DNA of 64,000 bases from Streptomyces sp. RPT161 (GTDB taxonomy: Bacteria > Actinomycetota > Actinomycetes > Streptomycetales > Streptomycetaceae): contig NZ_JAPZVN010000010.1 of the NCBI RefSeq assembly GCF_027533845.1, positions 124,001 to 188,000 of the forward strand, written 5' to 3'. Both the position numbers and the translations under genes were made by a program. Shown here one piece after another: positions 1-64,000 of this stretch. The stretch's first letter is position 1. Every line of letters begins with the position of its first letter. The notes under the pieces were generated by a model that worked only from the letters and a program-made list of their open reading frames with translations, ran no database searches and was not told the origin of the DNA.

Positions 1-210
1 ATCGCGGATCGGCCACTGGCCGACGTGGGCTGGAGTGGGCGGCGGAATGACGTCGCCGTGCGGGTGCGGCTCCGGCCGTACTGCGTTCCGCCGTCCTCGG
101 CGACCGGGGCTTGTCTCGCGCTCCGTATGAGCGCGGGACAGCATGGGGCATTGTCAGGCCCGGTGGTGCTGTCTCGCGGCCTGGTGTCCTACGCCCCCCA
201 ACTCGCTTAG

Positions 211-657
211 CTACCCGATCCGTACGGTCGCCTGCCAGCGCTTGCCGTCGGACGTGCGACTGCTGAGCTGGACCGTTCCGGGTGCGGTTGCCACGAAGAC
301 ACCGGGCGTCACGCCGACGGGCGGGGTGAGCACGCCGCTGTTGGCCGGGGCGAGGAGCTGCGGGGCGGAGCTGGTGACGGGACTCCACCGTGCCGACATC
401 TGGGTGCCGTTGGCGGTGAGGAAGACATCGAGCTGCCCACCGACGCGAAGGCAGTACGTCCCGGAGTCGGTCTCGGTGAGCGTGCCCGCGGAGTGCGGCA
501 GTTGGGCGGGCGGCAGCGTGCGACAGGCCACGGGACTTTGGGCAACGGCCTCATGACCGCATCCGGACAGCAACGCGGTCAGCGCCGCCAGTCCACCCAA
601 CGCGCACGGCATACGCAGCTTCCCGCACTGCCTTCGTTCCGACTTCGTTCGCCGCAC
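211..657 (-). CDS. Putative secreted lipoprotein
   Basis: Unrecognised 148-aa protein, probably anchored to the outer face of the membrane. A hydrophobic stretch (about residues 16-31 from the chosen start) ends in the lipobox LLSGC, with Cys33 as the expected lipidated residue. The rest has no motif I recognise; the C-terminal part (GVFVATAPGTVQLSS) is beta-rich and Ig-like in feel. GTG at 657 was chosen because AAGGA lies about 10 bases upstream; the frame is open further 5' to an ATG at 747, but that start would put a charged tail before the signal. No operon partner. Function unknown. Confidence 0.6.
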   Translation of the reverse strand: MRRTKSERRQCGKLRMPCALGGLAALTALLSGCGHEAVAQSPVACRTLPPAQLPHSAGTLTETDSGTYCLRVGGQLDVFLTANGTQMSARWSPVTSSAPQLLAPANSGVLTPPVGVTPGVFVATAPGTVQLSSRTSDGKRWQATVRIG

Positions 658-766
658 ACCATCACCATCCTTGACTGTCGCCGCGGGACATATCCCGTAT
701 GGCCGTCGCTGCCCCTGCTCAAGCGAGGGACAGCGACGGCACTTCACCTGTGGTACGGAACGGGGC

Positions 767-1780
767 TCAGCCCTGGTTGCCCGAGCTGACGTAGTGGGTC
801 ACACAACCGCCCGCGCCGCCGCTGAAGTTGTTGCTCCACAGCGACTGGACTGCGAAGTTGGCGCCGTTCAACGCGACGATGGACGACGCACCCTGCCCAC
901 TGGAGACCCAGGCGCACTTGTCGCCGGTCTCGGACCCGGTCGAATCAACCCAACCGCTGCTGGGCGCCGGGTCGGTGAGGGTCTCGGCGTACTCGTGACC
1001 GCCGACGATGGTCACACCCTCGGTCGCCCCGTTGACCCCGCTGCTGCCGGTGGACACGAAGTTGGCACCGCACCCACTGCCCGCGTCGGGGACGTACGGC
1101 ATGTTGGTGTACGGCAGGTCGGCGCCGTTCGACGCGGTGGTGTGGTCGTGCCAGGCGCAGTAACTCGTCTTGAAGCCCTGCGGGACGACGCCGTGTGGTG
1201 CGTCGACGATGATCTCGACGTTGTCGCCCGATACGCCGAAGTGGGAAGCCGCCTTGACCGCTTCGGCGGCGATCTGCGACGAACTGGGCTTGGACGGTGC
1301 CTGGATTGAGCTGTCCAGCCAGGTGCCCGCGACGGGGTTGGACGCCGGATGTCCGACGGCTGTGCCCGCACCGTTGCACTGGGTGGTTCCGACGGCGACG
1401 CCCTCGCAGTACTGGGTCTGGCTGTTGGACCAGGCGTCACCGCTGCCGTAGGTGTGCTGGAAGAACGACAGCTGCAGCTTGGCTTCACCTGATGGGTCGT
1501 TGGTCACCGTGGAGCCGGTGCCCCACTGGTTTCCCCAATAGACGATGTAGATCGTGGGATTGGTGACGACGGACCCACCGCCGTACGCGAGGTTGCCCCC
1601 GGACGCCGAGGCCTTTGCCACGGCGCGGGAATGCGGGGCCATGGGATGAGCGGCCTTTGCGGACGCGCCGGCGGGCGCGGCGAAGAGCAGGGCGGATGCC
1701 GCCAGCGAGGCGGCCGCGATGGTGGCGAGGCCGGCGCGGCGCGACAGCATGTCTCTGGTGCGGGGTGTGCTCAGCAACAT
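767..1780 (-). CDS. Secreted protein with EXORDIUM-like C-terminal motifs
   Basis: 337-aa exported protein. ATG at 1780 follows AGAAGGACACC, a good ribosome binding site, and gives a signal peptide with an Ala-rich core ending near AGASA. The mature part contains IYIVYWGNQWG, then GGHEYAETLTDP, a Trp-containing stretch (SGWVD), TGDKCAW and a final Trp/Cys-rich segment. From memory, plant EXORDIUM/PHI-1 proteins have the same order: HELAELSSNP, NAWY, EIGDLC, and a final W...C. The HEYAE motif could bind metal, but no HEXXH is present and protease activity is not shown. The role outside the cell is unknown. Single gene. Confidence 0.7.
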   Translation of the reverse strand: MLLSTPRTRDMLSRRAGLATIAAASLAASALLFAAPAGASAKAAHPMAPHSRAVAKASASGGNLAYGGGSVVTNPTIYIVYWGNQWGTGSTVTNDPSGEAKLQLSFFQHTYGSGDAWSNSQTQYCEGVAVGTTQCNGAGTAVGHPASNPVAGTWLDSSIQAPSKPSSSQIAAEAVKAASHFGVSGDNVEIIVDAPHGVVPQGFKTSYCAWHDHTTASNGADLPYTNMPYVPDAGSGCGANFVSTGSSGVNGATEGVTIVGGHEYAETLTDPAPSSGWVDSTGSETGDKCAWVSSGQGASSIVALNGANFAVQSLWSNNFSGGAGGCVTHYVSSGNQG

Positions 1781-2289
1781 GGTGTCCTTCTGTGAGGGTT
1801 GCCAACAGGGGGCGATCGGGTCCGTCCGTCGGTGACGGGCGGCCCCCACGGTCATCCGTCGAGGGCGCGAAACACGCCGGCATGTTGTGCACATGACATT
1901 GCATGTGGCGACGTGTGGCGCGAGCGGGGATGACTGTGGAATCCGTGCCTTGGGGTGGGGGGATGGCCGGACGATGTTGATGGTTGCTGATGGTGTGCCA
2001 CCACGTGGAGTGGTGTGCGGCTGAGAACGTAGCGAGTTGTCAGCCGTCGGTCAATAGTTCAACAAAGAAGGGTGCCGTTCACGCGAACAACGGGCGAACT
2101 TGGTCCTGTTCGGCCACTTTGCCGGAACGACGATCGTCCGCGATCCGTCCGCCGCTCCGAGCGAGCAGGCAGGGGCCGTCGCGTGCGGTGTCTCACCTCT
2201 TTGGCCTGGGCGACGGTGCGGCGTACCAGGCTCCCCTCAACAGCCCGGCGCCCTGCGGACGGTCGACAAAGGTGCAAGCTCGTCGAGCG
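1781..2289. other. Intergenic region, no gene seen
   Basis: About 500 bases between the start of the secreted protein and the end of the serine hydrolase gene. I see no convincing coding frame. The part near 1781-1900 must carry the promoter of the secreted protein gene. Confidence 0.5.
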
Positions 2290-3390
2290 TTAGGCGTCAG
2301 GCGTAGGTGCTGTGGTGAGCAGGTCGTAGGCGGCGGGAACGAGTGGGGAGCGGGCGGTGTGGCGTCGGGTGGCCAGGGCGACGAGGGCGGTGCGGGTGGT
2401 GGGGCAGTAGCCGAGGAACATCTGCTGTCCGGTGGTGGCGCCGCTGTGAAACAGGACGGGGCCGTCGTCGGTGTTGTGCTGGAACCAGGTGAGGGTGTGG
2501 AACTCCCGCCGTCCTGGCCTCCCTCGGGCAAGCAGGGGTTTCTGAACGGCGTGCAGGGCGCGGCTGCTCGGTGTGTTGCCGGGGCGCAGGTGGGCCTCGA
2601 GGTAGGTGAGCAGATCGTCGGTGGTGGAGTGGATGCCGCCTGCCGCTGCCCACCCGCCGATGTCCCAGGGTGGGAGGGGGGCGCCGCTTCGTCGGTGCCC
2701 GGTGGCCTGGGGCAGGTCGGGGTGGGGCCCGAGGCTGGTCTGGTGCAGGCCGAGTGGGGCGAGGACGTGGCGCTCGAGCAGGTCGGCGAAGGGCGTGGCG
2801 GTGGCCCGTTGCAGTGCGCAGGCCAGGAGCGCGACGGCGAAGTTGGAGTACTTCCACCGACTGCCGGGAGTGGTGGCGGGTGTGCTGCGGGCGAAGGCGT
2901 TGACGAGTCGCTGCTGGCTGTAGCCGGCGTAGGGATTGACGTTCCAACGAGTGAGCGCGTGAGAGTAGAAATCGTGCGGCAGCCTGGGAAGCCCGGACGT
3001 GTGGGTGACCAAGTGCAACAGGGTGATCTGGTCCCGTTCCGGCCGCTGCGGTGCCGCGGGTAGGTCCAGCAGGGTGTGTACCCGGTCGTGGTAACTCACC
3101 CGGCCCTGCTGCACGAGGACAGCGAGAAGCAGCCCGCTGAACGTTTTGGAGACGGAACCGGCTTGGTACTGGGGCCCGGCGCCCGGTTGCCCGTCCGACG
3201 TGCCGGGCGAGCCTGGGTTGACTGTGTCAGGGCTTCGGTCGTTGCCTCCGGCGCACACGGTGCGGACTCCGTCGTGGGAGAACGCGAACACCACCTGTGG
3301 GGCGTTCAGGGCCTCGACCGCGGTGCGCAGTCGGTTGCGGAGGGCCTGGTCGCCGGGTGGGGGCAGTCGGGTTGTGGCGAGCTGGGTCAT
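2290..3390 (-). CDS. Serine hydrolase, beta-lactamase/PBP fold (class C-like, S12)
   Basis: 366-aa serine hydrolase. It has the three signatures of the class C beta-lactamase/D-Ala-D-Ala peptidase fold: S79-V-S-K82 (nucleophile and base), Y181-S-N183, and H-S-G near residue 319 in place of KTG. TLLHLVTHTSGLP is also typical. No signal peptide is visible, so it is probably cytoplasmic, unlike a resistance enzyme. Its ATG overlaps the stop of the upstream gene (ATGA, 3387-3390), so it is the last gene of a five-gene translationally coupled operon. In that setting it is more likely a peptidase, esterase or amidase acting on an operon product than a beta-lactamase (inference). Longer upstream reading is a shadow. 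Confidence 0.85.
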   Translation of the reverse strand: MTQLATTRLPPPGDQALRNRLRTAVEALNAPQVVFAFSHDGVRTVCAGGNDRSPDTVNPGSPGTSDGQPGAGPQYQAGSVSKTFSGLLLAVLVQQGRVSYHDRVHTLLDLPAAPQRPERDQITLLHLVTHTSGLPRLPHDFYSHALTRWNVNPYAGYSQQRLVNAFARSTPATTPGSRWKYSNFAVALLACALQRATATPFADLLERHVLAPLGLHQTSLGPHPDLPQATGHRRSGAPLPPWDIGGWAAAGGIHSTTDDLLTYLEAHLRPGNTPSSRALHAVQKPLLARGRPGRREFHTLTWFQHNTDDGPVLFHSGATTGQQMFLGYCPTTRTALVALATRRHTARSPLVPAAYDLLTTAPTPDA

Positions 3391-4313
3391 GACGCTGGGG
3401 TGAGTGCCGCCATGGCGCGGGAGGTGGCCAGGACAGCGGCGAACGCGGCGACCAAGGTGGGGTGGTAGTGGAGGTCGAACGTTTCCCAGCGGTCGTCGCC
3501 GAGTTCGGCGCCTGCGTGGTCTGGTACGAGTCCGTCGGATTGTTGGGCGTCTGCGAACCGCCGCCACACGTTCTCGTTCAGTTCCGGTGCGGGCAGGCAC
3601 GCGTCGACGGCGAGGAGTTCGCCGAGAAGGTCCCAGTTGCCGATGTCGGCCCAGTCGTCCGTCCAGACCGGCAGCCAAACCGCCAGGTAGTCGGCGATAT
3701 GCGGTGGAAGACGGTGGGGCTGCTCGCCCCAGTCGGTCAGGTGGTAGACGGTGTGCGTGATGTCGTAGCCGGTGTGCTTTCCGACCGTCCACGGTTCCGG
3801 TGTACGGCTGAGCCAGGTGGCGTCCAGGGCGTGGGCCAGGTCGGCGTCCTCGGGTGGTGTCGCCCCGGCGCGGGTCTGCGTCCGCCGGATGCCGAGGTGG
3901 CGCACCGTGTGCGCGTCCACGGGCCAGCTGCGCAGCGCGGTGGTGATGGCCAGGGTGCTCTCCAGAGCCGGGCAGCGGTGGCCGAGCTCCTTGAACGGTG
4001 CGTAGGTCTCCATCGGGACCGCTGAGAGCGGTTCCTCGGTCTGCATGCGGGCCAGGACCTGCCCGCCGTCGAGTAGGTCCCGCCAGGCGAAGTCCAGAAG
4101 CTGGCGGGTGCGTTGGGCCTGCCGGGAGCCGGCTACTCCCTCACGGAAGATGACCTTTCCGATGATGGCCAGCTCCCCGATGGGCTTGAGGCGTTCTTTC
4201 GCCTCGTGGGCGGAGGTGCGCGGCCCGCGGTGCGGGCGGAAGCCCTCACGGTTGTCGTACAGCCAGTCGAGGGCCTTGACGCCTACCTCGTGCATGAGAG
4301 CGGTGTCGGTCAT
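3387..4313 (-). CDS. Unknown protein, paralogue of the gene upstream (family member 2)
   Basis: 308-aa soluble protein, paralogous to the product of 4310-5248. Both open with a helical MHEVGVKALDWLY-type segment, then LLDFAWR, an ETYAPF/EIYAVF box, TWL...PEPW, a Y.(I/L)TH.V(Y/F)H(L/V)T.WGE.P.RLP block, WD(L)LGELLAV near residue 225, and a C-terminal LHYHPTLVAAFAA. The TH...H and WGE residues are the best candidates for a conserved site. The pattern reminds me of an actinobacterial DUF family (possibly DUF6895), unchecked. Start at 4313 overlaps the preceding stop (ATGA). No membrane segment or known cofactor motif. Function unknown. Confidence 0.7.
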   Translation of the reverse strand: MTDTALMHEVGVKALDWLYDNREGFRPHRGPRTSAHEAKERLKPIGELAIIGKVIFREGVAGSRQAQRTRQLLDFAWRDLLDGGQVLARMQTEEPLSAVPMETYAPFKELGHRCPALESTLAITTALRSWPVDAHTVRHLGIRRTQTRAGATPPEDADLAHALDATWLSRTPEPWTVGKHTGYDITHTVYHLTDWGEQPHRLPPHIADYLAVWLPVWTDDWADIGNWDLLGELLAVDACLPAPELNENVWRRFADAQQSDGLVPDHAGAELGDDRWETFDLHYHPTLVAAFAAVLATSRAMAALTPAS

Positions 4314-5248
4314 ACGGTGCTCCCGCTGTTCGCTGGTACCGCCGTGGTGTGGGTGGCGAGCCGGGCGACGGCGAGTGAGGCGGCGAAGGCCGCCACGAGG
4401 GTGGAGTGGTATCGCAACCGGAAGTAGTCCCCGGCCATGGCGGAGGCGTCCCCCACTTCGGGCAACGCACCTGACGGCTCTTGCGCCAGGGCCAGTGCCT
4501 GCCAGGCTTCCTCCAGTGTCGGGGCCTGGGGCAGGCTCGCCGCGACCGCGAGCAGTTCGCCCGCAAGGTCCCACTGCTCTTCTTCCAGGCAGCAGTCCAG
4601 CCAGGCGGGCAACCACCGGTCAAGATAGGCACTCACGTCGCCGGGCAGTCGGCCCGGAGCCTCGCCCCACCCGGTGACGTGGAAGACGTAGTGGGTCAGC
4701 GCGTAGCCGCTGCGGACCTCGAAGGCCCATGGCTCGGGCCTGCCGCCCAGCCAGGTGCGGCCCATCGCCGACTCGACGACGTCCGGGCGCGGCGCGATGC
4801 CCAGCACACGTTGCGCCTCATGCACCGCGAGTACCCGGGTGGGCTCCAGTTCCAAGGCAGTCCAGGCGCGGGTCGCCGACAGCGTGCGCGCAAGGGCCTC
4901 GAACTCCGGGTGGCGCAAACCGCCTTGGGCGAACACCGCGTAAATCTCCAGCGGATGGGTGACCATCGGGTGCGCCCGCAGCACATCGAACAGCACCTGC
5001 CCCTCACGGCACTCGCGCCAGGCGAAGTCCAGCAGCCCGCTCGCGAAGTCATAGGACGGGCTCCCCGGTGGGCTGGCCCGCCGGACCGACAGAGCGATCC
5101 GCGCCAGTTCGCCCAGCGGCTTCAACGTGGTGTGGTGGTCGGCGGCCCCGACCACATCGGTCGGCAGGCGGAAGAACTGAAGGTGCTGATAGAGCCAGCT
5201 GAGCGAGCGGGAACCCACTTGGTGGAGCAGGCCCGGGTGCGCTGTCAC
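4310..5248 (-). CDS. Unknown protein, paralogue of the gene downstream (family member 1)
   Basis: 312-aa protein sharing the block order of its neighbour: LLDFAWRE, LEIYAVF, RTWLGGRPEPWAF, a Y.LTHYVFHVTGWGE box, WDLAGELLAVAASLP and RYHSTLVAAFAA. GTG at 5248 overlaps the stop of the upstream gene (GTGA, 5245-5248); the longer frame to 5572 lies inside that upstream gene and is discarded. Two adjacent paralogues suggest duplication and possibly a heterodimer (inference). The Cys pair near residue 235 (DCCLEEE) is absent from the second copy. No catalytic family recognised. Confidence 0.7.
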   Translation of the reverse strand: MTAHPGLLHQVGSRSLSWLYQHLQFFRLPTDVVGAADHHTTLKPLGELARIALSVRRASPPGSPSYDFASGLLDFAWRECREGQVLFDVLRAHPMVTHPLEIYAVFAQGGLRHPEFEALARTLSATRAWTALELEPTRVLAVHEAQRVLGIAPRPDVVESAMGRTWLGGRPEPWAFEVRSGYALTHYVFHVTGWGEAPGRLPGDVSAYLDRWLPAWLDCCLEEEQWDLAGELLAVAASLPQAPTLEEAWQALALAQEPSGALPEVGDASAMAGDYFRLRYHSTLVAAFAASLAVARLATHTTAVPANSGSTV

Positions 5249-5958
5249 GTCCGGCCCGCCCGGCCCGCCAGGCGGGCGGCAGCCAGATGGAGCGCGACAC
5301 GAGCGTCGCCTTCGGACCTGTGTGCGACCCAGGCGAGGCCGGCGTCCAGCCCTAGTGAGTCCGGGACGCCCGACATCCCGGCCAGCCACCTTCCGGTACC
5401 GGCCGCCTGCAGCCAGTCCTGCCGACGCACGGCCCGCACGAAGCCCCGCGCCAGATCGACCGGCCGGGCGGCGAATGCCGTGGACAGCCCGCAGGGCGCG
5501 CCGGGATCGGCCAATGCCGCCAGTTGCGCGGCCCGGTGGCAGAGTTCCTGCCAAGGCAGCGCCGAAACCCACCCGGCGTCAGGCTCACCGATACCGGCCA
5601 CCGCCGGGGCCAGCGGCCCACCAGCGGCGGCCCGCTCAAGCGCGCGGTGCAGGGCCCAATGGCTCCAAGCGACCACCGGGGTGGCGGAAGGGCCGGGCGG
5701 AAACGCCCGGGCCGACTCGCCGGCCAAGGCGAGGTCGGCCGGACACGGCGACTGGCCGGCCAGCAAGCAGGGAGCCAGTACATCCGCCCCCAACACCCGT
5801 ACAGCGGCCACCGCAACCGGGTCCCGTGGGGCCGTCATCACCGAACCGGACAGATCGAAGTGGTCGCCTCCGCCGCTCAGGGCAGAGGCGACCACCCTCG
5901 CGTAATGCTGGACAACATCCGCAAGGCGGGCACCAGCGTCGGTCTGCTGCGCGGCCAT
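5245..5958 (-). CDS. Unknown helical protein of the five-gene operon
   Basis: 237-aa protein rich in Ala, Leu and Gly with several predicted helices, no signal peptide and no motif that I know. Features include ADVLAPCLLAG, SHWALHRALERAA and a C-terminal HLAAARLAG. It starts at ATG 5958, nine bases after the stop of the 58-aa peptide gene, and its stop overlaps the GTG of the next gene. Position between a small peptide and two paralogous proteins suggests a partner or tailoring role, but nothing in the sequence proves it. Confidence 0.6.
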   Translation of the reverse strand: MAAQQTDAGARLADVVQHYARVVASALSGGGDHFDLSGSVMTAPRDPVAVAAVRVLGADVLAPCLLAGQSPCPADLALAGESARAFPPGPSATPVVAWSHWALHRALERAAAGGPLAPAVAGIGEPDAGWVSALPWQELCHRAAQLAALADPGAPCGLSTAFAARPVDLARGFVRAVRRQDWLQAAGTGRWLAGMSGVPDSLGLDAGLAWVAHRSEGDARVALHLAAARLAGRAGRT

Positions 5959-5967
5959 TCCCGACCG

Positions 5968-6144
5968 TCAGCCCTTCTTCGGCTTCGGCGTGGGCGGGGA
6001 CAGGAGAGCCGCTCCCAAAAGCAGGCCCAACGCCGCGCATTCGACCGAGTTACGGAAGCTGGCCTCCGGCTCCGCCGCGTCCAGCAGGGCCTCGACCTGG
6101 CCCGCCAGTTCAGCCTCGACGATCTGCGTGTCGGTTGCGTTCAT
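5968..6144 (-). CDS. 58-aa peptide leading the operon (possible precursor peptide)
   Basis: First gene of the operon. ATG at 6144 follows AAGGGG at a normal distance; an alternative ATG lies at 6201. The peptide has an acidic, helical N-terminal half (TQIVEAELAGQVEALL), a single Cys36, a hydrophobic patch (CAALGLLLGAALL, residues 36-48) and a Pro/Lys tail (SPPTPKPKKG). An acidic leader followed by a distinct C-terminal segment is how many ribosomal peptide precursors look, but there is no known core signature, no GG or TOMM-type Cys/Ser/Thr-rich core and no recognised maturase. It could equally be a small membrane-active or regulatory protein. Confidence 0.55.
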   Translation of the reverse strand: MNATDTQIVEAELAGQVEALLDAAEPEASFRNSVECAALGLLLGAALLSPPTPKPKKG

Positions 6145-6528
6145 AGGATCATCCCCTTCATGGGAGGAGAACGTTCGCTGCCGCTTCCCAGAAGAGTCCA
6201 TGTTGCTGCGTGCCGCACATCAGCACCGCCGAACAGGTGACATCGCCCCGGGCCGGCTCCTACCTGATGCGAGGGACAAGGCATGCGGCGTAGCGACCTT
6301 CGACACCTACTACGTCAAGGGCACCGACGAGCGGCAGCGCCTTGCAGCCTGCCCGCCGGGTGACCAGGTACCGGCCTGCGGGTCGCGCCTTCACTGGGTG
6401 GCCGACGCCGTCGCACGGTGCGCGAGCGCGGTGACGACGCCGCCAGCGGTCTGCCTCACCCCGCCCCGAAGATGCGATCACAACAAAGGGGCGGTGCGAT
6501 GGTCGTGATCAGCAAGGAGGTGGTCGTC
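6145..6528. other. Divergent intergenic region between peptide operon and ku
   Basis: About 380 bases that must hold the promoters for the minus-strand five-gene operon and the plus-strand ku gene. I see no convincing gene. The ku ribosome binding site AAGGAGG sits at 6514-6520. Confidence 0.5.
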
Positions 6529-7533
6529 GTGGCAGTGGTGTGGGGCGGCGTCTTGTCATTCGGTCTGGTCACCTTGCCCGTCCAGGCCCTCACCGCGGTC
6601 GAGAGCCACACGATGCGCTTCCACCAGTTGCAGCGCGGCACCGGTGACCGGGTGCGCAACAAGCGGGTCAATGAGCGCACCGGGGAAGAAGTGCCCCTCT
6701 CGGAGATCGTCAAGGGGTACGACACCGGCGTGGACTACGTGGTCGTGGAGCCAGAGGAACTGGACGACATTGCCCCGGGCCGGTCGAAAAGCCTGACGAT
6801 CACCGGGTTCGTGGATTTGGACCAAGTGAACCCGATCTACTTCGACTCCACCTACTACCTGGCCCCCCGCGGCGAGGAGTACGCACGCGTCTACGTGCTG
6901 CTCCGCGAAGCGATGGCACAGTCAGGCAAAGCCGGGATCGCCACCGTCGTGATGCACAACAAGGAGTACCTCGTCGCGGTCAAGGCCAAAGACGACGTCC
7001 TGGTCATGCACACCATGCACTGGGCCGACGAAGTACGCGACCCCTACCGGCAGATCCCCACGCTCCCCCTCCCCGAGGCGCCGCTGACGACCGAGGAGTT
7101 GGAAGGAGCGGTGCACCTGGTTGAAGCGATGAGCCACGAGTGGAACCCGGAGCAGTATCGCGATCACTACGCCGACCGCGTCCGCGAACTGGTCGAGGCC
7201 AAGCACAGCGGCGGAACGCTACAGGCCAAGGCAGAAGCGCCACCGACGCCGACGACCCCCGAAGTCGCCGACCTCACCGCTGCCCTGCAGGCCAGCGTGC
7301 GACGGGCCGAAGAACGCGCGACCGATGACCGCAAACCAGCCGCCGCGCGACCGTCCGACGAGGTCGCGGCCAAGCGCCGCTCTGGCCGCAGGGCAGAGCT
7401 GGAACAGCTGACCAAGGCCGAGCTGTACTCCCACGCCACAGCGGCCGGCATCCCCGGTCGATCCACGATGAGCCGCGACGAGCTCATCAACGCGCTGACC
7501 ACCGCCCGGCGGCACCGCCGCCGGGCGTCGTGA
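6529..7533 (+). CDS. ku: Ku protein (non-homologous end joining)
   Basis: 334-aa bacterial Ku, a homodimeric ring that binds DNA double-strand ends and recruits ligase D. The family start is clear: WGGVLSFGLVTLPVQ, then RFHQLQRGTGDRVRNKRV, a Y.TGVDYVVVEPEEL block, a VDLDQVNPIYFDSTYY block and a YVLLREAM helix. The C-terminal extension is basic and ends in a SAP/Rho_N-like unit (LTKAELYSHATAAGIPGRS). GTG 6529 was chosen because AAGGAGG (6514-6520) lies 8 bases upstream and the protein then starts where other Ku proteins start; ATG 6499 is in frame but lies before that site. No ligase D gene is in the window. A hairpin overlaps the last codons. Confidence 0.93.
   Translation: MAVVWGGVLSFGLVTLPVQALTAVESHTMRFHQLQRGTGDRVRNKRVNERTGEEVPLSEIVKGYDTGVDYVVVEPEELDDIAPGRSKSLTITGFVDLDQVNPIYFDSTYYLAPRGEEYARVYVLLREAMAQSGKAGIATVVMHNKEYLVAVKAKDDVLVMHTMHWADEVRDPYRQIPTLPLPEAPLTTEELEGAVHLVEAMSHEWNPEQYRDHYADRVRELVEAKHSGGTLQAKAEAPPTPTTPEVADLTAALQASVRRAEERATDDRKPAAARPSDEVAAKRRSGRRAELEQLTKAELYSHATAAGIPGRSTMSRDELINALTTARRHRRRAS
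7503..7527 (+). terminator. Hairpin at the 3' end of ku
   Basis: CGCCCGGCGGC, loop ACC, then GCCGCCGGGCG: an 11-bp perfect stem with a 3-base loop lying inside the last codons of ku, just before its stop at 7531-7533. It may act as an intrinsic terminator of the U-poor type common in streptomycetes. Confidence 0.45.
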
Positions 7534-7679
7534 GTGAACCACAGTCGCGGACCGGCGCGACGGCGTCGAGGTCCCAGGCCATCTCGCCGACGACGGTTCG
7601 GCGTGTCCCGCGCCGTTCAACGGTGCATCGGACCAGCAGCAGGCCGGAGTGGAACACAGTGTGGGCGCAGGCGTCATGA

Positions 7680-7865
7680 CTGTCTTCGAAGAATGCTCCA
7701 GTAGCCGACCTCATCGCGGGCAGCGACGTTCGCTATGACATGGGCATCACCGACCCCCACCCGGCGGTCGGCCGCTTTGCGCCAGAGCTGGAGTTTGTCA
7801 CCCGAACGGAGAAGGCCCGGCTCGCCGAACTGGCCGGGAACGCCCGGCCGACGGCTGATCGATGA
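7680..7865 (+). pseudogene. Relic of an FAD-dependent aromatic hydroxylase
   Basis: Reading from 7680 gives a frame containing ADLIAGSDVRYDMG, HPAVGRFAPELEF and LAELAGNARPTADR before TGA at 7863-7865. These match the C-terminal half of PgaE/RdmE-like polyketide hydroxylases (pattern GTDVRYDM...HPLVGR..P.LEL). The N-terminal FAD-binding domain is gone, and the next residues (LIDDRGAVA) continue in another frame, so it is a truncated and frameshifted remnant. It suggests lost secondary metabolism genes here. Confidence 0.6.
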
Positions 7866-8170
7866 CCGAGGAGCAGTCGCTGGCCGACCTGCGGACAGCC
7901 CTACGACGCTGGTTCATGACCTGAGCATCGACCGTCCGCGTCAGCCGCCGCGTCAAGGTCCGGCGACGCGGACGCGGGCACGACCGAGGGAAACTCTCAA
8001 CAGGACCGCCGACGGATCGGGTACCGCCGCAACTCCACCGGTCGCGGGAGCCTGGGTCCAGGATCAAAGACCGAGCGCAGGCACGACTTGGGACCGAGGT
8101 GCCCGGGACCCGGCGCTTCCTATGCTCCGGAACGACAAGCCATCGACATCCGCCGACTGGAAGGTTTTCC
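7866..8170. other. Non-coding stretch after the hydroxylase relic
   Basis: Frames here are broken. The only family signal is the possible continuation of the hydroxylase tail near 7855-7900. A GGAAGG ribosome binding site for the next gene is at about 8159-8164. Confidence 0.4.
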
Positions 8171-9022
8171 ATGCCGCCTTCGAAGCGACCTTCGCCGGTT
8201 GAGGGACTGGAACTGCCGATCTGCCGTGTCTGCGGGCTGCAGTACGCGGCGCCGCGCGAGGACTGCCCGGTCTGCCTGGACGAGCGCCAGTACGTCGGCT
8301 GGGACGGCCAGCAGTGGACCAGCCTTGCCGAGCTGCACGGCGACGGCCACCGTGGCCGGTTGCAGGAGGAGGGACCGGGGGTGGTCGGGATCGGCGCCGA
8401 GCCCTCGGTGGGGATCGGCCAGCGCGCGCTGCTGGTCCGCTCCCCGGCCGGCAACGTGCTGTGGGACTGCCTGGGCTACCTCGACGACGACCTTGCCGCC
8501 GAGGTCGAGCAGTTGGGCGGGGTCAGCGCGGTCGCCGTCAGCCATCCACACTTCTACGGCGTGATGACCGAGTGGGGCCGCGCCTTCGACGCTCCGGTGT
8601 ACGTGCACGCCGCGGACCGCGCGTGGGTCCCCCGGCCGGATCCGGAAGTCGAGCACTGGTCGGGCGACACCCATCAGATCGCGCCTGGCCTGACGCTGAT
8701 CAACGCGGGGACGCACTTCGCTGGCGGCACCGTGCTGCACTGGGCCGACGACCCGGACGGGCGCGGTGCGCTGTTCAGCGGTGACATCTTCATGGTGGTG
8801 GCGGACCGCCGGTGGGTCAGCTTCATGTACAGCATCCCCAACTTCATCCCGGAACGGCCGCGCACCATCCGCAATGCGCTCGCGCTGGTCGAGCCCTTCG
8901 AGTTCGCGCGCATCTACGGGGCGTTTTGGGGGCGCGTGGTCACCGACGGCGGATCGGCGACTGTACGCCGCTCCGCGGAGCGCTACCTGCGCTTCGCCCT
9001 GGACGACGAAGACCCGCGCTGA
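8171..9022 (+). CDS. Metallo-beta-lactamase-fold protein with altered metal motif
   Basis: 283-aa protein, cytoplasmic. An N-terminal Cys-rich segment (CRVCGLQYAAPREDCPVC, about residues 17-34) looks like a zinc ribbon. The MBL fold follows: LLVRSPAGNVLWDC, then SHPHFYG where HxHxDH is expected, AGTHFAGGTVLHW (third His), and LFSGDIF (metal-bridging Asp). The second half of the first motif (D-H) is replaced by Y-G, so metal binding may be partial or different. ATG 8171 follows GGAAGG. Substrate unknown; hydrolase by fold only. Confidence 0.75.
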   Translation: MPPSKRPSPVEGLELPICRVCGLQYAAPREDCPVCLDERQYVGWDGQQWTSLAELHGDGHRGRLQEEGPGVVGIGAEPSVGIGQRALLVRSPAGNVLWDCLGYLDDDLAAEVEQLGGVSAVAVSHPHFYGVMTEWGRAFDAPVYVHAADRAWVPRPDPEVEHWSGDTHQIAPGLTLINAGTHFAGGTVLHWADDPDGRGALFSGDIFMVVADRRWVSFMYSIPNFIPERPRTIRNALALVEPFEFARIYGAFWGRVVTDGGSATVRRSAERYLRFALDDEDPR

Positions 9023-9069
9023 TCCAGGCCCTCAGGCTCGCCGAGGAGGGCGGCTGTCTTGTCGTAGAC

Positions 9070-9263
9070 GATGCGGGCGAGGGCGTCGTCGTGGGCGAGT
9101 GGGAAGGGGTGTCCGGCTGGGACCGGCTGAAGAAGCCGCCGCTGGGCTGCGGGGCCGGCGAGGTGGTGGCGAGCCAGACGGGGGTTTGCACGCCTTCGTC
9201 GGCGGTGATGGCGAAGGGGCGGAAGAGACTCGACCTGCTCACCACACCCGGCAACTGCACGCC
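9070..9263 (-). pseudogene. Relic of a short-chain dehydrogenase C-terminus
   Basis: Minus-strand frame with FRPFAITADEGVQTPVWLAT and a following SGGFFSRSQP. This is the usual C-terminal pattern of SDR enzymes (P.A.TPE.GA.T.VWLA...  ..SG.YF). The catalytic Y-x-x-x-K part and Rossmann N-terminus are missing. No start or ribosome binding site. The surrounding 9023-9572 stretch has no intact gene. Confidence 0.5.
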
Positions 9264-9572
9264 CCGGAACTCCACATCACCCGGGGCGTGCGACCACGAC
9301 TCCTCAACCTCCTGGAAATCAGCATCACCTGACTGTCCAGAGCGATCCCGACACACGCCACTCGGTCCAGTGACGTGCGCAGGCCCCGGCTGGCACTGTG
9401 TCGTGCTGCATGGCGTCCGCGACCGCGTCGCGCGCCTCGTCCCTGCAGCGCCACCTGCGACATCCGAGGTCGACCCGGCCGCCCTGCGGAGTGGTGGCGA
9501 CCGCGGGCTGACGCCCCGCCGGGACCGCGTTCGCCTGGTTCGACCACACCTGAGCTCCGGCCCGGTCCGCGG

Positions 9573-10523
9573 TCATTCCGCGAGCCGACGTGACTCCTTC
9601 AGCTCGCGGGAGACCACCCAGGCGTCCGCGACGGGGCCGACATGGCCCAGCTTGTCGGGGTTGACGACCAGGCGGATCGTCTGGATCTGCCGGTCGAGCA
9701 CGTCGAGCCCCAGGGTGTGCAGGACCTTGCCGTCGCGGTCGCGGAAGATCGCACCAGGCCGACCGTTGATGGCGTGGGGCTCGGTGGTGATGCCGATGCG
9801 GGCCATCGCCGGGAAGACAGCGGCCAGCAGCCGGGCCACCTTCTCGGCGCCGATGATGGCCCTGGCCAGCTGCGGGGCCTTGCCGCCGGCGTCGCCAACC
9901 ATGGAGACGTCGGCGGCGAGCAGCTGCTGCAGGCCGTCGACGTCGCCCTCGCGCAGCGCGTCGAAGAACCTGCCCGCGAGCTCCTCGCGCTCCTTGCGGT
10001 CGGCTTCGAAGCGCGGCCGGCCCGCGCTCATGTGCCGGCGGGCCCGCACCGCGAGTTGGCGGCACGCGTCCTCCGATCGCCCGACCGCCGAGGCGACCTC
10101 GGGGAAGCCGAAGTCGAACACCTCGCGCAGCACGAAGACCGCGCGCTCCAGCGGACTGAGTCGCTCCAGCAGCAGCAGGGCCGCCGTCGACACCGAGTCG
10201 GCCAGCTCGGCTGAGCGCGCCGGGTCCTCGTAGGGATCGGCGAGCAGCGGCTCCGGGAACCACGGCCCGACGTACTCCTCCCGCCGGACGCGCGCCGAGC
10301 GCAGCACGTCGATCGAGATCCGGGTGACCACGGCCGACAGGAAGGACTTGGTCGACCTGGGCTGCGTCGGGTCGGCCTCGAAGCGCAGCCAGGTCTCCTG
10401 AACCGCGTCCTCGGCCTCACTGACGCTGCCCAGGATCCGGTAGGCGATCGAGAACAACAGCGGTCGCAGTTCTGCGAACTCCTCGACCCTGCCCACAACC
10501 TGCCCCTTCTGTATGGTGATCAT
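9573..10523 (-). CDS. ECF41-type RNA polymerase sigma factor with SnoaL-like tail
   Basis: 316-aa sigma factor. Region 2 (about residues 15-80) shows AYRILGSVSEAEDAVQETWLR and region 4 (about 115-165) LSPLERAVFVLREVFDFGFPEVA...SEDACRQLAVRAR. The long C-terminal extension, a SnoaL/NTF2-like domain, carries DAGGK and NPDKL, the two motifs reported for ECF41 factors, where the tail tunes activity without an anti-sigma factor. The upstream gene (10620-11093) is an AhpD/CMD-family protein on the same strand, 96 bases away; ECF41 factors commonly sit beside and control such genes. ATG 10523 chosen; no strong GGAGG is obvious. Confidence 0.92.
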   Translation of the reverse strand: MITIQKGQVVGRVEEFAELRPLLFSIAYRILGSVSEAEDAVQETWLRFEADPTQPRSTKSFLSAVVTRISIDVLRSARVRREEYVGPWFPEPLLADPYEDPARSAELADSVSTAALLLLERLSPLERAVFVLREVFDFGFPEVASAVGRSEDACRQLAVRARRHMSAGRPRFEADRKEREELAGRFFDALREGDVDGLQQLLAADVSMVGDAGGKAPQLARAIIGAEKVARLLAAVFPAMARIGITTEPHAINGRPGAIFRDRDGKVLHTLGLDVLDRQIQTIRLVVNPDKLGHVGPVADAWVVSRELKESRRLAE

Positions 10524-10619
10524 TCGGCCCGACGACCGGTCAGCGTACGTCCCGCCGGCCGGTCGACTACGGATGTCCGCGACTTCGCAGTTGCTTCGGT
10601 GATTCCGCGCCTCCGTGCT

Positions 10620-11093
10620 TCAGTGCCACTTCCCGGGCTGGTAGTCGCCCCCGGGCTGCCGGGTGATGATGTTCATCCGGGTCGCCAGGTTCATGAAGCC
10701 GACCAGCAGCACCAAGGCGGCAAGCTGCTGCTGGTCGTAGTGCTTGGCGGCGTTCGCCCACACCTCGTCGCTGACGCCGTGGGCCGCGTCCGCGAGCCGG
10801 GTTCCCTCCTCTGCCAGCTCCAGCGCAGCCCGCTCGGCGTCGGTGAAGACCGTGGCTTCCGGCCACGCCGCCACCAGACCCAGCCGCACCGGATCCTCGC
10901 CGACGGCGAGGGCCTCCTTGGTGTGCATGTCGAGGCAGGCAGCACAGCCGTTGATCTGGCTCACCCGCACCGACACAAGCTCCTGCGTGGTGATCGGCAG
11001 CGTCGTGTCCCTGAGCGCCTTGCCCGCCGACATCAGGTACTTGAGGGCCTTGCTGGTGCTCGGCTCGGCCATGAAGTCCAGTCGCGCGTCCAT
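10620..11093 (-). CDS. Carboxymuconolactone decarboxylase / AhpD-family protein
   Basis: 157-aa alpha-helical protein of the CMD/AhpD superfamily. The redox motif C-A-A-C followed by LDMH lies near residues 51-58 (NGCAACLDMH), and the trailing ALVLLVGFMNLATRMNI helix is typical. Such proteins act as peroxidase-type thiol reductases or CMD enzymes; the C-x-x-C and His favour the AhpD-like activity. ATG 11093 follows GGAGG. Encoded upstream of and likely co-regulated with the ECF41 sigma factor gene, the usual target arrangement for that sigma group. Confidence 0.88.
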   Translation of the reverse strand: MDARLDFMAEPSTSKALKYLMSAGKALRDTTLPITTQELVSVRVSQINGCAACLDMHTKEALAVGEDPVRLGLVAAWPEATVFTDAERAALELAEEGTRLADAAHGVSDEVWANAAKHYDQQQLAALVLLVGFMNLATRMNIITRQPGGDYQPGKWH

Positions 11094-11418
11094 GGTGTGT
11101 CCTCCGTGCTCGTGAGTGGATACACACCCGAGACGAGGCAGCCCGCCGCCCTGTGACATGGCTGAAATGTGACCTGTATCACTAGGGCGACCGGGCCTTT
11201 TCACGGCGGACGCCACTCAAACATGACTACCGGCTGCCCCGGACGCTGTCGTCTCAGCGCGCCTGCCAGGTGCGGCGCTTTCATGACCGTCCTGTCGCGA
11301 AATCACTGCGCGATGTCGAGGAGTTCCTGCGCCGCGCTGGCCTCAACCAGGACGAGAAACCCTGCACAGCCGAGAGCTGATCGAATGGTGGGGCGGTGGC
11401 CCCGACGTGTCGCACTAG
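11094..11418. other. Intergenic region with a short coding relic
   Basis: Promoter region of the CMD gene at its left edge. On the plus strand, two frames read EEFLRRAGLNQDEKPC and then LHSRELIEWWGGGPDVSH ending in TAG near 11398; this looks like the frameshifted tail of a gene I cannot name. Confidence 0.35.
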
Positions 11419-13119
11419 CTAGACCGTTGCCAGGTCGAACTGCTCCCATGTGCCTATCGACGTGCGGTTCGCGATGAGGGGGCCCGCGCCGCCGTTCTCC
11501 GCTGTCACGTACTTTCCGTTCGCGGAGGCGAGCAGGCTGACCGTGCCGTTGGAGTTGTGCACCAGATGGAAGGTCTCCCAGGCGCCGATGGAGGTGCGGT
11601 TGGAGATCAGCGCTGAGGCGCCCGCGTTGTCCGCACTGACGATGCGGCCGTTGGCGCGGGAGCGCAGGGCGATGGTGCCGTTGCCCAGGTCGAGTTGGTC
11701 GAACCGCTCCCACAGGCCGGCCGCGTCGCGGTTGGCGATCAGCGGCTGGGCTCCGGCGCTTGCCGCCGTGACGAACTTACTGTTGCCCCGCGCGCGTAGG
11801 GTGACCGTGGCGGTGTCCGAGGTGCCGGCGGAGATGCCGGCGGCAGTCGGCTGGGTGGGACGAGTGGGGGTCACGGCAAGGTCGCCCTTGAGCATGCGGC
11901 CGCCGTCGCCGGTCAGGCGCAGGTAGTAGTCCGCGGAGCAGGCCGTGCCGTCCTCGTCGAGGGCGAGCAGTCCCGAGTCCGTGGGTACCCAGTCCTTCGA
12001 CTCGGCGGTCTTGGCGATCTGGTTCCCCTCGTTGTACTCGTCGTACATGGAGATGTAGATGCCCTGCACTCCGGCTCGGACCATGTTGTAGAACTGCCGC
12101 CACATGAAGTCGCCGTGGGCGCGCTGGCGGGCGGAGACGTCGCCGGGCAGCATGCACGGCTGGTAGTCGATGCCGTGGGCGGCGCAGTCCTGGAGGTCGG
12201 GAACGGTGGCCTGGTTGTAGAAGTTGTCCGCGTCCGAGACGGTGCCGATCCGGCCCACCATCCACGGCGAGAGCATGTTGAAGGCGTGATAGACGTCGGC
12301 GAAGCCGGAGCGCGAGTCGCTGTTGCCGGTGCGCCACCAGGTCGGCACGCCCCCGACCACGTAACAGCCGTGGCTCTTGAACCAGTTGACGACGTCCAGG
12401 CAGGCGCTCGCGCTGAACGGGTGGTTGCTGTCGTTGAATCCGAAGCCCCAGATGCACACGACTGGTTTGCCGTTCTGGTGCGCGTACGCCGAACTCCGCG
12501 TGTGCGCGGACATCTTGTTCGTCCAGTCGGTCTTGATCTCCGACTGCATGGCGGTCCAGCCGCTGACGTCGTACATGATGTAGAACTTCCGGCCGTACGC
12601 CTCGGCGGCGCTGCGCACCTTCCGGGCCATGGCGTCCCGCGTCGGGCCCTCGCTGCCGGTGGGGTTGAAGCGCTGGAGCGCGGCGGTGTCGATGCCGTAC
12701 TGCTGCATCCACAGGAAGTGGGTGTCCACGGTCTGCTGGTCGTACGAGGAGAACAGGGACGCCGTGCGGCCGTTACCGAGGTGCCTGAACGCCGTCGGGT
12801 ACGTCTGCGCGTAGTCGCGGACGTCGGGCCAGGCCTTGATGCCGTTGTTGGAGGGAGAAGGGGTCTGGGCGCTGTTGGGGGCCCAGTGCCACCAGGCGTT
12901 GATCGGCGCGGCGTCGCCCTTGCAGGCGAACCAACCCTGGTAGCCCACGGTGATCTTGCCGACCACGTCGCCGGGGCCGCTGGCGGTGGCGCTCGCGGTG
13001 GCCGCCGAGGCGGCCCGCGCTATTCCGAACGCGCCAAGGGCGGCGGCCGCGGTACCACCGGCCGTCGCGCCGAGCACTCTGCGGCGCGTCCAGGTCGGTG
13101 TGCGGTGGGACTTCGGCAT
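11419..13119 (-). CDS. Tat-exported GH99-like glycoside hydrolase with trefoil domain
   Basis: 566-aa exported enzyme. The N-terminus has a twin-arginine signal (TRRRVLG, then an Ala-rich core, cleavage near residues 38-40). The catalytic part (about 50-430) matches bacterial GH71/GH99-like proteins: KITVGYQGWF, NAWWHW, GFGFNDSNHPF, GVPTWWR, and a late SMYDEYNEG that may hold the acid residues. The last 135 residues are three repeats of a beta-trefoil type (LRARGNSKFVTA, LRSRANGRIVSA, LLASANGKYVTA), each followed by LI(A/S)NR, like fascin/CBM13-type sugar-binding units. Likely degrades an extracellular glycan; substrate unknown. ATG 13119 is the natural start. Single gene. Confidence 0.88.
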   Translation of the reverse strand: MPKSHRTPTWTRRRVLGATAGGTAAAALGAFGIARAASAATASATASGPGDVVGKITVGYQGWFACKGDAAPINAWWHWAPNSAQTPSPSNNGIKAWPDVRDYAQTYPTAFRHLGNGRTASLFSSYDQQTVDTHFLWMQQYGIDTAALQRFNPTGSEGPTRDAMARKVRSAAEAYGRKFYIMYDVSGWTAMQSEIKTDWTNKMSAHTRSSAYAHQNGKPVVCIWGFGFNDSNHPFSASACLDVVNWFKSHGCYVVGGVPTWWRTGNSDSRSGFADVYHAFNMLSPWMVGRIGTVSDADNFYNQATVPDLQDCAAHGIDYQPCMLPGDVSARQRAHGDFMWRQFYNMVRAGVQGIYISMYDEYNEGNQIAKTAESKDWVPTDSGLLALDEDGTACSADYYLRLTGDGGRMLKGDLAVTPTRPTQPTAAGISAGTSDTATVTLRARGNSKFVTAASAGAQPLIANRDAAGLWERFDQLDLGNGTIALRSRANGRIVSADNAGASALISNRTSIGAWETFHLVHNSNGTVSLLASANGKYVTAENGGAGPLIANRTSIGTWEQFDLATV

Positions 13120-13565
13120 GACGGGCCTCCGTGGGGGGCGGCCGCGCCGGGCGTGAGCCCGGGCGGGGCGAATGGAAGCGAAGAGGAAGTAATTTCAGGG
13201 CGTGAGTTAAGTGGTGGGAGTGACCGGCCGTCAAGTCGCTTACGGTTCATGAGGCGCCGTTCCCCCGACGCCCCGACCTCGTCGTCACAACCGTCAGCCG
13301 ACGGTTCCCGCGGTGTTCACGATCTCGCCTCCGACGGCGAAGCCAGGCACCAAGAGCCAAGAGGACACAGGCCCCGTCGCCCGGCTTTTCGCCTTTGATG
13401 CGGCATCACTTGTCGATCGAGTACACGAAGCGGGCCGTCACCGGGCGCGAAAGTCGATGGTGCACCCCTCGTGCCCCGCGCGACGGGGTGCCGACCCCTT
13501 CCCAATGGCGTGTACGGCAGGCGTGCGCCATAGCGGCATACACCTGCCGGACGATTTCCCGCCCA
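13120..13565. other. Intergenic region, no gene seen
   Basis: About 450 bases upstream of the glycoside hydrolase gene, holding its promoter. No convincing coding frame; the apparent plus-strand frames lack codon structure and family signal. Confidence 0.4.
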
Positions 13566-13732
13566 CGCCCGCGCGGCCGTCCCCGGCGGCAACCTCTCGG
13601 CCTACATCGACGCGCTGCGGGGCCCAGCAGTTGCGCGACGCGGCACCTGCGGTGCGGGCCTGGCGCGCGCGGGCCGCGCGCGACGCCGACGCCGAGGAGC
13701 TCGCCGACATCTTTGGTGAGGACGTCGCGTGA
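13566..13732 (+). pseudogene. Broken antitoxin of a MazEF-like pair
   Basis: Two frames together read GGNLSAYIDALR, then after a shift near 13620 QQLRDAAPAVRAWRARAARD and EELADIFGEDVA ending in TGA at 13730-13732. This is like the C-terminal part of a small MazE/ribbon-type antitoxin. Its stop overlaps the GTG of the toxin relic (GTGA), the normal arrangement for toxin-antitoxin operons. The N-terminal DNA-binding part was not identified. Confidence 0.5.
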
Positions 13733-14050
13733 CCCTCGCCCTCGCCCGAGGCCAGGTCTGGCGTCCAGCTGGCTACCAAGGCCCGGGCCGCGGTCATCGT
13801 TGAGTCGGACGCTGCCCTGGACGCCCTGCCCGGCACCGCGGTGTGCATGATGATCGACTAGATTCAAGGGGCCCCGGATACCGTCGTCACCATCCCCATA
13901 GCCCACCCCGTGCGCGGAGCCGCCGTCGCCACCGACCTCACCGATCTGACCGACAAGCGCCTGATGGCCGACGAGTTCCTCGGCACCGTCGACGCGGGGA
14001 CCATGGACCGCATCTCCGCCGCCCTGCGCGTCACCTTGGACCTCACCTGA
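13729..14050 (+). pseudogene. Broken MazF/PemK-type endoribonuclease toxin
   Basis: Starts GTG in the antitoxin stop and reads TLALARGQVWR, the classic MazF N-terminus. A frameshift near 13765-13780 then moves to LATKARAAVIVESDAALDAL and AVCMMID, followed by an in-frame TAG at about 13859-13861; reading through continues GAPDTVVTIPIAHPVRGAA, DKRLMADEFLGTVD and a final helix to TGA at 14048-14050. One frameshift plus one nonsense codon mean that no active toxin is expected. Confidence 0.65.
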
Positions 14051-14183
14051 CGGCACCGACTGGGTAAGGCAACAACAGCGCGCCGGTCTTCGGCGCGGCC
14101 GGCCGCAAGCGTGGCGTTCCCCGCCGCCGGCGAGCGCGGCGGGGACGCTACGAACACTGCCGATAGGCAGTCAATGCATCAGC

Positions 14184-14768
14184 TCATGGGCGCAGGGTGG
14201 AGGTGTACTGGCTCCTGCTGTCGCCGAGGTAGTTGTTGTCGTAGGTGCCCTTCGAGGTGAGCAGCCAGTATCCGCTCACCATCGGCTCGAAGTGCCACGT
14301 GCCCGTGTAAGCGGTCTTGCTGAAGGTGACTTGCAGGTAGACGTGGCCGACCTTGCCTGAGGCGACCTTCACCGTGGGCGAGTAGCCGGGAAGGTTGAGA
14401 CCGATCAGTCCGTTCGACTCGTAGTGGCTGGCCTTCTCCCAGCGGTGGTGAACCGGATCCCACCACTTGGCGGAGATGCCCTGCATCTGCTTGAAGCCCG
14501 GAGCGGCGAAGTTCCACAAGGACAGCGCAAAGCCGGTCGGCGCCAAGACGTCCCGGGACTTCTGCGTGTAGGACATGGTGAGGCGGATTGTGGCACCCCG
14601 GTGCAGGGACTTCGGGATGCCGCTCGCCCACTGCTCCAACGTCCCGATCTGCTGAGGCGCGGACACGTGCGTGTCGGACGGGTCCGCAGACGCTGTGCCT
14701 GCGCCGATTGACACCAACCCCAGTGCCGCGGCGGCTGCAACTGCGACGGCGCGTATACGTGTTCCCAT
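14184..14768 (-). CDS. Secreted protein of unknown function
   Basis: 194-aa exported protein with a clear Sec signal peptide (basic MGTRIR, Ala/Leu core, cleavage near TASADP). ATG 14768 was preferred over ATG 14783 because GGGAGGGG lies just upstream of it. The mature part is beta-rich with many aromatic residues (KWWDPVHHRWEKASHYES, TWHFEPMVSGYWLL), no Cys, and no family I recognise. Sole gene on the minus strand here. Likely extracellular; role unknown. Confidence 0.7.
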   Translation of the reverse strand: MGTRIRAVAVAAAAALGLVSIGAGTASADPSDTHVSAPQQIGTLEQWASGIPKSLHRGATIRLTMSYTQKSRDVLAPTGFALSLWNFAAPGFKQMQGISAKWWDPVHHRWEKASHYESNGLIGLNLPGYSPTVKVASGKVGHVYLQVTFSKTAYTGTWHFEPMVSGYWLLTSKGTYDNNYLGDSRSQYTSTLRP

Positions 14769-15403
14769 GCGGTCCCCTCCCAATGATCCGTCAGCCGCGC
14801 ATCTTACGCACTGGTCCGCGGTCTCTGGCTAAGACGGCCCTCCTAGCCCTGCCAGTCGCCTACCTGACCAGCGCGATCCCGGGCCGCACCGCGGTCCCCC
14901 TCGTCGCCCACCTGCGCACCGGAGCATTGGAACCAGTGCTGACCGCCGCCCCCTTCGGCGCCCACGCCGCCCGCACCGGTGTCGGTTCGCATCGATATTT
15001 CCCGGACCTGTGATCACTAAGTGCTGCCCGAACCCGACGACGACGTCCGCGCGAGGCAGCGGCAGGGCTAGGCCCCGCTAGGAGGCATTGCGGCCAGCTC
15101 GCGTCCGCAATTTGCGGGACGTGTGGTCCGAGATCCGAATGCGTCGGTGACGCTGGAAAACTTGGCGCACCATCGACGGTCGAGCATTGCCCCCCGATGT
15201 GTCAGTTGATCTCCCCCGCGTGTGCCCGGATGGCATTCGTGTGGCCCGTCGGAAGCGACGCGTTGATCCTTTTATGCCCAGTACAAGCATTTCACGCCAA
15301 CTATGGCTAGTTATAGGAGACTTGGGAGTATACGGCCAGCCGATAGCGCATCGTATTCGTAGAGCATCTTGCTGTAATCACCGCTGGTGAGAGGAGCAAC
15401 TGC
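14769..15403. other. Intergenic region with an inverted repeat
   Basis: About 630 bases. A plus-strand frame at 14823-15013 (ALLALPVAYLTSAIPGRTAV) may be a relic but has no start or family match. The rest holds the inverted repeat at 15105-15117 and the promoter region of the next operon. Confidence 0.4.
15105..15117. promoter_or_regulatory. Perfect 13-bp inverted repeat
   Basis: CCGCAA-T-TTGCGG, flanked by GT and GAC to give an extended imperfect dyad. It lies about 290 bases before the 15404 gene. Could be an operator; no regulator is adjacent. Confidence 0.25.
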
Positions 15404-15763
15404 ATGCCATCGTTCCAGACCGGTTCAGTCCCGCACGGCTTCACCATGGACGAAACCAGCGAGCGCATCCACTACAAGGACGCCATGGCCATCCCCGTCC
15501 CGCCGCCCAACCACAGCGGTTTCGGCTGGAAGAGGATCTGGTTCTCCCTCGGCGCGGACCACGCGGACGTCCGCATCAAAGTCGCCGTTCACAACGGCAC
15601 CAGCTGGACCACCACCAACTACGACGTCCTCGCAGTCAGACCAAGGGTCGGCTTCGAGGTCGCCGCAGGCACCACCAAGCTGAGCATCGGGCGGGTGAAG
15701 AAGACAGCGACCGACACCAACGACAACTCTCCCTTCAGCTGGCTGCTCGAATCCCAGGCATAG
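15404..15763 (+). CDS. Small protein of unknown function
   Basis: 119-aa soluble protein with no signal peptide, no Cys and a beta-rich pattern (GFGWKRIWFSLG, VRIKVAVHNGTSWTT). ATG 15404 follows GAGAGGAG at a normal spacing. It probably forms an operon with the gene 35 bases downstream. I do not recognise the family. Confidence 0.6.
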   Translation: MPSFQTGSVPHGFTMDETSERIHYKDAMAIPVPPPNHSGFGWKRIWFSLGADHADVRIKVAVHNGTSWTTTNYDVLAVRPRVGFEVAAGTTKLSIGRVKKTATDTNDNSPFSWLLESQA

Positions 15764-15798
15764 GCGCACCACAACAGCACTGTTTCAGGGGGGAATTC

Positions 15799-16194
15799 AT
15801 GCCGGACAATCAGGCGAGCGAAGTGATCCGCGGCGGGAGCCCGGACTCCGCAGTCGACCGGGTGGCCGACTTCTACGGCGCCTACATCGACGCCGTCTCC
15901 GACGGCACCGACGATCTGTCCGACCAACTTCGCGCCCACTACCTCACGGAAGATTTCCGCCAGCGTCTGGCCGCCTGGGAGGAGGCCAACCACGCCGACG
16001 GCGTCCTGCGCGCCCAGGACGTGCCCACCCACTGGGAAGTGCGCTACCACGACTCCGGTGCCGGGCACCTGTTCACCACCGTCACCCTCACCTGGGGCAC
16101 CGGCCCAGACGCCGGACACACCCAACTGGCCGTGCAGAGCGACCTGAGCACCAAACTCATCTCGGACATCGAAGACGCCCCATCCGGGCCCTGA
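15799..16194 (+). CDS. Small NTF2-like or unknown protein
   Basis: 131-aa soluble protein; ATG 15799 follows AGGGGGG. The N-terminal part (AVDRVADFYGAYIDAV, LRAHYLTEDFRQRLAAW) and the later beta strands (WEVRYHDS, HLFTTVTLTWG) are like small alpha/beta cone proteins of the DUF3828/NTF2 type, a guess from pattern only. Second gene of an operon with 15404-15763, followed by a strong terminator. Confidence 0.6.
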   Translation: MPDNQASEVIRGGSPDSAVDRVADFYGAYIDAVSDGTDDLSDQLRAHYLTEDFRQRLAAWEEANHADGVLRAQDVPTHWEVRYHDSGAGHLFTTVTLTWGTGPDAGHTQLAVQSDLSTKLISDIEDAPSGP

Positions 16195-16212
16195 CGCGGG
16201 ATCGGAGCAACT

Positions 16213-16254
16213 GAGACGGGGTGCGCTGCCGAGCCGAGCAGTGCACCCCGTCTC
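16213..16254 (+). terminator. Strong hairpin terminator
   Basis: GAGACGGGGTGC and its exact complement GCACCCCGTCTC separated by 18 bases, directly after the two-gene operon ending at 16194. Confidence 0.7.
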
Positions 16255-16322
16255 GATTCATCGGCGACCGCGGCGATGTGCCGCCACCAGGGCCGCAGGA
16301 TGGCCCGTCGCGTCGGGACTGC

Positions 16323-16652
16323 TCAGTGGCGCTGGCGGCGGCGTCGGGGCCGGTTGCGGGCACAGCGCTTGAAGTCGCCGATGCGGTAGAGGCGTTCGGC
16401 GCCCCTCTTGGCGACGCCGGTCTTCTCGACTGTGAACTTGAACGGTGCGCCGGGGGTGGAGCCCGGCAGGCGCTTGGCGACATCGGCGAGGACCTGGTCG
16501 ACCCATGTTCGTAGCAGCCTGGCCGGGCTCGGCAGGTGAAGCGGCACGTGGCCCGGCCTCGGCCACGCGGACAGACGTCGCCGGGTGACGGTAGTGATTT
16601 CGGTAGGGGGTGCCGTGGCAACCGCAGACCGGACCACGGAGAGCTTGCTCAT
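16323..16652 (-). CDS. Doubtful small basic protein
   Basis: Possible 109-aa frame beginning MSKLSVVRSA. The C-terminal half (TWVDQVLADVAKRLPG, FKFTVEKTGVAKRG, LYRIGDFKRCARNR) has the feel of a real protein, but the N-terminal half does not and there is no good ribosome binding site. It may be a relic. No family recognised. Confidence 0.25.
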   Translation of the reverse strand: MSKLSVVRSAVATAPPTEITTVTRRRLSAWPRPGHVPLHLPSPARLLRTWVDQVLADVAKRLPGSTPGAPFKFTVEKTGVAKRGAERLYRIGDFKRCARNRPRRRRQRH

Positions 16653-17622
16653 CGTGGTGATCCGGTACGCAACGCCGCCCGGAATGCGCACCAACTCACC
16701 ACGCGCACCGCCCCGAACGAACCTGGTGCACCTCACCAAACGCCCCAGGCGCGGTGCGCATGCGCACGTCGGCGGCCTGCCGTTCCTCATCGTGGTCCCC
16801 CCGTGCTCCATCAGCGACGCCCCGCCCGCACCGAGCAGAACGGGGCGTTTGACCGGAGGCTGGGTGAGCGGGGGGGACGGCCGTGGCTGGGTCCGCTGAC
16901 CTCAACCGTCTACAGCGGGCCGTTGCTTGCCTGGATGGACAGCGTCATCCGTGTGCGCCGCGGCGCTAGCGGACCACCCGGGTACGTCAACAACCCGTGG
17001 TGGGTCCGGCAGGAGCACCAGCCCGCGACCATGGCCACCCTCTGCGCGTCCTGGCCAAGGAGCGCAACTCGCCCGGTTCGGACACCACGTGGCGCTCGGT
17101 GGCGTCGGCCGAACGGCGTGCGCTGATCCCCAGCTGGATCAACGACACCGAAGAGCAGCTGCCCCAGCTGCGCGGCGCCCCGTACAGCAAGACCGCCGAT
17201 GCCGCGCGGCCGTTGCTGGGCAACCTCGGCCATGCCGCCACGCTGATCGACCAGGCCCTGCGGAGAACGCAGTAGCGGCCCACAGGCCAGCGTGGGGCTG
17301 GCGGACCTGGCGCACTGGGCCCGCCTGCCTGCTGATGCCCTGGCCGAGGCACTCGTGGCAAGGCCTTCGGCGCCCCACGTCTTTGCGCGGCCATCGCCGA
17401 CCGGATCACTTCCGGTGCACGCTGATCCAGACCGGCACCGAGTCCTACCGCTTCGAGGCCACCCAGGAAACCGCTTTTCCGGCCTCGAAACAGCCACCCC
17501 GCCCCGCATCGAACAGCCCTCGCAGCCCCACGGCCTGAACCACACCTACAGCGCCCGATGGGGCCCACAGGTTCGTCTCCCCCTCCTATGGTGAGGGTGA
17601 GGTACTGCCTTACCGGGGGTGG
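16653..17622. other. Unresolved stretch with possible relics
   Basis: No intact gene. On the plus strand a frame at about 17090-17275 (WRSVASAERRALIPSWINDT, LLGNLGHAATLIDQALRR) looks like the C-terminal end of a protein whose upstream part is in other frames. I cannot name it. Confidence 0.35.
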
Positions 17623-17631
17623 GTGGCCAGC

Positions 17632-18333
17632 ATGACGAACACGGATGAACGTGCGACGCGGGTCCGCGAGGTGCGCCGCCGACTTACGCAGGAGGGGCCG
17701 CCGCGGACGCGAGACCAAGAGGGAGACTTCGAGACCGTCACGGTGCCCGAGCAGCACTGCGACCAGCTGCGCGATCTGATGGTCTCCGAGGGGGCCGAGA
17801 AGGTTGTCGAGGTCGGTCTCGCCTACGCCAGCTCTGCGCTCGCCATCGGTGAGGCACTGGCAATCGTCAACCGTCCGCTCCCCCGGCACGTCATCATCGA
17901 CCCGTTTCAAGAACGCGAGTACTCCAACGCCGGCTGGGATCTGCTGTGCTCTGCGGGGCTGGACTCTATCGCCACGCTCATGCTCACTCCTTCGTCGATC
18001 GCGCTCCCGCAGCTCCTCACCGAAGGCTTCGTCGCCGACGCGGCATTCGTGGATGGCAGTCACCGGTTCCACGAAGTCTTCGTGGATCTCTACTTCTTGC
18101 GCAAGATCGTCCGACCCGGTGGCCTGATCGTCATCGACGACGACTGGTGGCCGTCTGTGCACACGGCCGCGCAGTACTACGAGCGGAACCTGGGATGGAC
18201 GGTGATACCCGACGCCTTCTCCGACGAGACGATCGGCGTCGGACCTCACGGCAAACAACGGGCCCGGTGCAAGGCCTATCGCTTGCCTGACCCCTCGTTC
18301 GAGCCTTCTTTCGAGAACTTCCGCGCGTTTTGA
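17632..18333 (+). CDS. SAM-dependent methyltransferase (class I, Methyltransf_24 type)
   Basis: 233-aa class I methyltransferase. Motif I is VVEVGLAYASSALAI, the acidic strand-2 region is HVIIDPF, and the typical family-24 block follows: AFVDGSHRFHEVFVDLYFL, then IVRPGGLIVIDDDWWPSV. Such enzymes methylate small molecules or sugars; the substrate cannot be read here. ATG 17632 was chosen over GTG 17623 because GGGTGG lies at a better distance. Single gene with no metabolic neighbours, so its pathway is unknown. Confidence 0.85.
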   Translation: MTNTDERATRVREVRRRLTQEGPPRTRDQEGDFETVTVPEQHCDQLRDLMVSEGAEKVVEVGLAYASSALAIGEALAIVNRPLPRHVIIDPFQEREYSNAGWDLLCSAGLDSIATLMLTPSSIALPQLLTEGFVADAAFVDGSHRFHEVFVDLYFLRKIVRPGGLIVIDDDWWPSVHTAAQYYERNLGWTVIPDAFSDETIGVGPHGKQRARCKAYRLPDPSFEPSFENFRAF

Positions 18334-18975
18334 CCCCAACCGAGGACAGCACGTGCCGGAACAAGTCGACCCCGGCCCCGGGCACAACAATGTGCCGCGG
18401 AACTAACCCCCTGTGCGTGGCTGACCGGGGGCGGGCCCCTGCCCGCGTCTTGTCAGGAAGGCAGCCAGGGGTCAGCAGCCACAAGCTATCGACACCCCAC
18501 CGGCGGCATCACCGAACACTCCGCCCGGCTGGAGGGTCAGGCGATCAGTGGCTCCCAATCTCACCGAAACGGCGCCCATTCTCACCGAAAACCGCGAAGC
18601 ACGGTCGAGTACATCCACGTCACGAACGGTCTAACCCTGGTGCCGACTGCCACCGAAGACGTGGTGCCCATACGGCCGCCTAAATCAGCCAGAGCCTTGC
18701 GAGCCGATGCGTGGAGCTAGTAAGGACCGCCGTCACGGCACTCGGGAGAGTCACGGTGCCGCTGCTGATGACCGCCGACAGCCCAGAGGGCTTTGCTGCG
18801 GCCAGATCCACAGCGGACGTGACGGAGACGCGCCGCTTGCCGGTCTTTCCATCCTGGAGTCCACGCAGGCAACGCCTGGCAAGGGCAGAATTCAGGCACC
18901 CGGCTCTGAACGCCCAACTGGTCATCTACGGCGCTCGGTCACAGGTGGTTCGGGCGGGTCCCCCGTTGCACGCCT
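18334..18975. other. Intergenic region, no gene seen
   Basis: About 640 bases after the methyltransferase gene. Frames on both strands lack start signals, typical codon use and family resemblance. Confidence 0.4.
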
Positions 18976-19107
18976 TCAGCTGTCGGTCCGGTGCAGCTTG
19001 AGGATACGGCCCGTGATGGGGTTGGGGATGGCCCGCAGGTAGGCGAGCGCCACCTCGGCGGCTGGGACCGGCACGAACCCGGGGAAGTAGGGAAGGTTGA
19101 GCGTTTC
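18976..19107 (-). pseudogene. Relic of an NAD-dependent epimerase/SDR C-terminus
   Basis: Minus-strand frame reads LNLPYFPGFVPVPAAEVALAY-type residues and then PITGRILKLHRTDS before TGA at 18976-18978; an in-frame TGA lies directly upstream. The EVALAYLR...ITGRI.KLH.TD ending is usual for atypical SDR/NmrA proteins. About 42 codons remain. Confidence 0.5.
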
Positions 19108-19130
19108 TCAGCAAGATTGAGTGGCTTGGG

Positions 19131-19814
19131 TCACTGGCGTTCGTGGCCGATGGAGTCAGGCGCCTGAAGAAGGCGCGCGGGTCTGCGCAGCAGCCACTGC
19201 CTGAACGTCCGACGCGGGGGCCGCACCACCACCTTGCCGTGGGCCTTCTGGCCGACCAGTTCCACACGCAATGTGGTTGGTACGTCTGCGGGCGTCGGCA
19301 TGCGGCGGTGTCTGAGCTTGCAGTGGACCAGGGTCAGGCCGTCGACATCGACCTCAACGCCCGGCTTCGTGACCAGCGTCAGGCTCTTCCCCACCATGGC
19401 CACGTCGATCCGCAGGGGGTCCTGCGTGATCACGGCCTCGGTGAGGTCGAGCGTCACATCACACCAGCTCACCGCGAGCTCCAGCCGCCGCGGCAGCACC
19501 CAGCGGCCCGTCCGCTCGACCGCTCCGCTGAACACCTGCTCGATCCGGACGACGTCCTTGACCTCTACCGCAGTACTGTCCGCGGCGGTCGGCACGGTCG
19601 GCAAGTCGGCGGTGAGCACGGCCAGTTCGCTCAGAGTCCGCGCCGACAGGGCAGCTTCCAGGCGCTCGTCCAGCTCGTCCGCGGTCAGCAGGCCGTCCCC
19701 CGCCGCGATTCGCAGCACGTCCACCACCCGGTCCCGGTCCGCATGAGAGGCTCGCAGCTCGGGCGACGAGCCTGGGCCAGAGTGCTTCCCGGTGGGCGAA
19801 ATCTCTCCCGACAT
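19131..19814 (-). CDS. DUF1707 domain protein
   Basis: 227-aa protein with the DUF1707 domain at residues about 20-65: RASHADRDRVVDVLRIAAGDG, followed by LTADELDERLEAALSARTL. This short helical, SHOCT-like domain is very common in actinobacteria and often precedes a membrane or LiaF-like region. Here the remainder (IEQVFSGAVERTGRWVLP, CDVTLDLTEAVI) fits a LiaF-like C-terminal beta helix, with no membrane segment. ATG 19814 follows GGGACGGAAG. Probably a membrane-stress or scaffold protein; exact role unknown. Confidence 0.85.
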   Translation of the reverse strand: MSGEISPTGKHSGPGSSPELRASHADRDRVVDVLRIAAGDGLLTADELDERLEAALSARTLSELAVLTADLPTVPTAADSTAVEVKDVVRIEQVFSGAVERTGRWVLPRRLELAVSWCDVTLDLTEAVITQDPLRIDVAMVGKSLTLVTKPGVEVDVDGLTLVHCKLRHRRMPTPADVPTTLRVELVGQKAHGKVVVRPPRRTFRQWLLRRPARLLQAPDSIGHERQ

Positions 19815-20063
19815 ACTTCCGTCCCGGTCCTGTCGAAGGTCTCCGCGCGACACAGGCAGCGGCACGAGTAGAAGACTAACGCTATATCGCGATACAGATC
19901 CCTGCAGGGTCTCATCACGAAGAGGCCACGGGCAGCGTCGACTCCACGGCATGCGGTATCCATCATGCCGAGGCCTGGTCGCGGCAACAACCGCAACCCC
20001 TGGGCGAGTTCACATCATTGTCGCATGGAGTGTGGTGATAGTGGCGGTTGAGGAGGTGCCGCG

Positions 20064-20264
20064 GTGGCCACGCTCGCCTCGGTCCTTGGGCTGACTGTGC
20101 AGCAGATCGTGCTCGGAGCCCCGATTACTTCCCCGAAAGTCATCCGGTACATGCGCAGCTACCTCCGCCCCGCCGCTCCTCCGCACTGTGCCGCTGTCCT
20201 GCTGTCCGCAAGGCCGCAGTCCCATTGTCTTCGCAGCGACGGAAACGTCCCGAGACGTTCCTGA
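20064..20264 (+). CDS. Possible 66-aa small protein
   Basis: GTG 20064 sits behind GAGGAGG with good spacing, which is the main support. The peptide begins ATLASVLGLTVQQIVLG and ends in a basic, Ser-rich tail. No family recognised; the tail may be random after a lesion. The surrounding 19815-20575 stretch has no other supported gene, although a frame from ATG 20264 (MRPPKRYRRPVGQVIIVSPA) has protein-like composition. Confidence 0.3.
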   Translation: MATLASVLGLTVQQIVLGAPITSPKVIRYMRSYLRPAAPPHCAAVLLSARPQSHCLRSDGNVPRRS

Positions 20265-20575
20265 TGCGTCCACCGAAGCGGTACCGCCGTCCCGTAGGCC
20301 AGGTCATCATCGTCTCACCCGCGGAGCGCGGACAGCAGCCTCAATGGGTCTGTCTCGGAGGCCGTGGACGTTCCAAGACGCTCACAGCCCCCGATCTGTT
20401 AGCCGCATTCCCTAATTACCGGCGATCAAGGCGCCCGTTTGTCTCGGGACAGTGCCCAACGTCGAAATCGCCAACTGATCAGGCCCCCGACCAGAGCGGA
20501 AACTACGATCGCTCCGGTATTCGCAGGTGTCATACCGCTCTGGAGCTACGGCCGGAGTGGGCTCTGGCTGGGAGG

Positions 20576-21061
20576 TCACAGCGCGGCGGCGCGCCTACGC
20601 ACCAGGAGGTTTTGCGTCCCCAGGCTGAGCGCCAGGTACGAGTAAAGCGACGCGGTTCCCAGCAGTCCGGCCCCGGCCGCGTGGTCAATCCACAGCGCCA
20701 GCCCGATGTGCACACCAACCGAGGCGTGCCACAGTCCGGTCGTCGCCACCGTCCCCTTGCGCAGCACCTCGCTCTGGGGCCCACGCCAGATCTGTACGGT
20801 CCGGGCCCTGGCCATGCCGAACGATGCCGCGACGGCCAGGCTTGCCACCAGCAGGACGATGGGCAGCGTGGTCAGCGGGGTGGTACTTGACGACTGAGGA
20901 GATACCGAAGGCGATCCCGGCGGCGCCAAGGACACCGAGGACCATAGGAGCGATCAGCGAGGCGTTACGCCGTACAGGACGGGTGCGCAGTGCTGTCGCA
21001 CCACCAGGTCAACGACTACCACGGCTATGACGAGGGCAGCCCCGCCGTTCGTGTTCTGCAT
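20576..21061 (-). pseudogene. Frameshifted membrane protein (DUF1453-like)
   Basis: A strong ribosome binding site (GGGGGAGTTGCC) precedes ATG 21061, MQNTNGGAALVIAVVVVDL. Coding then moves to a second frame (VRRNASLIAPMVLGVLGAA, GIAFGISSVVKYH) and a third (TTLPIVLLVASLAVAASFG, RTVQIWRGPQSEVLRKG, GLWHASVGVHIGLALWID) ending at 20576. Together this is an about 160-aa protein with four membrane helices, like small DUF1453-type integral proteins. At least two frameshifts. Confidence 0.55.
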
Positions 21062-21253
21062 GGCAACTCCCCCGTTATAGCTCTGCTGCTACGCGGCAGC
21101 ATCCGCACTGATCATTATGCTGGGATGTCCACGGCACCGTGAGGGCCGGATGGTGGTTGGCACGTCTACCCGCTCTCGTGGACGAAGCCACGCTGACGGC
21201 CGATCTACTCCGCAGACTCCTGCCCTCGACCGGCATGAGAACCCGAGAGCCTG

Positions 21254-21690
21254 TCACACCAGCCCTTTGGTGGCTTCAATGGTCTCGGCTTTGGGCCGCG
21301 GTGCACGTGATGGTGGGCGCCGTGCTGGTGCCTTGGGCGCACCGGGTGTGAAGGGAAAAGAGGGCGGCGGGTGGAGAGCGGTGGTGAGTTGCCCGCTGGT
21401 GAGTTGGGACGCCGCATCGAGGTCGGCCAGGGCTGCTTCGAGAGACTCGGTGATTTCGCGTTCGGCGGCGTCGCCCAAGCGGATCCCGCGTTTCCCGCGA
21501 GGGCCTTGGCTTGGCGGGTCAGCGTGGAGACGATTTTGCGGCGCTGTTCGAAGACTTCTCGCATACGGTCTCGGGACAGTTCGGCGTAGGCCTGGCGGAG
21601 TTCGGCGCCCACGTCGCGCAGGGCGGCGAGTTCGTCGGGGTGCTCGCGGCTGAGTTGGTGCAAGGCCCGCGCGGCGTGAGTGGACTTCAT
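21254..21690 (-). pseudogene. Frameshifted helical protein of unknown function
   Basis: ATG 21690 opens MKSTHAARALHQLSREHPDE, continuing as a charged coiled coil (AYAELSRDRMREVFEQRRK) to about 21475, where the frame changes to AEREITESLEAALADLDAAS and a Pro-rich tail ending TIEATKGLV at 21254. One single-base lesion would restore a protein of about 145 aa. No family recognised. Confidence 0.5.
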
Positions 21691-21715
21691 CAACCCGCTC
21701 AACAAAGGTCAGTAG

Positions 21716-21732
21716 AACCCGACAACCGGGTT
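21716..21732. promoter_or_regulatory. Short inverted repeat in promoter region
   Basis: AACCCG-ACAAC-CGGGTT, between the helical-protein relic and the C45 gene, with TTGACA (possible -35) at 21744-21749. May be an operator for one or both. Confidence 0.3.
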
Positions 21733-21824
21733 ACACCACTGGCTTGACAACCCTGCAGTGGCGCGGGGATGCGTCCGATCAGGGAGGAGTGACGACAGCG
21801 GTACGTGAAGGGCGATGGGCAGGA

Positions 21825-22907
21825 ATGCGATGGCTCGTGGTGGAGGGCGCACGCCATGAGGTGTTCCGGTCCTTGGGGCAGTGGGTACGCACGGATGTCC
21901 AGGCCATGCTGGCCGAGTCCGCGGTGGACCTCGACGTCTTGCGCCGATGGGCGGACACGGTGGAGGGCAAGGCGTGCTTCGGACCCGTGCTGGCGGCCAC
22001 CGAGCGCGATTACGGCACCCAGCTTGCCGAACTGGCGGCTCTTGCCGAGGGCGCGGGCGTCCCGGTCGAAGACCTACTGCTGACCAGTCTGCGCGGTGAC
22101 TTCGGCACAGCGGCCAGGATGGGATGCAGCGACCTTGCGTGGCGGCGTGAGACAACGGTTGTGGCGCACAACGAGGACGCAGATCCCCTTCTGGACGGCC
22201 GTCTGATGCTGCTGACCTTGCTGGTCGAGGGCGAGGCCGCCGTCACAGCCCTGTGGTACCCGGGAACTCTGCCGGTCAATGCGTTTGTTGTCACCGGCCA
22301 GGGCTTGGCCTGGGGAATCAACCACATTCCCGCCGTCCATCCGTACCCAGGGGGTGCAGGGCGGCACTTCGTCGCCCGCGCACTACAGCAGGCCGCAGGG
22401 TTGGATGAGGCAGTGGCGCATCTGCAGACGCACCCCAGTGCCGGAGGGTTCACCTACACCATCGCAGAGCGCGCCAGTGGCCGAGCCACGGTGGTGGAAG
22501 CCGTGGCCGGACAGATCGCGATCGTCGAAGCTACCCCCGACAATCCGCTGCACTGGCATACCAACCATCTGCGCCACATCCCGGAGCCACCTGACCTGCC
22601 GCCTGCCGGCCCGGAAGCCACCGAGCTCCGAGACCGGTACGCCGAGAGTGTCGCTCGTGGCCGGGCCTTGTCCGGCCTCACGCCGGGGCCGACCGAGCCG
22701 TCGAGGACCTGGTTCCTCCAGGCCCTGACCTCAGCGCCCCTGCCACACGGTGTGTACCGCGTCGCCGCAGGCCCGGACCCACTGATGACCCTTTGCACCG
22801 CCATCGCCGACATGAACAGCGATACGATCACCATCCGCAGCAGCACCGGACAGACCGTCACCTGCTCCCTCACCAGCTTCACCCACGGCGTGCCCGCTAT
22901 CTCCTGA
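21825..22907 (+). CDS. C45-family Ntn-hydrolase / acyltransferase-like protein
   Basis: 360-aa protein of the peptidase C45 family (isopenicillin-N acyltransferase/carcinine hydrolase type). The maturation site is ARMGCSDLAW: autocatalytic cleavage before the Cys would make that residue the N-terminal nucleophile of the large chain. VVAHNEDADPL (usual NxD region), LPVNAFVVTGQGLAWGINHI and WHTNHL support the fold. These enzymes hydrolyse or transfer acyl groups on beta-alanyl, peptide or lactam substrates. Starts at 21744 (TTG) and 21789 (GTG) are in frame; ATG 21825 was chosen because the domain begins there (MRWLVVEGARHEVFRSLG). Confidence 0.8.
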   Translation: MRWLVVEGARHEVFRSLGQWVRTDVQAMLAESAVDLDVLRRWADTVEGKACFGPVLAATERDYGTQLAELAALAEGAGVPVEDLLLTSLRGDFGTAARMGCSDLAWRRETTVVAHNEDADPLLDGRLMLLTLLVEGEAAVTALWYPGTLPVNAFVVTGQGLAWGINHIPAVHPYPGGAGRHFVARALQQAAGLDEAVAHLQTHPSAGGFTYTIAERASGRATVVEAVAGQIAIVEATPDNPLHWHTNHLRHIPEPPDLPPAGPEATELRDRYAESVARGRALSGLTPGPTEPSRTWFLQALTSAPLPHGVYRVAAGPDPLMTLCTAIADMNSDTITIRSSTGQTVTCSLTSFTHGVPAIS

Positions 22908-23165
22908 CCACGCTTGCTCTACCGTCACTACGTGGTGCTACCCGACCTCGTGAATCGAACAGACCCCGACGTGGGTGCTCCCGAAGTGGTGAACATCTGC
23001 TGTCCGTTCTCGGGCTCTGGTCCACTTCGTGTGGTCGCGTACAGGGTGACTGTTGATCTTCGCCTCATGGGGGTTGTAGTGGTCGTAGGCGGTCGGTGCG
23101 CGCATGACTGGCTGGCCGCGATCCCCTCATCAGGCCCCTCGGAATTGATCATCTAGGCTGGCGCG

Positions 23166-24017
23166 GTGACTGATGAGCAGGAGCGGGTGCAGCCGTCGGG
23201 AGTGTGGGCCACGGCGGTGGGGGTGGCCAGGGTTCGGGCGCTGGAGACCGAGCGGGAGAACGCGCTGTTCCGCGACCCACTGGCACAGGCTTTCGCCGCC
23301 GCTGGCGGCCTGTGGCCCTCCTCGCCGCCGCTGCCCGATGACGAGGCCGCGCGACGCCGCCGGCTGGCCGTGTCGTTCTCCATCGTCATCAGGACGAAGT
23401 TCCTCGACGACCTGTTGCAGCAGGCCTCCGCGTCCGGGATCCGGCAGGTCGTACTGCTCGGCGCCGGCATGGACAGCAGGGCGTTCCGGATGAGCTGGCC
23501 CGAGGGCACCCGGCTGTTCGAGGTCGACACCGCCGCGCCACTGGACTTCAAGGCTTCGGTGCTGCGCCAGGAGCGGGCCGTCGCACGCTGCGAGCGGATC
23601 ACCGTCGCGGTGGATCTGCGTGAGGACTGGCCAGGCGCGCTGGCCGCCGCAGGGCACAACCCGGCCGTGCCGACCGCGTGGATCGCCGAAGGACTACTGA
23701 TTTATCTGCCCGAGGACGCGGTGGAGCTACTGCTGGCCCGGATCAGCGCGCAGTCGGCGCCAGGCAGTCGGATGGGGCTGACATTGGGTTCGCGCGGCGT
23801 GATCGAGCGCTTCGGCGCGAACGCCGCGCCGGGATCGGCGGCGTCCATGTGGGTCTCGGAGATGCCCGACGACCCGGTGGGTTGGCTGGCCGGGCACGGC
23901 TGGGAGGCCGACAGCCACACCCTGCGCGAGTGCGCTGCCGCCTACGGCCGCCCGATCAGCACCCCGCCGCAGCGCGAGGAGCGGCCCGGCGGACTGATCT
24001 CGGCGATCCGCCGGTAG
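23166..24017 (+). CDS. TIGR00027/LCMT-type SAM methyltransferase
   Basis: 283-aa methyltransferase of the leucine carboxyl methyltransferase-like family widespread in mycobacteria and streptomycetes. Signatures: WATAVGVARVRALET at the N-terminus, motif I VVLLGAGMDSRAFR, FEVD after strand 2, and AEGLLIYLP. GTG 23166 matches the family start. Cytoplasmic; substrate unknown, although several relatives act on polyketide or carboxylic acids. Stands alone. Confidence 0.9.
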   Translation: MTDEQERVQPSGVWATAVGVARVRALETERENALFRDPLAQAFAAAGGLWPSSPPLPDDEAARRRRLAVSFSIVIRTKFLDDLLQQASASGIRQVVLLGAGMDSRAFRMSWPEGTRLFEVDTAAPLDFKASVLRQERAVARCERITVAVDLREDWPGALAAAGHNPAVPTAWIAEGLLIYLPEDAVELLLARISAQSAPGSRMGLTLGSRGVIERFGANAAPGSAASMWVSEMPDDPVGWLAGHGWEADSHTLRECAAAYGRPISTPPQREERPGGLISAIRR

Positions 24018-24431
24018 AGCGCCTTCCGGTTCCCTAAAAGATCGACCCCAAGGGGGCCTGATGAGTGGACCCAGGTTCATGCGCGGCCAGCCAGTCATGC
24101 GCGCACTGACCGCCTACGACCACTAAAGTTCAGAACGCGCTGTGCCGCACTATCCAACGCAGGCCCGCCACTTGAAGCGGGGCTGCATGTGCGTCGTGCT
24201 CATCACGGCTGACGAGTGGTCCCAGCCGGAGGTCAGAGACGCGCTGATGCGACGCTTGGCCGTCCGAGTGCCAACCGCGTCCACTGCCAGAAGTCGATAT
24301 CACTCACCGTGATGAATTCTGGCAGGTGATAACACTGATCGTCTTGTCTCAACTCTCCCGATCCGCAACGCTTCTTCAGCGCACCGGGCCGGTGAGCCCG
24401 GTATCCACCGTGAATCGGAAGGTTGGCCTGA
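24018..24431. other. Intergenic region, no gene seen
   Basis: About 410 bases with no supported gene. The promoter of the secreted protein at 24432 must be at the right end. Confidence 0.4.
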
Positions 24432-24917
24432 GTGAAGAGTTTTCTTGGCAAGGGAGCAGTGCTGGTCACGCTGCTCACGGCACTGGCGGGTCAGCTCGGC
24501 GGGGGCGTGGCCTCGGCCGCCGGGCCTGCGGCCAGCACCCGGACTGCTGCCGGAAGCGGGAGTGGAGGCGGTGACAGGGTTCCCGTCGCGCTCAAGTTGG
24601 CCAGGGTCCAAGCCGATCGGGCCACGCTGAACGTCGTGACCCTCCAGGTGGAGAACCTGAACGCCGAGGTCACCGATGCCGAAACCGGCCAGCCCCTCGC
24701 GGGCAAGGAGGTCAAGTTCTACCTAGGTGATGGCAAGTTGCTGGGTACCGCCTTCACCAACAGCCAGGGCACTGCGAGCCGCAATGCCTACTTGGACGTC
24801 GGCCTGTCGACCGTGCACAGCCTTGCTGGCGGTGGCTACTACGCCGACCTGCTCGGAGACGGAACCTACCGCCCCGCCCAGGGGCACGGCACCCTTACCG
24901 TGGGAACCTCCGCCTGA
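24432..24917 (+). CDS. Secreted Ig-like domain protein
   Basis: 161-aa exported protein. GTG 24432 gives a signal peptide (MKSFLGKGAVLVTLLTALAG, cleavage near VASAAG), then a Gly/Ser linker and one Ig-like beta-sandwich (AEVTDAETGQPLAGKEVKFY, GTAFTNSQGTAS), the pattern of bacterial Big/invasin-type repeats. GGAAGG lies a little upstream. Likely an extracellular or wall-associated module; no enzymatic motif. Confidence 0.7.
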   Translation: MKSFLGKGAVLVTLLTALAGQLGGGVASAAGPAASTRTAAGSGSGGGDRVPVALKLARVQADRATLNVVTLQVENLNAEVTDAETGQPLAGKEVKFYLGDGKLLGTAFTNSQGTASRNAYLDVGLSTVHSLAGGGYYADLLGDGTYRPAQGHGTLTVGTSA

Positions 24918-25143
24918 TCCGATCGACCACGAAGGGGACTGGCGCGGCAGGGGATGGCGCGAGGCGTGCGCACTTAGGAGTCCTTGCGAAATGATCTTCG
25001 CGGGTCATAAGCCCATGTCCTGGTCGGCGGGTGGCTGCCCTTTCAGCGGATCTCTGGGCTTCCCGCGACGGCGAGTGATCCCAGAATCCGGGTCTGCTCG
25101 TGCTCCTCGACGTGCGTCACCGTGCCCGGGGATTGCGCCGCAG

Positions 25144-25745
25144 CCAGTTGATCGGATCGCCAAAGCGTTCCCGCACCTGCGCGCCCTGGACATCCCTGGC
25201 GCTCTCGTCGAGTTGCCCGAGTTGCGGCAACTCGCCGCCGACGCAGGGGGGTTCGGGCCGTGGTGGGAGCTGGCGGCAGGCCTGGATGCGCTGCCGCGCG
25301 GGTACGTCATGCACCCGTGCGGCGTGATCCTGTCTGACGCCACTCTGCTCGACCGGCTCCCGGCCCAGCCCACACCGGGCGACTACCCGATGGTGCAGGC
25401 AGACAAGGACGACGTGGAGGAACTCGGCCTGCTCAAGCTCGACGTGCTCGGAGTGCGCATGCATTCCGCCATGGCCCCCGCCATCACCAAGATCCGCCGT
25501 ACCACCGGCCGCCAACTCGACCTCGACAGCCCCGATCACCTCGACGTCGCCGACCCCGATACCTTCGACCTCATCCGCCGCCACGTGCCGGGGTGCTTCC
25601 AGATCGAGTCGCCCGGCCGCCAGGACTTCATCGGACGGCTGCAACCTCGCCACATGCAAGACGTCATCGCCGACATCAGCCTCTTCCGCCCCGGCCCGGT
25701 CAAAGGCGGCATGCCCGCCCACTTCATCGCCGCCCGCCACGGCAT
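25144..25745 (+). pseudogene. Relic of DNA polymerase III alpha subunit (dnaE type)
   Basis: A continuous frame retains the middle of the polymerase: AKAFPHLRALDIP, LPRGYVMHPCGVILS, then MVQADKDDVEELGLLKLDVL, GVRMHSAMAPAITKIRR, CFQIESPGRQDFIGRLQP and DISLFRPGPVKGGM. These correspond to the palm/finger region of DnaE/DnaE2 proteins (K-D-LG, F.IES.G, LYRPGP). The PHP domain and catalytic N-terminus are missing, and the sequence loses family resemblance after 25745. An accessory-copy remnant, probably plasmid- or element-derived. Confidence 0.7.
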
Positions 25746-25983
25746 TACTTGGATAGCCCGCTTCACCCTGGTTCGCCGTCAAAGGCCGGTCGAGGCATAC
25801 GGACGCAAGGCGGGCGTAATCTCAAGACCTTCATCGACATTCTAGGGCGTGTCCGGCGGGCCGCCCTCGAGTCGTCGACCGGACTCGGCCCGTTGGCTGT
25901 CTTCATTGGCCTGCTTGGACAGCATATTGATTGGTGAACTGGAAGGTACGCGTACGCATGAAAACGGCGTCGACCGACTCGCC

Positions 25984-26544
25984 CTACACATCCTCATCGG
26001 GTGCTGTGATCCCGAGGTCGACACGCATCACGTGGCGCATTCTCCACAGGGAGTCCCAAAGCCCGTTCATCCTCGCCCGGGCGGCTTCCACGTTCTCTCC
26101 CTGCTCAGCCGTGCCACTGTCGAGCCGGATCAGCAGGCCGTAAAGATCGCCGAGGTAGCGGTTCGCCGTGCTGGCCGCCGCCATCACCGTATCGGGCAGC
26201 ATCATCTGGGCCTCAGCGTGCCGCAGGCGGTGATCCCGGCGCGCCCGATCCAGCTCTGACCTCAGCTCCTCGGTCACCTCGTCCCTTTCCAGGGCGTGGA
26301 GGACGTTCGTGATCACGTTGATGAAGTCACGCGTACCGGCGTTGAGGGCTGCGTAGCAGGTACGCCGCGCCTCAAGCTGGGCCTAGCGGGTGGCGTACTC
26401 GCGTTCGTCTGCTTGGAGACGTCTTGCGTGCTCCAGCTCGCGATCCCTGGCGCGGTTGGCGCTGCGCTGTGTGAGCAGGGCGGAAGCGAGCGTGCCGCCA
26501 ATACCCAGAACAGCAACCACAATCTGGCTGATTGAACTAACCAT
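25984..26544 (-). pseudogene. Membrane-anchored coiled-coil protein interrupted by an amber codon
   Basis: From ATG 26544 the frame reads MVSSISQIVVAVLGIGGTLA (one membrane helix), then a charged coiled coil (RSANRARDRELEHARRLQAD) to codon 54, TAG at 26383-26385. Past the stop the same frame continues without a break (AQLEARRTCYAALNAGTRDF, then LDRARRDHRLRHAEAQMML, ANRYLGDLYGLLIRLDSG) to the end at 25984, 186 codons in all. This is a common Streptomyces membrane protein of unknown function. A single base change explains the lesion. Confidence 0.65.
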
Positions 26545-26735
26545 GCCCCGGCTCCGATCGCCTCGCCGGGACGGTACCAGCTGCAGCCCTTTGCCCTGAG
26601 CGGGCGATTCGGCGACCACAAAGGAGGGCGGTGGGGCGCCGCTTGCCGTGCTTGTGGGCGTCGGCGGCGTCCAAAAGCACGGCATCGCGAAGGGCGGGGA
26701 CAACTAGGCCACCGGTCCCCGCCCCTCGCTTGTGT

Positions 26736-26752
26736 CTCCCTGCCTCAGGGAG
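26736..26752 (-). terminator. Hairpin after csbD-like gene
   Basis: CTCCCTG-CCT-CAGGGAG, 7-bp perfect stem just beyond the stop of the csbD-like gene at 26760. Confidence 0.5.
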
Positions 26753-26759
26753 AGTCTCG

Positions 26760-26933
26760 TTACGGGCGCACAGTGTCCTTGCCCTTTTCCTTCGCGGCGC
26801 GGGCTTCGCCCTTGATCTTCTCGGCCTCGCCCTTGGCGGCCATCGTCTCGTTGCCGACAGCCTTGCCCATGGCCTTCTTGACCGCGCCCGCGGCCTGCTC
26901 GGCCTTAGCCTTGGCCTTCTGCTCGGCACTCAT
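26760..26933 (-). CDS. CsbD-family stress protein
   Basis: 57-aa protein made of Lys/Glu/Ala-rich helix repeats: EQKAKAKAEQAAGAVKKAMG, then EKIKGEARAAKEKGKDTV. CsbD-like proteins are small, abundant, sigma-B-type stress proteins with unknown biochemical role. ATG 26933 follows AAGGAGG with 8-base spacing; the in-frame ATG at 26975 is upstream of that site. Divergent from the hydrophobic protein gene at 27064. Confidence 0.85.
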   Translation of the reverse strand: MSAEQKAKAKAEQAAGAVKKAMGKAVGNETMAAKGEAEKIKGEARAAKEKGKDTVRP

Positions 26934-27063
26934 ATCCCGCGCCTCCTTGCCGTTCGGTCCAGCGTGTGACACCACACCGCCTCACCGCCCATCGGGCTAA
27001 ACAAACCTCTCGTACGCCAGGAATGATCGCCCAAGGTAGGGGCAGTTGGCGTGGTGGAGGTGC

Positions 27064-27237
27064 ATGACAATGGGTCCCTTGCTTTTGGTTCTCCTGCTCG
27101 CCCTGATTCTCTTCGGCGCCGGCTTCGCGTTGAAGGTCCTTTGGTGGGTCGCGGTCGCGGTCCTGGTCATCTGGCTGCTCGGGTTCCTGGTTCGAACAGG
27201 CGAAGGTGCTGGCCGGTCTCGCTGGTACCGATGGTGA
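27064..27237 (+). CDS. Small hydrophobic membrane protein
   Basis: 57-aa protein with two membrane helices: MGPLLLVLLLALILFGAGFA and VLWWVAVAVLVIWLLGF, ending GRSRWYRW. This short family is frequent in Streptomyces, often near stress genes. ATG 27064 follows GTGGAGG; a second ATG lies two codons on. Followed by a very strong terminator. Role unknown, possibly a membrane stress peptide. Confidence 0.8.
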   Translation: MTMGPLLLVLLLALILFGAGFALKVLWWVAVAVLVIWLLGFLVRTGEGAGRSRWYRW

Positions 27238-27260
27238 CCTGACACCAGCCCACCTGTGAC

Positions 27261-27303
27261 AGGCCGGGTGGACACCCTCGCAAAGATGGTGTCCACCCGG
27301 CCT
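27261..27303 (+). terminator. Very strong hairpin terminator
   Basis: AGGCCGGGTGGACACC pairs exactly with GGTGTCCACCCGGCCT: a 16-bp perfect stem with an 11-base loop, 23 bases after the hydrophobic protein gene. Confidence 0.85.
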
Positions 27304-27959
27304 CTTTGGCAAGTTTGGGCGACCCCTCCGCTTCCGTGCGTTGCAGCCGCGTCGCGGGGTATGCGGCAATTGATGGCGGGGTGGGTAAGGCTCTCCCCTG
27401 CGAGGGACCCGCCGCCTCCTTGTGCCCGCCTCGCCATTCTTACCCGACGGCGGCCCCGACGACCCTTGAACCGCAGCGCCTGCACGCCGCCCCCGCCATA
27501 AGGCACGCCAGCCATACGCGAACTTCCGGGAGCCTCGTAATCGCTACACGATCTGCGGCGGCGTCACCCCCTTACGCGGTTAACTCGGCGACCTCGCAGT
27601 GCGCTTGCTTCCGCCGCGCCCGCTGCTTTGCGGCCCAACCGCCGTGCATGCCAGGGCCAGACCAGGACAGGGTCGGTGGGCCCACCGACGCGTGCCATGC
27701 CGGTAAAAACGATGATGTGCTCCGCCATACCCGAGGATTGGGCGGCGGACTCCTGCGTCGCTCCGGAGCGGATGCGAACACGGTAGGTCTCCGTGACGAA
27801 GGTGTCAGCCTCGAATCGCTCGATGAGGACGGCTTCGACGGCGTGGCCAGAGATCTTGCAGGAGCCGCGAGATCGTGCAGAGCGGTACTCGGAGGCACTA
27901 CCAGGCGGCCGTCACTCTCGCCTCACTCATCATGTGGGTGTGATCTTCGACGTCGGTCC
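27304..27959. other. Region without a supported gene
   Basis: About 650 bases. A minus-strand frame at 27570-27900 (GHAVEAVLIERFEADTFVTE, YRVRIRSGATQESAAQ) has some protein character and might be a relic of a GntR/UTRA-type regulator, but this is weak. The long plus-strand frame running to 29336 is a shadow. Confidence 0.35.
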
Positions 27960-28877
27960 CTATCCGACCAGGCGGCGGCGCCAGTCCAGGGGGGTGAGCT
28001 TGATGGCCCGGTCGGGGTCATGGTCCCACTCGGCGTGGAGGCCGGCTGCTTCGAGGGCGGCCACGACCTCGTGGCCGATGGCTGCGGTGGTCTCGGAGGA
28101 GCCGTCGAAGCCGCCATAAAAGAGCATCAGTCCGTGGCCGGCTGCGGCGGAGTCCGTGCACTGGGCGTGGAAGTAGACGAAGCCGCGGGCGTCGGGCCCA
28201 CCTTCGCCGCCGATCTCAGACTGTCCACAGCTGCGGCAGCAGGTAAAGTTCTCGCGGGCGGTGATACCGGCCTCCTGCAGGGCAGTGAACGCGCGAGCGA
28301 GCCGCTCAGGGTCGGTCTCGCCCCTCCACTTGGCCTGCTCCGCGACTCGCTCCAGCCACATCCGGTCGGCCAACGCCTCAGCCTGCTCTCGCGAGACCGG
28401 CCGACGTCCCTCGGTGACCAGGTACTCCTCAGCGAACTCGGCCAGTTCGGCGCGGGAGACATAGCCGCCGACCAGCACCTCTCGGACGCGCTTCTCCAAC
28501 TCCTCGAGATCCTCGCCGTCGAGGTCGAGCTGCGGCACCTCGCGGGTGGGGCCCATGTCCACCAGCGACCAAGCCAGACCAGCGTCCCAACCGGCCTCCT
28601 GGCGGGTCCAGCCGGTAATCGCCGCAATCACGACCTCGGGCCCGTCGACCGTCGCCTGGAAGTGCCGGGCAGCAGCACCGTCGCGGTGCTCCAGCGTGTA
28701 GTCACCACCGGCCGTGTGCCAGACCTGGGCGAAGACGTCAGGCACGTCGGGTATCCGCTGGACTACGAGGAACCGGTCACCGTCACCGCCGATCCGCCGG
28801 ACCAGCCCTGCCAACTCCTCGGCGGACACACGGACGTGCCGCTCCCAGTTCTCCGTCTTCACCACGATCTCGAGCAC
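27960..28877 (-). CDS. Uncharacterised soluble protein (DUF6891-like)
   Basis: About 305-aa cytoplasmic protein. N-terminal half: ENWERHVRVSAEELAGLVRR, GGDGDRFLVVQRIPDVPDVF and HFQATVDGP. C-terminal half: CRSCGQSEI (a C..C pair) followed by GFVYFHAQCTDSAAAG, LMLFYGGFDGSS and a last helix. The C-terminal part resembles a Streptomyces family I recall as DUF6891, unchecked. The Cys residues could bind zinc. Start uncertain: GTG 28877 is used, TTG 28883 is in frame. No partner genes. Confidence 0.7.
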   Translation of the reverse strand: MLEIVVKTENWERHVRVSAEELAGLVRRIGGDGDRFLVVQRIPDVPDVFAQVWHTAGGDYTLEHRDGAAARHFQATVDGPEVVIAAITGWTRQEAGWDAGLAWSLVDMGPTREVPQLDLDGEDLEELEKRVREVLVGGYVSRAELAEFAEEYLVTEGRRPVSREQAEALADRMWLERVAEQAKWRGETDPERLARAFTALQEAGITARENFTCCRSCGQSEIGGEGGPDARGFVYFHAQCTDSAAAGHGLMLFYGGFDGSSETTAAIGHEVVAALEAAGLHAEWDHDPDRAIKLTPLDWRRRLVG

Positions 28878-28940
28878 GCGCAAACTCTGACACGCCCTGA
28901 AAAGGGCAGTCCTGGCACGTCAGTGCTCACGGTGGTGGGG

Positions 28941-29165
28941 TCACCGGTTCGTCCCGGCGGCCAGGAAGCCGCGCAGATGTGCCAGGAGTGCCTCCGGGCG
29001 CTCCTCCGGGATGAAGTGGCCGCATTCGGGGATCTCGGCACCGGTGACGTCATTCGCGTACGCGCGCCCGGCTCCAGTGTCGGCAGGCGGGCCGGCAGGC
29101 CCGCGGAACCCCACAGCGCCAGCCCTGGCATGGTGAGTCGGAGGCCTTCGGTGGCATCGACGTCG
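28941..29165 (-). pseudogene. Frameshifted alpha/beta hydrolase C-terminus
   Basis: Two minus-strand frames make GLRLTMPGLALWGSAG, then YANDVTGAEIPECGHFIPEE and RPEALLAHLRGFLA: the standard end of an alpha/beta hydrolase, with the catalytic His in ECGHF. The nucleophile region is missing. One frameshift near 29080. Confidence 0.6.
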
Positions 29166-29173
29166 TCGAGCGG

Positions 29174-29336
29174 AGCGCGACGTCCACTTCCACGGCACAG
29201 CCAAGTACGAGGGCTATCCCACCGCCCCCACCAGCATCGAAGCAATCGGCACCACCGTGGACCAGGCACTGACCCGCCAGAAGACCGCATCCAAGGAGGG
29301 GCGCCGTTGATGAGCGACGAACGAAGTGACGTGTAG
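29174..29336 (+). other. Short coding-like tail
   Basis: A plus-strand frame reads DVHFHGTAKYEGYPTAPTSI and ends near 29309 (KTASKEGRR, TGA), with ATG of a tiny frame overlapping (TGATG). It has good composition and may be the end of a lost gene. Family unknown. Confidence 0.3.
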
Positions 29337-29380
29337 CTGAGCGTGATGCTCACGCCGTGCCGCGTTTCACCGGGCACAGG

Positions 29381-29938
29381 TCACCTGATCGACGTGATCC
29401 AGTCGTCGACGGTGACGACGTCGGCCTGCACGGGGAAGACCTTCTCGGTGAGCACCTGGTGCACCTCGGCGTCGGCGTCGATGCAGCCGTCTGCCAGTAC
29501 GGTGAGGCGGAAGTCCAGGTCGGCGGCTTGACGCAGGGTGGACAGCACGGCTCCGCTGGTGGCGATACCGGTGAGGACCAGCCCGTCGATCTCGCGGGCA
29601 CGCAGGAGCAGGCCGAGGTCGCTGCCCACGAAGGCGCTGACACGCGTCCTGGTCACGACGAGATCGACGGACCGGGGAGCGATGTCCGGATGGATCTCGG
29701 CGCCCGAGTCCTCGTCGGTGAACCCGACACTGCCGCCGAGCCCACGGAGCATCTTGTTGCGCGCGCTGGCCTCAGGGTGCCCGGGGCGGAATCGGACGAT
29801 CACGTAGATCACCAGCATGTCCGCGGCGCGAGCCGCGTCGATCGCACCGCGCAGGCGTGCCAGATATCCGGCATCCGCGCCGATGCGCTCCACGATGCCC
29901 CGCTGGACGTCCATCACGAGGAGGGCGTTCTGCGCCAT
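29381..29938 (-). CDS. Isochorismatase-family protein lacking the catalytic Cys
   Basis: 185-aa cysteine-hydrolase fold protein. Asp is present in LLVMDVQRG (residue 9), the basic residue region is VVTRTRVSAF, and the cis-peptide/Cys loop is GIATSGAVLSTLRQAADLD. In active members the loop reads like GVATDVCV; here Ala stands at the Cys position, as in a known clade with TSG(V/A)VL. It may therefore bind rather than hydrolyse, or use another residue. ATG 29938 follows GAGAGGAC. Alone; next gene is an FAD monooxygenase on the same strand, about 200 bases away. Confidence 0.85.
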   Translation of the reverse strand: MAQNALLVMDVQRGIVERIGADAGYLARLRGAIDAARAADMLVIYVIVRFRPGHPEASARNKMLRGLGGSVGFTDEDSGAEIHPDIAPRSVDLVVTRTRVSAFVGSDLGLLLRAREIDGLVLTGIATSGAVLSTLRQAADLDFRLTVLADGCIDADAEVHQVLTEKVFPVQADVVTVDDWITSIR

Positions 29939-30132
29939 TCTTTCCGTCCTCTCATCGCGTCGGCCGGTCCGGTTTCTTGACCGGCCTTCTGATAGCGGCC
30001 CCGCGCCGCCGAGGTGCACGCCGTGCGGCGAACATGCCCTGACCAAGCCCGCTCAGCACCGGATGAGTGTGGAAACACGAGCACGGACGGCGGCGGGCAG
30101 TGAGGTGGTGGCCGCCATCGAGGCCCGACTCA

Positions 30133-31605
30133 TCACGTCGGCCTGCCGGGCAGGTAGGAGGCGAGGTTGGCAAGCACGTCCTGCGGATCGGTCGAGACCC
30201 CGTGGGCGGCCAGGTAGCCGTCCGGACGGATGAGGAGGGGCGTGTCCAGCCCGTCGACGAACTGGACGCTCAAAGGACCGATTCGGCCGGTCTCGGCCGG
30301 TCCGGTGGAGGAGGCGGGCAGGGCCAGGGTCCAGTCGAGACCTGTGGCCGGGACGAGCGTAGGGGAGACGCGTTGCCCGATGTGATAGGTACCGTCGGCC
30401 GGTTCAGGCGCGTAGCTGATGTCGAGCTGGGACAACCGCCTGGCCAGCCAGTCGGTGATGCCGGGTGCCTTGGCGGCTGCGGCGGTGATGTCGTTGCGCA
30501 GTCGGCACAGTTCCGGATCGCGCAGGGTGGCGAGTCCGGTCATCTGGCTGGTGAAGGCGACCAGGCTTACAGCGACGGGATGGCGCTCGGCGTGGTAGGT
30601 GTCCAGGAGACTCTCAGGGGCCAGCCCGGTGAGCACGGCATGGAGCTTCCAGGCCAGGTTGCCGGCGTCCTGGATGCCGGTGTTCATGCCCTGGCCTCCG
30701 GCTGGGCTGTGGGTGTGCGCAGCGTCTCCCAGGAGGAAGACTGGGCCGTCCGAGAGCTTCTCGGCCACGCGTTCCTGCACGTGGTACGTGGATGCTGTGA
30801 TGACCTCGACGACCCTCGGACCGCCTTCCCGCAGGCCGCGAGTGGCCAGTAGCGTCTCGGTCTCTTCCGCAGTGGGCGCCTTCGAACCGGGAGGAACGGA
30901 CGCAACCACCCGGTGCTGGCCCCCGGCCAGCGGTGACGTCAGCAGCATTCCCTCGGAAGAGAAGAAGAACGTGGTGTCCTCAAGCAGCGCGGAAGCTGCA
31001 CCCGGCTCGAGGCGGACGTCCGCCAATGCGAACAACTGCTCTCGTGCCGTGCCGGGGAAGTCGATCCCTGCCGTGGAGCGCACCCTGCTGTGAACGCCGT
31101 CGGCTCCGACCAAGTAGCGGGCGTACACGGCACGCACCGATCCGTCGGGCGCGGCGACGGCAGCGGTCACGCCGGGAAAGTCGGGGCTGAAGGTGATGAG
31201 CTTGTGGCGGCGGTGGACCATGCTGCCCAGCTCGGTCAGGCGGCGATTGAGATGTTCCTCAGTCGTCTGCTGGGAGACCAGCAGCATCATCGGGAACGGG
31301 GAGTCCAGGTTGTCGTAGGACGCGCGAAGCAGAGTGCGCGGGCCGTCGTTGACACTGAAGTGACGGCCTCGAACTCCTGCGGCGACCAGACGATCGGCAA
31401 TGCCAACGCGGTCGAGGTACTCCAGAGCGCGGGGTTGAACGAAGGCGGCCTTGGCGCCGGGCTGGACCGCATCGGTACGTTCGATGAGTACGTGGTCCAC
31501 GCCGAGCTGGGTAAGGCTGGCGGCGAGTGTGAGCCCGGCGGGCCCGGCACCAACGATCAGGACATCGGTCTGCGTGGCCAGTGCGGCCGTGGAAGAAGAG
31601 GCCAT
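30133..31605 (-). CDS. FAD-dependent aromatic monooxygenase
   Basis: 490-aa flavoprotein hydroxylase (class A, PHBH/PheA type). Motifs: GAGPAG for FAD at residues about 19-24, ERTDAVQPGAKAAFVQPRALE, the DG motif GADGVHSRVRS, and the second FAD motif LLGDAAHTHSPAGGQGMNTG followed by IQDAGNLAWKL. It hydroxylates an aromatic substrate with NAD(P)H and oxygen; the short thioredoxin-like C-terminal part fits polyketide or phenol hydroxylases. Soluble. ATG 31605. No pathway partners nearby, so the substrate is open. Confidence 0.88.
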   Translation of the reverse strand: MASSSTAALATQTDVLIVGAGPAGLTLAASLTQLGVDHVLIERTDAVQPGAKAAFVQPRALEYLDRVGIADRLVAAGVRGRHFSVNDGPRTLLRASYDNLDSPFPMMLLVSQQTTEEHLNRRLTELGSMVHRRHKLITFSPDFPGVTAAVAAPDGSVRAVYARYLVGADGVHSRVRSTAGIDFPGTAREQLFALADVRLEPGAASALLEDTTFFFSSEGMLLTSPLAGGQHRVVASVPPGSKAPTAEETETLLATRGLREGGPRVVEVITASTYHVQERVAEKLSDGPVFLLGDAAHTHSPAGGQGMNTGIQDAGNLAWKLHAVLTGLAPESLLDTYHAERHPVAVSLVAFTSQMTGLATLRDPELCRLRNDITAAAAKAPGITDWLARRLSQLDISYAPEPADGTYHIGQRVSPTLVPATGLDWTLALPASSTGPAETGRIGPLSVQFVDGLDTPLLIRPDGYLAAHGVSTDPQDVLANLASYLPGRPT

Positions 31606-32165
31606 GACGTTCGGCGTCCTTCGTTGGTCTGGCAGTTCGCCGAGCCACTCGACAGGCGCCCGGTCCCCTCCGTGACAGTCTTGGGTGAAACGCCCTGGGC
31701 TGATCGCTCACCCTGGCTGGGCGCAACAGGAGAACCACCCGTATGGCCAGCAGCGATGTAGCCCGCCGTGCGCCCAGCCCATGTCTCCATCGCACGCCCG
31801 AGGCCTGAGAACCCTCGATGAAATCGACCCGGCGAACACCACGCTCAGCTACAAGTTTCTTCGTTCGCCCCTCGTTAAAGGCGCCCAAGGATCAGCAGCG
31901 AACTTCATCAAAGCCGCTTAGTGGTCGGCCCTGTAATCCTTCGGGGGTTGGCTGTGGAGCCTGTGTTGTGTGTGATGCGGGGTCAGATGCTGGGGTCGGT
32001 GAGGTAGAGGCAGCAGCCGAGTCGAGGGTGTTCGGGGGTGCCGGCGAAGCCGCGAGGTAGAGGCGGAGCCCCAGGTACTGGCGGATCCGCCGTAGCGCGG
32101 ACGCGTCTGTTCGCCGTCATTCAGTCGGGTGTTTGACAGCGACCCCAGTCGTTCAGGCTCCCTTG
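31606..32165. other. Intergenic region, no gene seen
   Basis: About 560 bases between the FAD monooxygenase start and the DUF3291 gene end. No credible frame on either strand. Confidence 0.4.
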
Positions 32166-32723
32166 TCAGCGAGCCTGGTCGCTCTTCGGCCCGATGTCTT
32201 TGGTCCTGGTCGGAGTTCCGTCCGGGGCGAACGAGTGGTGGAAGGTGAAGGCGTGCGGCGTGGCGCCGTGGTCGTGGAGGTGTTCCAGCCTGGAAACGCC
32301 GTCCTGCCAGGTGGGTATCACGCCGTCGGAGACCCACCAGAACACGTAACTCGGGTGTCCTGCCCTCTCGAACCAGTCGTACCGCCTGTTCAGCGCCTCG
32401 CGGTGCAGACCGGTGTAGACGGCGTCGAAGGCGGGGCGCAGGTCGGCCCAGAGTGAGAGGGTCGCGGCCAGGGCGGTGGTCTCCACCGTACGACCCTTGC
32501 CGTACCAGGTCGGTACGGCGAACTCTCCCCATGCACCCCAGTCCAAGTCGAAGTGGGTGCCCCGGTCGCCGTCTGCCGCTTCAGCATGTGCGAGGTATCC
32601 GGGGTGCTGGCTGATCTTCCGGTAGATGGCCTCGCCGCTGTCGTGGAATTCGCGCGTGAGAGGCGCGGAATCGGCGAGAGACGACTTCAGGACGCCGAAT
32701 GTGTACAGAGCAAGATGGGGCAT
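32166..32723 (-). CDS. DUF3291 protein
   Basis: 185-aa soluble protein. LALYTFGVLK at the start, FFVPTW-like FAVPTWYGKGRTVETTALAA, LSLWADL, and WFERAGHPSYVFWWV...PTWQDGVSRLEHLHDHG are the DUF3291 hallmarks, a ferredoxin-like fold with a conserved Trp/His set seen in small monooxygenase-like proteins. ATG 32723 follows AGGGAGA. Function not known; probably small-molecule handling. Confidence 0.85.
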   Translation of the reverse strand: MPHLALYTFGVLKSSLADSAPLTREFHDSGEAIYRKISQHPGYLAHAEAADGDRGTHFDLDWGAWGEFAVPTWYGKGRTVETTALAATLSLWADLRPAFDAVYTGLHREALNRRYDWFERAGHPSYVFWWVSDGVIPTWQDGVSRLEHLHDHGATPHAFTFHHSFAPDGTPTRTKDIGPKSDQAR

Positions 32724-33057
32724 ACGTCTCTCCCTGGTTGGGGGTGCCTGCTGTGGACCCGGTTCGGTGGCTTACGCATGGGGGCGAGGATTTGTGGGGC
32801 ATGACCAACTCATCCCGTCGCGGGTAGCTCACCCTGAAGGAACTCCTGTGCGACCGTGGGCGATCGCCGAAGACCAGGTGAAGGTAGCTGCCTTTGCGGG
32901 CCATGTCGAAGTTGCGTTTTCCCTGTCCAAGTGGCCTCTTGCAACGGTCATTACGGGGGCTGGGGCGGTGACGGGCGGGGCAGGCCGCGGGGTACCAGTG
33001 ATCCCCTTCGGCCGATCGGTTCGCCCGCCATGCCCGTCCGCGCCCACTGTCCGATAG

Positions 33058-33510
33058 CCCCGAGTGCCGCCGAACGCGTGCGGTTGAAGAAGATGGCCTA
33101 CGGCCACAAGACCGAGCATCGGCTGCGGGTGCGTGTACAAGCGGTGCTGCACGCCGCGCATGGACGCTCCAACGGATTCATCGCCCGGGAGAAGGGGCTG
33201 CATTTGGACACCGTGCGCCGCAGGCCTGGCCGGTTCTTCCACGCGGGCCTGCCGGGCTCAAAGACCGTCAACGCTTACATCCGCACCTGGCAGGGCGAAC
33301 AGCTGGGCGATGACGAGTTCGTGATCAGCGCGGACGAGAAGACCTCCATCCAGGCCCTGTGCCGCTGCCACCCCACCCTCGCCTGCCGGCAAGGCCAGGG
33401 CGACGCGCGTCAATCACACTACGGACGCGGCGGTGCCCTGGCCTACCTCGCCGCCTACGACGTCCACGCCGCAATGGCGTTCGGCCGCACCCCCACTGAC
33501 AACGCGCGCT
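33058..33510 (+). mobile_element. IS630-family transposase relic
   Basis: One frame reads HRLRVRVQAVLHAAHGRSNG, FIAREKGLHLDTVRRRPGRF and then jumps to KTVNAYIRTWQGEQLGDDEF, VISADEKTSIQALCRCHPTL and AYLAAYDVHAAMAFGR. These are the helix-turn-helix and first catalytic Asp (SADEKT) of an IS630 transposase with an internal deletion between them and no C-terminal Asp/Glu part. Inactive. Confidence 0.75.
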
Positions 33511-33709
33511 CTGCGGCATGGCTCTCACCGTCACCACGCCAGTGCCGGTTGGTTTTGTCGAGCAGTAGTGGGCTCTGGCGCAGATGTTGGGGAGCGGTCG
33601 CGGGGCGACACCGCCGTGTTCGATTGCGGGGGCTCAGCTCTGTGTGAGACCGCGTACGCTCCCAGGAAAGCTTTTGCGCATGCCGCCGTCCGGATTTTGA
33701 GGGGGCGCG

Positions 33710-34672
33710 GTGACCCACCTCGATGAGATGGCGGCTGTCCGACCGTTGACACTGGCTTGGGTGAGCCGGCACCTGGAGGTCGGCGAACGGATCGTCAGAG
33801 CCGACACGTTGCACGGCGGCATCACTGCAGAAATGCGGAGGCTGACCATCGCCACGCGGGATGGAAGCACCCGTGACCTGGTGCTGCGGACCTTCGTCGA
33901 CCCGTTCTATGTGGAGCACGCCGAAGACTGGCTTAGCAGGGAGGCTGGCGCCCTGACGCTGCTCGCGGGGACCGGCGTGCCGGCTCCTGGACTGGTCGCA
34001 GTTGATCCGACCGCCGCACATTGCGAGTATCCGTCGCTCCTGATGACACATCTGGCGGGCCGGACGGTCCTCGACGACGAGGGACTGGAGACGCGCGTTC
34101 CCCTGATGGCTCGTCAACTCGTTGCGATCCACGCATTGCGACCCGCCCAGCGGCCCCGGGAGTATGTGACGTTGACGACCGCCGACACTGTCGTCACTCC
34201 GAAGGGCGCCGACGCGGCGGCATGGGCCGCGGCGATCGACGTGATCCGCAAGCCTGCGCCGCCCTATGAAGGGCGATTCCTGCACCGGGACTTCCAACCC
34301 GGCAACGTGCTGTTCGACCTGCCGCCCTCAAGGCCGGCAGGTGCCCGGATCACGGGGGTCGTCGACTGGGCAGCGACATCCTGGGGCCCGGCGGATCTCG
34401 ATGTGGCGCACTGCTCCACCAATCTCGCGCTGCTGCACGGCCCGGAGTGGGGTCTACGGCTCCCTGAGGCGTATGAGGAGGCCGGCGGGATGCTGGCCGC
34501 GGCCGCGAGCGAGCGGCTGTACTGGCGAGTGCGGGACGGGCTGGCGTGCTCAGAAGAAGTGCAGTTGGTGGCGCAGTCATGGCGAGAGGCGGGGAGGACA
34601 GAGCTGACGACGCGAGTTGTGGAGGAGCGGCTGGATGCCTATGTCACTGCCCTGATGGACGCGCCGGGCTGA
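33710..34672 (+). CDS. Aminoglycoside/choline phosphotransferase-like kinase
   Basis: 320-aa APH-fold protein. Brenner motif HRDFQPGNVLFD (catalytic Asp) and the metal motif GVVDWAAT follow an N-lobe with VLRTFVDPFYVEH and LLAGTGVPAPGLV. It transfers phosphate from ATP to a hydroxyl of a small substrate; whether that is an antibiotic cannot be told. GTG 33710; alternative ATG 33728. No helper genes; a marR gene converges from the right. Confidence 0.85.
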   Translation: MTHLDEMAAVRPLTLAWVSRHLEVGERIVRADTLHGGITAEMRRLTIATRDGSTRDLVLRTFVDPFYVEHAEDWLSREAGALTLLAGTGVPAPGLVAVDPTAAHCEYPSLLMTHLAGRTVLDDEGLETRVPLMARQLVAIHALRPAQRPREYVTLTTADTVVTPKGADAAAWAAAIDVIRKPAPPYEGRFLHRDFQPGNVLFDLPPSRPAGARITGVVDWAATSWGPADLDVAHCSTNLALLHGPEWGLRLPEAYEEAGGMLAAAASERLYWRVRDGLACSEEVQLVAQSWREAGRTELTTRVVEERLDAYVTALMDAPG

Positions 34673-34797
34673 ACCGAGCAGCCTGGGGCGCGGGCACGGT
34701 GGCGAGCGCCGGGCCCGGCTGCCACGTACGGGAGCGGAGCCGATCGCACACCCGTACCTGGGCGCCCCCGATGGTAGAGGGGCTTTGTGCTGCGGGG

Positions 34798-35244
34798 TCA
34801 GGGTTGTTGTCGGCTCGGCTCCAGGGCGGTGATGAGGCGGGCCAGTACCGGAAGTGAGGCCGTCAGCGTCTCGCGGTCGTCCGTGGGCAGTTGGTCGATG
34901 GCCTGGGCGAGTGCTGCCGAGCTGGTGCGGTCGTAGCGGTCGAGCAGGTCGAGAGCGGTTATGGAAGGCGCGAGAACCACTGCGCGCAGATCGCCAGGGG
35001 CGGGCTCGCGGGTCACCAGGCCTGCTGCGGACATCGTCTTGACCAGGTTGCTGACGGTGGAGGGCGCGATGCCCAGTCGCTGAGCGGTGGCGCGCGGGCT
35101 GAGGGGGCCCTCGCTGGCGAGCGCACGCAGGAGCTCGATCTGGGCTTCGGGCAGGTCGGGGAGCCCTTCGGCGCTGCGTGTCGCGCGGACCACGGCTCGG
35201 CGCAGGGGTCCCAGTAGTCGGCTGAGCTCGGAAGCGGTGTCCAT
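34798..35244 (-). CDS. MarR-family repressor (probable padC regulator)
   Basis: 148-aa winged-helix regulator. The DNA-binding helix is [20 protein letters not shown] and the wing contains [11 protein letters not shown]; flanking helices form the dimer. It is divergent from the phenolic acid decarboxylase gene, with a 31-bp palindrome in the 107-base gap. In many bacteria padC-type genes are repressed by a neighbouring PadR or MarR protein and induced by phenolic acids; the layout suggests the same here (inference). ATG 35244. Confidence 0.88.
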
Positions 35245-35265
35245 GCCGACATTCTGCCACCTATC

Positions 35266-35296
35266 ATTTTGCCGCAAAACAGTTTTGTGCCAAAAT
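35266..35296. promoter_or_regulatory. 31-bp palindromic operator between marR and padC
   Basis: Arms ATTTTGCCGCAAAAC (35266-35280) and GTTTTGTGCCAAAAT (35282-35296) around one base; 13 of 15 positions pair. It is AT-rich against the GC-rich context, 21 bases before the marR start and 55 before padC. Typical MarR target; it probably covers both promoters. Confidence 0.75.
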
Positions 35297-35351
35297 GAAC
35301 TTCTCGCCCAGCCAGACGGCGCGGCCGCACCGCAAGACAAGGACAATCTCC

Positions 35352-35888
35352 ATGAACACCCCCGCATACCAGACCACTGTCGCCAGCCCAGTCCCGCCGC
35401 AGGACCTCTCCGCCATGGTCGGCCACCGCTTCATCTACACCTACGCCAACGGCTGGCAGTACGAGATGTACGTGAAGAACGCGAAGACCATCGACTACCG
35501 CATCCACACCGGCATGGTCGGCGGCCGGTGGGTCAGGGACCAGGACGTCGACCTGGTCATGCTCACTCCGGGCGTCTACAAGGTCTCCTGGACCGAGCCC
35601 ACCGGTACCTCGGTCGCGGTGAACGTGCTCCCCGGCGAACGCGTGCTGCACGGCACGATCTTCTTCCCGCACTGGGTCGAGGAGCACCCGCAGCGCACCG
35701 TGCTCTTCCAGAACGACCACCTCGACCAGATGCGCGCCTACCGCGACGCCGGGCCCACGTACCCGATCTACGTCGTCCCCGAGTTCGCGAAGATCACCCT
35801 TGACGAGTTCGTCGGAGAGAACAACGAGGACGCCGTCGCCATCGCACCCGGCGACCTCCCCGAAGGCTGGGCCGACCGGACCAACTGA
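35352..35888 (+). CDS. padC: Phenolic acid decarboxylase
   Basis: 178-aa cofactor-free decarboxylase that turns p-coumaric, ferulic and caffeic acids into vinyl phenols, a detoxification step for plant phenolics. The signature runs [64 protein letters not shown] and [14 protein letters not shown]; conserved Tyr, Arg and Glu residues of the site are in these blocks. Length is normal for the family. ATG 35352 was chosen; the upstream in-frame ATG 35295 lies inside the operator. Likely repressed by the divergent MarR. Confidence 0.93.
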
Positions 35889-36041
35889 GGCCCCGGAACC
35901 GTGCGGGAATACCGTCGTCACACATGTCCGCACCGTGCTGGAGCAACTGGGTAGGCGATGGTGATGCGATGCGGTGCTGACGACGTCCGTCGGCAGATCC
36001 GGCGAGAGGCCAGCCACCCCACGAGGTGAAATTCCATACCT

Positions 36042-36049
36042 GGTCCCCC
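36042..36049. repeat. Left 8-bp target-site duplication
   Basis: GGTCCCCC directly before the left inverted repeat of the transposon; identical to 39738-39745 on the same strand. Confidence 0.8.
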
Positions 36050-37400
36050 CAGGGCTTCGGCGTAGTCGGCGAGCGTCCGGTTTGTGATCACGCGAGGCCG
36101 AGGAGTTCGAGGGAGCGGCGGGCGTCGCGAGCGTTGCGGCGGAGTCCGGCTGCGATGTTCTTTATGCCGTTCAGCCGGAGGGCGCCGACGGCGAGGTTGC
36201 GCCAGGTCGCCATCGCGCGGGGAGCGTTGCCGGTCCGCAGTTGGGAGGCGTCCTCGGCGAAGGTGGTGTCGCGGACGTGGTGCAGCGCCTCGGTCTTCCA
36301 GTGGTCTCGGATCAGCTGTGCGAGCTGGGCGGGGTTGGCTTGGTCGGTGGTCAGGCTCGTGACCGCGTAGACGGTCGTGATCGTGGTCCTGCCGGTCTTA
36401 CGGTCGGTGCGGCGGCGCTTGACCTGGACGGCCTGGCAGGCGCCGGGGAAGAGCAGGTTGTTCACAGTGGCGACCTTGACCCGGCGGATCTCGGAGCGGC
36501 CGTGACCGGTGCCCCGGGTCCGGCCCTGGAGCGGAATGTCCTTCCAGGGCAGGGACGTGAGCTGTTTGCGCAGCTTCTTCTGGTTGCCTTTGACGATCGC
36601 GATGTAGTGGGCCCGTCGGCCGAGGAGGTATCCGGCGTGCTCGCGCTGGGTATGCACCGCGTCGCTCGTGACGACCATCCCGGCGGGGTCGGCGACGGTG
36701 TCCAGCAGCGACTGGAAGCAGGTGGTCTCTCCGGTCTTCTTGCCGACGTCGAGCTGGGCCAGGACCAGCCCGGTAGTGTGCTCCACCGCGGCGAGCAGGT
36801 GAATCTTCTGCCCCCGGGCCTTCGCTGCACCGCCGTAGGGACTTGCCGTCCACGGACAGGCCGCTCAGCCCGCCACTGGCGGGGCGGCGGTCGGCGAGCC
36901 AGTGGCCAACGGCCTGGTCCAAGGCGTCGCCGTCGATACGGCCCAGCAGCCGGCGGACCGTCGCCTCGGCCGGGACCAACCGCCTGGGCAGCACCGGGTC
37001 GGGTCGCACACCGAGACGCTCCAGCACGTTCGGGTGGCGCGTCCGCGATCCACTCACCGACCACGAGCAGCGACGTCGCTCCGGCCAGCACCGCGCACGC
37101 GGTCAGGGCGAGCACGACGGCCAGCGCGTGCCGCACGCCGCGTGGGTCACGCGGGTCCGTGACCTGAGCCAGCCGCTCCAGCAGGCCGGGCACCTCGCCG
37201 GGCCCGACGTCGGCCTGTTCGCGGAGTTGGTCAAGGGCAGGCGGAATCGGAGATGATGCGTCGACAGGCACGGTCTTCCAGGCAGGTCCCGGGGCGTCGA
37301 GAACTCCATGATCTTGGAAGTCCGTGCCTGTTCTGCTTCCACCCCTGACGCCCAACGAAGCATCACGAACCAGACGGCGGCCCACTACGCCGAAGCCCTG
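36050..37400 (-). mobile_element. ISAs1-family insertion sequence with frameshifted transposase
   Basis: 1351-bp element with perfect 16-bp terminal repeats at 36050-36065 and 37385-37400. The transposase runs on the minus strand through three frames: LDQLREQADVGPGEVPGLLE and TDPRDPRGVRHALAVVLAL, then EATVRRLLGRIDGDALDQAV and [10 protein letters not shown], then [43 protein letters not shown] and the YAVTSL/IRDHW end at 36088. Two or more frameshifts make it inactive alone. No duplication is seen at its right edge, as expected if it is one arm of the composite. Confidence 0.8.
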
Positions 37401-37493
37401 CAACCCGACCAAGAAGGTAGGACGGTGTCGGTTTCTTTTGGGCTCCGGACTCGTTGGCTGGTCCGTGCGGGATCTGGCTGAGCGGTTGGACCT

Positions 37494-38387
37494 TTACGCG
37501 TCGAAGCTGGCGAAGTACGTCGCCGTCATGTAGTCCTCCCCGCCGTGCCCCTGCGAGGACGCGCGGCGGAAGCGCTCGACGCAGGCGGCGGCGACGTCCA
37601 TGCGGACGCCAGCCTGCTCGCCAGCCTCCACGATGAGGCGGGCGTCCTTCAAGGCGACGTCGACGCTGAAGTTCAAGGTGGCGTCACCGTGGAGGATCGA
37701 TGCCGCCTGGATCCGCAGGTAGGGCAGGTCCAACGGTTCGCCATCGATCGCCGCGAAGAATTGGTTCAGGTCGACTTTCAGCCCCTTGGCCAGCGCCATG
37801 ACCTCCGCACCAGTGTTGGTGACCGCCACTGCCCAGCTGTTGAGAACGAGTTTGAGGCTGCTGGCCGGACCGTCGCTGGCGTCCTCACCGGCTCAGAGGG
37901 TAATGCGGCCCACGGCGTCGAAAACGGCCTGGGCAACCGGGCGGGCAGCCGCGGGCCCCGCGGCCAGAACGGTGAGCTGCCCGGTCTCGGCGGGCGTCCG
38001 GGTACCCCAGATGGGCGCATCGAAGAAGATCAGGCCTTGCTCGCGTGCCAGCGCGGCCAGTTGGCTTTGTGCGGCAGGGCCGACAGTGGTGCTCTGTACC
38101 CAGACGGCGCCCTCGCGCATAGCGGGGGCCACGGTCCCCATGACGTCCAGGACGGCGGCGCCGTCGAGCACCATGGTGACCACTGCGTCAGCATCCCGCA
38201 CCGCGTCGGCGGCGTCCGCTTCCACTCTGATCCCATCACCCGCCAGGGGTTGGGCGCGCGAGATCGTACGGTTCCAGACTCGCACCTCGTGGCCCGCGGC
38301 GGCGATGTTGCGGGCCATGCCCGAGCCCATGATGCCGGTGCCGAGGACGGCGACCGTCAGGCTCTTGTCTGCCGTGGTGGAAGTCAT
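37494..38387 (-). pseudogene. NAD(P)-dependent 3-hydroxyisobutyrate dehydrogenase-like gene with an opal codon
   Basis: Transposon cargo. From ATG 38387: VAVLGTGIMGSGMARNIAAAG (NAD fold), DADAVVTMVLDGAAV, TVGPAAQSQLAALAREQG and APIWGTRTPAETGQLTVLAA (substrate loop), then GRITL and TGA at 37893-37895. The same frame goes on AGEDASDGPASSLKLVLNSW, TGAEVMALAKGLKVD and DVALKDARLIVEAGEQAGV to TAA at 37494, so the full 297-aa enzyme needs just one base change; many relatives have Trp or another residue at that point. The catalytic Lys in the LKLVLN helix lies after the stop. Confidence 0.8.
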
Positions 38388-38539
38388 GCGTGCACGCTAT
38401 GGTGAACGGTGGGAAAATCCAGTCGAGGCTCGCGGAGTGTCTCTGGCGGTGACATTGCTCGGTGGTGTGTGCTCTCGCAGAGACCACCCCGTTGGGGTAT
38501 GCCCGTCTTCGTCACCCTTCCTGATCGGCACCGGAAGCG

Positions 38540-39241
38540 TCACTGGACGTAAAGCCGCATGTCCTCCGGGAGGCTCGCCTTGACCCGGCGGGTGGGTTCG
38601 TCCGTCAGCACTTCCTCCGTACCATCCTCGATGGCCTCCAGGACCTGATCGACGACGGCTTCGGGGCTGATCTTGTACTCGCCTGCCGGGACGTTCGCTG
38701 ACATGTCGGTGTCGATCCACGTGGAATGGACGCTGACCACAAGCGTTCCCTGCGAGCGCAACTGACGGCGAACGGCGTGGGTGAGCAGCCACCCAGCGGC
38801 CTTGGAGGCGCTGTATGTCCCATTGATCGGGGACGCGAACCAACTGGTGACGGAAAGCATGTTGACCAGTGCTCCGCCACCGTTCACCGCCAGCACGGGG
38901 GCGAAAGCGCGGCACATCGACATCGTGCCGAAGTAGTTGGTCTCCATCTCCGCCCTGGCCGCCTCCATGCCGTTGTGGTCAAGTGGCTGAGCCGACCGGA
39001 CGAAACCCGCGTTGTTGATGACCACCGTGACGTCATCGCACTCCGCAGCCACACGCGTAACGTCATCAGGTGAGGTGATGTCCAATTGAATGGGGACCGC
39101 GCCGGCGATGTCGACCGTCTCAGGGCGACGAGCCGCCGCGTAGACCTTTCGGGCTTTCCGCTCCAAAAGGGAACGTACGTACACTCGCCCTACCCCGCGG
39201 TTGGCCCCGGTGACGAGGCACGTCGAGCTCTCGATCTCCAT
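38540..39241 (-). CDS. Short-chain dehydrogenase/reductase
   Basis: 233-aa SDR, the only intact cargo gene of the composite transposon. Cofactor motif TGANRGVG, structural NNAG, and catalytic Ser with Y-S-A-S-K in [20 protein letters not shown]. Basic residues after strand 2 (AARRPE) favour NADPH. Classical SDR length. ATG 39241 was chosen ([12 protein letters not shown]); ATG 39274 is in frame. Substrate unknown. It lies about 150 bases upstream of the opal-interrupted dehydrogenase on the same strand and may have been co-transcribed. Confidence 0.88.
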
Positions 39242-39334
39242 GGGGGCATTTTGGACCTCACGTTGCGTCTTCATCGTTCAACATGCCTATCGACACGTCG
39301 TCGATCCGGGCTCGGCGGACCCCGGCATCGCGGC

Positions 39335-39737
39335 TGTTCCCAGGCGCCTGCCAGGCCGTCCAGGTCAAGCGCCGCCGCACCGACCGTAAGACCGGCAGGA
39401 CCACGATCACGACCGTCTACGCGGTCACGAGCCTGACCACCGACCAAGCCAACCCCGCCCAGCTCGCACAGCTGATCCGAGACCACTGGAAGATCGAGGC
39501 GCTGTACCACGTCCGCGACACCACCTTCGCCGAGGATGCCTCCCAACTGCGGACCGGCAACGCTCCCCGCGCGATGGCGACCTGGCGCAACCTCGCCGTT
39601 GGCGCCCTCCGGCTGAACGGCATAAAGAACATCGCAGCCGGACTCCGCCGCAACGCTCGCGACGCCCGCCGCTCCCTCGAACTCCTCGGCCTCGCGTGAT
39701 CACAAATCGGACGCTCGCCGACTACGCCGAAGCCCTG
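39335..39737 (+). mobile_element. Truncated inverted ISAs1 copy (right arm)
   Basis: Nearly identical, reversed, to 36050-36453. Codes for the last 120 residues of the transposase (from [14 protein letters not shown] to SLELLGLA) with two visible amino-acid changes (WKIEALYH against WKTEALHH). Ends with the 16-bp repeat CTACGCCGAAGCCCTG at 39722-39737. Confidence 0.85.
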
Positions 39738-39745
39738 GGTCCCCC
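39738..39745. repeat. Right 8-bp target-site duplication
   Basis: GGTCCCCC directly after the right terminal repeat; matches 36042-36049. Confidence 0.8.
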
Positions 39746-40046
39746 CACCTGCCACACGCAGTCCTGGTGCTGCCGCAGCCATACCGAACGCGATTTTCGT
39801 TGGCCATGTCTCGCCGGTGCAGAGGGCGGTGACAACAAAGAACGGGGCCACCCCCGGGGCTTTCGAACACGCTGTGACGGGCGGCTGGGCGTCCCGCGTT
39901 CACGGCCACGGCAGTGCCGTCATCTCTCCTCGACATTCACGAGCCGATCGATCACCAACTGCCTCCCGGAAACCGTCGACAAACGCTGCTCTTAGAAATC
40001 AACGAAGCCATCCCTGCCTGATCAGGCGGACTTTTGGTGCTGCGCG

Positions 40047-40583
40047 TCAGTCCTGGTTCGAGCTGGACAGAGCTTCGGTGACCAGGCGGGAGGCGAAGTC
40101 GCGGTCGTCAGTGAGCCGGTTGATGTGTTCCGCGAGTAGCAAGGCCGTGGCTTCCAGGGAGTTCATCTCCTCCCCAGTCCAGTCTCCGTACTGCTTGCGC
40201 CACAGGTTGGGGCTTAGGCCGGTGCCGGCCGCGACGACCAGGCCGGCCATGGTGGGGATGGTCTCGGGACGGACGCTCTTGGGCATCATCCGCATCGAGG
40301 CCACGAAGCTGGGCACCACGTACTCGATGACGTCCCTGTCATGGTCCTCGTAGGCCATCCGCAGCCACTGCATGAACATGTAGATGAGCGTGCATGCGCC
40401 GTCCACCAGGTCATTGGCTTGCTTGGGGCTCAATGACGCGGTGAATTGGTCTGCCAATTGCTGCTGTTCGGGGTCGGTCTCGGCCCTGCCGTCGTAGATG
40501 GTTTTGAGCCGAGAGTCAATCACCATGAGCGCTGCACCCACATCGCCGGCGGGAGCGTATTGGGGATCGCAGGGCGATGACAC
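40047..40583 (-). CDS. Unknown helical protein
   Basis: 178-aa soluble, mostly helical protein: QQLADQFTASLSPKQANDLV, ACTLIYMFMQWLRMAYEDHD, YVVPSFVASMRMMPKSVRPE and NLWRKQYGDWTGEEMNSLEA. No family recognised. GTG 40583 is strongly supported by GGAGGAATCCT just upstream; ATG 40526 is a possible alternative. No clear partner gene. Confidence 0.65.
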   Translation of the reverse strand: MSSPCDPQYAPAGDVGAALMVIDSRLKTIYDGRAETDPEQQQLADQFTASLSPKQANDLVDGACTLIYMFMQWLRMAYEDHDRDVIEYVVPSFVASMRMMPKSVRPETIPTMAGLVVAAGTGLSPNLWRKQYGDWTGEEMNSLEATALLLAEHINRLTDDRDFASRLVTEALSSSNQD

Positions 40584-40958
40584 AGGATTCCTCCTCGGAT
40601 GACCGTGGGCAACGCGGCGTGTCCGTACGGTATCCCGCCGATGAGACGACGGTTTCACGAATCCCGGTGAAGCGCTCGCTGTCTGGCCGCAGCGGTTTCT
40701 GCGCTTCCAAGGCGCTGGCCGTCGGACCGTAGCTGGATCACGGTTTGCTGACGGCGGGCACGGCGCTAGGTGGTGCAGCAGGCTAACCGAAATACGGCTG
40801 ACGCGTGTGGCGTCACCACGCCTACGCCGCTGGCCTGTACGTGACGGAGTACCCCGCCGGAGAAGACCGCTCGAAGGGGAGATCAGGTTCCGGAGGGCCA
40901 GGACGCCGGGTAGATGCCCGGCGTCCTGGGGTGCGTTTGCTGCTCGCTACCGGTGGAT
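40584..40958. other. Intergenic region with one hairpin
   Basis: About 375 bases. No gene seen; contains the promoter of the 40583 gene and the hairpin at 40899-40928. Confidence 0.4.
40899..40928 (-). terminator. Hairpin after the phosphomannomutase relic
   Basis: CAGGACGCCGGG-TAGATG-CCCGGCGTCCTG, a 12-bp perfect stem with a 6-base loop, 30 bases beyond the stop of the relic. Confidence 0.7.
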
Positions 40959-41420
40959 TCAGGAACAAACGAGGGCGAGGACCTCGTCACGTAGGGGGTC
41001 GACGGCCTCCTGGGTGGGGTCCTCGACATTGAGGCGGAGCAGGGGTTCGGTGTTGGAGGGGCGGAGTTTGAACCAGCGGCCGTCGCCGAGGGTGACCGTC
41101 AGTCCGTCGAGCCGGTCGGTGGTCACGCCGTCGAACTGCCCGTACGCGGCCTCGACTTCGTCGAGCTTTGCGGGTACGTCGGCGACTTCGGAGTTGATCT
41201 CGCCCGAGGCGGCATAGCGGGAGTAGCCCGCGACCAGTTCGGACAGCGGCCGGTCCTGTTCGCCGAGGGCGGCCAGGACGTGGAGGGCGGTGAGCATGCC
41301 GGTGTCGGCTCGCCAGACGTCGCGGAAGTAGTAGTGGCCGGAGTGCTCGCCGCCGAGGACGGCGTCATGTTCGGCCATCAGGGCCTTCATGAAGGAGTGG
41401 CCAACCCGGCTGCGGATCGG
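40959..41420 (-). pseudogene. C-terminal fragment of phosphomannomutase/phosphoglucomutase
   Basis: About 150 residues of an alpha-D-phosphohexomutase: RVGHSFMKALMAEHDAVLGG, the substrate loop GGEHSGHYYF, ADTGMLTALHVLAALG, and the phosphate-binding RPSNTEPLLRLNVE. The N-terminal three domains with the phospho-Ser loop are missing. Upstream sequence in another frame (MESFERARLDAYFAKL) belongs to something else, so this is a deletion fusion and not functional. Confidence 0.75.
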
Positions 41421-41532
41421 GATTCCGCCGTGTGAGCTTGGCGAAGTAGGCGTCCAGCCGGGCGCGTTCGAAGGATTCCATGGCAGTTCCCTCTCATCCG
41501 TCAGTGCGGATTCGTGCATGGAAAGGCTGGGT

Positions 41533-42009
41533 TCAGATGGTGCGGGCGAGACCGAACAGCAGCCGATCCGCGGCAAGTTCGGCGTCCAGGTAGGCGTCGA
41601 CGCGGGCGGCGTCAGCGGACGGGGGCAGTGCGTCCAGGCCGACCATCACGACGGCCTCGCCGGATCGGGCGACCAGTGCGGTCCAGCGAGGGTGGGTGGG
41701 GAGCCGCAGGCCGTAGCGGCTGCCGTGGAAGCGCATCAGCACCCGGTCGCCGACGACCTGAAGCCGCCCCGGCAGGACGGGCATGGGGTCTCGGGCATTG
41801 GCCAGGCCGCCGAGACAGTCGGCGATCACCCGCATCCGGGCCTCGATCGCCTCGGGGGCATCGTGGTCGGTGCGGCCGGGCGGTTGGGCGAGCAGGACGT
41901 GCCCGACATGCTGACCGTCCAGCGCCATCCCGGGCCAGGTCCATGCCCCGAGGGAGGCCAGCAGCCCCGGCCTCGGGCCGGTGAGCGACGACGGAGTGCG
42001 GGTCAGCAT
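41533..42009 (-). CDS. Unknown protein coupled to the ATP-binding regulator
   Basis: 158-aa soluble protein with an alpha/beta pattern: GLLASLGAWTWPGMALDG, QHVGHVLLAQPPGRTDHDAP, LMRFHGSRYGLRLPTH and a C-terminal AYLDAELAADRLLFGLAR. ATG 42009 overlaps the end of the ATPase gene by 7 bases (42003-42009), so translation is coupled. Third gene of a three-gene operon. I do not recognise the family. Confidence 0.6.
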   Translation of the reverse strand: MLTRTPSSLTGPRPGLLASLGAWTWPGMALDGQHVGHVLLAQPPGRTDHDAPEAIEARMRVIADCLGGLANARDPMPVLPGRLQVVGDRVLMRFHGSRYGLRLPTHPRWTALVARSGEAVVMVGLDALPPSADAARVDAYLDAELAADRLLFGLARTI

Positions 42010-42419
42010 GCCGCCTCCCGGACGGCGACGGCCTTGAACCGCAACCAGACAATCTTCCCGGACGGCTGCCGGTCGCAGATGCCCCACCCATCCGCGAGTT
42101 CCTGGACGATCAGCAGCCCTCGTCCGGAGGCGTCCGACGGCTTCGGGTGGCGGACCTGTGGCCGGTGGCCGTCGCGGCGGCTGTCGTGTACTTCCAGGAG
42201 TACGAAGTCGTCGTCTTCGACGGTCAGCCTGACCAGGAAGCCGATGCCGGGCTCGGTGCCGTGAATGAGCGCGTTGGTGGCCAACTCGGAGACACACAGC
42301 TGGATGTCGTCTGCGGCCCCGTCCAGTCCCCAGGCCATCAAGGTTGCGGTGGTGAACTTCCTGGCTAGGCTTACGGATTCGCGCTTTGACTCGAAGTACT
42401 TCTGCATCACCTCGGGCAT
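42003..42419 (-). CDS. ATP-binding protein, anti-sigma-factor kinase type (HATPase_c_2)
   Basis: 138-aa RsbW-like GHKL ATPase, a large family in Streptomyces. Markers: RESVSLARKFTTATLMAWGL, the N-box CVSELATNALIHGT, the D-box VHDSRRDGHRPQ with G..P, and SGRGLLIVQELADGWG. It may act as an anti-sigma factor or protein kinase; no sigma or anti-anti-sigma gene is adjacent. ATG 42419 is used with GTGAGG upstream; GTG 42431 is the alternative. Middle gene of an operon with 42428 and 41533. Confidence 0.85.
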   Translation of the reverse strand: MPEVMQKYFESKRESVSLARKFTTATLMAWGLDGAADDIQLCVSELATNALIHGTEPGIGFLVRLTVEDDDFVLLEVHDSRRDGHRPQVRHPKPSDASGRGLLIVQELADGWGICDRQPSGKIVWLRFKAVAVREAAC

Positions 42420-42427
42420 GCCGGGCC

Positions 42428-42847
42428 TCACGTCTCCGCGTCCAAGGCCCGGCGGCGAGGCCGGGCCGCGCTGGACGGGCTGGAGAAGCGATGGCCGACT
42501 GATCGGTGCTGGCGGCTGCTGCGGATCAGCAGCAGCCGTGCTCCAGCCGCCTCGATCTGTTTCTCCCGGGCGGCGGCTATCGCCTTGGGGCCGAGGTGGG
42601 AGGCGGACGGCAGCACGACGCCGTAGGTGTCGGGTAGTGCCAGGACATCCAGCAGCCCGATGAACGCCACCTCCTGCGAGGTGGAGCGTTCGGTGAACAC
42701 CCCGGACAGCAGGAGCTCGTGCTGGCGGCAGTACTCGGCCAGCGACGCGGCCAAGGCCGCTTGGCGGGTCGCCGAGGCCCGCGCCAGCCGCAGGTAGCCA
42801 TAGACGACCGGACCTGCGACCTGGCGATGCTCAGTGAGCGGTTCCAT
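42428..42847 (-). CDS. Degenerate serine-recombinase-like protein
   Basis: 139-aa protein resembling the N-terminal catalytic domain of serine resolvases: VVYGYLRLARASATRQAALA, SLAEYCRQHELLLSGVFTER, GLLDVLALPDTYGVVLPSAS, HLGPKAIAAAREKQIEAAGA. The catalytic Ser after YxR is not in its usual place and no DNA-binding C-terminus follows, so it is more likely a regulatory relative than an active recombinase. ATG 42847 assumed. First gene of the operon, divergent from the XRE-TPR gene. Confidence 0.65.
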   Translation of the reverse strand: MEPLTEHRQVAGPVVYGYLRLARASATRQAALAASLAEYCRQHELLLSGVFTERSTSQEVAFIGLLDVLALPDTYGVVLPSASHLGPKAIAAAREKQIEAAGARLLLIRSSRQHRSVGHRFSSPSSAARPRRRALDAET

Positions 42848-43003
42848 GCGTACAACCGTCCAAACAAGACTCGGGAAGAGTGACAACCCGAGCCTGACGT
42901 CTGGTCAGCGTGCCCAGAGTGAACCGCTGTTGCACTTCCGTAGCACTTCCGTCTCCCCGCTTGAGTTCCCGTGCTTCCATGGCGACGCAGAAGGGAGCGA
43001 CGC

Positions 43004-44098
43004 GTGGCGACCGTGCACCATTGGACCGGCCTTGAGGCCCGAGCACTGCGTCTGGCCCTGCGGATGAGCGTCCGCGCGTTCGCCGAACACCTCGGCGTCG
43101 GCATTCGCACCGTCTCCAAGTGGGAAAAGCTCCTCACCGCCACCGAGCCGAGGCCCGACACCCAAGCCATCTTGGACACCGCGCTAGCTCGCGCGGACGC
43201 CGCAGTGCATCTGCGGTTCGAGACAAACCTGTCCGAAGCCGGACGCCCCACACCTGGCCGACGAGTAACGGTCACCGGCCCCAGGGCTTGGGAGTACGAG
43301 TCGTGGACCGACGACCTGGAACGCGTCGTCGTCGCCCTGTCCCGGCAGAACTTCACCTTCGCCGACAACCTGCTGAACCGCTGGCTGGCCCGCTTCAAGC
43401 CAATGCAACTGGATGACAAGGGCCTGTATCTGTTCGCCCGCTCCACCGTCCTGCTCGGCGACCTGCGACGCGACGAAGGCGCCGTGATCGGACCGATGTC
43501 GGCCCAGCACTCCTATGCCGGTGCCCACTCGATCTTCACCCAGCTCGACAACCCCCGCCGCGTCGCCCAACTCGACCTGTCCCTGGCGGTGGTCGCCGAG
43601 ATGTCCGACAAGTTGGAGACCGCAGCCCGCCACTACGAAACCCTCGCCGTCGACGACCGGCTCTCCCGCCGCGACCGAGCACGGGCCAGGTTGTGGGTAG
43701 GCACCGCGCTGAGCAAGGACGGCAACCACGACTATGCCGCCCGCGTCATGCTGGCCGCCACCCGCGACTTCGAGGACCTGGGTGAAGTAGACGACTGGTC
43801 AGTCGCCCACCAAAAACTCGCCCTGGCCCACCGCGGGACCGGCCAGTTGGACCAAGCCCTGCACTTCATCGACATCGCCCGCAGCACCGGCGTGATGGAC
43901 TCGCCCATGCAGCGCGTGCGGTTGGACACCGCCCACGGCCACATCCTGCTGTCCGACCCGGCCACACGGGATGATGGGCTGCGGGTGCTCAACGACGCCG
44001 CGACGCTGGCCGCCAAGGTCGGCCTGAGCCACCAGCTCCGCAGCATCGAGAGCATCCGCAGGATGACCGAGGGGGCAGCCCGCCCCCGGCGACGGTGA
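43004..44098 (+). CDS. XRE-type regulator with TPR-like C-terminus
   Basis: 364-aa regulator. N-terminal helix-turn-helix LALRMSVRAFAEHLGVGIRT followed by VSKWEK; then an about 270-residue array of paired helices (HSIFTQLDNPRRVAQLDLSL, ETAARHYETLAVDDRLSRRD, KLALAHRGTGQLDQALHFID), the typical Streptomyces XRE-TPR layout. It probably senses a ligand or peptide. GTG 43004 follows GAAGGGAGC. The stop overlaps the next frame (GTGA at 44095), tying it to YdcF- and WbqC-like genes. Confidence 0.85.
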   Translation: MATVHHWTGLEARALRLALRMSVRAFAEHLGVGIRTVSKWEKLLTATEPRPDTQAILDTALARADAAVHLRFETNLSEAGRPTPGRRVTVTGPRAWEYESWTDDLERVVVALSRQNFTFADNLLNRWLARFKPMQLDDKGLYLFARSTVLLGDLRRDEGAVIGPMSAQHSYAGAHSIFTQLDNPRRVAQLDLSLAVVAEMSDKLETAARHYETLAVDDRLSRRDRARARLWVGTALSKDGNHDYAARVMLAATRDFEDLGEVDDWSVAHQKLALAHRGTGQLDQALHFIDIARSTGVMDSPMQRVRLDTAHGHILLSDPATRDDGLRVLNDAATLAAKVGLSHQLRSIESIRRMTEGAARPRRR

Positions 44099-44112
44099 CC
44101 AGGGAGAAGCGA

Positions 44113-44781
44113 GTGGCGGACAACCAGCGGGCCATCACCGATGACCAGCGGCAGCAGGCCAAGCTGATCTGGGACTACCACCAGATGCACCACGACGCGA
44201 GGCCGGTCGACGCCGCGATCGGCCTGGGCAGCCACGACCTTGGGGTGCCCGCCTTCTGTGCCCAGCTGTATCGCGCCGGTCTCTTCCCGACCCTGGTATT
44301 CACTGGTGGCCCCAACCCCACCGCCCCTGAACGGTTCCCGCGCGGCGAGGCCGTGCACTTCCGCGAGCACGCGCTGGAGCTCGGTGTGCCGGATGAGGCG
44401 ATCCTGCTGGAGCCCAAGGCTCGCAACACGGGCCAGAACATCACCTTCTCCCGGGAGGTGCTGGCAACAGCCGGAATCAGCCCGGCCTCGGTGCTGCTGG
44501 TCTCCATGCCGTATATGGAGCGACGCTCCTTCGCCACCGCCTGCAAGCTGTGGCCCGAAGTCGAGGTGATCTGTGCCTCGGAGCCGCTGGAGTTCGACGA
44601 CTACCTCAAGAGCATCGGCGACGAAAAGCTCGTCACCGACCAACTCGTCGGCGACCTGCAACGGGTGATCGAGTATCCGAAGCTCGGGTTCGCCATCGAG
44701 CAAGACGTCCCGGAGGACGTGCATGCCGCGTACGAATCTCTCATCCGCGAAGGCTTCACCAGCCGCCTTATCAGCTCCTGA
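44113..44781 (+). CDS. YdcF-like (DUF218) protein
   Basis: 222-aa protein of the YdcF/SanA family: AAIGLGSHDLGVPAFCAQLY, LFPTLVFTGGPNP, LLEPKARNTGQNITFSRE and LLVSMPYMERRSFATACKLW. The fold binds nucleotide-like ligands and has been tied to cell-envelope work in other bacteria; no signal or membrane segment here. GTG 44113 was chosen because AGGGAG lies 6 bases upstream; GTG 44095 overlapping the previous stop is also possible. Second gene of the XRE-TPR cassette. Confidence 0.8.
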   Translation: MADNQRAITDDQRQQAKLIWDYHQMHHDARPVDAAIGLGSHDLGVPAFCAQLYRAGLFPTLVFTGGPNPTAPERFPRGEAVHFREHALELGVPDEAILLEPKARNTGQNITFSREVLATAGISPASVLLVSMPYMERRSFATACKLWPEVEVICASEPLEFDDYLKSIGDEKLVTDQLVGDLQRVIEYPKLGFAIEQDVPEDVHAAYESLIREGFTSRLISS

Positions 44782-45530
44782 CCTGCCGCCTCCGGGCGGG
44801 CTGTGTGCGATCCACCAGCCCAACCTGTTCCCGCGGCTGACGACACTGGCCAAGCTGTTCGCAGCGGACTACTGGATCGTCCTCGACGACGTCCAGTTCG
44901 CCCGCCGCGACTACCAGCACCGCACCCGCCTGGCGGCCTTGGAGGACCCGCAACGGCGCCAGTGGCTCACTATCCCCACCCACCTGCCCCGAGGCCGCCA
45001 GACGCCCGTCTGCGAGGCCGTGATCGCCGCCCCAGCCGGGTGGCGACGGCGTCTGGCTCAGATGCTGCCGCACTACTACCGGGCCAGTCTGCACTGGCTG
45101 GCCATTGGTCGCGCACTCGCGCCGGTCCTCGACCTGTTCACCACCACGGACAAGACTGCCGAGGTCGCCGAGACGTCCACCCGCCTGTCGCTGGACTTCT
45201 CGGCTGGACTGGCCGGATCCTCCGCAGCAGCCACCTGCCTGCTCGGCCCGGCCGATCGAGGCGACTCGCCGACCTCGCCGATGCCACCGGCGCCCGGGGC
45301 TACCTATGCGGGACGGGCGGCATGAAATACCTGGAGAGCGACCTGTTCACCGCCCGGGACATCGCCGTGATCCCGTTCCGGACCCCAGCCAACGGGCTGT
45401 GGCAGAGCGGGCGCACGATCAGCGCGGTCCACTCCCTGATGTGCCTCGGGCCCAAGGCCCTGGCCGAACAATTGCGGACCGTTGCCACCAGCCAGGGCGG
45501 GTTGCAGCCCGCATGTCTGCGCGGCACCGA
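44723..45530 (+). pseudogene. WbqC-family gene with a frameshift
   Basis: Starts inside the end of the YdcF gene. First frame: GLCAIHQPNLFPRLTTLAKL, YWIVLDDVQFARRDYQHRTR and LAQMLPHYYRASLHWLAIGR. Near 45205 the frame changes to LGWTGRILRSSHLPARPGRS, LADLADATGARGYLCGTGG and MKYLESDLFTARDIAVIPFR. WbqC proteins are found in surface sugar and glycan loci. A one-base lesion separates the halves. It forms a cassette with the XRE-TPR and YdcF genes. The true C-terminus is unclear but lies before the palindrome at 45533. Confidence 0.65.
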
Positions 45531-45532
45531 AC

Positions 45533-45564
45533 ACTCCCCCCTCCTCGATCGAGGAGGGGGGAGT
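45533..45564. terminator. Perfect 32-bp palindrome, probable two-way terminator
   Basis: ACTCCCCCCTCCTCGA followed at once by its exact reverse complement. It sits between the plus-strand WbqC gene and the minus-strand gene ending at 45615, so it can terminate both. Confidence 0.7.
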
Positions 45565-45614
45565 ACGCGTCAACGTACCCAGTCGCGTACGACTCGGCGT
45601 ACGATGACTGTCGG

Positions 45615-46020
45615 TCAGGTGTTTTCCCGGCGGATCATCTCCCGCAGGCTGATGCGGGCGGCGGCCAGGTCCTCTTCGGTCTCCTCCAGCTTCGCTGCCA
45701 ACTCGGCGTTCTCCCGCTTGAGCGCGTCGCGCTCGGCGGCAAGTTCTTGGTTCTGGCGGGTCAGTTCCTCGATGCGGGCGACCCGGTCGCCCGCGGCACC
45801 AAGAGACACTTTGCCCACGTGTTGGCCGTGCGGCCATGCTCGATGGCCAGCCCACGGCCGAGGTCGCCAGCGACCAAGGGACAGCCGCCGGTCAACAAGG
45901 TGTACCGGACGGCGTTGGGGCTCTTGAGGTACAGCAGCTCCATCGCGGCACCGGCCAGGACCAGCAGCAGCGACAGCCGGGGTACCAGCCCGGCTGCCTG
46001 GCGCAGGTACAGCGCGGCAT
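45615..46020 (-). pseudogene. Frameshifted membrane / coiled-coil protein
   Basis: First frame, after an in-frame TAG near 46026, reads ALYLRQAAGLVPRLSLLLVL and GAAMELLYLKSPNAVRYTLL (one or two membrane helices) and GDLGRGLAIEHGRTANTWAK. A shift near 45800 leads into VARIEELTRQNQELAAERDA and AELAAKLEETEEDLAAARIS, a coiled coil ending at 45615. Family not recognised. Confidence 0.5.
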
Positions 46021-46346
46021 CCCGCGCCTACGGGTAGAAGTTCCCGGTTTTGCTTGCGATCCCACCTCCGACCTCCAGCAATGGAAGCAGGACACCTACC
46101 GGGATCCTGCACGTAGCCGCCACCACACCGCATCCCGTAGAGAACTCGAGCGAAGACTCATGTAAACGCTCACTCAGGTCTGGTGGCTCTTGGACCACTG
46201 GCGTACGGCACACGTTCCGGCCATCACGCCTTCGAGTGGCGTGCAGAGGGCCGCCTGGGGGTAGCACTTGCTGGCTGCCGATGGTCGTGATGGCCGGCAG
46301 GCAGTACTCGACAGGGACATCAGGTCAGCGGAACAGGAGTTAGCCC
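46021..46346. other. Upstream region of the coactosin-like gene
   Basis: About 325 bases with no supported gene. CAGGAG at 46334-46339 is the ribosome binding site of the next gene. Confidence 0.4.
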
Positions 46347-46742
46347 GTGGAAATCGCTCCGGAAGTCAAGGAAGCGTACGAGAAGATCAGGCTCCCCCAG
46401 TCCGATCTCAAGTGGGTCACCTTCAAGTACGACGACTCCAAGGTGGTCGTCGATACATCCGGCACCGACCACGGCGCTTTCCTAGACATGCTCCCTGACG
46501 ATGCGCCGCTGTACGCCTACTACCGCGTGGAAGTCAAGGCATCCGACGCAACGCGCACCAAGTTCGTCTTCGTCTCCTGGGTCGGCGAAAACGTATCGCC
46601 CTTAACGAAGGGCAAGGTCTCCGTCGACAAGCCCCAGATCAAGTCGATCATCAAGGACTTCTCGATCGAAATCGCGACGTCCGATCAGGGCGACCTCACC
46701 TACGACAAGATCCTCGACACGATCGGCTCCGCCGACCACTGA
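46347..46742 (+). CDS. Coactosin-like protein (ADF-H actin-binding fold)
   Basis: 131-aa protein that reads as an actin-depolymerising-factor homology domain of the coactosin type. Blocks: LKWVTFKYDDSKVV (residues 21-34), DDAPLYAYYRVEV (51-63), RTKFVFVSWVGENVSPLTKG (70-89), then DKPQIKSIIKDFSIEI (94-109) and SD...L..D.I. Eukaryotic coactosin, from memory, has WVTFKYDGS, RLFAFVRF, RSKFALITWIGENVSGL and DK...K.VV..F in the same order and spacing, at 142 aa. Lys72 corresponds to the Lys of RSKF tied to actin binding. GTG 46347 has an AGGAG site 8 bases upstream, and codon use is GC-rich though softer than neighbours (AAG/GAC-rich), so it is a normal expressed bacterial gene. Partner unknown: bacterial actin-like filaments or a host target. 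Confidence 0.85.
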   Translation: MEIAPEVKEAYEKIRLPQSDLKWVTFKYDDSKVVVDTSGTDHGAFLDMLPDDAPLYAYYRVEVKASDATRTKFVFVSWVGENVSPLTKGKVSVDKPQIKSIIKDFSIEIATSDQGDLTYDKILDTIGSADH

Positions 46743-47126
46743 CCGGGGCCCGGGGCCCGGGCCCGCACAGGGAGGAACCGGCACGCGCGCCGATACCTCC
46801 GCCGCTGCGGGCCCAGCCCCCGGGCGGAGTCGCTGCCCTCGCGTCGTCGGTCCGGGCGCCGAACGGGCCGGTCAGGCCCGGTGCGGGGGCGCCGGTGGCG
46901 TTCAGGGCGACCTGATGGTGGAGTTGGACCGGACTCTCGCGGGTGAGCTGGTGGCCGGGGCGCCCGCGCCTGACGCCTGTACTGGACCTACGGCCAGCAG
47001 AACCGGGCACGGCGGGGCCCCCGGGAATGGGCACGGAACCCCGCGTTCAAGCCTCTGGGTGTGCGAGCACGCTCGATCACGCCGTGCGGGCGATGAGCTT
47101 TCCCGGGCCCCGGTCTGACAGGCGGA
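46743..47126. other. Intergenic region with GC-rich hairpin
   Basis: No gene seen. Just after the coactosin-like gene, the self-complementary run CGGGGCCCGGGGCCCGGGCC (46745-46764) may act as its terminator. Confidence 0.4.
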
Positions 47127-47960
47127 TCAGCGTAGTCCGGCGAAGAGATCGTTCTCGGGTACGGCCGCGCCGGTGGCGTCCTGGACACGTACGAAGGTCT
47201 CCATGCCCATCAACTCGCCGAACCTCTCCTTGCCCATTTTGAGGAAGAAGATGTTCTCGCCCTGACTGGCGTGCGCGGCCAGCGCGTCGAATTTCTGACC
47301 GCTGAACGCGGTGGTGTCCACCCACGTGGTGACCGCATCGTCGGGCAGGCCTATCTCGGCCATCGCGGCGGCCTCGGCAGGATCCGGCTCCGGCATGTCC
47401 TCATGGAACTCGCGCATGATCTCGCCGAACCGCTGCATCATCGAGCGGGGCACCGTCGTCCAGTACACCTTCGGTGTCAGCGCGGTCATCTTCAGCGCCG
47501 CCATCGTGATGCGGTTGGCCTGGATGTGGTCGGGGTGGCCGTAGAAGCCGTTTTCGTCGTAGGTGACGACCACATCGGGTCGGTAATGCCGCATGAGTTC
47601 CGCGAGTCGGGCGGCGCCTTCCTCCACGGGGGTCTTCCAGAAGGATCCCGGGGCGTCGTTGCTCGGCCAGCCCGTCATCCCGGAGTCGGCATAGTCCAGC
47701 ATCTCCAGATCGCTGACCTTCAGGACGTCACAGCTCGCCTCGAGTTCTTGACGGCGCATCAAGGCAACGGCCGCCGGATCGTGCCCGGGATCACCCGGCT
47801 TGACACCTCCCGGTCCATCACCGCAGCCGCCGTCGGTACACGTCACCAGGACCGTACGGATGCCCTCCGCCGCGTACCGCGCGAGGACCCCTCCGGTTCC
47901 GGTGGCCTCATCGTCGGGGTGGGCGTGCACTGCCATGAGCGTCAAGGGCCGGTCAGTCAT
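47127..47960 (-). CDS. PIG-L family zinc deacetylase (GlcNAc-PI / MshB-like)
   Basis: 277-aa LmbE/PIG-L amidohydrolase. Zinc ligands and base lie in HAHPDDEATGTGG (H-P-D-D-E) and GFYGHPDHIQANR (third His); LVTCTDGGCGDGPGGVKPG and RRQELEASCDVLKVSDLEML are family blocks. Relatives remove acetyl groups from N-acetylglucosaminyl conjugates (mycothiol or antibiotic sugars). The central insert differs from MshB and Mca, so the substrate is open. Cytoplasmic. ATG 47960 has AGGAGG 8 bases upstream. Stands alone. Confidence 0.9.
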   Translation of the reverse strand: MTDRPLTLMAVHAHPDDEATGTGGVLARYAAEGIRTVLVTCTDGGCGDGPGGVKPGDPGHDPAAVALMRRQELEASCDVLKVSDLEMLDYADSGMTGWPSNDAPGSFWKTPVEEGAARLAELMRHYRPDVVVTYDENGFYGHPDHIQANRITMAALKMTALTPKVYWTTVPRSMMQRFGEIMREFHEDMPEPDPAEAAAMAEIGLPDDAVTTWVDTTAFSGQKFDALAAHASQGENIFFLKMGKERFGELMGMETFVRVQDATGAAVPENDLFAGLR

Positions 47961-48687
47961 GAAACAGTCCTCCTGCAGAAATACTTCTCGATCCGAGTGC
48001 GCGGCGGGCGTACCGCGATCCCGAGGGCCCGGATCCTGACGGGGCGACGACCTTGTGGTCTTCGTGTTCTCCGCGCGTGCCGCCCCGGTCCCTCGGTCGA
48101 TGCAACAGTGCTGGCGGGAGCGGTTGTTCCCGGCACGCACGGAACATCTCGACACGTCGGGTTCGCAGGGCGGTCGGCTTCGCCAGTGGGCCGCGGGCAT
48201 AACGGTGATACGGCACGGCTGCGTGCCTCCGGGCACTCTTTGGGTACGCCCCGAGCGCCCGGGCAGACGCGATTCCTTCCAGTCCGCGCGCTCTCCGTTA
48301 CCTCACTGTTGCGGAGGAAGAGCTACCGACTACGCCCCAGAAGCCTTACGGCACTGTCGTCAGTCCCGCCGGTGTCGATGAACGTCAGTTTCCGAGCACA
48401 GACTCCTCGGTCATCGGCTCACTGCCGCATAGTGCCGAGGCCGGTCTTCGCTGCAAGGTCCGGGCCCGTCGACAGCCATGACATCTGGTACCTGCTGAGG
48501 GAACGCGACGCATGGGTCGCGGCCCGCTAGGTGAGCAAAACCGGCGAGGTCACCGGGTGCCCACCGCGTGCACGCAGAGCGCGGGTGCCGCCGTCGATGC
48601 AGGTGAGGCCGAACATGCTCACCACGTCCGGCGCATCGCGGAAGACACAGCCAGCGGACTGGCCCTTGAACGTGCCGCCGCAGCGGT
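47961..48687. other. Region without a supported gene
   Basis: About 730 bases. Promoter of the deacetylase gene at the left edge. A short plus-strand tail DIWYLLRERDAWVAAR ends at 48530 and may be a relic. Confidence 0.35.
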
Positions 48688-48842
48688 AGTACGCGGACTC
48701 GTTACGCCACCTGGCTCAGCAGTCGGCGGCCAAACGGCGCGACTTGATGCAGGGCCTCATCGACCAGGGCGTGACACAGGCCGACATCGCACGCGAGCTC
48801 GGCGCGACGCGTCAGGCCATTCGGAAGATGCTGGCCTGCTGA
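48688..48842 (+). pseudogene. Helix-turn-helix relic
   Basis: A frame opened after an in-frame TAG reads DSLRHLAQQSAAKRRDLMQG, then GVTQADIARELGATRQAIRK and stops at 48842. The second part is a clean HTH of the Hin/MerR-like kind. No start codon with a ribosome binding site; probably the tail of a lost regulator or small plasmid gene. Confidence 0.45.
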
Positions 48843-48865
48843 GGCGCCGCCCGGACGATCACGTC

Positions 48866-49091
48866 CGGAGCCAGAGCCGGATCGCCGCAGTGGTGACGGT
48901 GCCATGGAAAACTGGGCGCGCTCGTCGAACCTCATGGCCACGGCCCGGAAGTTCTTCAGCGCGTTGATGGTCCCGTCCACTTCGTTCCTGCGCTTGTGGA
49001 TCGCCTTGTCGAAGCCGGTGGAGCGTCCGCCCCTGCTACCGCGCCGTTGGCGGTTGGCCCGCTGGCTTTTCGGCTCGGGGATGGCGCGCAA
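48866..49091 (-). mobile_element. IS5-family transposase C-terminal relic
   Basis: AIPEPKSQRANRQRRGSRGG, RSTGFDKAIHKRRNEVDGTI and NALKNFRAVAMRFDER are the end of an IS5-type transposase including the region of the last catalytic Glu (RRNEV). A shift near 48915 moves the final VFHGTVTTAAIRLWLR to another frame. The rest of the element is absent. Confidence 0.75.
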
Positions 49092-49190
49092 TTGCTCACC
49101 GGCTGCCACAGCCTGACCGGACCGTGCCTCCCCCGTGGGCGCGGTCCTTCGTGACTTCCTGCCAATCCCCCCGCGGCAGGAGACCACATC

Positions 49191-49373
49191 TCATCCGTGC
49201 AGGGCCCGGTCCACCGCAGAACCCAGCGCTTCAGGGTCGACTGCGGCCAGCAGGACGCCCTCCGGCGGCAGCGGAGCCCGATCAGCCACCCGGGCCGCAT
49301 GCCACAGGCCATCGAGCAACTGTGCCAGGCCCTCGCCTCGATCGGCCACTGTCTCGAAGTCCTCGCGCTCCAA
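49191..49373 (-). other. Short coding-like frame, possible relic
   Basis: 60-residue minus-strand frame EREDFETVADRGEGLAQLLD, HAARVADRAPLPPEGVLL, ending ALGSAVDRALHG. Composition is protein-like, but there is no clear start or family. Confidence 0.3.
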
Positions 49374-49400
49374 CGCCTCGGCGAGCCAACGCCATCTGGG

Positions 49401-52334
49401 TCACGGCGATGATGGTCGCGCTGGAGCCATCGTCTGATTCATGTCGTCGATCGTCTGCCACAGCCGCAGTGCCCGCCCGCGGTGCTGGCGCGCCAGGTCG
49501 TGGACGCCGGCGGCGGCGTCCAGGTCGCCGATCAGTTGCCAGCACGCGGCCTCGTCCTGACGGTCGCCGTGCCGGTGGAACAGGTCCGCCGCGCGCTCCA
49601 GGGCCGGACTCGCCCGGTCCCGGTCGTGCTGACCGGCGTACACGCGGCCGACTTCCAGCAGCGTGTACGCGGCGCACCGCTCGTCGGCCAGTTCCTCGAA
49701 GGTGGTCAACGCCTGCCACAGGCAGCGCAGCGCCTCGTCCGGATCACCGCGCCGATCGTGCAGTCGGCTGAACCGCCGCAGCACGACCGCTACCCGATGC
49801 CCGTCGTCGAGCGCCCTGGCCTGGCGCAAGGCCTGGTCGAACCAGGACTCCGCCTCGTCGAGTTCGCCCTGCATGAGCCGCATCACGGCCATCGAACAGG
49901 ACAGGTACGCTTCGAGGTGCCGGTCGCCCTCGCCGACCGCGATGGCCAGCGCCTGCTCGACACGCTTGAGGGCTTCGTCGTCACGGCCCTGCACCCGGCT
50001 GACCGTGCCCAGCATCGCCACCGACAACGCCTCGCCGCGCTTGTCCGCGCCGTCCTGGCACAGCGCGACGGAGGACTCCAGGGCACGTGTCGCCCCGTCG
50101 AACTCGTCTCGGTAGATGTGTAGTTGGCCAAGGCCGCGCAGCAGCACCGATGCACCGCGCACGTTGCCAGCGACCTCGGCCGCGCCCAACGCGAGCCGGT
50201 GCCCGTGCTCCCAGTCCTGATACAGGCACCTGTGGTCGTAGTAGGTCACCGCGCTGGCCGCCAGCTCCCAGGCCAACTCGTCCAGTCCCCAGTCCACGGC
50301 CAGTTTCACCGCGCCGAGCAGGGTTTCGCGTTCCGCGTCGAACCAGCCGACCGGGTCGGCCATCAGCCGGTCCACGACCGCGTCGGGCAGCGACAGGCGT
50401 GGCGCCGAACCGGGCTCGCCGACCAGCAGCCCGGCCGGCAGCCGATCGGTGCCGCGCCCGGCCAGATCGAGCCAGGCGGACAGCACCCGGACAATCGCGT
50501 CCCGCTTGTCCGCCGCCGGCAGCTGAGCGGCGATCTCCACCGCACAGGTCCTGATCAGGTCGTGCAGCCGGTAGCGCGGCTGGCCGATGGCGTCGGTGGC
50601 GGTGAGCCGCACCAGGCTGGCGTCGACGAGGGTGTCCAGCACCTCCTCGGCGTCAGAGCGGTCCAGCAGCGGGCCGAGCACCCAGCCGGGCAGAGTGTAG
50701 GCGCCGAGCAGACCCAGCAGGCTCAGAGCGCGCACCGCGTCGTCCGGCAGCAGCCGCAAGCTCAGTTCGACGCTGGCTCGCACGCTGAGATCCCCGATCC
50801 TCAGCTCGGCCAGCCGCCGGGACTCATCCTCGATCCGTTCCCGCAGCACCCGCAGCGACCAGGCCGGGCGGCCGGCGAGCTTGGCGCCTGCGATCCGGAT
50901 CGCCAGCGGCAGGTTGCCGCAGCAGTCGAGAATCGCGTCGGCCTCCGCCGGTTCCCGCTCGACCCGCCGCCGCCCGACGATGCCGGTGAACAACTCCCGC
51001 GCTTCTGCCGGGCTCAGCACGTCCAGGTCGATATGCCGGGCGCCGGGAAGTTGCGTCAGCAGAGTGCGGCTGGTGATCAACACGGCACAGCCGTCGGCCC
51101 CCGGTAGCAACGGCAGCACTTGATCGGCGTGACCGGCATCGTCCAGCACCACCAGCATCCGGCGGTCCACCAGCAACGAACGGTAGAGCGCGGCCCGTTC
51201 GGACAGCCCTTTCGGGATCGCGCTGCCGGCGATCGAAAACGCACGGAGCGCCTCGGCCAGCATCATCGCCGGATCCCGCGGCTCATCCGATGTCGCGGCG
51301 AGGTTGAGGTAGAGCTGGCCGTCGGGGAAGGTGGCGCTCGCCAGTCGCGCGGCGTGCGTCACCAGACAGGACTTGCCGACGCCGGGACCGCCCACGATGA
51401 CGGCCACCGGGGCCCGGTTCGGCGCCGACCCGTCGAGTAATCGAGCGACATCGGCCAGCGCGTCGGCTCGACCCACGAAGTCGGGTACGTCGAGCGGCAG
51501 TTGGCGCACCGGCATCGCCATAACCGGTTCAGCGGCCGCCCTGCCAGGACTTTCCGGTCGTGGGTCCGAGGGGCCGCTCGCCGGGACAGGGACCGCCAGG
51601 GCGGGATCGGCGGCCAGGATGCGCAGATGCAGCGCCTGGATCGGTGGGGTGGGGTCGACGCCGAGTTCGCCTGCCAGTGTCCGGCGCAGCCGCTCGTACA
51701 CCTGCAGCGCCTCGCCTTGCCGCCGGCACCGGTAGAGAGCCACCATCAGGTGTTCTGCGACTTGCTCGTCGTAGGGGTGCTCGCGTAGCAGGGCGGTCAG
51801 CTCCTCGATGACCTCACGATGACGCCCCAGGTCGAGTTCGATGCTCAGGCACAGTTTGTGCGTGGCCGCGCGCTTCTCGTTCAGCCGTGCGGCATCGAGC
51901 TCCAGGATCCGGCTGGAGATGTCGACCAGGGCGTTGCCGCGCCAGCAGGTCAGCGCGCGCCGCAGCGCGACAGCTGTCTCGGACGGGGCCTTGTGCCGTT
52001 CGGCGAGGTGCCGCTCGTGGTCGAACTCCAGTAGGTCGAGCTGATCCGGGGTCAGGTGGATCTGGTAGCCGCCGCGCCGTGTGCTGATCAAGGAGCCGGG
52101 TGCTCCGCAGGCAGCGAGGTTGCGGCGCAGCCCGGAAAGAGCATCCTGGACCTGACGGACAGCGGTGGTGGGTGCCTTCTCGTCCCACATCACGGCGACG
52201 AGCCGTTCCGTGGCGACAAGGTTGTTGGCGTCGACCAGAAGCGCGGCCAGCATCTTGGCCTGCCGCGGTCCGTCGAGCCGCACCTCGCGCCCGGCGATCT
52301 GGACGTGTAACGGTCCCAGCACGCCAAATCTCAT
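49401..52334 (-). CDS. AfsR/SARP-type transcriptional regulator with NB-ARC and TPR domains
   Basis: 977-aa regulator, commonly a pathway-specific or global activator of antibiotic genes. Order: OmpR-like winged helix (1-95, ISTRRGGYQIHL wing), bacterial transcriptional activation domain (96-245), NB-ARC ATPase from about 280 with P-loop GGPGVGKS (315-322), LVVLDDAGHADQVLPLLPGA (Walker B), LPLAIRIAGA (GLPLA motif), then TPR helices to the end (HLEAYLSCSMAVMRLMQGEL, AAYTLLEVGRVYAGQHDRDR). Family length is usual. ATG 52334. No biosynthetic cluster is in the window; the divergent genes are two small secreted proteins, possible targets. Confidence 0.92.
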   Translation of the reverse strand: MRFGVLGPLHVQIAGREVRLDGPRQAKMLAALLVDANNLVATERLVAVMWDEKAPTTAVRQVQDALSGLRRNLAACGAPGSLISTRRGGYQIHLTPDQLDLLEFDHERHLAERHKAPSETAVALRRALTCWRGNALVDISSRILELDAARLNEKRAATHKLCLSIELDLGRHREVIEELTALLREHPYDEQVAEHLMVALYRCRRQGEALQVYERLRRTLAGELGVDPTPPIQALHLRILAADPALAVPVPASGPSDPRPESPGRAAAEPVMAMPVRQLPLDVPDFVGRADALADVARLLDGSAPNRAPVAVIVGGPGVGKSCLVTHAARLASATFPDGQLYLNLAATSDEPRDPAMMLAEALRAFSIAGSAIPKGLSERAALYRSLLVDRRMLVVLDDAGHADQVLPLLPGADGCAVLITSRTLLTQLPGARHIDLDVLSPAEARELFTGIVGRRRVEREPAEADAILDCCGNLPLAIRIAGAKLAGRPAWSLRVLRERIEDESRRLAELRIGDLSVRASVELSLRLLPDDAVRALSLLGLLGAYTLPGWVLGPLLDRSDAEEVLDTLVDASLVRLTATDAIGQPRYRLHDLIRTCAVEIAAQLPAADKRDAIVRVLSAWLDLAGRGTDRLPAGLLVGEPGSAPRLSLPDAVVDRLMADPVGWFDAERETLLGAVKLAVDWGLDELAWELAASAVTYYDHRCLYQDWEHGHRLALGAAEVAGNVRGASVLLRGLGQLHIYRDEFDGATRALESSVALCQDGADKRGEALSVAMLGTVSRVQGRDDEALKRVEQALAIAVGEGDRHLEAYLSCSMAVMRLMQGELDEAESWFDQALRQARALDDGHRVAVVLRRFSRLHDRRGDPDEALRCLWQALTTFEELADERCAAYTLLEVGRVYAGQHDRDRASPALERAADLFHRHGDRQDEAACWQLIGDLDAAAGVHDLARQHRGRALRLWQTIDDMNQTMAPARPSSP

Positions 52335-52554
52335 GTTCCCCCCGGAACTTGACGATCAGCGCCGATCCCCCGGCTGACCTCGCACTAGGACGAACCTAGG
52401 ACGGCTGACGGACCCCTGTCCATAGCGTCACCGCAGCGGGCTCACCGAAAGGGCGTCGGCCCCAGCCTCAACTCATCACCTTGTCAGACGGCACACGGCG
52501 ATCGCGGCCATCGCGCCCGCGACGTCACTACTTGTTCAGGGGGAAGTCTCGGCA
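52335..52554. other. Divergent promoter region upstream of SARP gene
   Basis: No gene. Holds the SARP promoter and the region leading to the secreted-protein relic. No obvious heptamer direct repeats of the SARP-box type were picked out by eye. Confidence 0.35.
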
Positions 52555-52860
52555 AGAAGCTGGCCGCGACCACGGCGCTGATCGGCGCCATAGCCACGGG
52601 CTGGATGTTGGCCGGGGCACCGGCGGACGCGGCACCGCGGAGCGCCGTAACGCCGACGATCGCGGATGTGGGAATCCGGCTGAGCACCAGTCACGCCGTG
52701 GCGGTGTACGGGTGGTACTTCAACATCGACAACAATCACAAGGGCGCCCAAGACCTCTACCCGTGGATGCATGACGGGATCGACGCCGACTGCTGGAGCG
52801 ACCGGGGAGCAACCGGTCGCCCGGTGAGGATGGGGTCAAGCCCGACGGGGACTGCGCGAG
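52555..52860 (+). pseudogene. Damaged small secreted protein
   Basis: A frame with a signal-like start (KKLAATTALIGAIATGWMLA, GAPADAAP) and mature part IADVGIRLSTSHAVAVYGWY, FNIDNNHKGAQDLYPWMHDG. No start codon with a proper spacing is found in frame, and after about 52800 the residues look random, so both ends seem broken. The pattern resembles small secreted Trp/Tyr-rich proteins like the next two genes. Confidence 0.45.
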
Positions 52861-52904
52861 GCGCAGGCCGGGCTACTTCGAGTACACCGAAAGCGAGACA
52901 ATCA

Positions 52905-53450
52905 GTGAAACTTAGAATCAGAAGTTCCATCCTGGCGGGGGCGCTGGCCTTGATCTCCACGTCCGGCCTGGTGGCCGTGAACGCGCCGGCGGCGCACGCC
53001 GCATCCTGCGGTTCGGACCGCGTCCTGGCGAGCAACCCGACCGACCTCTACGGGTACAACCTCGGCGTCATCTCCAACAAGCACCTCGGCAAGCTGTACA
53101 TCGGGTACATCCCGAGCTGCCGGATGGAGTACGCGGAGGTGCACTGGGACCAGAACGCCGACCTGTCCATGATCGGCGACAACTACATCTGGCTGCAGGA
53201 CGCCCACGGCCACCAGGCGGGGAAGGCGGACATCGGGAGCCTGGGCCAGTACGGCGAGTACGGGTCCTCGAACCTGGTGCCCATCGACAGCTTCGGCTAC
53301 AGCTACAGCCAGCCGAGGCTGCACATCGGGCTCACCTTCAGCGGCGGCAGGACCCCGACCTGTCGCCCGACCGACTACTACGGCAACGGCCACAGCTTCG
53401 CCACCGGCGGCAGCGAGGCCAGCCACAACTGGCAGGTGTGCGGCATATGA
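52905..53450 (+). CDS. Secreted protein of unknown function
   Basis: 181-aa exported protein. GTG 52905 gives a Sec signal (KLRIRSSILAGALALISTS, cleavage near AHAAS). The mature part is beta-rich: SCGSDRVLASNPTDLYGYNL, KLYIGYIPSCRMEYAEVHW, with four Cys that could form two disulfides. A DUF2690-like pattern (C....L...IGY...C...WA.V) is possible. Its stop overlaps the ATG of the next gene (ATGA), so the two secreted proteins are made together and may work as a pair. Confidence 0.7.
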   Translation: MKLRIRSSILAGALALISTSGLVAVNAPAAHAASCGSDRVLASNPTDLYGYNLGVISNKHLGKLYIGYIPSCRMEYAEVHWDQNADLSMIGDNYIWLQDAHGHQAGKADIGSLGQYGEYGSSNLVPIDSFGYSYSQPRLHIGLTFSGGRTPTCRPTDYYGNGHSFATGGSEASHNWQVCGI

Positions 53451-54043
53451 AGCAGAAGCTCAGGACCGCGGTGGCGGCGGGTGTCATGACCATGGGCTCC
53501 CTGGCCGGCACGCTCGCCCTGTCGGGGACGGCGCACGCCGAGACCTACCAGCGCAACGTCCAGCTGCAGGACCTCCAGGACCAGGGCATCGACTGCCTGG
53601 ACAGCAACTACAATGGGTCGCTCTACATCCTGCCCTGCAACGGCGGCAGCTTCCAGCGCTGGAACGTCACGTCCTACGCCCCGGACGTGAACAACTACTA
53701 CAGCAGGGTGCAGATCCAGAACGTCCAGACCGGCCGTTGTCTGCGGGTCCAGTTCTTCGCCGGAAACGGCTACGAGGCCAAGACCGACAGCTGCGACGCG
53801 AGCAACTACCGGGACCAGTGGAACATGACCTGGGTCGGAAACACCCCGGGCAACCCTTCCAACAGCTTCCAGTTCCTCAACTGGCAGCCATCAGGCCCGC
53901 TGTCGGGCCGCAGCGAGTTCGACTTCTGCCTGGACCGGGGACAGGCAGGCCACGCGAACAACATGGTCTTCGACATCGGCCAGTTCCAGAAGACCTGTAA
54001 CAACCACTCCAACAAGTGGCAGATCTGGAGCATGGTCCACTAG
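53447..54043 (+). CDS. Secreted ricin-type beta-trefoil protein
   Basis: 198-aa exported protein. ATG 53447 overlaps the upstream stop; signal peptide MKQKLRTAVAAGVMTMGSLA with cleavage near AHAET. The mature part has trefoil features: CLDSNYNGSLYILPCNGGSF, QRWNV, QTGRCLRVQF and NKWQIWSM, i.e. Q.W/CL.. repeats with Cys pairs. Such domains bind sugars. No catalytic domain, so a lectin-like or inhibitor role with the coupled upstream protein is likely (inference). Confidence 0.75.
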   Translation: MKQKLRTAVAAGVMTMGSLAGTLALSGTAHAETYQRNVQLQDLQDQGIDCLDSNYNGSLYILPCNGGSFQRWNVTSYAPDVNNYYSRVQIQNVQTGRCLRVQFFAGNGYEAKTDSCDASNYRDQWNMTWVGNTPGNPSNSFQFLNWQPSGPLSGRSEFDFCLDRGQAGHANNMVFDIGQFQKTCNNHSNKWQIWSMVH

Positions 54044-54053
54044 GCAGCCGTCG

Positions 54054-54194
54054 CTGCCGGATGGCCGACCGGTCGTGCCGCCCAATGGCGGCATAACCTT
54101 TACCCCGCCGACGAACGACCCAGATGCGATCTCCGCGGGAGCCTGGGTGAACGGCAGTTACGTCGGCGATGTGGAGAGCCCGCGGTTCTACTGA
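54054..54194 (+). other. Coding-like tail after the trefoil gene
   Basis: Frame LPDGRPVVPPNGGITFTPPT, then ISAGAWVNGSYVGDVESPRF before TGA at 54192-54194. Possibly the end of a deleted secreted protein. The rest of 54195-54500 has no supported gene. Confidence 0.3.
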
Positions 54195-54500
54195 ACCGCC
54201 TGATTCAGACCGGCCGCCCCGAAAGCTGTGCATGTCGCGGCAAAGTGAGACAGCGCCACTGCCACCGCCGGGTGCCAGACCGGATCACACGGCCCGCCGA
54301 CGATGGGCAGTGTGATCCGGCCCAGATGACCATGCTCAAGACGGTTGGCCTGTGGGAGGTTCGGAAGGCGGGTGATCCGACTCTGTACTTACCCGTCCAG
54401 CCTCACCGCCGACCTGCGGAAAGAGGATGTGAAACAGCTTCTACTGATCTTTTCGTTAGTTCTGTGGGTGTGATGGGCTTGTTGGCGGGATCCTGGTGTC

Positions 54501-55105
54501 GTGTCTTACAAGCCTTCGCCTGTTGCCTCCGCGCCTGTCGTTCCGCCTTTGACGCGGCCTCAGTTGACCGAGGCTCGGCGCGTGCGGACGGCTGAGTTGT
54601 TCGAGCAAGGACGCTCGAGTGCTGAGATCGCACGGATGCTGGGGGTCAGCCACGAAAGCGTACGGCGGTGGAAACGGGTGTGGGAGGAAGGCGGCGCTGA
54701 TGCCTTGCGGCGACGCCCGGCCACCGGTCGTCCGCCGAAACTGGACGATACCCAGGTCGAACAGGTGCGGACCGCGCTGGAACAGGGCGCCCAGGCGCAT
54801 GGCTTCGAGGCTGATCTGTGGACGCTGGAGCGGGTTGGTCTGGTGGTCGAGCGGGTGACAGGGTGTCATTGTCGCGGGCGTCGGTCTGGCGTCTGCTGAC
54901 CAGTCGGTTGGGCTGGAGCCTGCAGCGGCCGGAGCGTCGGGCGGTGGAGCGGGACGAGTCCGAGATCGCCCGCTGGATCGCTCATGAGTGGCCACGCATC
55001 AAAAAGGGGCGATGAACAAACGTGCCTGGATCGTTTTCCTCGACGAATCGGGCGTCTCGCTGCTGCCCCAGGTCCGACGCACCTATGGCCCGCGACGACC
55101 GACAG
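54501..55105 (+). mobile_element. IS630-family transposase relic, 5' half
   Basis: First frame: LTRPQLTEARRVRTAELFEQ, SSAEIARMLGVSHESVRRWK, ALRRRPATGRPPKLDDTQVE. Near 54865 it shifts to SLSRASVWRLLTSRLGWSLQ and RDESEIARWIAHEWPRIKK, stops at 55015, and resumes as NKRAWIVFLDESGVSLLPQV with the first catalytic Asp (FLDESG). Sequence after about 55105 is unrelated, so the element is truncated. At least two lesions. Confidence 0.8.
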
Positions 55106-55109
55106 CACC

Positions 55110-55443
55110 ATGATGTCCGCGATTGATGGGAACAGCAGCTCCTTCAGCCGGAGCACGATCTCCTGCACGGCCCCGAACATCGGCCACATCCACCGGGTTG
55201 CCGATCACTTTCGGGCAACTTCCCGGCGGCCGCTCCAGCCGCCAGCCATCACTCAGCGTGGGCGGACCACAGAAGTTGAGCCAGAACCGAATCTCGTGAA
55301 CAAAGCCACGCGATTTTTGACGTCTCCCAGACTTCGTCGATGACGGACCTGCTGTAGCCGCGCGCGGTGGCGCCGCGCCGGAACCACATCTCCACCTTCG
55401 GAAGGCGGTTGGCATCGGCGAGGGCGCGTCGGGGGCCTGCCAC
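55110..55443 (-). pseudogene. Multiply frameshifted gene of unknown family
   Basis: Minus-strand pieces in three frames: VEMWFRRGATARGYSRSVID with EVWE, then HEIRFWLNFCGPPTLSDGWR with LERPPG, then MWPMFGAVQEIVLRLKELLF with PSIADIMVLSVV. Each has protein-like composition and the order is consistent, so it looks like one decayed gene. Not recognised. Confidence 0.4.
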
Positions 55444-55631
55444 CCGCGGGCGATCTCATGCTGCTCCACCTCCCGGCCCTCCGTCTCGCACACCCGCCGG
55501 TGCCGGATCCTCGCCCCGCAGGCGGCGTGCACTTCATGCAGCCGCGGCCGGGCCCCCTGGGTCGCCGGGTGGAGCTGCACGGGCAAACCGACCAGGCCGA
55601 ATGTGATGTGGGCCGCCCAGATGGCGCTCAT
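55440..55631 (-). pseudogene. N-terminal fragment of a second Ku protein
   Basis: From ATG 55631: IWAAHITFGLVGLPVQLHPA, then RLHEVHAACGARIRHRRVCE and REVEQHEIARG. This is the first about 64 residues of a Ku protein (compare WGGVLSFGLVTLPVQ and FHQ in the intact ku at 6529). The remainder is replaced by unrelated sequence, so it is a dead copy, yet it differs enough from the intact one to be a separate lineage. Confidence 0.75.
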
Positions 55632-55743
55632 GGTTCCAGCGTGCTGCGCCCCGGCGCCGGGTGCACAACGAAGAAGCCCCTCGGCCGAAGAAGGCCACGG
55701 CAAGCAGCCAGCGGAGAAAACCGGTTGATCCCGGCTGCGGTGA

Positions 55744-56061
55744 TTACACCCCACCTTCGGCCCGTTGCACAGCCTCGATGTCGAACGGGCCGATGCCGAG
55801 CAGCTGGTGGACGTGCCACTCGATGATCTCGATCGTTGCCTGATCGTCGCGTGCAAGGGGATCGTCCTGTGCGATGGCTTCTGCGACTGAGCGGGAGCTC
55901 GCACGTACCACGTACAGCCCCATCGTGGGATCCGAGCTGGGCCCGGAGATCAGGACTGTGCCCTGTTCGTGCTGGTCCCGCATCCAGTCCAAATGCGCCG
56001 CGAGCATTCGTTGTGGCTCCGCCGGGCGCTTACCGCGCCTGATCACCAGGTACCAGATCAT
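55744..56061 (-). CDS. YciI-like protein
   Basis: 105-aa ferredoxin-like protein of the YciI family: WYLVIRRGKRPAEPQRMLAA, HLDWMRDQHEQGTVLISGPS (conserved His and Gly-Pro), GLYVVRASSRSVAEAIAQDD, IIEWHVHQLLG. YciI folds occur in muconolactone isomerase-like and dehalogenase-type enzymes; here no substrate can be inferred. ATG 56061 overlaps the stop of the upstream gene (ATGA, 56058-56061). Confidence 0.85.
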   Translation of the reverse strand: MIWYLVIRRGKRPAEPQRMLAAHLDWMRDQHEQGTVLISGPSSDPTMGLYVVRASSRSVAEAIAQDDPLARDDQATIEIIEWHVHQLLGIGPFDIEAVQRAEGGV

Positions 56062-56276
56062 GATTGCCCCTCGTAGCTCCACAGGTCCGGGCCGTCGCCC
56101 CGCCACTCGATCAGATCCCGATCGTCCAGAGCCAGGTCATCAGGGTCCAGGCCTACACGTCGCAGGAACTCCTCGACATCCGCCAGCGACGTAGCGACGC
56201 CGACAGGCTCGCCGAGGACCGTCATACGGCGCTCACCGCCATGAGGCGCGTGCACGACGATCGGCGGCTGCTCCAT
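56058..56276 (-). CDS. Small conserved actinobacterial protein
   Basis: 72-aa soluble protein beginning MEQPPIVVHAPHGGERRMTV and continuing SLADVEEFLRRVGLDP, ending in an acidic DLIEWRGDGPDLW. Similar short proteins are common next to plasmid and accessory genes in Streptomyces; function unknown. Translationally coupled to the YciI gene by ATGA. Confidence 0.65.
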   Translation of the reverse strand: MEQPPIVVHAPHGGERRMTVLGEPVGVATSLADVEEFLRRVGLDPDDLALDDRDLIEWRGDGPDLWSYEGQS

Positions 56277-56421
56277 ACGCCCAGCCTGCGCCCTGCTGGT
56301 GGCCGCCGCATGGCAGGTGTGCGTCTGTGCCGGTGGGGCACGCGTCGTCGTACCCGGTGTAGGCGCCGGCTCGTGGCCGCACCCTGTGCCCACCGGCCGG
56401 CGCACCGGCCAGCCAGCGCGG

Positions 56422-56933
56422 CTACCCCTCCTCGGGCGGCAGGCCCTGGCCGTGGAGCGCTCTGGCAGTCGGGCACGGCCACCTCACCCCGCAGGTTCGA
56501 CACGTCAACGGCCAGACGCCTACCGTCGCCCTAAGTAGACGAGCCACGGCCCGGAGAGCGTCGTAAGCCATCGCACGAACATTCTCGCTCTTTGCCAGCG
56601 CATGCGTGACCTTGTCGCGCTTGAACCAGGTCAGCACCGAGCTCGCATTGCGGTCCATGTTGCAGGGCCCGCAGGCTGGTACCAGGTTCTCCGGATCATG
56701 CGTTCCGCCATTCGCCACCGGCCGCAGGTGATCAACCTGGTCGGTCCGCCGCAGTACACACATGACGCCGAGGCGAGCACCTCCCGGCGCACTGCCGCAG
56801 GAACGGCACCAAGGTTTCGCCGTACCTCTTCCCCGCTGCCTTTCGAGCAGTGCTGCCGTTCCTTGTGGCACCGTGCGCAGTATCCGCAGTACCCCTCACG
56901 GTTCTGGCACCCTGCACCTACGCAAGCGCCCAT
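56422..56933 (-). pseudogene. HNH endonuclease with one frameshift
   Basis: From ATG 56933: CVGAGCQNREGYCGYCARCH (zinc-type Cys set), GEEVRRNLGAVPAAVRREVL and SCVYCGGP, then a shift near 56743 to DQVDHLRPVANGGTHDPENL with VPACGPCN, the HNH core (D-H, N, C..C), and a tail KRDKVTHALAKSENVRAMAY ending at 56422. One base would restore about 169 aa. It lies 18 bases after the small gene at 56952, so it was part of the same operon. Confidence 0.75.
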
Positions 56934-56951
56934 GCCCCTCGCTTCCTGGCG

Positions 56952-57164
56952 CTACTCCTGCTCGGCCCGCACGATGATCATCCGGTACACCGCCCCACCC
57001 CGCCGCTCCGGATCATCATCCGTGCGGGCCTCCGCGATACCCGCATGCGACTCGATCCACGTCCGCACCGCCGCCAGATCCACCGCCGGGCCACGCAGGT
57101 ACACCTCCACCGCGTCATCGACGATCGGCAGGTCGTTCAGGTAGTCCGCGTAGCACTCTTCCAT
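56952..57164 (-). CDS. Small acidic protein of unknown function
   Basis: 70-aa protein MEECYADYLNDLPIVDDAVE, then DLAAVRTWIESHAGIAEART and a beta strand AVYRMIIVRAEQE. No family recognised. ATG 57164 has a weak ribosome binding site. Probably transcribed with the HNH and YciI genes downstream. Confidence 0.55.
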   Translation of the reverse strand: MEECYADYLNDLPIVDDAVEVYLRGPAVDLAAVRTWIESHAGIAEARTDDDPERRGGAVYRMIIVRAEQE

Positions 57165-57259
57165 GCACAGGCCAACGCCGCAGGCTGAGGCCGGTACACG
57201 GCCTCACGACGACGGGCCCGGCTCCCGATATTCGGAAGCGGGGCCTGTGCACGCCGCGG

Positions 57260-57672
57260 TCAGACGTCCGCGGCGGGCTGCGGGTCGTCGACGTGCTTGA
57301 GTGCCATCGGGGCCTCGGGTACGTCCGGGCCGCTGAGCGTCGCCCAGAACGCGTGCGTCGCCAGAGCCTTGGCCAGCTCCCGCTGTCGGGCGAGCAGCTT
57401 GTCAACTGCCGCGTGGTCGTCCTGCCGACCGATGCGTCGTGGTGCACGCCGCGCGCGTCTGTGTACGGCTCGGGCTCGGGTTCCGGCCGGTGCGGGAGGC
57501 GCGCGTACAGGTCGGCGAGGTCGCGCTGGGCTTGCTGCCAGTCGCGTTGGAGCTGGATCAAGTCATCGAGGAAGCGGAGTTCGGCCACGATCGGAATCGC
57601 ACAAAGCATCGTTTCAAGAGCGCGTCGCGACACCCCGACGAGGGCACACGCTTGGTGCCCCGCCGCCCTCAC
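57260..57672 (-). pseudogene. Frameshifted coiled-coil protein
   Basis: First frame: LCAIPIVAELRFLDDLIQLQ, RDWQQAQRDLADLYARLPHR and a Pro-Glu run PEPEPEPYTDARGVHHD. Near 57425 it shifts to HAAVDKLLARQRELAKALAT and SGPDVPEAPMALKHVDD, ending TGA at 57260-57262. One lesion. Unknown family; composition suggests a phage- or plasmid-type structural or tail protein. Confidence 0.5.
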
Positions 57673-57722
57673 GGGTCGCTAAAGATTCGACATAGCGCTG
57701 TCCTGCTCAGGAGGATCGGCCC

Positions 57723-58082
57723 ATGAGTCTCCTCGTACACACCTTTGTCTACGACGCCGACGGCGGTCGCGACTTCCTGGAGGACCCCGAGCACGGCAAG
57801 GCCCTGGCTGGTTTCGAGAGCACCCGGACCCGGCTGTGGGGCTCGGCGGCGATCCGGGCTTTGGGCTCCCGGTTCTTCCCACAACTCGGCGGCGGCGACC
57901 TTTACGTAGAGCGGGACGAGATCGATGAGTTCCTCACCGAGTGTGAGGCGATTCGTCCACACCTCGACAACCTTGCCAAGCAGGGCGGTTACCAAGCCGA
58001 CTACGTCACTCAGCGCTTCGACAACGTCGTTGCCGCCGCGCTACGAGCCAAGGCCGTCGGCGGTGGGATCGTTGTGTGGTAG
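57723..58082 (+). CDS. Uncharacterised protein
   Basis: 119-aa protein MSLLVHTFVYDADGGRDFLE, then STRTRLWGSAAIRALGSRFF and YVERDEIDEFLTECEAIRPH, with a Val-rich C-terminus. ATG 57723 is strongly supported by AGGAGG 9 bases upstream. No signal peptide and no family I recognise; similar small proteins occur in Streptomyces accessory regions. Divergent from the frameshifted gene at 57260. Confidence 0.65.
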   Translation: MSLLVHTFVYDADGGRDFLEDPEHGKALAGFESTRTRLWGSAAIRALGSRFFPQLGGGDLYVERDEIDEFLTECEAIRPHLDNLAKQGGYQADYVTQRFDNVVAAALRAKAVGGGIVVW

Positions 58083-58094
58083 TGGTCGAGGATC

Positions 58095-58740
58095 GAGGCA
58101 GGCGGTCGTTACGCGGCACTAGCCCGCGACGGTAGGCCTCGATCGCCAGCTTGTACGTCTCCCTCGGCCTCACGGCGCCCAGACGTCGCCACACCGCCAG
58201 CCCGGTAGCGAATGCCTTCATGCCGGGCCAGCCGATTCCTCGCTAGCACCGATCCCGACAAGCCCTCCAAGAAGAACACCCGTCCGATCTCCTGTGCTTC
58301 CGCCTCGGCCACCTGCATCAGCCAGCGTCGCCGCTCGTCATCCCACACCGCTTCCACTGCGGCATCGACCAAAGCCGGGCCCGCGCCGCGAAGTTGCCCG
58401 GCCATCCGCACGTAGCTTCGGACCAGGGCCATCTCCGACGGCAGCAACTCCAACCGCCGATACGCCGGATCGACCTGCTTTGCCAACCACCGGTCCGACA
58501 CCGCGCCCGCTGACTCAGCACGCAACCCGCGGTACACCAACGCGTCCGTGCCGTCCACGGTCAGCCTGACCTCCCAACCACTCTCGCAGCCGGGTGCGGG
58601 GACGAGCAGCTCGGCCAGGCCCCGCTCTAAGCCAACCGCCGCCAGCCCGCGTCCGGCTCCCCGGCCTCGAACGTCCACCACTCGACCGCTGCTGTCCGCT
58701 CGCGGACCAGCAACTCCCAGTCCTGCGGTCGCAGTTCCAT
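58095..58740 (-). pseudogene. Gene broken by two frameshifts
   Basis: Frame 1 from ATG 58740: ELRPQDWELLVRERTAAVEW, WTFEAGEPDAGWRRLA. Frame 2: RGLAELLVPAPGCESGWEVR, YRRLELLPSEMALVRSYVRM, DDERRRWLMQVAEAEAQEIG, VLARNRLARHEG. Frame 3 at the end: AVWRRLGAVRPRETYKLAIE and AYRRGLVPRNDRLP. Together about 210 aa of a soluble protein. Family not recognised; the C-terminal helix looks like a DNA-binding or plasmid protein. Confidence 0.5.
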
Positions 58741-58873
58741 CCACGCCCCCTCTGGTACTCACTGGGGCCGATCCTGCCGCAGCGCCCTTAGAGGTGACCG
58801 GGAAACGGGCACACAGTCACACGACGAAGATCCACGACCAGCCCACGCGTTCGACTGTGGACGCCCGCAGTCC

Positions 58874-59116
58874 TCAGGCCGCGGTAGGCACGGGCTGCCC
58901 TGGCTCGTACAGCCACGCCACCTGCGTGCCGTCTACCCGCACAGTCAGCCCGAACCGGTCCACGCCTGGCTGCCCGGCCCCGTCCCACCACCACCACGCC
59001 GCCTCGACCTCATCCCACAGGCGCCGCGCTCCAGATTGGAACACCACACCCCGATCGCCATCCTTCGGCCAACGGACCGCAGCCCAGGACCGGTCAAGGA
59101 GGCTGATGAACCACAC
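58874..59116 (-). CDS. Possible 80-aa protein, perhaps a gene fragment
   Basis: GTG 59116 opens WFISLLDRSWAAVRWPKDGD, then GARRLWDEVEAAWWWWDGAG and VDGTQVAWLYEPGQPVP, rich in Trp. The preceding in-frame TAG and other minus-strand frames upstream (KLRSQREVWPQFEGYLPGGF at about 59320) suggest that it is the C-terminal piece of a longer decayed gene. Not recognised. Confidence 0.4.
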   Translation of the reverse strand: MWFISLLDRSWAAVRWPKDGDRGVVFQSGARRLWDEVEAAWWWWDGAGQPGVDRFGLTVRVDGTQVAWLYEPGQPVPTAA

Positions 59117-59900
59117 CAGCGCCTCGGTGTCGCTGCGCTACAACGTGTGCACACCCCGGCACGGCCAGACCCACGACGAACGGCGCCGCCGTGAAGCAGA
59201 CATCAGGCACCAGCAACAACGGCGACAGGCCCGTTTCCGTGACCTCCGCGTCGCCGGGAAACCCCCCGGGCAGGTACCCCTCGAACTGCGGCCACACCTC
59301 CCGCTGGGATCGCAGCTTCATGAACTCCACGCTGCCGGTGAACCGCCCCGACGCGCCTGGGGATAGGGCGCAAACAGCCAATACGCCCGAACGGGTACAC
59401 GTCTCTCACCAGCCGCGGCCAGCTTCAACGTCGTCTGGGGCGCTATACGAGTGAGCAGCAAGTGACTGGTGCGGAATCAGACATACCCGTGGCGAAATCT
59501 AGTCAACGCGCCTACGCCTGCGGTGACTTGTCAGACTGGCCGCCTATCTCGACAAGACCGGCATGCCACCGGCCCACGAGCCGGTCTTCCGCGCCCGGCG
59601 AGGCCCCGACCGACCGCCGGTGTGGCGCTGGCCCCACCAGCCCACCGCCTTCCCGACGAGCGCCCTGGAGCACCATGCTTGCCCTCACCTCGCTGCTCGC
59701 TGCCCTGGCGGACGCCGACCGTGCGGGCGAGCCGGGTGCGGCGGCCGCTACGGCGGCGGGGACGTTCAGGGCGGCGCGGATTGTGCGCGGGGTGTACTTA
59801 CGCGCGGCCTGGATGCCTCTCGCAGCGCGGGCTTTGCGCTGCGAGAAGAGGTCGGTCGCGTGGGCTGGGGCTGACGCCGGGGCGGCAGCGGGTGGCCCCG
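59117..59900. other. Region with fragments only
   Basis: About 780 bases. Minus strand near 59180-59325 carries QREVWPQFEGYLPGGFPGDA and TETGLSPLLLVPDVCFTAA, probably the N-terminal part of the decayed gene at 58874. Plus strand near 59540-59680 has RLAAYLDKTGMPPAHEPVFR, possibly a plasmid-gene relic. No intact gene supported. Confidence 0.4.
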
Positions 59901-60695
59901 TCATTCCTGCCGTGTGATCGCGCGCAGGTATGCCTCGGTGAAGAGTTCGCAGACTTCGTTCATGGGTGGGAGGTCAAGGCTCTGTATGGGTTCGAGGAGC
60001 GGTCGCGTGAGGATGTGGGTGATCACCGGACCCAGCAGGAGTTGGACCAGGATCGGCAGTGGCAGTGGTCGTATCCGGCCCGTCTCCACGTGCGGCAGCA
60101 GGAGCCGTGCGAGGCTGTCGAATAGGCGCGGGAGGTACGCCCGCGTCGCTCGCGCGGCGGGCCCGTCGGGTCGACTGAAGAGGTCCGCGAAGATCGCCGG
60201 GAGCACTCGCGGCTCGCGGTCGAACGCCACGATCACGGCACGGTAGAGCGCCTGCACAGTGTCCTCCAGGCGCTCCGGCGGGTCGGCGGCCAGGGCTTCC
60301 AAGTCGGGTAGGGGGCCGTAGATTTCGTAGACGGCGCCGAGTAGGCCGTCGCGGCCGTCGAAGACCGTGTGCAAGCTGGGAAGCGAGCACGCGGCCCGCT
60401 CCGCGACGGCGTCTAGGGTCATCGCGCCGAGGCCTCGCTCGGCGACGAGCTGCGCCGCCGCCTCGATCGCCCGCTCGCGGACCGGCCGCCGACCGCCGGG
60501 GTCGACGCCCGCCCGCCGGACCGCCTCGTCCAGCGCGGCCCGTGAGCCGCCCAGTCGGCGCAGCAATGTGCTGCGGGAGACGCCAGCCGCCGCAGCGATC
60601 ACTGTCAGCGGGACGTCCGCGACGTCCCGGCCGCGTTCGTTCGCCGCCGCCAGGGCGGCGGCCACTAGATCCCGCATCTGCTCATGGTCCTGCAT
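59901..60695 (-). CDS. TetR-type regulator with two helix-turn-helix units
   Basis: 264-aa regulator. The standard TetR DNA-binding domain is central (RERAIEAAAQLVAERGLGAM, LDAVAERAACSLPSLHTVF) followed by a ligand-binding C-terminus (LEDTVQALYRAVIVAFDREP, TRAYLPRLFDSLARLLLPHV). Unusually, about 60 residues before it form a second HTH: MRDLVAAALAAANERG, then LTVIAAAAGVSRSTLLRRLG. Divergent from an FAD hydroxylase with a short AT-rich gap, so it probably represses that gene. Start at ATG 60695 is a best guess; ATG 60680 is the near alternative. Confidence 0.8.
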   Translation of the reverse strand: MQDHEQMRDLVAAALAAANERGRDVADVPLTVIAAAAGVSRSTLLRRLGGSRAALDEAVRRAGVDPGGRRPVRERAIEAAAQLVAERGLGAMTLDAVAERAACSLPSLHTVFDGRDGLLGAVYEIYGPLPDLEALAADPPERLEDTVQALYRAVIVAFDREPRVLPAIFADLFSRPDGPAARATRAYLPRLFDSLARLLLPHVETGRIRPLPLPILVQLLLGPVITHILTRPLLEPIQSLDLPPMNEVCELFTEAYLRAITRQE

Positions 60696-60738
60696 GTGCA
60701 ACACGATACTACTTGACATCTGAGACCGTACCAAAGAC

Positions 60739-60750
60739 CTTATATATAAG
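60739..60750. promoter_or_regulatory. AT-rich 12-bp palindrome in divergent promoter
   Basis: CTTATATATAAG, a perfect palindrome between the TetR gene (start 60695) and the FAD hydroxylase (start 60779). Serves plausibly as -10 region and operator. TTGACA at 60713-60718 lies too far for a standard plus-strand -35. Confidence 0.5.
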
Positions 60751-60778
60751 AGTTCCACTGGAATGAGGGGGGAATGCC

Positions 60779-62017
60779 ATGAGCGTCGTCATCTCCGGGG
60801 GCGGACCGGCAGGCATGATGCTGGGCCTGCTGCTGGCGCGGGCCGGGATCGAGGTGACCGTGCTGGAGAAGCACGGCGACTTCCTGCGCGACTTCCGCGG
60901 TGACACCATCCACGCGTCCACCGTGCGACTGATGGACGAGCTGGGCCTGGGCCGGAAGTTCGCCTCGCTGCCGCAGAGCAAGCTCAGCGACATGGTGGTG
61001 CCCACGTCGGACGGCGGCAGTATGCGGCTGACCGCCTTCGACGCCCTGCCAGCGCCGTACAACTACATCGCGATGGTCCCGCAGTGGGACCTGCTCAACC
61101 TGCTTGCCCAGGAGGCCCGGCGCGAACCGTCGTTCACCCTGCGGATGAATACCGTGGCGACCGGGCTGGTCCGGGAGGGCGGCAAGGTCGTCGGCGTCCG
61201 CTACCGCACCCAGGACGGCGAGGAGGGCGAGATCCGCGCCACCCTCACCGTCGCGGCCGACGGCCGCCACTCCGCGCTGCGCCAGGACGCCGGTCTGGTG
61301 CCGCAGGAGTTCCCGGTCCCGTTCGACACTTGGTGGTTCCGGCTGCCTAGGTATGCCGCGGAGCAGGCCCAGGAGCCCCGGCTGGTTGCCGCGTTCCGCG
61401 CTGGCGAGTTCGCCCTGAGCCTCACCAGGAACGACTACTTCCAGATCGCCTACTTCACCACGAAGGGATCCGACGCCCGTCTGCGCACCGAAGGCATCGA
61501 ACGCTTCCGGGCTCGGATCGCCGACCTGATGCCGCAGTACGCGGACCGCGTCGACCAGCTGCCGAGCATGGACGACGTCCACCTGCTCGACGTCCGGCTC
61601 AACCGGCTTCCGCACTGGTACGCCGACGGCCTCCTGTTGATCGGCGACGCCGCCCACGCGATGTCCCCGGCCGGCGGGGTGGGGGTCAACCTCGCCATCC
61701 AGGACGCGGTCGCGGCGGCCACGCTGCTCGTCGAACCGCTGCGCCGGGACCGGCTGACCACCGCCGACCTAGGAAAGGTCCAGCGGCGAAGGTGGCGGCC
61801 CACAGTGATCATGCAGCGCGTGCAACTGATGCTGCACGACGGGTTCTTCGCCCCGGTCCTCACCGGCCGCCGAGTCGGCCCGCCCACCTCGATTGTCCTG
61901 GCCACCCGGTACCTGCCCGGCTTCCGCCAACTCCCCTCCCGCCTGGTCGCGTTTGGCCCGCGCCCGGAGCACGCCCCGGCCTTCGCCCGGCGCCCCACGG
62001 CGGAGCCGGCTAGCTAG
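60779..62017 (+). CDS. FAD-dependent hydroxylase
   Basis: 412-aa class A flavoprotein monooxygenase. FAD motif VVISGGGPAGMMLGLLLARA at the start, EKHGDFLRDFRGDTIHASTV, DG motif VAADGRHSALRQDAGL, and LLIGDAAHAMSPAGGVGVNL for the pyrophosphate and ribityl. It lacks the thioredoxin-like tail of the 30133 enzyme, being closer to smaller phenolic or quinone hydroxylases. GAGGGGGGAATGCC precedes ATG 60779. Probably controlled by the divergent TetR protein; substrate not known. Confidence 0.9.
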   Translation: MSVVISGGGPAGMMLGLLLARAGIEVTVLEKHGDFLRDFRGDTIHASTVRLMDELGLGRKFASLPQSKLSDMVVPTSDGGSMRLTAFDALPAPYNYIAMVPQWDLLNLLAQEARREPSFTLRMNTVATGLVREGGKVVGVRYRTQDGEEGEIRATLTVAADGRHSALRQDAGLVPQEFPVPFDTWWFRLPRYAAEQAQEPRLVAAFRAGEFALSLTRNDYFQIAYFTTKGSDARLRTEGIERFRARIADLMPQYADRVDQLPSMDDVHLLDVRLNRLPHWYADGLLLIGDAAHAMSPAGGVGVNLAIQDAVAAATLLVEPLRRDRLTTADLGKVQRRRWRPTVIMQRVQLMLHDGFFAPVLTGRRVGPPTSIVLATRYLPGFRQLPSRLVAFGPRPEHAPAFARRPTAEPAS

Positions 62018-62169
62018 CTACTTGCCCCTGAAAGAGGGTTTCCTCAGCTGACCACACCGCTCGCTTCCGTCTCGTGCCCCAGCTCGCAGCGTGTCGACCC
62101 CTGCCGTACGCAGGCCGGGGCAGTGTGGACCGACCTGCCCCGGCCCGCGGGCGCCGGCACCGAGCCGGT

Positions 62170-62300
62170 CGGGCAGCGAGGGGCACCACGTCTGCGGAAC
62201 CTGCCGCAGCTGCGTGGCCAGCCGCCGCCACCGGTGCCGCAACACCGTCGGGCTCGGCATCGCCGAGACGGCGCGTTCGCCGAATGGGCTCAGCGTTCGG
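62170..62300 (+). pseudogene. Zinc alcohol dehydrogenase fragment
   Basis: A plus-strand frame reads CGTCRSCVASRRHRCRNTVG with LGI, the four-Cys structural zinc loop of medium-chain dehydrogenases (C..C..C.......C), then in another frame RRDGAFAEW, the next conserved stretch (DGAFAEY). Only this lobe remains. Confidence 0.55.
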
Positions 62301-62344
62301 GTCCGTAGCGACTGTCTTCCTGCGTATCAGCCAGAGGGGAGGTG

Positions 62345-63035
62345 GCGGTTGGAGCAACGTCACCTACTACACCGCCAACGTCGGCGTCCGCTCAGCCACC
62401 ATCGACCCCTACGGCCCCGAGGGCCGAGCCCGCATCCGCGAACTCCTGCGCGAGGCGGACACCTTCCACGCCAACCGCCGCCCCGGTTACCTGGAAAAGA
62501 TCGGCCTGAGCGCCGAGGAAGCCGCCGCCATCCGCCCCGGCATCATCCACGTCAGCATCTCCCTGGCCGGCGAAACCGGCCACTGGGCCCGACGCGTCGG
62601 CTTCGACCAGACCGCCGGAGCCCTCAGCGGCATCATGCTCGCCGAGGGCGAGAACGGCGCCCCCGCCCTGCCCGCCATCAGCGTCGTCAACGACTACGTC
62701 CTCTCGTGGCTGGCCACCACCGGCATCATCGCCGCGCTGATGCGCCGAGCCACCGAAGGCGGCAGCTACCGCGTCACACTCAACCTCAGGCGCGTCTCCG
62801 CGTGGATCCTCAGCCTCGGACTCTTCGACCGCGCCTACGCCACGAGGTCGCTGGTACCGGCGGACCCGACTCCCCACACGCCTACCTCGACCCCGACACC
62901 TTCACCGCCGACACCCCCTGCGGCCACTACCAGGGCGTCACCGACCAAGTCGTCATGTCCCGCACCCCCGGCAGCTTCCGCACCGTCCTGGTACCCCGCG
63001 GCAGCAGCCAACTCCTTTGGCTCCGCAAGCACTAG
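62345..63035 (+). pseudogene. Type III CoA-transferase, truncated and frameshifted
   Basis: Frame 1: VGVRSATIDPYGPEGRARIR, ADTFHANRRPGYLEKIGLSA, AAIRPGIIHVSISLAGETGH, VVNDYVLSWLATTGIIAALM. Near 62845 it shifts to TPCGHYQGVTDQVVMSRTPG with VLVPRGSSQLLW, ending TAG at 63033-63035. This is a CaiB/BaiF-type enzyme that moves CoA between acids. The N-terminal part with the CoA site is missing. Confidence 0.7.
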
Positions 63036-63225
63036 GCGCCCAGCTCCGCGCCGAGGACCACGAGATCAAGGACGAGCGCATCGCCCGGCTGCTCCCGCTC
63101 AAGGACCGGCTCATCAACTTCCTGGGCCCGCTCCGTTCAACATCAAGGCCAGCGGTCCCGGCCAGGACCTGCGCCCGCTGCGTAACCCGGGCGAGCTTGA
63201 GGAAGTCGAGGAACTGCCGGATGGT
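63036..63225 (+). mobile_element. Tn3-family transposase C-terminal relic
   Basis: LGAQLRAEDHEIKDERIARL with LPLKDRLINFLGP, then in a shifted frame FNIKASGPGQDLRPLRNPGE with LEE. Tn3-type transposases of actinobacteria end with this pattern (IARLSP L...IN.LGRYSF.......LRPLRDP). It abuts the CoA-transferase relic on the left and the reductase relic on the right. Confidence 0.65.
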
Positions 63226-63547
63226 GGTGATCCCGCCGCCGCCGAGCCGGACATCCTTGCCCTGCGCCGCTCCCCGCGCCCGTTCGAGGACCGGCCGGGC
63301 CGCCGTCGACGAAATGGAATGTGGTGTCTGACAGCGTGAACGACGGACGCTTGTGGTGGGTCATGACGAACGCCGGTGGGCGGAACGGGGGCTCCTCTCC
63401 CCACCAGCCGCGCCAGTCATGGTCCTGCCACGGCCCGCACTGTGGCCCGAACTTGTTGCGGCCCATGATCTCGGCACCGATGTTGCGTGCGAAGTCCCGC
63501 GTGAAGTAGTCGTCGAGGCCCCGACTCCCACCGGGATCCGTGCGCAT
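63218..63547 (-). pseudogene. RibD/DHFR-like reductase fragment
   Basis: From about 63547: LDDYFTRDFARNIGAEIMGR, NKFGPQCGPWQDHDWRGWWG, FVMTHHKRPSFTLSDTTFHF with VDGG. A shift near 63305 leads into LERARGAAQGKDVRLGGGGI and TTIRQFLD, after which the sequence is Tn3-derived. These are dihydrofolate reductase-family (YwjB/RibD C-terminal) motifs, including the NADPH GGG loop. The C-terminal strand region is lost. Confidence 0.75.
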
Positions 63548-63720
63548 GGGCCAGCTCCTGTTTTCTCGTCAGGTCCCGTCGCGTCCTCGTCTGGCAAGGC
63601 GCCCCACACCATGGCGTCCAACGGGACGCGACCGGATCGGCAGCGACCCCACAACTTCCAACGCGCCAGCAGCCGCCCCGCTGGTGGAGTCAGCTGCTCC
63701 GTGGCGAACGTTTCTGGGTG

Positions 63721-64000
63721 TCAGGCTTGCACAGTGGGCCGGACGACGATCTCGCTGATGTCGATGCCGACGGGCTGCTCGATCGCGTAACCGATCGCGG
63801 ATGCGATGGCTGAGGGCGGGATGGCAATCTCGTCGCGCTGTCGGACAGCCGCCGCTGCTGCTTCGGGACTCCCCCCCTTGCCCACGCCCTCAGTGTGGGT
63901 GAACCCCGGTGAGACGAGGGTGACCCGCAGGTGCGGCCCCGACTCCTGCCTCAGGCCCTCGGTCAGCACCTTCACCGCCGTCTTGGTGGCCGCGTAGACG
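63721..64000 (-). CDS. Short-chain dehydrogenase, C-terminal part (runs off the window)
   Basis: The last about 93 residues of an [23 protein letters not shown] gives the catalytic Y-A-A-T-K, then [15 protein letters not shown] and [17 protein letters not shown], ending PTVQA at 63721. The N-terminal cofactor domain lies beyond base 64000. The ending EIVVRPTVQ is typical of the YdfG/clavulanate-type SDR group. Substrate unknown. Confidence 0.85.

Follow-up and report, generated by a model that had tools for sequence, protein, structure and literature searches.

A coactosin-type ADF-H gene in a streptomycete genome suggests borrowing from a eukaryote and perhaps use on eukaryotic neighbours

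In this study, we examined an open reading frame in a 64,000-nucleotide stretch of Streptomyces sp. RPT161 DNA (the whole stretch is called the window) that had been put forward, from its letters alone, as encoding a bacterial coactosin-like actin-binding protein. Coactosin acts on the actin filaments of animals and amoebae. The reading frame lies exactly where the preliminary description placed it, and it has the GTG start and the Shine-Dalgarno motif named there (Table 1). The start of the gene is fixed by an in-frame TAG at 46341–46343, two codons upstream of the GTG, which is the sole listed start ahead of the match to the ADF-H profile, Pfam PF00241. This match is the only one in the genome, so that the gene is present in a single copy, and it lies inside a contig of 238,835 bases in an assembly of 7,686,396 bases that is 100% complete and 0.08% contaminated. 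The GC content of the gene by codon position is 55.0/35.1/85.5%; the third-position value (GC3) is within the range of the window genes (mean 86.8, sd 3.9; 38 genes scored, this gene included), while the total of 58.3% is the lowest among these 38. GC3 is thus host-like, yet a GC-rich donor could also give a high value. The inverted repeat behind the stop codon could serve as the transcript end of the gene; a terminator scan of positions 45900–47100 did not have this repeat in its list, and a simple promoter scan of the same interval found nothing upstream of the gene.

Table 1. Features in and around the segment with the coactosin-type gene (window positions)
Feature	Position	Strand	Remarks
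Flanking block: ATP-binding protein, HTH protein, YdcF/DUF218, WbqC	41432..45441		On Streptomyces plasmids and in same-genus genome G001
1.6-kb segment with the ADF-H gene	45442..47033		No match reported in two same-genus genomes (40 of 472 and 40 of 414 first-look candidates scored)
Possible remnant ORF, charged coiled-coil	45615..45818	-	Sub-threshold Pfam ZapB match only
Shine-Dalgarno AGGAG	46335..46339	+	7 nt ahead of the GTG; read from the sequence
Coactosin-type ADF-H gene, 131 aa plus stop	46347..46742	+	GTG start; R70/K72 correspond to human COTL1 R73/K75
G+C-rich inverted repeat with arms of 20 nt (90% complementary) set 38 nt apart	46748..46825	+	Begins six bases past the stop
Flanking block with PIG-L family deacetylase gene (47127-47960, -)	47034..48150		93.7% match on a Streptomyces plasmid record and on another G001 contig

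The gene sits in a plasmid-type patchwork, because its flanks match plasmids, the corresponding blocks are split in a related genome and a neighbouring gene looks broken. For the upstream block, Streptomyces plasmids made up nine of the ten best rows, with 75–79% identity, and one of the matching plasmid records, NZ_CP109047.1, is linear. In the same-genus genome G001 the window blocks at 41.4–45.4, 47.0–48.2 and 49.4–52.4 kb are found on three separate contigs, and the first of them ends near a relaxase-like ORF (labelled a plasmid relaxase by eye). The WbqC gene (44723–45325) looks frame-broken, with the Pfam match covering positions 1–118 of 218 and the remainder seemingly in another frame, as judged by eye. 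A C-terminal fragment of a phosphoglucomutase gene is also found nearby (40959–41390), and further downstream (52905–54043) is a pair of neighbouring genes whose starts look leader-like; by eye, the product of the second resembles a ricin-type beta-trefoil lectin. A PF00241 search showed that the ADF-H gene is absent from both other genomes of the genus. No called gene between 43 and 48 kb, apart from the ADF-H gene itself, clusters with any of 18 other ADF-H loci, and neither a secretion gene nor a partner gene turned up among its neighbours that were called or searched with Pfam.

The proposed family membership was borne out by PF00241, which matched with a score of 98.2 bits (cut-off 22.4; E 3.7e-28) and was covered from position 1 to 124 of 125; in NCBIfam no model came close to its cut-off. 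The structure predicted for the protein is an ADF-H fold and is coactosin-like, and human coactosin-like protein was matched with an E value of 4.5e-21. All four sequence blocks that had been named as coactosin hallmarks are found in the protein and line up with the human sequence, and its scores are higher with coactosin than with cofilin, drebrin or Abp1. In drebrin and Abp1 the ADF-H domain opens a larger protein, whereas here a stop follows after 131 codons and no such longer protein is encoded. Compared with COTL1 (PDB 1t2l, 1t3y, 1vfq), which is a human protein, the window protein is bacterial, has 131 residues, ends in DTIGSADH rather than in the non-matching KKAGGANY, and belongs to a genome in which no true actin was found. 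It gave 77.7 bits with human coactosin, but 49.3 bits with the eukaryotic coactosin of Entamoeba histolytica (PDB 4liz); drebrin/Abp1 domains (5y1z, 1x67, 1hqz) scored 36 bits against 78 for coactosin. R70 and K72 align with R73 and K75 of human coactosin, in a numbering that we take to be that of the full COTL1 chain, and the lysine described as actin-binding is therefore kept, as K72. In the available text of PMC3890291, R73 and K75 are given as the arginine and lysine of the F-actin site of human coactosin. We hold both the identity of the product as a coactosin-type ADF-H protein and its fold to be nearly certain. The product is single-domain and leaderless, since no leader-like hydrophobic stretch was found in its first 29 residues (highest 10-residue hydropathy mean -0.18), and it is probably soluble.

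The view that ADF-H proteins are purely eukaryotic, from which the preliminary description had started, was not supported. A survey from 2009 already noted, in the text available, a cofilin homologue 'only in Streptomyces' and 'probable HGT' (PMC2651865), PDB entry 5ivu is entitled 'Crystal Structure of Streptomyces griseoflavus Cofilin', and three of six Streptomyces matches on plasmid records are annotated 'cofilin family protein'. These are likewise bacterial single-domain ADF-H proteins of the Streptomycetaceae, some of them on plasmids. Among the literature matches listed, in which subscription journals are mostly not covered, titles and abstract openings contained no bacterial coactosin, and nothing on the function of bacterial cofilin-type proteins was found. 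As far as seen, bacterial ADF-H proteins are thus already known and it is the bacterial member on the coactosin branch that is new.

In a survey of actinobacterial genomes, PF00241 was found in one of three genomes of the same genus and in one of 396 genomes of a phylum-wide sample, in both cases the window's own genome, as well as in 18/394 genomes of the family and 18/392 of genus g10; with four carriers common to the last two samples, this amounts to 32 carrier genomes, one- and two-contig assemblies among them, while none of 14 control genomes matched. Thirty-five of the 36 scored matches, which make up 34 genes because one gene is split in two, resemble cofilin more than coactosin, and the exception is the window protein, in its one genome. 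As a single query, this protein had no close relatives in genome contigs, viral contigs, plasmids or phages; a three-row coactosin alignment with two short patterns each, which distant relatives could escape, gave nothing in genome or viral contigs, and a cofilin alignment had no match in viral contigs. A recent fungal transfer into G031 was considered and dropped, as the 5ivu entry that it matched is from S. griseoflavus and not a eukaryotic cofilin.

Several observations concern the cofilin-type genes themselves. Five of the 34 (L007, L008/L020, L014, L018 and L052) look truncated or frame-broken by eye, which argues that selection on the family as a whole is loose, and gain and loss of these genes may be rapid. 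In near-complete assemblies, several ADF-H genes lie no more than a few hundred kb from a contig end or on a plasmid (G321:C1:20832, G247:C1:230676, G247:C2:474887, G229:C1:7916564), a placement that resembles that of accessory genes of linear replicons. A divergent cofilin-side Streptomyces subfamily (L028-L031, L033-L036, L038; L066:5767-6402) has the motif NLTHDEL..ALPADEPRLVVHELSFA, lacks the basic cofilin helix SKDALRR and sits amid stress-type genes: a 91-aa isoamylase-early-set/AMPK1_CBM-like protein is encoded at 5/18 loci and an SRPBCC-type protein at 5/18, and hemerythrin, CBS, CsbD-like, PRC-barrel-like and gas-vesicle-like genes also occur (some of these labels being by eye). This subfamily is possibly a repurposed ADF-H fold. 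In G344 (L027:6201-6579 and 7557-8546) a two-frame cofilin-type gene lies about 1 kb from a Phage_sheath_1/Phage_sheath_1C contractile tail sheath gene and 3.4 kb from an EF-hand protein gene.

The first trees comprised 30 rows, namely the window protein, 19 other bacterial rows out of the 36 matches, 5ivu and nine eukaryotic rows, and the remaining matches, including the five broken-looking genes, were only scored; for a 27-row tree and the clade tests, the long or odd rows L013, L005 and L059 were dropped. The window protein paired with human coactosin (98/93 and 97/93 in two 30-row runs; 91/76 with 27 rows) on a short branch of 0.22–0.25, and it lay on the coactosin/drebrin/Abp1 side (99/97 with 30 rows; 99/97 or 100/100 with the drebrin/Abp1 domains), whereas the other 20 bacterial rows were on the cofilin side. 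Tests with 27 rows, for groups chosen once the tree was known, rejected a clade uniting the window protein with the two yeast cofilins (p-AU 6.2e-6), with the 5ivu type (8.6e-7) or with the NLTHDEL type (2.5e-4). Its closer placement among the coactosins is provisional: topologies in which the window protein stands outside a group of the five eukaryotic coactosin/drebrin/Abp1 rows (p 0.34), or outside a pair formed by the two eukaryotic coactosins (p 0.15), were not rejected. A single clade of all bacterial ADF-H rows gave p 2.1e-5 and 2.3e-4, but this test also contains the bacterial cofilins' own spread, and we therefore rely on the narrower ones. It is safe to state that the gene does not derive from any of the bacterial cofilins that these searches brought up. 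The earlier suggestion of a transferred gene is strengthened by the single copy, the position on the coactosin/drebrin side and the rejected clade with bacterial cofilins, and we regard a lateral origin as very likely.

The actin-family profile PF00022 gave weak matches in all 21 genomes searched, i.e. 18 carriers and the non-carriers G001, G002 and G006, with at most 44.7 bits for single pieces and at most 58.2 bits with pieces added, and it also matched 6/14 control genomes, all of them bacteria with actin relatives such as MreB, including E. coli, B. subtilis and Caulobacter. We infer that the weak matches are MreB/Mbl; a true actin was not found with this profile in the window's genome, where weak actin-family matches alone were obtained. 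Profilin and gelsolin models had no match there either, but they were also silent in the controls, so that this is no sign of absence. As for a contractile delivery device, the window's genome has one contractile-sheath gene, on another contig, and the sheath family PF04984 is not enriched in carriers (12/18 versus 13/20 non-carriers).

Taking together the intact reading frame, the coactosin-like sequence and predicted fold, the kept R/K pair, the host-like GC3, the plasmid-type flanks and the failure to find a true actin, our best explanation is that the gene for a leaderless coactosin-type protein passed from a eukaryote into a streptomycete, separately from the known Streptomyces genes of the cofilin type. 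We hold this explanation as a whole tentatively, with slightly less than even confidence. The protein would keep its F-actin surface and, given that no actin was found at home, would most likely meet the actin of another organism. No sign of the export against a eukaryote that the preliminary description had suggested was found, whether as a leader, a partner gene or an enrichment of sheath genes. Lysis is common in Streptomyces development, and release on lysis would suffice to bring the protein out. That it acts on eukaryotic actin is a possibility suggested by the conserved residues, one we consider somewhat less likely than not.

That no true actin was found would also fit with an ADF-H scaffold that was repurposed for an actin-free bacterial role, for example the binding of a bacterial protein or lipid. 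The cofilin-side NLTHDEL type, which sits among stress-type genes without the SKDALRR helix, suggests that bacterial ADF-H proteins can change their role, but the window protein retains the coactosin blocks and the R/K pair, its branch is short and no conserved neighbour stands beside its gene, and we consider such a change of role unlikely here, though a serious alternative. Its occurrence as the one coactosin-type gene across the sampled genomes, between plasmid-type blocks and near broken-looking genes, in a family in which 5/34 cofilin-type genes look truncated or frame-broken by eye, could also mean that the gene was captured recently on mobile DNA, is intact by chance and brings no benefit. 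Against this, the combination of host-like GC3, a Shine-Dalgarno motif and a bacterial start codon would hardly have arisen without a period of selection, except with a GC-rich donor, and we consider a mere passenger rather improbable.

The preliminary description had also raised the possibility of action on a bacterial actin-like filament, for which we found no support. The weak actin-family matches are indeed the sole actin relatives seen in the genome, so that MreB or Mbl would be the protein to be regulated; however, matches of the same kind occur in the carriers and in the non-carriers G001, G002 and G006 alike, and the binding site of coactosin suits the actin of eukaryotes, whereas the cleft of that actin is not known from MreB. 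We think regulation of MreB or Mbl very unlikely. The total GC content, low for the region, might raise the suspicion of contaminating eukaryotic DNA, but the gene has no intron, carries bacterial start signals and host GC3, is flanked on both sides by bacterial genes and lies well within a long contig of a complete and practically uncontaminated assembly, and contamination is a negligible prospect.

Our findings suggest that the gene came from a eukaryote and may serve against eukaryotic neighbours. If acquisition from a eukaryote is correct, a cytoskeletal regulator would have passed into a bacterium without its target. The clear prediction is that this small protein binds F-actin through R70/K72. 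A second, apparently separately acquired ADF-H branch in the same bacterial family hints at repeated uptake. More speculatively, and on balance improbably, actin regulators of eukaryotes may have entered streptomycetes on two or more occasions, once as a cofilin and once as a coactosin, and been kept for attack on, or defence against, fungi, amoebae or other soil predators by way of their actin; the coactosin branch would then hold the first bacterial F-actin decorator of its kind to work in a cell that has no actin itself.
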